Source: a virus
Virus record (IMG/VR): IMGVR_UViG_3300042475_004209
Span: 1-25,302 of that record
DNA: 25,302 bases
Direction: 5' to 3' (one strand)
The notes under the pieces: model-generated
What the model was told of the DNA's origin: nothing
Database searches by the model: none
What the model saw: only the letters and a program-made list of their open reading frames with translations
Position numbers and translations under genes: made by a program
Shown: positions 1-25,302 of the stretch, one piece after another
Position numbering within the stretch: position 1 is the stretch's first letter
How the letters are laid out: each line of letters opens with the position of its first letter

Positions 1-169
1 GGACGCCGACGGCCTTGGCGCGACCGGCGCGGATCTCGGCGGCCACCTGCGCCTTGGTGAGCGGGTGCTCCTGCCATGCGTCCTGGTAGGGGCGCTTGCG
101 GCCGTCGACGGCCACGAGGGGCCAGTCGTCAGGTAGAGCCTGGAGCTGCTCAAGGAGCTGAGCCGTCAT
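1..169 (-). CDS. Bifunctional primase/polymerase-like protein, N-terminus only
   Basis: The first 56 codons are visible, read leftward from an ATG at 169; the rest lies beyond the window start. The reading (MTAQLLEQLQALPDDW, then PLVAVDGRKRPYQDAW, then RAGRAKAVGV) matches the start of many phage primase-polymerase and DUF3987-type replication proteins, which open with a 'WP.vPV.g.K.PY...W' segment followed by a glycine-rich 'kA.gVg' motif. No catalytic residues are in view. The start overlaps the stop of the upstream 67-aa gene as ATGA, so it is probably the distal gene of the helicase operon. The likely role is priming of phage DNA replication. The family call rests on a short N-terminal pattern and is tentative. 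Confidence 0.55.
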   Translation of the reverse strand, partial: MTAQLLEQLQALPDDWPLVAVDGRKRPYQDAWQEHPLTKAQVAAEIRAGRAKAVGV

Positions 170-369
170 TCGTCAAGGTCCTCGATGAGCGTGGCGAGGC
201 GGTTGAGCTCGGCCTGCACGGTGCGGGAGGTGGGGCCTGGCAGCTGGCGCAGGCTGATGGCGCGCTGTCGGATCAGGTCACCGATGCGGCGACGCTCGTA
301 GGAGACGCCGGCGCACCAGGCGACGGAGTCGCGCAGCTCACGGATGCGAGGGTCTGGGTGGGCGCTCAT
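166..369 (-). CDS. Small helical protein, 67 aa, unknown function
   Basis: The ATG at 369 gives MSAHPDPRIRELRDSVAW and overlaps the upstream stop as ATGA. An in-frame ATG five codons upstream is possible but would extend the overlap. The protein is charged, predicted mostly helical, and ends in an acidic IEDLDE tail. There is no cysteine cluster, membrane segment or recognised motif. It sits between a 55-aa gene and the primase-like gene and is translationally coupled to both. I do not recognise the family. Confidence 0.7.
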   Translation of the reverse strand: MSAHPDPRIRELRDSVAWCAGVSYERRRIGDLIRQRAISLRQLPGPTSRTVQAELNRLATLIEDLDE

Positions 370-533
370 TGGCCGTCCTCCCACTGGCCGTCGTGTGTGG
401 CGTGGACGGTGTGGCTGGGGAACAGCTCACGAGCGGTGAGCAGGACGCGGTCCTTGGAGACACCGACGAGGGTGATGCGGACGGGCTGGATGCCGGGCCG
501 TGAGGCGAAGACGGTGAAGGGCTGCGGGGTCAT
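366..533 (-). CDS. Small protein, 55 aa, unknown function
   Basis: A leftward ORF from the ATG at 533, reading MTPQPFTVFASRPGIQPVRI and ending in HDGQWEDGQ. It overlaps both neighbours as ATGA, the strongest sign that it is real. The composition (alternating hydrophobic residues, FTVFAS, VRITLVGV, VLLTARELF) suggests a small beta-rich fold. A much longer frame runs through this stretch, but its upstream part is Ser/Pro/Arg-rich antisense-type noise. No function can be assigned. Confidence 0.65.
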   Translation of the reverse strand: MTPQPFTVFASRPGIQPVRITLVGVSKDRVLLTARELFPSHTVHATHDGQWEDGQ

Positions 534-700
534 GCGATGAAGGCCGGCTGATCGCGGTCGGAGAAGGTGTAGAGGTGGCCCGGGTAGGCGATGCGAGCGA
601 TGGCGATGGCCTGCTCGAGGGTCTTGGCGATCACCGGGAAGGTGAAGGGCGAGGCTCCGCGAGCGTGGCAGCGGATGTCGTAGTGCTGCAGGACGGTCAT
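530..700 (-). CDS. Small protein, 56 aa, unknown function
   Basis: The ATG at 700 opens MTVLQHYDIRCHARG and the frame ends ...SDRDQPAFIA at TGA 530-532. Both ends overlap neighbouring genes as ATGA. The centre (IAKTLEQAIAIARIAYPGH) looks like an amphipathic helix, followed by a short strand LYTFSD. This pattern is common in tiny phage proteins of the form 'strand, T.eqA..iA......v'. No function can be assigned. Confidence 0.65.
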   Translation of the reverse strand: MTVLQHYDIRCHARGASPFTFPVIAKTLEQAIAIARIAYPGHLYTFSDRDQPAFIA

Positions 701-933
701 GCGCTGGTGGCCTCCAGGGCGAGCAGGACGCGCTTGCGGAGGATGCGGCAGGAGCGGACGACGGCCTCAGCGGCGGGGTAGGTCCAGCCGAGGCGGATGG
801 CCTGCTCGGCCCACTGATCGGGCCGCTGGACGAAGCTGATGATGTCGGCGTCGGAGGGCTTGAGGCCGTTGTGAGCGGAGCTGTAGAGGTGCTGAGCACG
901 GCGCAGCGCCTCGGGTGGGGTGTAGGGAGCCAT
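697..933 (-). CDS. Small helical protein, 78 aa, unknown function
   Basis: Starts at the ATG at 933 and ends at 697, overlapping the next gene as ATGA. It is rich in predicted helix (PPEALRRAQHLYSSAH, WAEQAIRLGWTYPAAEAVV, CRILRKRVLLALEA) with a basic patch near the C-terminus. No known motif. It is the first gene after a 69-nt gap that carries a copy of the recurrent palindrome and a TAGCTT box, so it probably starts its own leftward transcript. No clear Shine-Dalgarno precedes the ATG. Confidence 0.7.
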   Translation of the reverse strand: MAPYTPPEALRRAQHLYSSAHNGLKPSDADIISFVQRPDQWAEQAIRLGWTYPAAEAVVRSCRILRKRVLLALEATSA

Positions 934-955
934 GAGTGTGAAGGTGGACAGGCTG

Positions 956-1006
956 AAGCTAAGGGCAGCTGCGGGCCGCCGTGCTGGGGTTGTAACAGTC
1001 GGTCAC
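956..1006 (-). promoter_or_regulatory. Recurrent palindrome plus -10-like box (leftward promoter candidate)
   Basis: On the minus strand GTGACCGACTGTTAC (1006 to 992) is followed after 30 nt by TAGCTT (961 to 956), a TAnnnT box. The ATG of the 78-aa gene lies 22 nt further on. The palindrome contains the TGA stop of the VRR-NUC gene. It is the same 15-bp element seen at 2818, 5202, 7368 and 12301. There is no recognisable -35, which suggests activator dependence (inference). Confidence 0.55.
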
Positions 1007-1395
1007 ACAGGCGGCAGCCAATGGGGGTAGAGGATGGCTCGGGCCTCCTCGACGTTGTGCGCGAAGCCGGCCAGGCCGCCGGCGGCCAGCACGTTGCCGG
1101 TGAAGGTGATCTGCTCAGCGCGTGGCTTGGCCTGATCCTTGGCGTCGATGGCGACGAAGATCGCAACGCGACGACCGACCATGTCAGGCGTGATGGTGAC
1201 GGTGCGCCAGCCGATCCAGTCGAGGGATCCGCGGAAAGGTTTGCCGCCCATCGAGCCGAGCCCATAGGCGACGGGGCGGCCTGTGCGGTCGTACAGCAGG
1301 CCGACGTTGTTGCGGAGCAGGCGGCAGGCACCGTGGCCGAAGGCCAGGACGATGTCAGCCGACACACTTCCTTCATCAGAACCCCGCTTGGCCAT
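1003..1395 (-). CDS. VRR-NUC domain nuclease
   Basis: 130 aa from the ATG at 1395. A longer in-frame extension to 1551 is Arg/Ser/Pro-rich, overlaps the helicase deeply, and is rejected. The protein has the compact PD-(D/E)XK layout of VRR-NUC: Asp59 in GSLDWIGW, then VAIDAK with Asp84 and Lys86 (Asp where Glu is more usual), then Gln95 in AEQITF, and a closing GGLAGFAHNVEEA segment typical of the family. VRR-NUC proteins in phages are often encoded beside SF2/SNF2 helicases and are thought to act on branched DNA in replication or recombination. The start lies 20 nt inside the helicase 3' end, so the pair is translationally coupled. The family call is strong; the substrate is unknown. Confidence 0.88.
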   Translation of the reverse strand: MAKRGSDEGSVSADIVLAFGHGACRLLRNNVGLLYDRTGRPVAYGLGSMGGKPFRGSLDWIGWRTVTITPDMVGRRVAIFVAIDAKDQAKPRAEQITFTGNVLAAGGLAGFAHNVEEARAILYPHWLPPV

Positions 1396-2776
1396 GCCTG
1401 TTGCCTCGTGCTCGAAGGATGTGATCGGTCCAGCCGCGGCTGTACCCGCGCTCCAGTCTGATGGTCTCGAGTTCCTCGCGGGTCCGGGCCTGGCCGACCT
1501 GGACGCGCTTCTGTCTGGCGACGACGGCGGCCGGCAGCTCCTGCAGGTCACCTTCGACGGTCTTCAGCTCGCGGCGTGCCTGCTCGACCTCGTGGCCGCA
1601 CTCGGGGCACGGGTTGGCGGCTGAGGGGATGGCGGAGAAGCATGCGGGGCAGATCCTGACGGGCGGCGCGTCGGACTTCCGCTTCTGGCCCTTGGGCCGG
1701 CCTTCGAGGGACCAGTCGCGGGGATCGGTGGGGAGGCCGTGGCGGAGGGTGTTGCCGACGTGGTCGTTGACGATCGCGTGGGGCTTCCCGGGGCATGGCC
1801 GGAGGACGCGGCCGACCTGCTGCAGGTGGAGGCCGAGGGAATCGGTGGGGCGCAGCAGGATGGCCCCGGTGACCGACGGGATGTCGGTGCCTTCCGAGAT
1901 GATGTCGCAGGAGGTGAGGACCTTCAGCTGGCCGGTGCCGAGGTCAGCGATGGTGCGGCGACGGATGCCGCGGTCCATGGTGCCGTCGAGGGTCGCGGCG
2001 GCGATGCCCTGAGCGCGAAAGGCCTCAGCGACGGCCTCGGCGTGAGCGACGGAGCAGCAGAAAGCGATGGCGGTGCCGTTGTGGACGTCCGCGATGGTGC
2101 GCCGGTAGTGGGAGACAGCATCGCCCATGGCCTGCCCCTGGCGGAGGATGGTGTCGGAGTCGGTGCGGCCCTTCTTGGTGTCGAACCGCTTCACGGCCGA
2201 GAGGTCGATGCCAGGCGGTGCGAAGACTCGAGCGCGGACGAGGAAACCCTGCTCGGTGAGCCAGGCAGCATCGGGGCCCATGACGAGCTCATCAAACTGA
2301 TCATCGAGGCCGCGGCCGTCGAGGCGAATCGGTGAAGCTGTGACTCCCAGGACATGCGCCCTGGGCATGGCGGCCAGCACCTTCGCCCATGTGCCGGCAA
2401 CGGCATGGTGGGCCTCGTCGACGATCAGCAGCTGGAAGAAGTCGGGCGGGATGGTGTGCAGCCGGCGGGCGAGGGTCTGGACGGATGCCACCTGCACGCC
2501 CTGGCGGAGGTCTTGCCGGTAGCCGGCGGCGATGACGCCGTGGTTGCAGCCGATGGCGTGAAGGGAGCGTGAGGACTGATCGACCAGCTCCTGGCGGTGG
2601 ACGAGGATGCAGACCCTGTTACCGCGGATGGCGGCCTGCTCGGCGATGTGGACGAAGGTGTAGGTCTTGCCGCCGCCGGTGGGCAGGACGAACAGGACTC
2701 GGCGGTGGCCGGCCATGTAGGCACCGCGGATCTCGGCGACGGCGGTGGCTTGGAAGGGACGAAGGGAGACTGTCAT
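1376..2776 (-). CDS. SF2 DEAD/DEAH-box DNA helicase with C-terminal zinc ribbon
   Basis: 466 aa. Visible motifs: Walker A PTGGGKT (residues 32-38), DEAH (120-123) followed by H, motif III TAS (146-148), motif V DIISEGTDIP (291-300), and motif VI QQVGRVLRP (319-327) with its arginine finger. A CPAC...CPEC zinc ribbon follows (Cys376, 379, 390, 393), then a charged tail. This is the phage/XPB-UvsW-like helicase layout, used in replication fork remodelling, replication start or recombination. The ATG at 2776 sits only 6 nt after a TAGCTT box, so its message may be leaderless. It leads the leftward operon with the VRR-NUC nuclease. The helicase call is very secure; the exact role is not visible. 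Confidence 0.95.
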   Translation of the reverse strand: MTVSLRPFQATAVAEIRGAYMAGHRRVLFVLPTGGGKTYTFVHIAEQAAIRGNRVCILVHRQELVDQSSRSLHAIGCNHGVIAAGYRQDLRQGVQVASVQTLARRLHTIPPDFFQLLIVDEAHHAVAGTWAKVLAAMPRAHVLGVTASPIRLDGRGLDDQFDELVMGPDAAWLTEQGFLVRARVFAPPGIDLSAVKRFDTKKGRTDSDTILRQGQAMGDAVSHYRRTIADVHNGTAIAFCCSVAHAEAVAEAFRAQGIAAATLDGTMDRGIRRRTIADLGTGQLKVLTSCDIISEGTDIPSVTGAILLRPTDSLGLHLQQVGRVLRPCPGKPHAIVNDHVGNTLRHGLPTDPRDWSLEGRPKGQKRKSDAPPVRICPACFSAIPSAANPCPECGHEVEQARRELKTVEGDLQELPAAVVARQKRVQVGQARTREELETIRLERGYSRGWTDHILRARGNRHGQAGF

Positions 2777-2782
2777 GGGCGG

Positions 2783-2867
2783 AAGCTACCAGCAACAGCG
2801 GGGCAGCGGGGCCGATTGTGAAGTCTTGTTACACTCTGGCCGGAAGCGTGCCGGTGACCCTTAGGGT
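2783..2867. promoter_or_regulatory. Divergent promoter region with a shared palindromic operator
   Basis: The 117-nt gap between the helicase and the RecE-like gene holds the palindrome GTGAAGTCTTGTTAC at 2818-2832. Rightward, TAGGGT (2862-2867) begins 29 nt after it and the RecE-like ATG follows 26 nt later. Leftward, TAGCTT (2788 to 2783) also begins 29 nt after it and the helicase ATG follows 6 nt later. One palindrome with equal spacing to a TAnnnT box on both sides suggests one regulator-binding site driving two operons. No -35 consensus is seen on either side. Confidence 0.6.
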
Positions 2868-2893
2868 CTGGGACGACACCTGATGTCACCTGA

Positions 2894-3703
2894 ATGCCCG
2901 AACTGACACATCACCCAGGCCTGACCAACGAGGCCTATCACGCCCTCAAGGCGGTTAGCCCCAGCCAGATCAAGGTGCTGGGCCGCAGCCCGCTGCACTA
3001 CTTCGACCGCTTCCTGGCCGAGGATCGAGTCAAGCCCGAGCCGACCCCGGCGATGCTCAAGGGTACGGCACTGCACACGGCGGTGCTGGAGCCGGAGCTG
3101 TGGGACAGCACCATCGCGGTGCCGCCGCACAGCTTCGACCGTCGCACGAAGGTCGGCAAGGAGCTGGCGGCCGAGTTCGAGCGCGAGAGCGCTGGGAAGA
3201 TCGTCCTCAGTCCTGAGGACGCTGATGAGGTTCGCAGGATGGCCGATGCCGTGCGGAAGCATCCTGCTGCTGGCTTCCTGCTGGAGCTCCCAGGCCGGCG
3301 GGAAGCCAGCTACACCTGGACGGACCCAGAGACGGGCCTTGAGTGCAAGACCCGACCGGACTGGCATAGCGAGGATCGACGGATCGTGGTCGACGTGAAG
3401 ACGTGCCGCGACGCGTCGAGGGTCGAGTTCGCCAAGGCGATCAGCAACCTGGACTACCACGTCCAGGCGGCATGGAACCAGACGGCCCTCGAGGCCGAGC
3501 AGTTCCTGACGATCGCGGTGGAGAACGAGCGGCCCTATGCCGTAGCGGTCTACCCCGCGAGCGGTGCGCTGATCGCCGCCGGACAGCGGCGGATCGAGGC
3601 CGCGATGACGATCCTGGCCGAGTGCTGGAAGTCAGGCCGTTGGCCTGGCTATGGCGACCTGGTGCAGGAGCCGATCGAGCTCCCGGCCTGGTGCCGGGAC
3701 TGA
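2894..3703 (+). CDS. RecE-like phage exonuclease (PD-(D/E)XK, DUF3799 type)
   Basis: 269 aa. The visible core is KGTALHTAVLEP (His61, the family's GxxxH), CKTRPDW (Asp156), VVDVKT (Asp167, Lys169) and a YHVQAAW helix (Gln191). This is the order of the RecB/RecE-like nuclease fold seen in the phage PDDEXK family near RecT genes. The likely role is 5'-to-3' resection of double-stranded ends to give single strands for annealing. It is followed at once by a RecT-like gene and SSB, forming a Red-like recombination module. The ATG at 2894 sits 26 nt after the TAGGGT box of the divergent promoter and has no strong Shine-Dalgarno. Confidence 0.88.
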   Translation: MPELTHHPGLTNEAYHALKAVSPSQIKVLGRSPLHYFDRFLAEDRVKPEPTPAMLKGTALHTAVLEPELWDSTIAVPPHSFDRRTKVGKELAAEFERESAGKIVLSPEDADEVRRMADAVRKHPAAGFLLELPGRREASYTWTDPETGLECKTRPDWHSEDRRIVVDVKTCRDASRVEFAKAISNLDYHVQAAWNQTALEAEQFLTIAVENERPYAVAVYPASGALIAAGQRRIEAAMTILAECWKSGRWPGYGDLVQEPIELPAWCRD

Positions 3704-3735
3704 CCCCTTTGTTAAGAACCATTCGCAGTAAATCC

Positions 3736-4458
3736 ATGAGCGATTCAACCGCCCTCACGACCACGACCCAGCAGCCGGCCGCCGGTGCGCTGGACTTCCT
3801 CCACAACGGTGCCGCCCTCGACCACCGCTACCGGCTGGCGAAGGCATTCAGCATGAGCGGCATGGTGCCGTCTCACTTCCAGGGCAAGCCCGAGGCGTGC
3901 CTGGTGGCCATGCTCTACGCCGAGCAGCTGGGCGAGCATCCGATGCTGCTGTTCCAGGAGATCAGCGTTATCAACGGCCGGCCGAACACCTCGGCCCGGT
4001 TCGCCATCGCCCGGGCCAACAAGTCCGGCCTGCTCCAGGGGACGATCACATGGAAGAGCAAGGGCCAGGGCGACGCCCTCGAGGTGACGGCCTCGGCGGT
4101 GCTGCGCGACACCGGCGAGGTGATCACGGCGACGGTGAGCATGAAGGAAGCCGCGGCCGACGGGTGGACGCGCAACTCGAAGTACAAGTCGATCCCGGAG
4201 CAGATGCTGCGGTGGCGCGCCGCGACCCGTCTGATCAACCTCTACATGCCGGAGGTGCTGTTCGGCCTGGGTGTGCGTGAGGAGGCCGAGGTGCGTCCTG
4301 CACAGGTCCAGGAGGTGAGCACCGCCGGCAGCGTGGTGGCAGATCTGAACCGGCAGATCGCGGCAGCGCAGCAGCCCGAAGCCGAGGAGACGACTGAGCA
4401 GACTGTGACCGAAGTCGAGGTCGAAGTCGAGGTGGAGTCGACTAAGGATCTCTTCTGA
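3736..4458 (+). CDS. RecT-like single-strand annealing protein
   Basis: 240 aa from the ATG at 3736; the frame is open further upstream, but that part lies inside the RecE-like gene. The core (YAEQLGEHPMLLFQEISVIN, then GRPNTSARFAIARANKSGLL, then MLRWRAATRLINLYMPEVLFG) matches the phage RecT family, which pairs complementary single strands during recombination and replication. The C-terminus is a long acidic tail ending ESTKDLF, with repeated EV pairs; such tails may contact SSB or the nuclease. The upstream exonuclease and downstream SSB support the call. The 32-nt leader holds no copy of the recurrent palindrome. Confidence 0.85.
   Translation: MSDSTALTTTTQQPAAGALDFLHNGAALDHRYRLAKAFSMSGMVPSHFQGKPEACLVAMLYAEQLGEHPMLLFQEISVINGRPNTSARFAIARANKSGLLQGTITWKSKGQGDALEVTASAVLRDTGEVITATVSMKEAAADGWTRNSKYKSIPEQMLRWRAATRLINLYMPEVLFGLGVREEAEVRPAQVQEVSTAGSVVADLNRQIAAAQQPEAEETTEQTVTEVEVEVEVESTKDLF
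4411..4440 (+). repeat. 12-bp tandem repeat coding an acidic EV tail
   Basis: GAAGTCGAGGTC is repeated almost exactly (4411-4422 and 4423-4434, last base changed), with a partial third unit. It codes the Glu-Val run near the C-terminus of the RecT-like protein. Slippage here would lengthen or shorten the acidic tail without changing frame. Confidence 0.6.
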
Positions 4459-4489
4459 TCATCCCTTCTGTTCATCAATGGAGTGACAC

Positions 4490-4924
4490 ATGGCTTTCAC
4501 AGGATTCTTTTCAGGACACATCGGTCGGGATCCCGAGCTGAAGTATCTCGACACTGGCGGGATGGTCTGCAACTTCACGGTGGCCGTTAGGCAGCCGAAG
4601 CGCAACGGCGAGGACCGGCCGCCCAGGTGGGTGAAGGTGGCGGTCTGGGGCAAGTCGGCTGAGTACGTGGGCAACTACGTGAAGAAGGGCGACGGGGTGA
4701 TCTGCTACGGGCGGGTTGACCCGCCCGAGGTCTACACCGACCGCCAGGGCGAGACAAAGGTGGTCGAGAAGTTCACCGCCGACAACATCGAGAAGTGGTC
4801 GGATGCGAAACCGCGGCAGGGTGATGCGCAACCTGGCGTCGCTGCTGCTGCGGCAGCACCTGCGGTGGCCCCTGCGCCGCGGCCGGCTGCCCCAGCGGTG
4901 GCTGACGACGAGATCCCGTTCTGA
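4490..4924 (+). CDS. ssb: Single-stranded DNA-binding protein
   Basis: 144 aa. The N-terminal OB fold is clear: GHIGRDPELKYL, FTVAVRQP, a WVKVAVWGKSAEYVGNYVKK helix region and YGRVDPPEVYTD. The linker is Ala/Pro-rich with a run of alanines. The tail ends DDEIPF, the conserved acidic SSB tip that recruits repair and replication proteins. Its length is close to ordinary bacterial SSB. It coats the single strands produced by the RecE-like exonuclease and used by the RecT-like protein. A GGAG sits about 11 nt upstream of the ATG, one of the few Shine-Dalgarno-like sites here. Confidence 0.96.
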   Translation: MAFTGFFSGHIGRDPELKYLDTGGMVCNFTVAVRQPKRNGEDRPPRWVKVAVWGKSAEYVGNYVKKGDGVICYGRVDPPEVYTDRQGETKVVEKFTADNIEKWSDAKPRQGDAQPGVAAAAAAPAVAPAPRPAAPAVADDEIPF

Positions 4925-4932
4925 GGCCGGCC

Positions 4933-5205
4933 ATGGATGACTTTCTGACGGCCCTGACCGGAATGCGGTCCCGGGTTTCTGACCGCGCGTTGATGGACTT
5001 GGCTGATCTCCAGGTAATGATCGGCCATCGGCTGCCGACGCAGCTGTCGTTGGAGGAGCTTCAGGAGCGGTGGGGCATCTGCAAGGACTACGTGTCGACG
5101 CGGATGTCGCATCTACGGAAGCTGGGGCTGGTCGTGTACGACCGGGGCTACGTGGGCAACCCGGGCTACTGGGTGTGGCGTCTGGGCCCTGATTCGACAT
5201 TGTGA
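4933..5205 (+). CDS. Winged-helix DNA-binding protein, 90 aa
   Basis: A basic/hydrophobic helical N-terminus is followed by a winged-helix pattern: SLEELQERWGICKDYVSTRM (helix-turn-helix with recognition helix), SHLRKLGLVVYDRG (strand and wing), then YWVWRL. It resembles small MarR/IclR-like or replication-type wHTH proteins. It follows SSB by 8 nt and its TGA stop lies inside the second copy of the recurrent palindrome, which makes it a candidate regulator of that element (inference, untested). It could equally be a replication accessory protein. Confidence 0.75.
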   Translation: MDDFLTALTGMRSRVSDRALMDLADLQVMIGHRLPTQLSLEELQERWGICKDYVSTRMSHLRKLGLVVYDRGYVGNPGYWVWRLGPDSTL

Positions 5206-5251
5206 ATCATTGTTACAGGTCGGTCCGTTGAGGGCCGGCCTGCTCGATGAT
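5202..5251 (+). promoter_or_regulatory. Recurrent palindrome, third promoter candidate
   Basis: GTGAATCATTGTTAC lies at 5202-5216 and overlaps the stop codon of the winged-helix gene. At the spacing where other copies have TAnnnT (29 nt), this copy has GATGAT (5246-5251), a poorer box. The following gene starts at 5288. This is the weakest of the five copies as a promoter, though the palindrome itself is well kept. Confidence 0.45.
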
Positions 5252-5287
5252 TCCCTCAGGCAACCAGCCCACATCGCTTCTCACACC

Positions 5288-5461
5288 ATGTTGTTCAGAG
5301 TCGAATACAGCGACCGCGCGCCCTCCGGGAATGTGATCGGCCGCGGCAACTACATCGAGGCCGACTGCCTCGAAGATGCCAAAGCCCTCGCCTGGTCTCA
5401 GCGCCGTTTGGGCGAAGAGGTCAAGTCCGTCCGCCGCTTCGTTCGCGGGGAGGTGGCGTGA
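5288..5461 (+). CDS. Small protein, 57 aa, unknown function
   Basis: Read from the ATG at 5288 (MLFRVEYSDRAPSGNVIGRG). An upstream in-frame start at 5210 would add 26 residues that look non-coding and would start inside the palindrome, so the shorter form is chosen. The pattern is strand, 'GNYIEADCLEDAKALAWSQR' helix, then a basic tail. The helix order 'A..leDAKaLA' is common in tiny phage proteins. It overlaps the next gene by one base (TGATG). Function unknown. Confidence 0.65.
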   Translation: MLFRVEYSDRAPSGNVIGRGNYIEADCLEDAKALAWSQRRLGEEVKSVRRFVRGEVA

Positions 5462-5706
5462 TGGCCCCGCAGATGCTCTACCACGGCGACGGGTGGACGA
5501 TCACCCAGGATCCGATCTTCAGCCGCAATCCCAACCTGGTCCGCTTCCATCGCCAAAGCCGGACGCGGACCCTGCTCGACCAGATCGCCGAGTGGGATCC
5601 TGACGCGCAGGTCTGGGTGTCCAGGCGCTGGATGCCGAAGTCGCCGATGGTGCCGCTGGCGCTGATCAACAGGGTCGTGGCCCACATGCGGGAGGTGCAG
5701 CGATGA
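5461..5706 (+). CDS. Small protein, 81 aa, unknown function
   Basis: ATG at 5461, one-base overlap with the upstream TGA. A GTG one codon earlier is possible. It reads MAPQMLYHGDGWTITQDPIF, then a basic middle (FHRQSRTRTLLDQIAEWDPD) and a C-terminal helix ending in HMREVQR. Tryptophans are frequent. No cysteine cluster or membrane segment. The stop overlaps the next start as ATGA. I do not recognise the family. Confidence 0.7.
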   Translation: MAPQMLYHGDGWTITQDPIFSRNPNLVRFHRQSRTRTLLDQIAEWDPDAQVWVSRRWMPKSPMVPLALINRVVAHMREVQR

Positions 5707-5873
5707 CCCGTCCCTACCTCGACCACGCTGAGCTGGGCGACCGCGAGTGGACCTACGTCGGCTGCTGGCGTGAATGGAACAATGCACGCGCCGAGTGGGA
5801 ACCGTCAGCACCACCACCACCTGAAGCTCAGTTTTTCAACTACCGCGAACACATTTTGGAGACCACACGATGA
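5703..5873 (+). CDS. Small Trp-rich protein, 56 aa, unknown function
   Basis: ATG at 5703 to TGA at 5871-5873, overlapping both neighbours as ATGA. The sequence starts MTRPYLDHAELGDREWTYVG and holds four tryptophans, a run of four prolines in SAPPPPEA, and ends NYREHILETTR. Coupling on both sides is the main support. Function unknown. Confidence 0.6.
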   Translation: MTRPYLDHAELGDREWTYVGCWREWNNARAEWEPSAPPPPEAQFFNYREHILETTR

Positions 5874-6064
5874 GACGACTCGTTGAGTTCAACATTGGTG
5901 ACACCGTCCATGCACACGGATGGCCGGAAGACATCACCTTCACTATCACCAACATGTTTCAGATCGACGGCGTGCCGTACTTCACACTGCGCGCCGGCAA
6001 CGGTGATCACTACCGTATGCCGAAGCTTCACGTCTGCCACTATCCACTGCATCAACGGAAATGA
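5870..6064 (+). CDS. Small beta-barrel-like protein, 64 aa, unknown function
   Basis: ATG at 5870 (MRRLVEFNIGDTVHAHGWPE). The pattern FNIGDTVHAHG, ITFTITNMFQIDG, VPYFTLRAGNGDHYRMPKLH looks like a small SH3-like barrel, as in many phage and bacterial proteins of the form 'GD.V...G....tI..i'. It overlaps both neighbours as ATGA and appears slightly A+T-richer than they do. Function unknown; the fold is inference. Confidence 0.6.
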   Translation: MRRLVEFNIGDTVHAHGWPEDITFTITNMFQIDGVPYFTLRAGNGDHYRMPKLHVCHYPLHQRK

Positions 6065-6279
6065 CACGGTCCTATGTTCTGCGCCGCGGAGCCTGCTGGC
6101 TCTGCCTCCCGCCTGGCGTGAGCCAAGATCAACGCCGGTCCTGGTGCCCTGGTGTCGAATGGTCGACCGACAGCAGCAGGGCATGGAAGGCTGCCACAAT
6201 AGACGTGGCGATCGAACGCCAGACCCTGGCCCGGGCACTCCACGGCTGGGCAACAACTATCCAAGCGAAGCATGACTGA
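6061..6279 (+). CDS. Putative small protein, 72 aa
   Basis: ATG at 6061, ATGA-overlapping the upstream gene; the end overlaps the next start at 6272. It reads MTRSYVLRRGACWLCLPPGV and later IDVAIERQTLARALHGWATT. The composition is plausible but unremarkable, with three cysteines near the N-terminus and no recognised motif. Overlap at both ends and lack of a better frame in this stretch support it, but less firmly than its neighbours. Confidence 0.45.
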   Translation: MTRSYVLRRGACWLCLPPGVSQDQRRSWCPGVEWSTDSSRAWKAATIDVAIERQTLARALHGWATTIQAKHD

Positions 6280-6490
6280 TCAGGAAGTTCAGGATCAGAT
6301 CGACGAGTGGTACGACATGGATGGCCGGAACGATCCGGCGCATCCGTTCCACGCTCGTTACACCGGCCTCAAAGAAAAGTACTCACTGAAGATCGATGAC
6401 TGTTCTGCCCGATTGGATGATCAAAGCGGCTGCCCTGCAGGGGATGATCCAGCCGTTCAACGAGGAGCAGCTGAACCCAGCGAGCTATGA
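6272..6490 (+). CDS. Putative small acidic protein overlapping dCTP deaminase
   Basis: ATG at 6272. The first 41 or so residues (MTDQEVQDQIDEWYDMDGRN, then DPAHPFHARYTGLKEKYSLK) look like genuine coding sequence. From about 6396 the frame runs out of register through the dCTP deaminase gene and its residues (SARLDDQSGCPAGDD...) look like shadow translation. Either the two genes really overlap by 95 nt, unlike the 1-8 nt overlaps around them, or a frameshift removed the original stop near 6396. Function unknown. Confidence 0.45.
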   Translation: MTDQEVQDQIDEWYDMDGRNDPAHPFHARYTGLKEKYSLKIDDCSARLDDQSGCPAGDDPAVQRGAAEPSEL

Positions 6491-6911
6491 CCTGCTGCTG
6501 GGGGATGAGCTGCTGATCGAGTCCGCAGAGGGGCCGGAGCTGCGGCCCTACCCCCTGGCCTCCCACAGCGAGGAGCGTCCCTACCTGCTGGTGCCTGGCC
6601 AGTTCGTGCTGGCCTCGACGCGCGAGACGTTCGCGCTGCCGGACTTCGTGGCCGCGCGGTTCGTGCTGAAGTCCTCGAGGGCCCGCGAGGGACTGCAGCA
6701 CCTGCTGGCGGGATGGTGCGACCCGGGGTGGCACGGCAGCCGGCTGACGCTGGAGCTGAAGAACGTCCGGCAGCTGCAGCCGATCAGGCTGTGGCCTGGG
6801 ATGAAGATCGGCCAGATGGTGTTCCACAAGATGGAGGCAGCACCCGATCGCAGCTATGCGGTCACCGGCCGCTACAACGGCGACCAGGGCGTGCAGGGGA
6901 GCCGGGGCTGA
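6396..6911 (+). CDS. dcd: dCTP deaminase (dUTPase-fold)
   Basis: 171 aa. The family signature is clear: NPASYDLLLGD near the N-terminus, KSSRAREGL (residues 92-100; Ser93/Ser94, Arg95) in the catalytic loop, CDPGWHGSRLTLEL with catalytic Glu120, and a PGMKIGQMVFHKM strand, ending in a flexible Tyr-Asn-Gly-rich tail. It converts dCTP to dUTP, the precursor for dTMP, or directly to dUMP in bifunctional forms. I cannot tell which type from sequence alone. Phages carry it to feed thymidylate synthesis during replication. It fits the adjoining replication/recombination genes. Confidence 0.93.
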   Translation: MTVLPDWMIKAAALQGMIQPFNEEQLNPASYDLLLGDELLIESAEGPELRPYPLASHSEERPYLLVPGQFVLASTRETFALPDFVAARFVLKSSRAREGLQHLLAGWCDPGWHGSRLTLELKNVRQLQPIRLWPGMKIGQMVFHKMEAAPDRSYAVTGRYNGDQGVQGSRG

Positions 6912-7123
6912 TGGGACGGGTCATCACGCAATGGCCGATCGGCCGCGGCCGAATCGAGCAGTGGGAGGACGACCAGGGGAAGCCCTACTACCGCGCGGTG
7001 GTGGGCGACCAGGCGCGCAGCTGCGAGGACCTCTACCTGGCGGAGATGTACCTGGCGCAGATGGTCAAGGCTGCTGAAGCGAAGCGAGGATCTCTTCCGC
7101 CATCTGGCGGTGGCGATCGGTGA
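6911..7123 (+). CDS. Small protein, 70 aa, unknown function
   Basis: ATG at 6911, one-base overlap with the dCTP deaminase stop (TGATG). It reads MGRVITQWPIGRGRIEQWED, with strand-rich character, then YRAVVGDQARSCEDLYLAEM and a helix. The 3' end overlaps the convergent gene at 7065-7325 by 59 nt, so the last 20 residues (ending SLPPSGGGDR) may be the less conserved part. Function unknown. Confidence 0.65.
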   Translation: MGRVITQWPIGRGRIEQWEDDQGKPYYRAVVGDQARSCEDLYLAEMYLAQMVKAAEAKRGSLPPSGGGDR

Positions 7124-7325
7124 CGGGTGCCGCCGCTGCATCAGCAGCGGCGAGCTGATGCACCAGCTTCTTGTTGACGGACTGGAAGTGGAAGGCGAGC
7201 CGGCAGAGGGTCTCTGCCATGAAGCGCAGATCGTCGACGTTCGTGATGGAGCGAATGTCGCGGATCTGGAGCTCCATCTGGAACTCATGGTCGAGGGGTT
7301 GGTTGAGGTCCAGCCAGGCTGCCAT
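7065..7325 (-). CDS. Small helical cyanobacterial-type protein, 86 aa (NblA-like layout?)
   Basis: Read leftward from the ATG at 7325 (MAAWLDLNQPLDHEFQMELQ); upstream residues in the same frame look non-coding. The layout is a short N-terminus with 'L.L.QPLDHEFQMELQ', a helix-break, 'DDLRFMAETLCRLAFHFQSV' and 'NKKLVHQLAA'. Small cyanobacterial proteins with a DHEF-E helix pair look like this, and the arrangement also recalls NblA/Ycf18, the phycobilisome-degradation adaptor that some freshwater cyanophages carry. I cannot confirm homology. It is the only leftward gene in a long rightward run. A TATGCT box (7354 to 7349) lies 23 nt upstream. Confidence 0.65.
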   Translation of the reverse strand: MAAWLDLNQPLDHEFQMELQIRDIRSITNVDDLRFMAETLCRLAFHFQSVNKKLVHQLAAADAAAAPVTDRHRQMAEEILASLQQP

Positions 7326-7367
7326 GAGTGAGGGGAGCGGTTCGGGGAAGCATAGGACCGCCGCACC

Positions 7368-7417
7368 GTAAACGATTGTTACAGATCGAGAGATGGTGGG
7401 CGGAGTCTGGGTAGGGT
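7368..7417 (+). promoter_or_regulatory. Recurrent palindrome plus TAGGGT, fourth promoter candidate
   Basis: GTAAACGATTGTTAC (7368-7382) is followed after 29 nt by TAGGGT (7412-7417), and the next rightward ATG is at 7457. This copy has GTAA rather than GTGA and so is the most symmetric of the five. It restarts rightward transcription after the inverted gene at 7065-7325. No -35 is recognisable. Confidence 0.6.
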
Positions 7418-7456
7418 TACGACAGGGCAGCAGCCCAACCATTGCAGATTGCATCC

Positions 7457-7711
7457 ATGACGTTGACGACACGAGTCCTGGAGTTCATCCAGAATGCACA
7501 GCCGGGCGACAGCCTGGCGTTGAGCACTGATGCCTGCTGCGAGATGCGGCAGGGGATCTACCTGGCGGCCGATCGGCTGCTCGACCGCCGCGACCTGGTG
7601 ATCTACTGCCCGGGGGAAGCCCCGGTGGTGATGCGCTACGGGGGAGCTGGCAATGTGCTGGCGTGCGCGCAGGAGCTGGCGGCCCGCACCGGCCGGGAGC
7701 TGGAGCAATGA
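7457..7711 (+). CDS. Small protein, 84 aa, possibly winged-helix
   Basis: The ATG at 7457 (MTLTTRVLEFIQNAQPGDSL) is preferred. An in-frame ATG at 7442 would add five residues and is also downstream of the TAGGGT box. The body contains a possible helix-turn-helix or wing pattern (VLEFIQNAQPGDSLALSTDA, then YLAADRLLDRRDLVIYCPGE), but a DNA-binding role is not established. The first gene of a coupled chain; its stop overlaps the next start as ATGA. Confidence 0.7.
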   Translation: MTLTTRVLEFIQNAQPGDSLALSTDACCEMRQGIYLAADRLLDRRDLVIYCPGEAPVVMRYGGAGNVLACAQELAARTGRELEQ

Positions 7712-7818
7712 GACGCCGCATCGTCAACCTGCTCACGTTCCTGCTGCCGGTGGTGGTGATCGCCGTGGTGATCCATGACCACGGGACGATGCTGCCGCGG
7801 ATGGAACGTGGGCAATGA
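7708..7818 (+). CDS. Single-pass membrane micro-protein, 36 aa
   Basis: ATG at 7708 to TGA at 7816-7818. It reads MRRRIVNLLTFLLPVVVIAV followed by VIHDHGTM: three arginines, one hydrophobic segment (about residues 5-22), and a short tail. The positive-inside rule predicts N-in. It overlaps both neighbours as ATGA. Role unknown; a small inner-membrane regulator is possible, and its position far from the lysis genes argues against a holin. Confidence 0.6.
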   Translation: MRRRIVNLLTFLLPVVVIAVVIHDHGTMLPRMERGQ

Positions 7819-8057
7819 AGCGCCGGCAGTACCAGGTGCCGGGCCTATGGGTCGAGACCTGCGGCAGCGGCTTCAACGCCTGCTACCGGGGCAGCGCGCG
7901 ATGGCTCGCCAACCGGGCGGATCTGGTGAGCTGGCTGAAGTGGCCGAAGGGCCCATCGAAGGATGCGCTGACGGCCTGGCTGGACGAGATCGAAGCACCT
8001 GCTGCCGCCGATGCGGTGGAGCAGGACCCAACAGCAAACACTCGCACGATCATCTGA
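7815..8057 (+). CDS. Small protein, 80 aa, unknown function
   Basis: ATG at 7815, ATGA overlap with the micro-protein. It reads MKRRQYQVPGLWVETCGSGF, then NACYRGSARWLANRADLVSW and KWPKGPSKDALTAWLDEIEA. The conserved-looking 'W.e....G.na.Y.Gs..w' opening recalls tiny phage proteins of the same context, but I cannot name a family. It ends one base into the next start (TGATG). Confidence 0.7.
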   Translation: MKRRQYQVPGLWVETCGSGFNACYRGSARWLANRADLVSWLKWPKGPSKDALTAWLDEIEAPAAADAVEQDPTANTRTII

Positions 8058-8335
8058 TGACCGACATCAATGCAACGCTGGCCGAACGTGGCGCACGCTA
8101 CGGGGACTTCATGGGCCACGCTGAGGTGACCCAGGAGCTGAAGAACTGCCTGCGGGATCACCTCGAAGCACGAAGCAAGATCCTGTCGCCGGACCAGCTG
8201 GAAGCGCTGGACATGATCTGCCACAAGATCGGCCGGATCATCAACGGTGACGCCGACTATGCCGACAGCTGGCACGACATCGCGGGCTATGCGCAGCTGG
8301 TAGAGAACCGCCTCCTGGGCAAGGGGGTGCTGTGA
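8057..8335 (+). CDS. DUF6378-like phage protein, 92 aa
   Basis: ATG at 8057 (MTDINATLAERGARYGDFMG). It carries ERGARYGDF, a 'AEVTQELKNCLRDH' helix, LSPDQLEALDMICHKIGRII, then NGDADYADSWHDIAGYAQLV. This matches a phage family (recalled as DUF6378) found in early regions of many siphophages. The D.W.DiaGYa.L pattern resembles the nucleotide-pyrophosphatase (MazG-like) style of helical bundle, but no catalytic role is established. An upstream extension in this frame is out-of-frame shadow of the 80-aa gene. Function unknown. Confidence 0.8.
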   Translation: MTDINATLAERGARYGDFMGHAEVTQELKNCLRDHLEARSKILSPDQLEALDMICHKIGRIINGDADYADSWHDIAGYAQLVENRLLGKGVL

Positions 8336-8688
8336 TGTGGGACCCGAGAGAGGACAGCTACATCCAGGAGCTGGCCGCCCGCATCGAGGCGCTGGACCAG
8401 CTGCATCAGGCCGTCGTGGATTTCAGCCAGCAGTTCTCGCTGGATCCACTGATTGATCGCGTCGAGGCGCTGGAAGCCGCGCAGCAGCCCGCTCCAGCCA
8501 CCGAGGAATCCTCGGCAACTGCCCCGCCCGCGCCTGCCGGTGGGCTGGTGGACGGGATCTGCAGGGATCTGCCATTGAGCCCAGGCGAAGTTCGCGCCGT
8601 GATCCGCGAGGTGGTGGCATGGCTGCGGTCGGAGCCGTGGCTCGGTCGAGCCGCTGCAGACCGACTGGAGCAGGAGGCCGAGCGATGA
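8335..8688 (+). CDS. Coiled-coil protein, 117 aa, unknown function
   Basis: ATG at 8335, one-base overlap with the upstream TGA; a GTG one codon earlier also fits. The N-terminal half is a predicted helix/coiled coil (LAARIEALDQLHQAVVDFSQ, then RVEALEAA). A Pro/Ala-rich linker follows, then a C-terminal helical part (SPGEVRAVIREVVAWLRSEP). Probably a dimer or scaffold-type small protein. Function unknown. Confidence 0.65.
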   Translation: MWDPREDSYIQELAARIEALDQLHQAVVDFSQQFSLDPLIDRVEALEAAQQPAPATEESSATAPPAPAGGLVDGICRDLPLSPGEVRAVIREVVAWLRSEPWLGRAAADRLEQEAER

Positions 8689-8891
8689 CCTTCGATCTTG
8701 TCAACGGCGAGCGGCGGTACGGGGCATGGGGAGGCCGTCCCAATGGGATACCGGAAGACCCGAGCCGCTGCATTGAAGAAGTCTGGCCACACGGCGGATG
8801 GATCCCGCATCAATGTCGTCGCAAGCGAGGCCATGGACCTGATGGCCTCTACTGCAAGCAACACGCAAAGATGAAGGAGGCCAACCGATGA
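8685..8891 (+). CDS. Small Cys/His protein, 68 aa (zinc-binding type)
   Basis: ATG at 8685, ATGA overlap. It contains RCIEEVW, HQCRRKRGHGPDGLYCKQHA and KMKEANR: Cys29, Cys44, His50, Cys57 and His60 are suitably placed for one metal site. The 'QC.RKRGHGPDGLYCKQHA' block is widespread in phage and prophage proteins of unknown function. The upstream frame extension (to 8619) is shadow sequence. Likely a small nucleic-acid-binding protein, unproven. Confidence 0.75.
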   Translation: MTFDLVNGERRYGAWGGRPNGIPEDPSRCIEEVWPHGGWIPHQCRRKRGHGPDGLYCKQHAKMKEANR

Positions 8892-9082
8892 TCCACATCA
8901 CAAGCAACGGCGGCTGGATCGGCCCGCTGTGCTGGTCGAACACCCTGCCTGCCTTCGTGGTCCCTGACCATCGGTTTGCTGGTATCACCAGCCGCCTGGA
9001 ATTCTGGGGCCGGGTCTGCTGGTGCCCGCCCGATGAGCCGTTCCGGCCGCTGCAGTACACCGTCACAGAGAGTTTCCAATGA
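8888..9082 (+). CDS. Small Trp-rich protein, 64 aa, unknown function
   Basis: ATG at 8888 overlapping upstream and downstream genes as ATGA. It reads MIHITSNGGWIGPLCWSNTL, with FAGITSRLEFWGRVCWCPPD in the middle. Strand-rich; four tryptophans and three cysteines. No known motif. Supported by coupling and coding-like composition. Confidence 0.65.
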   Translation: MIHITSNGGWIGPLCWSNTLPAFVVPDHRFAGITSRLEFWGRVCWCPPDEPFRPLQYTVTESFQ

Positions 9083-9561
9083 CCACCGACTTCCGCGCCT
9101 TGGCAGCTGAGCTGCTGACCTGGGCTGAGCGGACCAGCGCCCACTACGTTGTGCCTCCTCATGTGATCCTCCGCGCCCGCGCCGCGCTGTCCGCCCCGGA
9201 GCAGGGGCCGACGGATGAGGAGTGGGACGCACTAAAAGAGCACCTGTGGAATCGGCACGAAACCATTGGCTATCAGGGTGAGCGCTTTGTGTACGACAGA
9301 GACTTCGACACTGCTCTTGATGCCGTCCGCCAGGAACTCGCCCGCTGGGACCGCCTTGCCGTCGAGCCGGTGCCGGTCGCCGAGCGGTTGCCGGGGCCGG
9401 AGGATTGCGACGACCAGGGGCGGTGCTGGTGGCTGGACCGACCGCTCAAGTACGCCCCGGCCTGGATACTGAGGCGTCCGGATGACGGGCTGCTGTTCAC
9501 GTTCATCGCCTGGGCTCCCCACTGGGCATTCCCCTTTCCGCATGAGGGGGCCGATGGCTGA
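9079..9561 (+). CDS. Phage protein of unknown function, 160 aa, C-terminal Trp-rich domain
   Basis: ATG at 9079. The N-terminal helical part (LAAELLTWAERTSAHYVVPP) is followed by an acidic linker, then a C-terminal domain VPVAERLPGPEDCDDQGRCW, WILRRPDDGLLFTFIAWAPH. The 'PV.ERLPGPEDCD.qgrcW' block recurs in cyanobacterial and phage small proteins and resembles the DUF551-type 'pv.erLP' domain, but I cannot assign a role. It overlaps the next gene by 8 nt. Confidence 0.65.
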   Translation: MTTDFRALAAELLTWAERTSAHYVVPPHVILRARAALSAPEQGPTDEEWDALKEHLWNRHETIGYQGERFVYDRDFDTALDAVRQELARWDRLAVEPVPVAERLPGPEDCDDQGRCWWLDRPLKYAPAWILRRPDDGLLFTFIAWAPHWAFPFPHEGADG

Positions 9562-9799
9562 CCTCTCCCCCGCCGCGCAGGCAATCATGATCGCGGCCAC
9601 CAACGGCAATCACAACTGCCAGGCCGATCCGGTCTACCGGCAGTGCATTGCCGCCGCCCTCCGCGTTGTTGCGGATGAGGTGGCATCGGAAAAAGAGCCG
9701 TTATTTCTTGCTCTTGCTGATCGCATGAGGCGGGATGCACGCAATCAGTTTTGCGCAAAGCTCCGCGCCATCGCCGCCGAGCTGGAGGGCCAGCAATGA
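9554..9799 (+). CDS. Small helical protein, 81 aa, unknown function
   Basis: ATG at 9554 (MADLSPAAQAIMIAATNGNH), 8 nt inside the upstream gene. The protein is almost all helix: AAALRVVADEVASEKEPLFL, then RRDARNQFCAKLRAIAAELE. An upstream extension in this frame is shadow. ATGA overlap with the next gene. The 'aalR..ad.......LRaIAaELE' pattern is common in small phage proteins of unknown role. Confidence 0.65.
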   Translation: MADLSPAAQAIMIAATNGNHNCQADPVYRQCIAAALRVVADEVASEKEPLFLALADRMRRDARNQFCAKLRAIAAELEGQQ

Positions 9800-10077
9800 G
9801 CATTGAGCCCATCACCCAACGCGGCATCGCCTGCCCCGTGTGCGGATCGGATCAGAGCAAAGTCAACGAGACTCGGCATCTTGCAAGCCACAACTACATC
9901 CGCCGCCGCAAAATCTGCCGTAGCTGCCGTGCTAGGTACACCACCTACGAAACACTGACGCCCCCGTCCGTCATCAACCAGATGGCCGACCATGCGGCCT
10001 CTCATCTAACTGGTCGTGCTGAACTCGATCCGTTCCTGCAGGATCTGCAGGATCTGATTGACAAGCACAGGGCCTGA
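9796..10077 (+). CDS. NrdR-type zinc-ribbon protein, 93 aa, ATP-cone absent
   Basis: ATG at 9796. The N-terminal zinc ribbon CPVCGS (Cys13, Cys16), an ETR...IRRRKICRSCRARYTTYE stretch (Cys41, Cys44) follows the bacterial NrdR zinc-finger pattern closely. NrdR represses ribonucleotide reductase genes and needs an ATP-cone domain after the ribbon. Here only a short helical tail follows (ending LQDLQDLIDKHRA), so nucleotide sensing is unlikely. It is probably a stand-alone DNA/RNA-binding ribbon, a type also found in other phages. Last gene of the coupled early chain. Confidence 0.75.
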   Translation: MSIEPITQRGIACPVCGSDQSKVNETRHLASHNYIRRRKICRSCRARYTTYETLTPPSVINQMADHAASHLTGRAELDPFLQDLQDLIDKHRA

Positions 10078-10088
10078 CCCCGCGGCCC

Positions 10089-10111
10089 GCCGGAGCCGCA
10101 CCCAATCCGGC
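10089..10111 (+). terminator. Post-stop hairpin A (terminator/attenuator candidate)
   Basis: GCCGGA (10089-10094) pairs perfectly with TCCGGC (10106-10111) around an 11-nt loop, starting 12 nt after a stop codon. There is no U-tract. A similar hairpin with an extra compensated pair lies after the stop at 12631. It may reduce read-through into the RTX gene, or be a processing site. Confidence 0.4.
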
Positions 10112-10136
10112 CACCATCCACACGCTCACATCTCCA

Positions 10137-10724
10137 ATGGCTCTCATCTCTGGAACCTCCCGCGCCGACATCCTGATCGGCAACACCAACGAAACCGACC
10201 AGATCTACGTCAACAACATCGGCGATCAGATCGTCAACAGTGAGGGCCGCGACGTGATCCAGTCATGGATCAACTTCGACATGGCCGCCAGCCAGGCCCA
10301 GTACCTCGTGCTCATGGGCCGCTCCGGTCTCACCGCCACCGGCACCGCCCGGGCGGAGGTGATCGGCGGCAACGCCGGCGACAACATCATCAACGGCGGC
10401 CAGGGCCAGGATCGGCTCACCGGTGGCCGCGGCGCTGACACCTTCGTGTTTGACGCCTACGGCCAGCTCAACGCCGACATCATCGAGGACTTCAGCCGGG
10501 CCCAGGGCGACACCATGGCCCTCTCCGGCGACGTGTTCGGCGTCGCGGCCGGGACTGCTGTGGGCTTCGCCGAGGGCGCTGCCCTGGGCGCTGGCCCGAC
10601 GGTGTTCCGCGACGCCACCAATCAGCTCTGGTTCGACGCCGACGGCATCGGCAACGGTGCTGCGGTGGTGTTCGCGCAGTCGCGGGCCCAGGGCCTCGAC
10701 AGCTCCTGCTTCGCGGTGATCTGA
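10137..10724 (+). CDS. RTX-type calcium-binding repeat protein, 195 aa
   Basis: ATG at 10137. Hemolysin-type nonapeptide repeats sit at about residues 71-105 (GGNAGDNIINGGQGQDRLTG, then GRGADTF), followed by the usual VFD and a DIIEDFSRAQGD segment. The N-terminal GTSRADILIGNTN is a degenerate repeat. Such proteins bind Ca2+ outside the cell and are exported by type I secretion through a C-terminal signal. Here the C-terminus (GLDSSCFAVI) does not show a clear one. No enzymatic domain is present. It is followed by a strong terminator and then the haloperoxidase. A structural or cell-surface role is possible; phage RTX-like proteins are otherwise tail or fibre associated. Confidence 0.85.
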   Translation: MALISGTSRADILIGNTNETDQIYVNNIGDQIVNSEGRDVIQSWINFDMAASQAQYLVLMGRSGLTATGTARAEVIGGNAGDNIINGGQGQDRLTGGRGADTFVFDAYGQLNADIIEDFSRAQGDTMALSGDVFGVAAGTAVGFAEGAALGAGPTVFRDATNQLWFDADGIGNGAAVVFAQSRAQGLDSSCFAVI

Positions 10725-10733
10725 TCGACCACG

Positions 10734-10759
10734 GGCCCCGGCACTGCGCTGGGGCCTTT
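10734..10759 (+). terminator. Rho-independent terminator after the RTX gene
   Basis: GGCCCCGGC (10734-10742), loop ACTGC, GCTGGGGCC (10748-10756): a 9-bp stem with one G-U pair, followed by TTT. It begins 9 nt after the RTX stop, so the haloperoxidase at 10778 should be transcribed mainly by another route or by read-through. Confidence 0.75.
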
Positions 10760-10777
10760 CCACCCTGCCAACCTCCC

Positions 10778-12004
10778 ATGAATCTCGTCTTCTCCAAGGG
10801 CTACGACGGCTACGGACTGCAGCAGCTGCTGGCGCTGCCGTTCGCCGACATGACCAAACGACTCGCGGCGTTCCACATCTGGGGACCACGCAAGATAGTC
10901 AACCCCCGCGCCGGCTTCCGACGGACCGACACCAGCCTCGATGCCACCGTGCCCGCACCGCCGGCCGATGACAGCCGTGAGACTGCCGGCGAGTTGCTCG
11001 AGGTCGCTGCGATGCAGTGGCTGATCGATCAGGACATTGACAGCCTCGACAGCCATCCCGATGCCAGACGGATCGCGGAGATCCTCGGTGCATTCCCTGG
11101 CATCCTGACCCGTCCGGGTGTTGGCGGCATGTTCCGCTATGGCCCCGGCGATCTGGGGCGGCGCACCAGCGCTCTGCTGTGGCAGTCGATCCCAACGGGA
11201 TGGAACCGCGCGTCGTTCGAGCCGCTCATCAGGAGTGGCCGCTATGGCGCCACACCGGCGGCCTATGAGGCTCTGCAGCTGGGGCAGGTGAGCGAGCGGC
11301 AGCAGTTCGAACAGCAGCGACGGTGGAGCGGTCGCGCCCTGGCCAGCCTGGTCCATCAAGACCAGCCTTACCTGATCCCGTTGTTCGTCGCCTGCCAGCT
11401 GCTGGGATCTGGAGCACGGCTGAGCTCGAGGTTCCCGGCCATGATCGCCGAGGCGCCATTCGTGACCGGCGGCGGCGTCCTGGCGCTGCAGTGCGCCCTG
11501 GCAACAGTCACCGAGCAGGCGATGCGGTCCTGCTGGGCGGTGAAGTTCCAGCGGGGGAGGGAGCGCCCTGAGCGGCTGTGGCGTGAAGGGGTCCAGGGCA
11601 ACCTGCACCGGGACTTCCTGGAGATCGGCGGCTGGCTGGTGCAGCAGACCGGCGGCTATCTGCCGATGACCTATGCCGAGGGCTCACCCTTGCATCCGGA
11701 CTATCCGAGCGGCCATGCGACGATCGCCGGCGCCTGCGCTGGGATCCTGCTGGCATGGTTCGCTGATGGTCCGCTGCCGTCGCTGGAGATCACGTCGGTG
11801 CATGACGAGATCCGGCAGATGATGTGGGCCCTGGCCGTCGGCCGCAGCTGGGCGGGGATCCATTCCCGGTCGAGCCTGCTCACAGGCCTGCAGCTGGGGA
11901 TGGCGCATTCGGTGTCATTCCTGCGCAACCTGAAGGCCAGGACGCCGGAGCCGCTGGGGGCTGCGTCGTTCGCGGCATTCGATGGGACGGTGCTGACCGT
12001 CTGA
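10778..12004 (+). CDS. Vanadium-dependent haloperoxidase (PAP2-fold), 408 aa
   Basis: The vanadate-binding motifs are all there: K-x6-RP as Lys256...Arg263-Pro264 (in KFQRGRERP), PSGH at 310-313, and R...GIH with Arg356 and His362 (GRSWAGIHSRSS). The SRSS/GLQLG after His362 continues the family pattern. The fold is the same as PAP2 phosphatases, but PAP2 proteins usually have a longer SRxxxxxHxxxD motif and often membrane helices, absent here. The family oxidises halides with H2O2 (chloro-, bromo- or iodo-peroxidase); halide preference cannot be read from this. It is shorter than eukaryotic forms (about 550-600). No signal peptide is obvious. The gene stands alone between a terminator and a convergent small gene with 3 nt between stops. 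Possible roles: oxidative defence, halogenation, or host surface modification. Confidence 0.85.
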   Translation: MNLVFSKGYDGYGLQQLLALPFADMTKRLAAFHIWGPRKIVNPRAGFRRTDTSLDATVPAPPADDSRETAGELLEVAAMQWLIDQDIDSLDSHPDARRIAEILGAFPGILTRPGVGGMFRYGPGDLGRRTSALLWQSIPTGWNRASFEPLIRSGRYGATPAAYEALQLGQVSERQQFEQQRRWSGRALASLVHQDQPYLIPLFVACQLLGSGARLSSRFPAMIAEAPFVTGGGVLALQCALATVTEQAMRSCWAVKFQRGRERPERLWREGVQGNLHRDFLEIGGWLVQQTGGYLPMTYAEGSPLHPDYPSGHATIAGACAGILLAWFADGPLPSLEITSVHDEIRQMMWALAVGRSWAGIHSRSSLLTGLQLGMAHSVSFLRNLKARTPEPLGAASFAAFDGTVLTV

Positions 12005-12007
12005 GGT

Positions 12008-12262
12008 TCAGCGATGCCGGAGGCCTTCGACATCAACCCGAAGGCCTTGGATCGCTTCGTCCTGCTGCTGATCCTTGGCGGTCTTCTGCTCCAGCTGCTG
12101 GCAGACGACCGTCAGGGTTTTCGCCATCTCTGCGAGGGTGATGGTCTGACGCCAGGTGAAGCCGACGAGGGTGGCGCCGATGGTGAGAGCAGTAGTGGCG
12201 ACCGCAACGAGGAGGCCAGGCAGAGCCTGTTGCAGCACCGAGTGGTGTGGAGAGGGCGCCAT
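12008..12262 (-). CDS. Small membrane protein with coiled coil, 84 aa
   Basis: Read leftward from the ATG at 12262. One hydrophobic segment at about residues 12-36 (PGLLVAVATTALTIGATLVG), then a basic/polar helical tail with LEQKTAKDQQQDEAIQGLRV heptad-like spacing. The single-TM plus coiled-coil layout fits a holin-accessory or membrane-tether protein, but no family is recognised. The TAGACT box ends 6 nt before the ATG, so a leaderless message is likely. It converges on the haloperoxidase gene with 3 nt between stop codons. An overlapping rightward ORF here is its shadow. Confidence 0.65.
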   Translation of the reverse strand: MAPSPHHSVLQQALPGLLVAVATTALTIGATLVGFTWRQTITLAEMAKTLTVVCQQLEQKTAKDQQQDEAIQGLRVDVEGLRHR

Positions 12263-12268
12263 GGGAGC

Positions 12269-12351
12269 AGTCTACCGGCGGGGCTGCAGCGGATCGGATT
12301 GTGAACGATTGTTACTACTCAACCCTGCAGCGGGATGGCGGCCGGTAGGGT
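12269..12351. promoter_or_regulatory. Recurrent palindrome between divergent genes, fifth copy
   Basis: GTGAACGATTGTTAC (12301-12315). Rightward, TAGGGT (12346-12351) begins 30 nt after it, and the ATG is at 12398. Leftward, TAGACT (12274 to 12269) begins 26 nt after it, 3 nt off the usual spacing, and the ATG follows 6 nt on. The divergent layout repeats that at 2777-2893, including the short TAGnnT-N6-ATG leftward start. Confidence 0.55.
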
Positions 12352-12397
12352 GTGATCATCGGGGCGGAGACGCTCCACCACCACCACGTCACCAGTC

Positions 12398-12631
12398 ATG
12401 GCCCGAAACCCACAGCAACGCGTCACCGCCGACCCGATGGGCGCTGCCTACTGCCGACCCAGCATCTACGTCTGGACAGCCCCGACCCTGGAGCAGATCG
12501 CCGCCGAATGCCCTGGCCTGTCCCAGGAGATTGACGGCGAACGGCTCTACCTGATCCCCTACAACGGCTGCCAGCTGCCCATCACATTCGGGGCTCTGGA
12601 GCGGCTCTACGCCTACGCGGCCAACACCTGA
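12398..12631 (+). CDS. Small protein, 77 aa, unknown function
   Basis: ATG at 12398 (MARNPQQRVTADPMGAAYCR), 46 nt after the TAGGGT box. The sequence has several tyrosines, a central IAAECPGLSQEIDGERLYLI stretch, and ends LERLYAYAANT. No membrane segment, no zinc motif. No recognised family. It is followed by hairpin B. The leader carries a CAC-rich stretch (CACCACCACCACGTCACC) nearly shared with the leader of the next gene. Confidence 0.6.
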   Translation: MARNPQQRVTADPMGAAYCRPSIYVWTAPTLEQIAAECPGLSQEIDGERLYLIPYNGCQLPITFGALERLYAYAANT

Positions 12632-12644
12632 CCCCCCACGGCCC

Positions 12645-12663
12645 GCCGGGAGCCCATCCCGGC
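12645..12663 (+). terminator. Post-stop hairpin B (terminator/attenuator candidate)
   Basis: GCCGGGA (12645-12651) pairs perfectly with TCCCGGC (12657-12663) around a 5-nt loop GCCCA, 14 nt after the stop of the 77-aa gene. No U-tract. It corresponds to hairpin A at 10089-10111 with one extra G-C pair, a compensated change. Confidence 0.4.
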
Positions 12664-12688
12664 ATCACCTTCACCACCACACGTCACC

Positions 12689-12880
12689 ATGACCACCACC
12701 CTCTGCATCCTCGCCACCCTCCTGGCGATCATCACCATCCCCCTGGTCCTGCTGCTCTACATCACCGAGACCCGGCAGCAGCGCATCAAGCGCTGGCGTG
12801 CCGCCGGCTGGACCCAGCAGCGCATCGCTGATCGGCTGGGCTGCAGCCGCACCACTGTCCGCCGGATGCTCGCGGCCTGA
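12689..12880 (+). CDS. Membrane-anchored helix-turn-helix protein, 63 aa
   Basis: ATG at 12689. Residues 3-26 form a hydrophobic transmembrane segment (CILATLLAIITIPLVLLLYI). After a short linker (TETRQQRIKRWR) comes a compact HTH (AAGWTQQRIADRLGCSRTTV, RRMLAA) of the resolvase/Hin or 'Trp-Thr-Gln-Gln' kind. It ends right after the recognition helix, with no wing or partner domain. Such proteins could tether DNA or a promoter to the membrane. The 'TM then HTH' order is short but not obviously truncated. Both neighbouring intergenic gaps carry small hairpins. Role unknown. Confidence 0.7.
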   Translation: MTTTLCILATLLAIITIPLVLLLYITETRQQRIKRWRAAGWTQQRIADRLGCSRTTVRRMLAA

Positions 12881-12883
12881 CCG

Positions 12884-12913
12884 CCCGCTACCCTGCGGGT
12901 GTCCATTGTGGAC
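12884..12913 (+). other. Two small inverted repeats after the HTH gene
   Basis: CCCGC-TACCCT-GCGGG (12884-12899) is followed at once by GTCCA-TTG-TGGAC (12901-12913). Either could be a weak hairpin or operator. No U-tract. They fill most of the gap between the HTH gene and the phosphoesterase. Confidence 0.35.
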
Positions 12914-12918
12914 AGATC

Positions 12919-13776
12919 GTGCGCCACCACGTCGTCAGGGTTGGCCCGGCACTCCTCGATGTGCGCATTCCTTATAGCTCGAAGTCCGAGGAGTTCCACT
13001 GCCTCCTCGCTTCCGACATCCACCTCGACAACCCGAAGTGCAACCGGGCCCTCCTCGCCCGGCACCTGAACGAGTGCCGCGACCGGCAGGGTGCCGCCTT
13101 CATGTTCGGTGATGTCCTCTGCCTGATGCAGGGGAAGAACGACCGACGCGGATCGAAGAGCAGCATCCGACCGGAGCACCTCGGGTCCAACTACTTCGAC
13201 CTGGTGTTCGGCGAGGCCGCCGACTTCCTCCGGCCCTGGGTCGGCACCCTGGCGATGATCTCCGACGGCAACCACGAGACAGCGGTCGCCGGCCGGAACG
13301 AGGTTGACCCCCTTGACAACGTCATCCGTCGGATGGGCCCCGGCGCTCCGCACCACATGCCCTACCAGGGGTTCGTGCGGTTCAGCTTCTACCAGAAGAA
13401 CGAGCACGGCCCCGGCAAGTCCCGTTCGGTCCTGCTGTTCTTCCACCACGGTGCCTGGGGCGGCGTCGTGACGAAGGGTGTCATGGGCGGGGGGAGGTAT
13501 GCGGTCCTGGCCCCGCAGGCGGGGGTCTGGGTCAACGGGCATAACCACGAGCGCACGATCGCGGCGCACCCCTGCTACCGCGTCACCACCTCAGGCCAGC
13601 AGCAGATCGAGACCCGCTGGCACCTGCAGACCGGCACCTACAAGGAGGAGTTCGCCAGCGGCGGCGGCTGGGCGGTGGAGAAGATCGTCCTGCCGAAGTC
13701 CTTGGGCGGGATCTGGCTGACCCTTCGCCCGCGCCATTCCTCCGGCGTCGACATCATCCCCAGCCCAGCAGCCTGA
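12919..13776 (+). CDS. Calcineurin-like metallophosphoesterase, 285 aa
   Basis: The start used is GTG at 12919; no better ATG is near. All five family motifs are seen: DIH (Asp33, His35), GD (Gly64-Asp65), GNHE (117-120), HH (176-177) and GHNH (207-210). These bind two metals and cleave phosphoesters. Substrates in this fold range from nucleic acids (SbcD/Mre11) to nucleotides and phosphoproteins; this protein lacks any extra domain to narrow it down. It ends convergently with lysozyme: the two stop codons form a shared TGATCA. Codons end strongly in C, in line with the G+C-rich genome. The role in the phage is unknown. Confidence 0.88.
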   Translation: MRHHVVRVGPALLDVRIPYSSKSEEFHCLLASDIHLDNPKCNRALLARHLNECRDRQGAAFMFGDVLCLMQGKNDRRGSKSSIRPEHLGSNYFDLVFGEAADFLRPWVGTLAMISDGNHETAVAGRNEVDPLDNVIRRMGPGAPHHMPYQGFVRFSFYQKNEHGPGKSRSVLLFFHHGAWGGVVTKGVMGGGRYAVLAPQAGVWVNGHNHERTIAAHPCYRVTTSGQQQIETRWHLQTGTYKEEFASGGGWAVEKIVLPKSLGGIWLTLRPRHSSGVDIIPSPAA

Positions 13777-14223
13777 TCAGGCCGGCGGCCACAGCTCGCG
13801 CGGTGTCGCGCCGGTCGCCATCATCCTGGCCAGCCGCTCGGCGCGCTGCCCCACCTGCCGGGCCCACAGCGAGTCGAGCATCATCGTCGCCGCCTGCTGG
13901 TACTGGCCGGTCCGGATCGCCTCGAGGGTGCGCTTGAACTGCAGCAGCCCGGGCAGGCCCAGGTTGAAGGCCATGTCGAGCAGCACCCGCTGCCGCACGT
14001 CATCGAGGGCCGAGGCCCAGGGCAGCGCGCGGAACAGCTCGATCTCCAGCAGCCGGATGTCGCCGTCGAGCAGCATCGCCGACTCCTCGCGGGAGATGCC
14101 GCGATCGTCGAGGTTGCGGCCGACGCCGATCGTCAGCTTGCCGGCGGTGCAGCGGTACGGCTTCAGCCGTTCGCCCTCATGCAGCCGGATCTGGCGGATG
14201 AGGGCGGCGCGGTCGAAGGGCAC
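13777..14223 (-). CDS. Lysozyme/endolysin (glycoside hydrolase family 24, T4-type)
   Basis: 148 aa, GTG start at 14223. The catalytic region LHEGERLKPYRCTAGKLTIG has Glu16, Cys25 and Thr31: the E-8aa-C-5aa-T spacing of GH24 lysozymes, with Cys in place of the T4 Asp20. That Asp/Cys alternation is known in functional phage lysozymes. It cleaves the MurNAc-GlcNAc bond of peptidoglycan at lysis. No signal peptide or anchor is seen, so a holin is needed for access. The stop abuts the phosphoesterase stop. It is the last gene of the late block. Confidence 0.93.
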   Translation of the reverse strand: MPFDRAALIRQIRLHEGERLKPYRCTAGKLTIGVGRNLDDRGISREESAMLLDGDIRLLEIELFRALPWASALDDVRQRVLLDMAFNLGLPGLLQFKRTLEAIRTGQYQQAATMMLDSLWARQVGQRAERLARMMATGATPRELWPPA

Positions 14224-14224
14224 G

Positions 14225-14371
14225 TCAGCGGCCGGGGTGGTAGGGGAAGGACTGGCGGAGCAGCTGCAAAGCCAGCTGGGTGATGGAGTTGGGGCGGATC
14301 TTGGCCATCCCGATGATCTCGCTGATCACGAAGAGGGCGAAGCCGATGTGCTCTGGCTTGAGGTGATCCAT
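14225..14371 (-). CDS. Small conserved phage protein, 48 aa
   Basis: ATG at 14371 to TGA 14225-14227, one nt from the lysozyme GTG. It reads MDHLKPEHIGFALFVISEII and then GMAKIRPNSITQLALQLLRQ, ending SFPYHPGR. A 'ISEiiGmskir.NSi.Qla...l...fPY' pattern is common in small proteins next to phage lysis genes. It is moderately hydrophobic but not a clear membrane span; a holin role is uncertain. Confidence 0.7.
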   Translation of the reverse strand: MDHLKPEHIGFALFVISEIIGMAKIRPNSITQLALQLLRQSFPYHPGR

Positions 14372-14380
14372 GGTGCTGCC

Positions 14381-14923
14381 TCAGCAGTAGTGGAGGAAGG
14401 TGGTCAGGACGTACTTCGGGCCTGACCGTGGCGTCCTCCCAGCATGCAGCCAGGGCCACATCGGGGGGAACAGCAACAGGCTACCGGCACTCGGTCGAAG
14501 CGCCTGCCGCCACAGCGGGAAGTCGGTCTCGCCGCCGTCGCGGACGTCGTTGAGCCAGATCAGGATCGACAGGAACCGCCGGGCGGTGCCGTGGTCGACC
14601 ACGTCAACATGCTCAGGGCATTCATCGACGTGCGGGTTGTAGCGGCTGATCCAGATGTTCTCCAGCGTCAGGTCGTCGGGCCACTGGTGTGGGCCGATGG
14701 CAAGGTCGGAGGAGTAGGCCTCGAACTGTGGGATCAGAGCATCGAGGATGTCGAGCTGCGCTTCGGGCCAGTCGTGGCTGAGGTTGAGCTTCGTCACCCG
14801 GCAGTCGTCATCATCGATCCGATGCTGCAGGTGGTTGCGATGCTCGAAGCCTTCGATCAGGCTGCGGCAGGTGGCGGGGCTGAGCACCGCAGGGTAGATG
14901 CGAACCAGGTCAGCCAATTCCAT
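14381..14923 (-). CDS. 2-oxoglutarate/Fe(II)-dependent oxygenase (prolyl 4-hydroxylase-like)
   Basis: 180 aa from the ATG at 14923, overlapping the L,D-transpeptidase-like stop by one base. A longer in-frame extension upstream is rejected as Pro/Arg-rich shadow. The iron motif H-x-D is His105-Val-Asp107 (CPEHVDVVDHG), with a distal His160 (PWLHAGRTP) and Lys170 as the 2-oxoglutarate contact (PKYVLTTF). GGETDFPL and the SAGSLLLFP strand complete the double-stranded beta-helix. Such enzymes hydroxylate proteins or other substrates and are common in cyanophages. The target is unknown; a lysis/tail neighbour suggests modification of a structural or envelope protein, which is inference. Confidence 0.88.
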   Translation of the reverse strand: MELADLVRIYPAVLSPATCRSLIEGFEHRNHLQHRIDDDDCRVTKLNLSHDWPEAQLDILDALIPQFEAYSSDLAIGPHQWPDDLTLENIWISRYNPHVDECPEHVDVVDHGTARRFLSILIWLNDVRDGGETDFPLWRQALRPSAGSLLLFPPMWPWLHAGRTPRSGPKYVLTTFLHYC

Positions 14924-15432
14924 CAGCCCTCCTGGTAGACGCTGACGAAGACAGCACCGCTGGCGGTGAGGGGCAGGATCCGGTCGCGCAGGTCGGCGTT
15001 GTGGAGACGGATGCAGCCGAGCGTCGGCACCAGGGGCTGGCGTGGTTCCCATGCCCCAGGCCAGCCGCAGGCGGATCCGCCGCCGTGGATCATGATGCCG
15101 GCCCGCCCGTGCCGCTGCTCCTGCCCCTCGAGCTCCACCAGGTCGAAGCTGTACCAGCCATAGGCCATGACGTTGCGGCTGTAGACCGGCACCGGGTCGA
15201 TCTCATAGTCGCGGTAGATCGCGCCGATCTTGTAGAGGCCCGGGGGCGTGTCGGTTCCGACGCCGGCCCAGTCGTAGTCAGACCCCTGCCCACGGGCCAG
15301 GCAGGGGATCTCCCACAGCAGCTGACCAGAGAAGCTGAAGGCCTTCGCCCGCTCGGTGATGTCGTTGACGATCAGGTGGCTGTCGCCAGGCCTGAAGCCG
15401 CAGTCCTGTGGCCGCTTCGTGGGACCGATCAT
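14923..15432 (-). CDS. L,D-transpeptidase-like (YkuD) protein, 169 aa
   Basis: ATG at 15432, ATGA overlap with the small membrane protein. The catalytic block is visible: IMIHGGG (His116) then VPTLGCIRLHNADL (Thr137-Leu-Gly-Cys140-Ile-Arg142), the YkuD H...[S/T]xGCxR motif with catalytic Cys140 and Arg142. The front half has a WAGVGTDTPPGLYKIG strand region usual for this fold. No signal peptide is visible, odd for an enzyme normally exported. L,D-transpeptidases make 3-3 peptidoglycan cross-links or attach proteins; in a phage the likely target is the host wall. Sits in the lysis/late block with lysozyme. Confidence 0.87.
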   Translation of the reverse strand: MIGPTKRPQDCGFRPGDSHLIVNDITERAKAFSFSGQLLWEIPCLARGQGSDYDWAGVGTDTPPGLYKIGAIYRDYEIDPVPVYSRNVMAYGWYSFDLVELEGQEQRHGRAGIMIHGGGSACGWPGAWEPRQPLVPTLGCIRLHNADLRDRILPLTASGAVFVSVYQEG

Positions 15433-15695
15433 GACGCCTGATGCTGCCGCGGGATGTCTGGTCCGAACTCTAGACGCGGCGACAGCATGACCACCACGAC
15501 GGGCATGACGACGGACACAACGACAGCGAGGATGACGCCCTGGGCGATGCGCTTCTCTGCTTCGTTGAGCCGCCGGAACGCCTCGACGATGTCGTCCCGG
15601 TTGTTGGTCATGGCTGTGAGGATGGCATCGAGACGGCCCTCGATGTTCCCGATTGCACGGAGGATGTCTCCGTGACTCACCTCGTGGTCTGGCAT
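15429..15695 (-). CDS. Small membrane protein, holin candidate, 88 aa
   Basis: ATG at 15695 with a strong Shine-Dalgarno (AGGAGG, 5 nt upstream), rare in this window. An N-terminal polar helix (HGDILRAIGNIEGRLDAILT, then NEAEKRIAQG) is followed by one hydrophobic span (VILAVVVSVVMPVVVVML) and a short tail. One TM with a coiled-coil-like N-terminus fits a holin or holin-accessory protein. It lies next to the L,D-transpeptidase-like gene and upstream of lysozyme in the late operon. The function is inferred from position and topology only. Confidence 0.65.
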   Translation of the reverse strand: MPDHEVSHGDILRAIGNIEGRLDAILTAMTNNRDDIVEAFRRLNEAEKRIAQGVILAVVVSVVMPVVVVMLSPRLEFGPDIPRQHQAS

Positions 15696-15735
15696 GCGCT
15701 CCTCCTGCAGCTGAAGGGTAACGGATGGCAGCCGG

Positions 15736-16077
15736 TCAGATCACCGCCTGCAGCCTGACGGTGACGTCGATGACACTCCCCGATCGATGCGTCTCCTGCG
15801 GCGGCTCGAGGTAGACCCAGTAGCGAGGGTCGGAGAGGGTGATGGAGCCGAGCTGAAAGGGGATCGCACCGCTGCCCTGGGTGGCGAAGTGAGAACGGAT
15901 CAGCGCGGCCTCGGTCTGGGTCAGGTTGAGGAAGCTGAGCGACAGGGTCGCACCGGTGCGAGTCGGGCAGGTGCGGAAGCGGATGGCACCACCAGCCCAG
16001 CCCGGCTGTGTCGTGACGGGATGCCGCCCCAGGTCGTAGCTGCGCTCGTTCGGCGCGAGGGCCGGGAAGTAGGCCAT
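15736..16077 (-). CDS. Phage tail-region protein, 113 aa (paralogue of 16517-17047)
   Basis: ATG at 16077, one-base overlap with the upstream stop. It opens MAYFPALAPNERSYDLG, carries LSLSFLNLTQTEAALIRSHF and ends in a beta-rich part (YWVYLEPPQE, DVTVRLQAVI). The 176-aa protein at 16517-17047 shares the FP.L.P..R opening, an LSF..L......LI.SH helix and a Y.W.Y...PPE block, so the two look like paralogues. Possibly a minor tail or tail-tip protein; the role is inferred from position. Confidence 0.7.
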   Translation of the reverse strand: MAYFPALAPNERSYDLGRHPVTTQPGWAGGAIRFRTCPTRTGATLSLSFLNLTQTEAALIRSHFATQGSGAIPFQLGSITLSDPRYWVYLEPPQETHRSGSVIDVTVRLQAVI

Positions 16078-16493
16078 CAGTTCTGGATGGTCACGGTGGT
16101 GGCCGCCAGGGAGAAGGTGCCGGAGGTGGTCGAGACGTCGGTGCCGAAGTCGTTGTAGGCCACCAGCTCATCGGCCGAGCTGGCTCCGCCGCGGGACTTG
16201 TAGTAGACGGCGCCCCGGGCGGTGATGGTGGAGCTGGCCCAGGAGACGGCACCGAACTGGATGGTGGTCCGATCGTTCGCCGTGCTGAGGGTGACGGTGG
16301 CAGCAGAGGTCACGCCGCCGGTGCTATAGCCGGTGCCGGTAACTTCGTTGGTGATGTCGTTCCGCTTGTCGTGAACGTCCTTGTCTGGGGTGTAGGACGA
16401 GGTGACGAGCATCACCTTGAAGGTGTCGGTGTCGGCATCGATCACACCGGTGGCCAGGTCGCGGTGGAAGCTGTTGTAGATCAGGCTGGCCAT
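16077..16493 (-). CDS. Phage structural protein, 138 aa
   Basis: ATG at 16493. The sequence MASLIYNSFHRDLATGVIDA, DTFKVMLVTSSYTPDKDVHD, NDITNEVTGTGYSTGGVTSA, then STITARGAVYYKS, is a beta-rich pattern seen in many phage late regions ('FK.mL.tS.Yt.d...hd....iTnEvtGtGYt.GGv'). It could be a small tail or virion surface protein, and it lacks cysteines. Which particle it belongs to is not visible from sequence. Confidence 0.75.
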   Translation of the reverse strand: MASLIYNSFHRDLATGVIDADTDTFKVMLVTSSYTPDKDVHDKRNDITNEVTGTGYSTGGVTSAATVTLSTANDRTTIQFGAVSWASSTITARGAVYYKSRGGASSADELVAYNDFGTDVSTTSGTFSLAATTVTIQN

Positions 16494-16516
16494 TGAAGGT
16501 GCGCGATGGTTGGAGT

Positions 16517-17047
16517 TTAGGAGGCCGTCGCCAGGCCAGCATCAAGGGAGAGGGTGAGCGTGAGGGCAGCACCAGCAGCGGAGCTTGAGGCGGTGGCGGC
16601 ACCAGGGGTGATGGAGAGGGAGAGGCGAAGGTCAGCACCGACGACGAACATGAGTGCCGCGACTTCAGAGATCAGGGTGACCGAGACGTTGTGAACGAGG
16701 GCGCAACCGCTGGACTGATCGGATGTAATGTCGACGACTTCTGGTGGTGCGTCGTAACGCCAGAGGTAACCGGCGGTCAGGTAGTTCGCAGCGGTGTGAC
16801 CAGAGAAGAGGGCAGAGGGTAGATCGAAGGCGATAAAGTCCGACTCCTGCCCGTCGTAGTGGCTGACGATCAGATCCTTGTCGGCGGTGCTGAGGGCTGC
16901 GAAGGATAGCTCAATGCGTGCATCGCGTGGTGCGCTACCGAGGAGGACGGATTCATAGACGCCGCTGAGGGAGCGGGTGCGCTGCAGCTGGTTTGATGGC
17001 GGAGTGAAGATCCGTGTCGCCGGGTTGAGGGAAGGGAAGGTGGCCAT
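16517..17047 (-). CDS. Phage tail-region protein with low-complexity tail, 176 aa
   Basis: ATG at 17047 (MATFPSLNPATRIFTPPSNQ). The first 120 residues parallel the 113-aa protein at 15736-16077. The C-terminus is an Ala/Leu/Ser/Thr-rich low-complexity stretch (AATASSSAAGAALTLTLSLD). The stop is TAA, one of few non-TGA stops here. It lies 23 nt before the next late gene and 3 nt after the zinc-ribbon gene. Probably a minor structural protein near the tail tip. Confidence 0.7.
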   Translation of the reverse strand: MATFPSLNPATRIFTPPSNQLQRTRSLSGVYESVLLGSAPRDARIELSFAALSTADKDLIVSHYDGQESDFIAFDLPSALFSGHTAANYLTAGYLWRYDAPPEVVDITSDQSSGCALVHNVSVTLISEVAALMFVVGADLRLSLSITPGAATASSSAAGAALTLTLSLDAGLATAS

Positions 17048-17050
17048 GGG

Positions 17051-17290
17051 TTATCGCTGCCAGATGCCTTGAGGACAGAGCGCCTTGGGATCACCGCCGA
17101 TGCGTGCCTTGGCGACCATGAAGCAACCGCAGAGGGCACAGCGGCGGGAATCATGGTTGAACTGCTCGCAGCTGAAGCAGGTGGCGAGCCGCTGGTTGTA
17201 GATGTCCTGGTCGACGAAGCCATTGGTGAGCGCCTGGCCGGCGGTGACGATGAGCGACTCGGCCATGGTGGGGAGATCGGGCATGGTCAT
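17051..17290 (-). CDS. Small zinc-ribbon phage protein, 79 aa
   Basis: ATG at 17290, ATGA overlap with the tail hub gene. It contains CFSCEQF...RRCALCGCFM...KALCPQGIW: Cys38, 41, 51, 54, 56 and 72. This Cys-rich ribbon followed by 'CP.G.W' is widespread in phage late regions and small cyanobacterial proteins. Likely a zinc-binding structural or assembly protein; no function established. Confidence 0.75.
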   Translation of the reverse strand: MTMPDLPTMAESLIVTAGQALTNGFVDQDIYNQRLATCFSCEQFNHDSRRCALCGCFMVAKARIGGDPKALCPQGIWQR

Positions 17291-19521
17291 GAGCTTTCCC
17301 AGGTAATGTTGCTAGAGCTTGCGGTTGGGCTGAACTGCCATTTGCCAGAGAACGAGCTGACGGTACCAGCAGTTGTCGGAGGATTACTGCAAGCACAGCC
17401 GGTGATTTTCAGGGCAAAAGGAAGGTATGTAGCAGCACCAAAAGCCAGGCCTCCAGAAGCTACATTGTATCGTACCAGCCAGGCTGTATCAGATCCACCA
17501 TAATCACAGTTGGCGACAAGTGTTTGTGAACCGCTTGCATTCAATGGTCCTTGTCCTGATCCGATGTAATACTGAGTGTTCTGGGGCTCTACAGCGTCAA
17601 ATCCAAAAACAACCTGATTGTTAGCATTGATAACTAGCCATTGGCTTGTTGTTGAGTTTGCAGCAACACTGCCAGTCAGTGAGGCACAGCCGCTTGCTGA
17701 GGTTAGGACATAACGCCAGTATCCTTCCTGTCCTAGCGGTGGTGAAGTGCAATCAGGCGGCGCTGACTTTGGTGCGCAGATTTGGCAGAAAATGCAATAG
17801 CTTCCGCCCAAATCTGCTTCACCGGCATACGTTGAGCCTGCTGGGCAGGCGAGGCTATTAAGATCATCGCCACAGATGGTCTGCGACACACAATCCTCCA
17901 AGCATCCAGGATACTCATCCGGTGGCGTCGGCGATGGTGCTGGCGGTGTGCTCGGTGGGTTATAGCCACCTGGTGGCATAGGCGGTTGATCTGGTTCATC
18001 AGGCAGGCGAGGATTTGACGGCAGTGTCGGCGGATCGCCCGGCGGTGCTGGTGCTGCGCCAGGACCCACAGCCTGCCCCACCGACGCTGGCACGCTTGTG
18101 TCCGTCGCTCGATCCCCACCGCTGTCGTCGTCGCAGTCCAGGCCCGTCCTGATCGTCGTGTAGACGTGCCCCTGCGCCTGCGCCGACATCACGTCCAGGG
18201 CAATCACACTCCGGCCCGTCGCATCGATCGGGAAGTGCGTCGCCTGAAACTCGATCTCACCCGTCGGCGTCTTGATGATCTGGTCCAGCTGGTAGAGGAA
18301 GTCGTGCGTCGTGGTGCTGCCATCGCTGGCGACACGATCGAACGTCAGCCGCACGATGTCGCCCTCCTCCAGCACGCGGTTGTAGACCTCAGGCCGGCAC
18401 GTCCATGATGCGGTGTGGGTGCTGTAGCGACGGCGTGAACGCCGGTAGGCCATCGCCCGCACAGCGTGCAGCTCATGGGTGCAGAACGCGCTCATGTCGT
18501 GCTGCTCGACGTTGCCGCTGGTGCGGTCGTTCGGGTAGCCCACCTCTGCGCTGCGGGCGATGCCGAAGCTGTCGTCCGGCTGCTGCCGCCACAGGCCCAC
18601 CATCAGCACCGGCTTCCGCTGCTCGAGGGGCGTGAAGTCCAGACTGATGGAACCGGGCAGGACGTAGTCCTCGTTGAACTCGAACTCCCACGGGATCGCA
18701 TCGGTCCGGATCGCATAGGCGCCATCGATCGGCAGCAGCGGCCGCAGGCCCCGCTTGCCGTTCACCCTCGTCTCCCGCAGCAGGAAGTAGGGAGCATGGG
18801 CGGCGATGAAGTCCGGCAGGTTGTTGCTGTCGCTCACCTCGATGTCGCAGTAGAGCTGGTTCGCATCGAGGAACAGGGCCGCCGTCTGCAGCCGTGTGGT
18901 GTCGATCATGTCGCTCGGCAGCTTCGCGCTGATCTCCATCGCCAGCTTGAACAGGTCGGCGAAGTTGCTCGAGGGGCCCGACGTGCTATCGGCCAGGCGG
19001 GTAACGGTGCGACCAGACCGGACGAAGGTCTGCACCTGTCGGTTCCAATCGCTCGACCCGTTCGGGTAGGTGTTGGTGAAGGAGACCGTCGTCAGCCCGG
19101 TGCAGGTGCCCATGCTGCCGCAGTAGTCCGGCACGTCCTGCAGGGTGTAGCCGGCCCTGGCCTCGAGGAAGTTCCCTGGGCTCCAGTCGCCGGCACGTTG
19201 GTCGTAGGTCTGGGTGAAGCTGCCGACACGGCATGCGCACTGGTAGACGTCGCGCACCTGGAGGGAACCCATCGGGCCATCGCCCAGGATCAGGTGGTAG
19301 CTGGCCGTCAGCGTGTTGCTGGCATCGTTGGAGAATCGAGCATCGGTCGCCGGCGGCGAGACCATCACGCCCCCGCGGCTGCTGATCCTGCGAGCGAAGA
19401 TGATCGGCACCGGCTGGCCGATAGTCGCCACCTTCTGCTGGCCACACAGGTCCTGCGTGACGACCGCGCCGGCGTCGAGGAGTGGTGGCTGAGTCTCGGC
19501 AGCAGCAGCGAAGGCGGTCAT
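17287..19521 (-). CDS. Tail hub / tip protein with Pro-rich linker and Cys-rich C-terminal domain
   Basis: 744 aa. Residues 1 to about 480 form the conserved hub part (e.g. GQPVPIIFARRISSRGGVMV, DLFKLAMEISAKLP, NEDYVLPGSISLDFTPLEQR). A Pro-rich linker spans about 487-535 (PAPPGDPPTLPSNPRLPDEP). From about 535 a Cys-rich stretch (CLEDCVSQTICGDD, CIFCQICAPKSAPPDC) leads into a C-terminal domain. It resembles the tail hub/host-specificity proteins that follow the tape measure in siphophages; here it follows a minor tail gene after the tape measure. The 3' end (17290-17925) is clearly A+T-richer, suggesting a separately acquired receptor-binding domain. The exact homology to lambda J is not established. 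Confidence 0.82.
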   Translation of the reverse strand: MTAFAAAAETQPPLLDAGAVVTQDLCGQQKVATIGQPVPIIFARRISSRGGVMVSPPATDARFSNDASNTLTASYHLILGDGPMGSLQVRDVYQCACRVGSFTQTYDQRAGDWSPGNFLEARAGYTLQDVPDYCGSMGTCTGLTTVSFTNTYPNGSSDWNRQVQTFVRSGRTVTRLADSTSGPSSNFADLFKLAMEISAKLPSDMIDTTRLQTAALFLDANQLYCDIEVSDSNNLPDFIAAHAPYFLLRETRVNGKRGLRPLLPIDGAYAIRTDAIPWEFEFNEDYVLPGSISLDFTPLEQRKPVLMVGLWRQQPDDSFGIARSAEVGYPNDRTSGNVEQHDMSAFCTHELHAVRAMAYRRSRRRYSTHTASWTCRPEVYNRVLEEGDIVRLTFDRVASDGSTTTHDFLYQLDQIIKTPTGEIEFQATHFPIDATGRSVIALDVMSAQAQGHVYTTIRTGLDCDDDSGGDRATDTSVPASVGQAVGPGAAPAPPGDPPTLPSNPRLPDEPDQPPMPPGGYNPPSTPPAPSPTPPDEYPGCLEDCVSQTICGDDLNSLACPAGSTYAGEADLGGSYCIFCQICAPKSAPPDCTSPPLGQEGYWRYVLTSASGCASLTGSVAANSTTSQWLVINANNQVVFGFDAVEPQNTQYYIGSGQGPLNASGSQTLVANCDYGGSDTAWLVRYNVASGGLAFGAATYLPFALKITGCACSNPPTTAGTVSSFSGKWQFSPTASSSNITWESS

Positions 19522-19988
19522 CAGAAGCTCATCCCCATCCCCATCAGATTGGTCGTCAGCGTCCGCGGTGGGAACTGAGCACCGACCGGCGCCAGGCTTG
19601 AGCCTAGCTGCAGCGTGTACTGGAAGTCTGCCTCGGACGCAGTGGCGATCTCACCGAGGAATCTGGAGATCAGCTGCTGGCTCACGGGTGGAGTGACGAC
19701 ACCGGCGCTCTCGGCATCGAACTCATAGACCGACACCTCGAACAGCCGTGCCTGCTCCATCGCCAGCTGCACCGCCTGGACCACGACCGACGTTGCCGGC
19801 ATTGTGATCGTGATTCCGCCTTCATCACCGGTGGCGCCGGACGCAACACCAGATGAGGTGAACGGAACGTAGACCCACTGCGCGCTGCTCCACGTGATGA
19901 TCTTGTTGCTGTAGAAGTTCTGCCAGCGCTGATACGTTGTGCCTGCAGAATCGTAGATCCTGAGATAACCTGCCTGCGCGCGATTCAT
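19521..19988 (-). CDS. Minor tail protein, 155 aa (DUF1833-like)
   Basis: ATG at 19988, overlapping the tape measure stop. It reads MNRAQAGYLRIYDSAGTTYQ and later TMPATSVVVQAVQLAMEQAR, then LFEVSVYEFDAESAGVVTPP and VSQQLISRFLGEI. The pattern and position, between tape measure and hub, fit the DUF1833-like minor tail proteins seen in siphophages, comparable to lambda M/L. The stop abuts the hub start. The family name is from memory and tentative. Confidence 0.7.
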   Translation of the reverse strand: MNRAQAGYLRIYDSAGTTYQRWQNFYSNKIITWSSAQWVYVPFTSSGVASGATGDEGGITITMPATSVVVQAVQLAMEQARLFEVSVYEFDAESAGVVTPPVSQQLISRFLGEIATASEADFQYTLQLGSSLAPVGAQFPPRTLTTNLMGMGMSF

Positions 19989-21712
19989 TATGCGATCCCC
20001 ATCGAGCGTCGACCGTAGAACGTGCGGATCCTCGCGAGCGTCGTGGTCTCGGTCTGCCGCATCGCCCGCTCGAGATCACCAAGCGTCACCCACTGCTGAC
20101 CCTGAGCCTGCATGACGGGCCCCGTGGAGACGTTGATGGTGGCCGGCCCGGCGTTCACCACACTGCCGCCACGGGTGCCGGCGAGGTAGCGGGCGGAGGC
20201 CGCCGCCATCTTGGATTCGGGGATGATGTACTCTCGCTCGCCACCTTCGCCGACCATGGCCAGGGTTGGGCGATCGACAACGCCACCTTCGGCGAATCGC
20301 GGCACCGACACCGCCGGCACCAGGGGGAGGTCCGGGGTGGGCAGAGAGTTGTAGGCGCGGATCAGGGTATTGATCGCACCGACCGCGGCGTTGATGCCAC
20401 TGGCGATGGCGTTGAGGATGCCGTTGAAGACCTCACGGACGAAGCTGCCGATCGCCTGCAGCGGTGCCCGGACAGCGCCGACCATCCAGCTGAACAGGTC
20501 GCTGATCGGCTGTCGCAGGGTCAGGTTAAACAGCGTCACCCAGGGCTGGACGAACACCTTGTAGGCGATGTCGATAGCGACCTTGAGGCCAGTCTGCAAG
20601 TTCTGTCCCAGCCAGGCGAGGAACTCACCGATGGGCTTGCGGAAGGCGATCACCATGGCGGTGACGGCAGCGATGGCGAGGATGGTCCAGCCGACGGGGC
20701 CGGTGAAGACGGCGATCATGCCGGGGAGGAAGGTGCTGGTCATGAATGCCAGCAGACCCACCAGGGCGCTGGTGATGGAGGCGACTGCCGGGATGGCAGC
20801 ACCGAGCCAGCCGGCGATGGTGGCCGCCACAGGCAGGGCAGTCAGAGCGGTGATGATCGTCACGACGGCAGCCATTGCCGGGGCCAGTGCCAGCATGGCG
20901 ATCGAGAGGATGGCGATGGCGCCAATGATGCCCTGAATAGGACCGGGCAATTTGATAAACAGATCAAGCACTACCGTCATCGTATTTGTGACTGCCTCCA
21001 TTGCTGGCATGAGCACTTGTGCGACCATGCCACCAATAGCACCGATCTTGCCCTGCATCTTGACCATGCTGTCTGATGTTCTGTCCGCTTGCTCTGCGAA
21101 CTTTGTGCTCATCCCTGTGAACTTCTCAATCTCTTGCCGGCCCATGTTCAGCAACGGCACCATGTCGGCACCAGCCTTGCCAAATAGTTCCATTGCGAGA
21201 GCTGTCTTTTGCGCCCCGTCTGGCATCTTTGCGAACCTGTCTGCGATGTCGAGAATGATCTGATCGGTTGCCCTTAGATTCCCGCTTGCATCTTTCGATG
21301 CGACACCAAGCTCTTTCAGTGCACCATCTGCCTTGCCATCAACCAAAGCTCGGCTGAACTTCACGATCGACTTGCTGATCTGATCGATATCGACACCAGT
21401 GAGTCTGCCTGCCTTAGACAATCGACTGAGCTGCTCGACCGCGACACCGGTCTTCTGCGACATGTCGAACAGCTTGTCACCAGTATCGATCGACTTCTGT
21501 GCCAAAGCCACAAGGCCAGCACCGGAGGCCAAGGGCACCAGGCCTTGCAGTCCACCAACCACATTGCCAGCCGCTCCGGCCAGGCGCGACAGACCACCTC
21601 CTACCTGGTTCGCTGTCGAGTTGAGCTTGCCCAGCCTGGCGCCGAGCTGCTGGATCGCCTCGCCGCCAGTCACCGCAGCCTTGATCCTGAGCAGTGCATC
21701 CATGACGGCCAT
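19988..21712 (-). CDS. Tail tape measure protein, 574 aa
   Basis: ATG at 21712 behind a strong Shine-Dalgarno (AGGAGG, 7-nt spacer). The N-terminus is helical (LLRIKAAVTGGEAIQQLGAR, NVVGGLQGLVPLASGAGLVA), with TGVAVEQLSRLSKAGRLTGV and KAGADMVPLLNMGRQEIEKF typical of TP901-type tape measures. Hydrophobic segments at about residues 258-358 (GPIQGIIGAIAILSIAMLAL and more) match the usual membrane-inserting part. By the known 0.15 nm per residue rule, 574 residues predict a tail of about 86 nm, if unprocessed. Residues about 84-260 are coded by A+T-richer DNA, hinting at mosaic exchange. Confidence 0.92.
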   Translation of the reverse strand: MAVMDALLRIKAAVTGGEAIQQLGARLGKLNSTANQVGGGLSRLAGAAGNVVGGLQGLVPLASGAGLVALAQKSIDTGDKLFDMSQKTGVAVEQLSRLSKAGRLTGVDIDQISKSIVKFSRALVDGKADGALKELGVASKDASGNLRATDQIILDIADRFAKMPDGAQKTALAMELFGKAGADMVPLLNMGRQEIEKFTGMSTKFAEQADRTSDSMVKMQGKIGAIGGMVAQVLMPAMEAVTNTMTVVLDLFIKLPGPIQGIIGAIAILSIAMLALAPAMAAVVTIITALTALPVAATIAGWLGAAIPAVASITSALVGLLAFMTSTFLPGMIAVFTGPVGWTILAIAAVTAMVIAFRKPIGEFLAWLGQNLQTGLKVAIDIAYKVFVQPWVTLFNLTLRQPISDLFSWMVGAVRAPLQAIGSFVREVFNGILNAIASGINAAVGAINTLIRAYNSLPTPDLPLVPAVSVPRFAEGGVVDRPTLAMVGEGGEREYIIPESKMAAASARYLAGTRGGSVVNAGPATINVSTGPVMQAQGQQWVTLGDLERAMRQTETTTLARIRTFYGRRSMGIA

Positions 21713-21713
21713 C

Positions 21714-22040
21714 TCAGCTCCTCCTCTGCAGACGTCGGTTCAGCTGGTCGCGTGCATGTAGCTCCATCGCCTGCACGTCCTCCATCATTCTGCCGTCAAG
21801 CTCCACTCCCAGCAGCGGTGCCATCTGAAACACCGCGCCATAGTCCAGACCCAGAAGGCCCGTGGGCCCACTGCGCCATTGCGTCTGGCAGCGCTGGAAG
21901 ACATTCACCGCCGGCCACAGATCCGCCCACAGCCGGTACCGTTCCGGCTCCAGGTGGTGCGCCTCCAAGGTGATGCCGTAGGCGGCGGCGTCTCGTTGAA
22001 GCTGCGCCGTGTCACCCTTCCCCTTGAGCAGGTGATCCAC
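21714..22040 (-). CDS. Tail assembly chaperone T frame (DUF1799-like)
   Basis: A leftward frame from GTG at 22040 (MDHLLKGKGDTAQLQRDAAA) to the stop at 21714, in -1 frame to the upstream gene. VNVFQRCQTQWRSGPTGLLG and LDYGAVFQMAPLLGVELDG match the phage DUF1799 pattern. I think it is mostly made as a G-T fusion by frameshifting at 22052-22058, giving 237 residues (125 + 112). Independent start at GTG is possible but has no Shine-Dalgarno. The family acts as a tail chaperone binding the tape measure. Confidence 0.8.
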   Translation of the reverse strand: MDHLLKGKGDTAQLQRDAAAYGITLEAHHLEPERYRLWADLWPAVNVFQRCQTQWRSGPTGLLGLDYGAVFQMAPLLGVELDGRMMEDVQAMELHARDQLNRRLQRRS

Positions 22041-22058
22041 GGCGCCTGTCAGTTTTTT
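22004..22058 (-). other. Programmed -1 ribosomal frameshift signal (G to G-T)
   Basis: On the minus strand the heptamer A_AAA_AAC (22058 to 22052) is in the zero frame of the upstream gene (GCA AAA AAC TGA). After 6 nt (TGACAG) a hairpin forms: GCGCCGTG (22045 to 22038) pairs perfectly with CACGGCGC (22011 to 22004); after a GA bulge, TCACC pairs with GGTGA, closing a 14-nt loop. That makes 13 pairs. A -1 slip reads CTG ACA GGC GCC GTG and enters the T frame. All three elements (heptamer, spacer, stem) fit classic -1 frameshift sites. Confidence 0.85.
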
Positions 22059-22426
22059 GCTCGCGCCTTGTCGTGCGCCTCGAAGTAGGTCGTGACCAGG
22101 ACATCGGCCACGGTTGCCACTTCGAGCAGTTTCGCTCGGCTCTCTGGCGTCACCTCAACCGGCTGGCCGTCAGTCGTGGTGATCCCCTCCCAGCCTTCGA
22201 GGATCTCATCGGCGATCGCCCGGGTCGGGATCCCCTCGATCGGTTCGCCACGCTGCGCCGCGACCTTGATCGCCTGGTACTGCAGCTGAACCTCCTCCAT
22301 CCGCGACTGAGGCAGCCGGCGGAAGATGGCGGTGAACTGATGGGTGCGAACCCTGCCTCCGTCCTGCGTCTCGCGGATCACGATTGGCCAGCTGAAGGTC
22401 GGCGACTGCTCGAGGATGAAGGCCAT
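22049..22426 (-). CDS. Tail assembly chaperone G
   Basis: 125 aa, ATG at 22426. It reads MAFILEQSPTFSWPIVIRET, then FTAIFRRLPQSRMEEVQLQY, DEILEGWEGITTTDGQPVEV and a C-terminal helix ending AHDKARAKN. The FtaiFRRLpqsr...DEiLeGWeGi.d.dG pattern is that of siphophage tail assembly chaperones, encoded between tail tube and tape measure. The zero-frame stop TGA follows the slippery heptamer directly, so a minority product should extend into the T frame, as in lambda G/GT. It keeps the tape measure soluble during tail assembly. Confidence 0.88.
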   Translation of the reverse strand: MAFILEQSPTFSWPIVIRETQDGGRVRTHQFTAIFRRLPQSRMEEVQLQYQAIKVAAQRGEPIEGIPTRAIADEILEGWEGITTTDGQPVEVTPESRAKLLEVATVADVLVTTYFEAHDKARAKN

Positions 22427-22429
22427 GGA

Positions 22430-23359
22430 TCAGGTGAACGCGAAGGAGAACTCGTCGTTGCCGGTGCTTGGCAGGCAACGGAAGGGGAGGGTGACGTGCG
22501 TCACGCTGTCGCCATCCTCGAAGGTCGGAGCATCGAAGGCGCAGTAGCTGGCGAGGAAGGTAATGATGTTGCCGGCGGCACCGCTGTGGGTCCAGGTGAT
22601 GGCACCAGCAGTCTGAGCCGAGGCAATGCTGATGAAGTCCTTGCTGCCGATCGCAGGCAGCTCGATCGTGATGCTGCCGGTGGTCTTGCGATCGGTGAGC
22701 CGCACCTGCTTCGAGCAGCCGGCCTTCTGTTCGAACACCATCTCGTTGCCGAGGCTCAGGCTGAACTGCGTCATGCAGGCCGAGAATCCATGGACCGTGA
22801 CCGTCGCGGTGTTGTCGGCGTTGACGGCAACCGGGGCAGCCTGGTTCGAGTAGGTCTCGGTCGGACGGGAGAGAGCGCCAGGAGCAGCGAAGATTCCCAT
22901 CTGATCGAAGGCGATCGTCGGGATCTCGCCGGTCGTCAGGCTGAACTCACCGGTGCCGCGGATGCCGGTGATCGCCTGGCGGCTGCCGTTGTCGGCATAG
23001 AAGTCCATCGTGTAGGAGCTGAAGCCCGTGCTCACCGGGGCATAGGTGACGCTCGTGCTGGACACGATGGTCTCGCTGAGGCCACAGGCCTTCAGCAGGG
23101 GGCCGTAGCGGGGGGCGGTGCCGGCGGTACCGGAGCCTGCCATCTCGACGGTGGCCTTGACGGGGACCGATCGCTGCCCGACGACGCTGGGCCGGTTGCC
23201 CATGTAGGCCTGGATCGTCTCGCGCTCGAGCAGTTCCATCGCCAGGGGCTCGACGTCGAGCTCAGTGAAGAGCAGGGCATCGGTCGCCGCCGGGGAGGAA
23301 CTGGTGCCGTAGGTGGACTCGGACTTGACGAGCGCGAGTCGATTGCGCCACAGGGCCAT
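22430..23359 (-). CDS. Major tail tube protein, 309 aa
   Basis: ATG at 23359. The N-terminus (MALWRNRLALVKSESTYGTS) and a MGNRPSVVGQRSVPVKATVE block are typical of siphophage tail tube proteins. The rest is beta-rich (YTMDFYADNGSRQAITGIRG, GEFSLTTGEIPTIAFDQMGI) with several Cys in the second half (GFSACMTQFSLSLGNEMVFE, AGCSKQVRLTDRKTTGSITI). It forms the hollow tube of the tail. Position, upstream of the chaperones, and length support the call. No N-terminal propeptide is visible. Confidence 0.85.
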   Translation of the reverse strand: MALWRNRLALVKSESTYGTSSSPAATDALLFTELDVEPLAMELLERETIQAYMGNRPSVVGQRSVPVKATVEMAGSGTAGTAPRYGPLLKACGLSETIVSSTSVTYAPVSTGFSSYTMDFYADNGSRQAITGIRGTGEFSLTTGEIPTIAFDQMGIFAAPGALSRPTETYSNQAAPVAVNADNTATVTVHGFSACMTQFSLSLGNEMVFEQKAGCSKQVRLTDRKTTGSITIELPAIGSKDFISIASAQTAGAITWTHSGAAGNIITFLASYCAFDAPTFEDGDSVTHVTLPFRCLPSTGNDEFSFAFT

Positions 23360-23361
23360 GA

Positions 23362-23517
23362 TCAGTCCTCAGGTTGTGCGGTGGTCGGCTGCGCTTCACC
23401 AGGCTGGGTGGTCTGCTGCACTGCCAGCCATTGGCCATCGGTCAGCACATAGCTTCCACCGACACTCGGCAGAGGCGGCAGCTCTTGCGGCTGTGGCGAA
23501 CTGGTGCGAGCCATCAT
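23362..23517 (-). CDS. Small Pro/Gln-rich protein, 51 aa
   Basis: ATG ATG at 23517-23512 to TGA 23362-23364. It reads MMARTSSPQPQELPPLPSVG and then GSYVLTDGQWLAVQQTTQPG. The 'GGSYvl.dgq' block, with Pro and Gln/Thr-rich flanks, recurs in small proteins between tail terminator and tail tube genes in siphophages. Two nt separate it from the tail tube ATG. Function unknown; it is too short for most automated gene lists. Confidence 0.7.
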   Translation of the reverse strand: MMARTSSPQPQELPPLPSVGGSYVLTDGQWLAVQQTTQPGEAQPTTAQPED

Positions 23518-23542
23518 GCACAGGCGACAGGCTGATTCTACG

Positions 23543-23965
23543 TCAGCCCGTCGCCAGATTGCTCTGGCTCGTACGGTAGCTGACCTGGTAGGTGTTGATC
23601 TGCCACAGCGACGTCATGTCCGCCTTGTCCCGTTGTGGATCCATCGTCGTTGGCACGATGTCGATCACGCGATTCCCCAGGGTGCGGTCGGCCATGAGGA
23701 TCGAGTGAGCGGATTCGATGATCGGATCTGCGAGGGTGTCGGGCACATTGCCGCGGGTGTGAACGACGATCGCAACGTCCATCGTCCATGCCAGCTTGCA
23801 GTTGTTGATCGGGACGCAACGATCGGCAGCGGGCTCGATGATGATCACCGGCGCTTCATCACGAGCGAAGGCCTCGACCCGGGAGCGGTAGACGCCGGTG
23901 ATGCCGGAGGTGGCAGCGAGGATGGAAGCTATGTGGGCGAGGATGCCTTCGCGCCTGGTGGTCAT
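23543..23965 (-). CDS. Tail terminator protein (lambda gpU-like role)
   Basis: 140 aa, ATG at 23965. It reads MTTRREGILAHIASILAATS, with ITGVYRSRVEAFARDEAPVI, DRCVPINNCKLAWTMDVAIV, then SLWQINTYQVSYRTSQSNLA. This alpha/beta pattern ('R..IL..I...L......v.R.......e..p...i.p') is that of tail terminator/completion proteins, and the gene lies upstream of the tail tube where gpU-like genes occur. It caps the tail tube and joins it to the head. The fold call is by pattern and position. Confidence 0.75.
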   Translation of the reverse strand: MTTRREGILAHIASILAATSGITGVYRSRVEAFARDEAPVIIIEPAADRCVPINNCKLAWTMDVAIVVHTRGNVPDTLADPIIESAHSILMADRTLGNRVIDIVPTTMDPQRDKADMTSLWQINTYQVSYRTSQSNLATG

Positions 23966-24297
23966 GGGTTCAGCTCTGTTGGCGGCCAGGCATCGGGTTC
24001 AGGCTCGGTGCCGGCGAACACGCGCCCACCGCTGCCGTAGGGCACGGAGAAGAACCGCAGGGACCGCGGCAGCACCGGCAAGGCGCAGTTGACGAAGAAT
24101 CCAGGGAGAAGAGTCGGCGGGGTCAGCTCGTTGCCGTCCTCGTCGTAGGTGCCGGGGATCGTGACTTCGCCGATGATGTCGAGGGCACCTTTGTGGCCGA
24201 GGCTGACCAACTCGCCGTCGTCGTCAAGGTAGCCGGCACCACCGGCTGCATCATGGGCGGCCTGGTGATCGGGGAATCGGAGGGTGTAGTGCTTCAT
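23962..24297 (-). CDS. Small phage structural-region protein, 111 aa
   Basis: ATG at 24297. It reads MKHYTLRFPDHQAAHDAAGG, ALDIIGEVTIPGTYDEDGNE, PPTLLPGFFVNCALPVLPRS, and ends RVFAGTEPEPDAWPPTELNP. The order 'MkhYtLrF.d...A...........idviG.........G....PG..vN...p..P..l....v' is conserved in many phages beside the tail-tube and terminator genes, with no known function. ATGA overlaps on both sides. Confidence 0.7.
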   Translation of the reverse strand: MKHYTLRFPDHQAAHDAAGGAGYLDDDGELVSLGHKGALDIIGEVTIPGTYDEDGNELTPPTLLPGFFVNCALPVLPRSLRFFSVPYGSGGRVFAGTEPEPDAWPPTELNP

Positions 24298-25302
24298 TGC
24301 ATCATCGCCTGAAGGTTGGCGTTGGGACGGCGGGACTTGAGTGTCGCCATCTCGCGGATGTAGCCGTTAAGTTGTGTCGCGCTGTTCAAGTTGCCAATCC
24401 ACAGCACCGTCGGATCTGGCGCATTGGCACTCGTGATGTCAGCTCCTGCATCGCCAACCTGTAACCGACCAGCTGCGCCTATGGCAGCCACTGCAGCCTT
24501 TGTGGTTCCGGCAGTCAGTAGCCCGCCAGTGCCAGGAGAGGCGCTGAAAGTTCCACCGACCACTGCACGAAACTGATTCGCGGTTGAATGCGGCTGCCTC
24601 AGGCTGCTGGCATAGGTGCCGCCAGCTGCCTCCCATACGCCTTGAGTTTTGATCTGCGATGCAGCAATCGTGGAATCGCTGTACACCGTCCATGCCGCCT
24701 GATTCCAGATCCCCGCAAACGCCGCGCCAGTGATGCTCGCCACGTCCGCCGTGCTGCTGGCGGTGAGGGCTCCGGTGGGGACGTAGGGGGCGAGGGGGCC
24801 GGTGTTGAGTTGGGCGCCCCAGGCATAGACACCATCAACACCATTGCCAGCAAAGCTGGGATCCCTAGCATTTCTGTCCGAGTCAAGGGCAATAAGCACT
24901 GGGCCGCCTGTTGTTGCGGACGCGCCAGATGTTGCCGTCAAAAAGCAGCGATACCAGCCATTAGGCAAAGCCTGGATTCCAGCCGTGCCGCTGGTGCCCT
25001 TGAATCCGACAGACCCAGCGCCGGAAAGAATAAAATTGGCCCATGCAGTTAAGCTTCCGAAACCCGAAGTGAAAGAAAGCTGGGCCGTAGTGTAACCGCC
25101 GGCCTTTAAGAAGAATGACCAGGTGTAAAGCGTTGACGAGCTCAAAGCAATGCTGGCATTAAAAGACGCGTGAGAGGCTGTTGTTGTATTTGGGACAAGC
25201 AGGTCCGCGGTTTGCGCACCGCTTGGCGCTGCGATTACGTCTGACGTGACAGTTGATTGCTGCTGCGTAAATCCCGCTGATACGCTCTCTGAGTTCGTCT
25301 TA
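24294..25302 (-). CDS. Fibre/head-spike-type protein, C-terminal part, 5' end outside window
   Basis: The frame is open to the window edge, giving at least 335 residues without a start. A TTG at 25145 looks internal. Repeated jelly-roll-like blocks are seen: SSSTLYTWSFFLKAGGYTTA, then LPNGWYRCFLTATSGAS, YAWGAQLNTGPLAPYVPTGA, and a closing YIREMATLKSRRPNANLQAM. The order 'T.ytwSfflKAG', 'ngWyRc...ats', 'wGAQL..G..a.yvpT' is typical of phage head-spike/fibre domains and related LamG-like carbohydrate-binding modules; the last block is the LamG-type C-terminus. The upstream half is A+T-richer than the genome. It probably contacts the host surface. The exact virion location is unknown. Confidence 0.72.
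   Translation of the reverse strand, partial: KTNSESVSAGFTQQQSTVTSDVIAAPSGAQTADLLVPNTTTASHASFNASIALSSSTLYTWSFFLKAGGYTTAQLSFTSGFGSLTAWANFILSGAGSVGFKGTSGTAGIQALPNGWYRCFLTATSGASATTGGPVLIALDSDRNARDPSFAGNGVDGVYAWGAQLNTGPLAPYVPTGALTASSTADVASITGAAFAGIWNQAAWTVYSDSTIAASQIKTQGVWEAAGGTYASSLRQPHSTANQFRAVVGGTFSASPGTGGLLTAGTTKAAVAAIGAAGRLQVGDAGADITSANAPDPTVLWIGNLNSATQLNGYIREMATLKSRRPNANLQAMMQ

Follow-up and report, generated by a model that had tools for sequence, protein, structure and literature searches.

The stretch of viral DNA analysed here (the window: IMG/VR record IMGVR_UViG_3300042475_004209, 25,302 nucleotides) contains a gene with the motifs and the predicted fold of a vanadium-dependent haloperoxidase (vHPO) of bromoperoxidase type. 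It is considered to have about an even chance of being true that the gene encodes a functional vHPO with the fold of the vanadium bromoperoxidases (VBPOs), belonging to a phage-specific lineage and moving as a cassette among S-LBS1-like cyanosiphoviruses, with removal or redirection of H2O2 as its likeliest benefit. The enzyme family is known, while its phage-only, signal-less, and compact branch seems to be new. The assignment is based on motifs, a sequence match in the PDB, an AlphaFold2 (AF2) model, the match of this model to VBPO folds, and the position in a phage clade.

10778..12004, plus strand: vHPO of bromoperoxidase type, ATG start, 408 aa, without signal peptide

The preliminary description of this DNA had claimed intact vanadate-binding motifs, and Lys256, Arg263, the PSGH motif at 310–313, Arg356, and His362 are indeed all in place, R263 being followed by P264. 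The family set of K, R, (S/A)-G-H, R, and the axial His is complete in the window protein (K256, R263, S311-G312-H313, R356, and H362). These residues are invariant in the 15 phage homologues and invariant or nearly so in 105 cellular homologues, except at the positions of P310 and S311, which vary, Ala being common at 311. The VBPO-type second active-site histidine ahead of the SGH motif, H306, is also present and is kept in 103 of the 105 cellular and in all 15 phage homologues. A weak point of the active-enzyme reading, as far as sequence can indicate, is S366, which replaces a near-invariant Asp four residues past the axial His (H+4); Asp stands there in 103/105 cellular homologues and in 13 of the 15 phage proteins, and Ser in the window and in the related contig L096. 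Asp at H+4 is a family trend in the homologues collected here, and we know of no published work that makes it a defining requirement.

Among solved structures the best sequence match was the VBPO of Acaryochloris marina (5lpc; phmmer E 5e-14), and VBPOs of red and brown algae came next. No family was found in NCBIfam or PHROGs, and the only Pfam match was PAP2 (E 5e-6), which at 26.8 bits lies just below the cut-off of 27.2. The AF2 model, built from 50 aligned homologues (mean pLDDT 86, pTM 0.90), has the whole-chain helical fold of VBPOs, beyond the PAP2 phosphatase core alone. Its first twelve matches in the PDB were all VBPOs from Ascophyllum, Corallina, and Acaryochloris, with E between 3e-16 and 2e-14 and a query-based TM of 0.70–0.82; 1qi9 stood at the top (E 3e-16). 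Vanadium iodo- and chloroperoxidases were matched only at E about 5e-4, and no PAP2 acid phosphatase did better than E 6e-3 (TM about 0.2–0.3). Clustering with phosphatases, named beforehand as the result that would speak against a haloperoxidase, was seen neither in sequence nor in fold. An acid-phosphatase-like or lipid-phosphatase-like PAP2 enzyme that uses the vanadate pocket for phosphate is thus decidedly unlikely: Pfam returned PAP2 and nothing else, and PAP2 phosphatases and vHPOs have pocket residues in common, but the VBPO fold and sequence match extend over the whole length, the phosphatase folds match weakly, and the VBPO-specific H306 is kept. A PAP2 phosphatase identity was rejected on fold and sequence, the PAP2 profile being matched only at the cut-off.

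The window protein resembles the VBPOs of Ascophyllum nodosum (1qi9/5aa6), Corallina (1qhb/1up8/7qwi), and Acaryochloris marina (5lpc) in whole-length fold, in the pocket K/R/(S/A)GH/R/H, and in the extra histidine H306. It differs from them in its length (408 aa against about 550–670 aa), in its low identity (about 20% in structural alignment), in being phage-encoded, in having no export signal, and in carrying S366 for Asp. With the vanadium chloro- and iodoperoxidases (Curvularia 1vnc, Streptomyces 3w36, and Zobellia 4cit) it has the superfamily and the cofactor chemistry in common, but the fold match is much weaker (E no better than about 5e-4 and TM below 0.3). Among predicted viral structures, strong matches over the full length were limited to giant-virus proteins from Hokovirus, Yasminevirus, and Sylvanvirus (BFVD A0A1V0SGK0, A0A5K0U6L7, and A0A3G5AI90), and no phage protein was among the strong matches; the predicted folds agree over the length of the window vHPO (TM 0.82–0.84), but the identity is 20–23%, and these proteins belong to eukaryotic viruses and are annotated only as PAP2 superfamily or uncharacterised. 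VirX1, a flavin-dependent halogenase of cyanophages according to Gkotsi et al. 2019 as cited in PMC6864650, is likewise a cyanophage-encoded halogenating enzyme, but an unrelated flavin enzyme without vanadium chemistry.

Four scans of the IMG/VR viral collection gave 20 contigs with a vHPO, the window included. Group I (the window, L002, L003, L096, L009–L011, and L098/L099) is compact, with about 400–430 aa, and is spread over three cyanophage types, while the proteins of group II (L100–L108, L014, and the fragment L109) are longer, at about 515 aa. All 15 phage proteins stand on one side of a branch in a 106-row tree (SH-aLRT 99); the phage side received 86/99 in a 48-row tree and 96/99 in a 27-row tree, which was made without the cellular row L150, grouped as the 48-row tree did, and had enzymes of Verrucomicrobia and Lysobacterales as its nearest cellular rows. 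For these trees the cellular rows were chosen for their resemblance to the phage proteins, the root position is not independently fixed, and the window row has a long branch. The bacterial Tat-exported enzymes of Verrucomicrobia and Lysobacterales (L017, L018, L157, and L082) are the nearest cellular sisters of the phage clade, with 42–43% identity to group II, and differ from the phage vHPOs by a Tat-type signal, greater length, and location in cellular genomes.

Kinship with cyanobacterial haloperoxidases, which the preliminary description had expected, was not upheld. Cyanobacterial vHPOs, matched in 27 of 386 sampled genomes, are located elsewhere in the tree; the window vHPO lies outside any nesting in the host lineage (phage clade 96/99), and grouping of group I with the cyanobacterial enzymes was rejected by the AU test (p 0.002). 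A cyanobacterial host origin was rejected by tree and AU test. It is accordingly very unlikely that the gene is a recent pick-up from a cyanobacterial host, perhaps decaying or neutral. Such an event would be compatible with the occurrence of vHPOs in cyanobacteria, with the S366 substitution, and with the very long branch of the window vHPO (1.7–1.9 substitutions per site), which could also mean drift in specificity, but it disagrees with the phage-only clade and the AU result, with an open frame having all catalytic residues, with conservation in three phage types, and with purifying selection in relatives. The latter is indicated by dN/dS of 0.11–0.29 among close homologue pairs of other phages, pairs with the window being identical or near saturation; the window/L096 pair (dN/dS 0.73, dS near 1) is too diverged for use. 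The dN/dS values of the close pairs, the sequence match to 5lpc, and the fold match to 1qi9 speak against a chance resemblance.

Phage carriage had been described beforehand as unusual, and no vHPO relative was found in 50,697 GenBank phage genomes with either the group I or the group II query. Likewise no report of a phage vHPO was found in the literature, as covered by open-licence papers, and the phage-only branch is seemingly undescribed. A single-sequence scan of genome contigs with the window vHPO gave no match because its peptides are too diverged, while an alignment query of genome contigs returned at least 445 bacterial homologues. Because the phage-only branch occurs in several unrelated phage types, phages appear, by this distribution, to have kept and traded vanadium haloperoxidase chemistry for a long time. 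As a separate observation, three vHPO genes (L022, L031, and L037) lie in one MAG titled Klebsiella pneumoniae (isolate code TH-08apr19-175), a title which is probably wrong.

The carrying phage was placed by its tail tape-measure, tail, minor tail, tail terminator, and neighbouring genes, which match Synechococcus phage S-LBS1 and in several cases also S-CBS1 and S-CBS3. Because of these matches the window is, judged by gene content, part of an S-LBS1-like cyanosiphovirus, and its host type is probably cyanobacterial, as taken from the S-LBS1 and S-CBS relatives. S-LBS1 is the nearest isolate (tail genes about 34–74% identical, two-block layout in common) and comes from freshwater Lake Bourget (PMC6157547); it differs in having no vHPO, either annotated or by tblastn match, and its integrase is placed elsewhere, among structural genes (PMC6157547). 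In the window the rightward genes include a PD-(D/E)XK nuclease, a RecT-like annealing protein, SSB, and dCTP deaminase, and these replication genes meet the leftward lysozyme/tail block just past the vHPO region, which confirms the position between early and late blocks that had been noted previously. The flank and the leftward block include the following genes.

12919..13776, plus strand: metallophosphoesterase-like or DNA-repair-exonuclease-like protein on the right flank (phrog_7339, E 2e-11)
13777..14223, minus strand: phage lysozyme of the leftward lysis block (PF00959, E 3e-10)
19988..21712, minus strand: tail tape-measure protein, 47% identity over 100% to S-LBS1, which anchors the contig as an S-LBS1-like siphovirus

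Two further features were observed in this backbone: a 2OG-Fe(II) oxygenase and a YkuD L,D-transpeptidase-like gene between lysozyme and tail genes (14426–15432), an unusual pair in a lysis block, and a protein that matches the NrdR zinc-ribbon domain only, without the ATP-cone (9751–10077).

The vHPO gene itself lies in an exchangeable cargo slot, the elements and borders of which are as follows.

10137..10724, plus strand: RTX calcium-binding nonapeptide protein, left border of the slot (PF00353, E 2e-6), with homologues in L247, L165, and L248
10727..12633, no strand: exchangeable cargo slot, here with vHPO, the convergent membrane-protein gene, and a small ORF; homology to the sister phage L247 stops at 10726 and resumes at 12634
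10733..10757, plus strand: GC-rich hairpin between the RTX gene and vHPO, a weak terminator candidate (fold -21.5 kcal/mol, z -2.25)
12008..12262, minus strand: convergent small gene, 84 aa, with one hydrophobic (membrane) segment, behind which lies a polar tail that may form a coiled coil; the product could be a partner of vHPO or a lysis-type protein
12398..12631, plus strand: small ORF, 77 aa, without Pfam match, final element of the slot in the window allele
12689..12880, plus strand: small protein with hydrophobic N-terminus and helix-turn-helix (Pfam HTH_23), right border of the slot, with homologues in sister phages

Sister phages, surveyed as those having lysozyme or a tail gene in common with the window, were searched for vHPO by tblastn, and none was found in L247, L242, L165, L166, and L243. 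L247 (IMGVR_UViG_3300049595_004606) is 89% identical to the window up to 10726 and 94.5% identical from 12634 and has in place of vHPO a tyrosine integrase (PF00589, E 2e-20) and a 298-aa ORF; L242 (IMGVR_UViG_3300032225_002731) also has an integrase at the slot. An empty allele is seen in L165, L243, and L166/L248, where hardly any sequence separates the RTX homologue from the HTH gene behind it. Hence vHPO is present or absent between close relatives with conserved flanks, and the comparison of flank synteny proposed earlier has yielded named sister phages with near-identical flanks that differ in slot content. Since the integrases of L247 and L242 occupy the vHPO slot and that of S-LBS1 lies elsewhere, integrases may be gained repeatedly in S-LBS1-like phages, and the alternation of integrase and vHPO in one slot marks the site as a cargo hot-spot of these phages.

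In two other IMG/VR contigs, obtained from other samples, the vHPO is 99.9% identical to that of the window, and the backbones are 85–97% identical. Between L002 and the window one nucleotide mismatch was found in 1227 within vHPO and none in 255 within the convergent gene (100% identity), while nearly all other compared genes differ by 2–15%, one 31-nt stretch being also a full match. Because of this difference the vHPO cassette is interpreted as recently exchanged by recombination. That a host vHPO was joined to a phage contig by chimeric assembly is exceedingly unlikely: the mosaic identity profile is the one observation that would fit it, but the two contigs from other samples span both junctions with vHPO, and homologous genes stand at the matching place in L096 and L098. 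Misassembly was ruled out, three independent contigs spanning both junctions, and together with the integrase-bearing and empty alleles this bears out the earlier claim that the gene is phage cargo.

The RTX gene was rejected as an obligate partner of vHPO, since it also occurs where vHPO is absent; its product is fast-evolving between sister phages (39–86% identity). The preliminary description had also proposed that a terminator isolates vHPO, which held only in part. A strong hairpin does stand in the 53 nt between the end of the RTX gene and vHPO, but just three U follow it, without a proper U-tract, and the consensus terminator scan called none there; read-through from the RTX gene into vHPO is therefore possible. 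No consensus promoter was found for vHPO.

The gene on the other side is convergent, as had been described, the two stops (its own at 12008 and that of vHPO) being 4 nt apart. Its homologue adjoins vHPO in 6/6 group I contigs tested, L096, L098, and L009/L010 among them, but was found in 0/4 vHPO-less sisters. Two of these carriers are other phage types than the window: L098 encodes an integrase and a tail protein of P2 type, and the terminase of L010 is nearest to those of cyanophages S-H1, KBS-S-2A, and MED4-117. Because the pair recurs in other phage types and the convergent gene is absent from the vHPO-less sisters, vHPO and the convergent gene are, by their distribution, a unit that travels together. 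The possibility that the convergent gene serves S-LBS1-like phages generally in lysis was rejected, because it is absent from the vHPO-less sisters and its weak Rz-spanin-like PHROG matches are at chance level.

Most known vanadium haloperoxidases come from algae, fungi, and bacteria, and export is common among them. A Tat-like RRxFL motif was found in 63 of the 105 cellular homologues and in none of the 15 phage proteins (an approximate, regular-expression count), and the 15 phage proteins have no strongly hydrophobic leader. Group II genes often stand within capsid, protease, connector, or tail blocks of unrelated phages: near the major capsid gene in L014, L107/L109, and L102, among head-tail adaptor and minor tail genes in L103, and near virion and transglycosylase genes in L104. 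As the genes so often occupy the virion block, this placement suggests late expression and perhaps packaging into the virion. In L105 and L106, AT-rich phage contigs, ClpX-like and IMP-dehydrogenase-like genes were seen by eye close to the group II vHPO. A virion component or co-packaged enzyme, for which group II is the best case, might act on peroxide or the host surface while the phage adsorbs, and both the gene placement and the missing signal peptides of phage vHPOs would agree with it; for the window it is nevertheless unlikely, since the group I gene lies outside the structural block, at the end of the replication block and on the other strand.

The preferred reading is that of a two-gene cassette, vHPO with the convergent one-membrane-segment protein, in an exchangeable slot that has the replication block on one side and the lysis/tail block on the other. 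From what is known of the family, the enzyme would bind vanadate and turn over, with H2O2-dependent oxidation of iodide or bromide. Vanadate would be held by K256, R263, S311, G312, and R356, with H313 as the acid-base residue and H362 bound to vanadate; H2O2 from the illuminated cyanobacterial cell would convert it to peroxovanadate, which would oxidise iodide or bromide to hypohalous acid. As it has no recognisable export signal, the enzyme would act either in the cytoplasm of the infected cell or once lysis has set it free. Any benefit to the phage is speculative; removal or redirection of H2O2 in the dying photosynthetic cell would be the likeliest, the reactive halogen being a by-product or a weapon. 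The gene may also be expressed and yet its product catalyse a different oxidation or a phosphate reaction. Bromide and iodide are generally scarce in fresh water, and this expected low halide is a weak point, the freshwater setting being taken from the lake origin of S-LBS1.

While H2O2 consumption in the infected or lysing cell is favoured, competition by hypohalite is ranked next and is put forward tentatively. Hypohalite formed in the infected cell or at lysis would inactivate superinfecting virions, co-infecting phages, or competing cells, and the enzyme would be shielded or anchored by the membrane protein. Location in a swappable cargo slot, as is usual for exclusion and moron genes, the recent exchange of the cassette between phages, and the membrane gene that travels along are in line with this role, but hypohalite would harm the producing phage too. 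In a wider form, which is also rather doubtful, tailed phages would maintain a signal-less vHPO lineage across unrelated types and put hypohalite chemistry to phage use. Cyanophages would carry it as a two-gene cassette, alternating with integrase in its slot, for superinfection exclusion or lysate sterilisation, and group II phages as an enzyme of the virion module.

The window vHPO represents a compact natural variant for enzymology, and it forms with its neighbour a defined gene pair for functional tests. For the family as a whole, a phage-only, apparently non-exported, and traded vHPO branch would add reactive-halogen or peroxide chemistry to the effects of phages on aquatic microbes.
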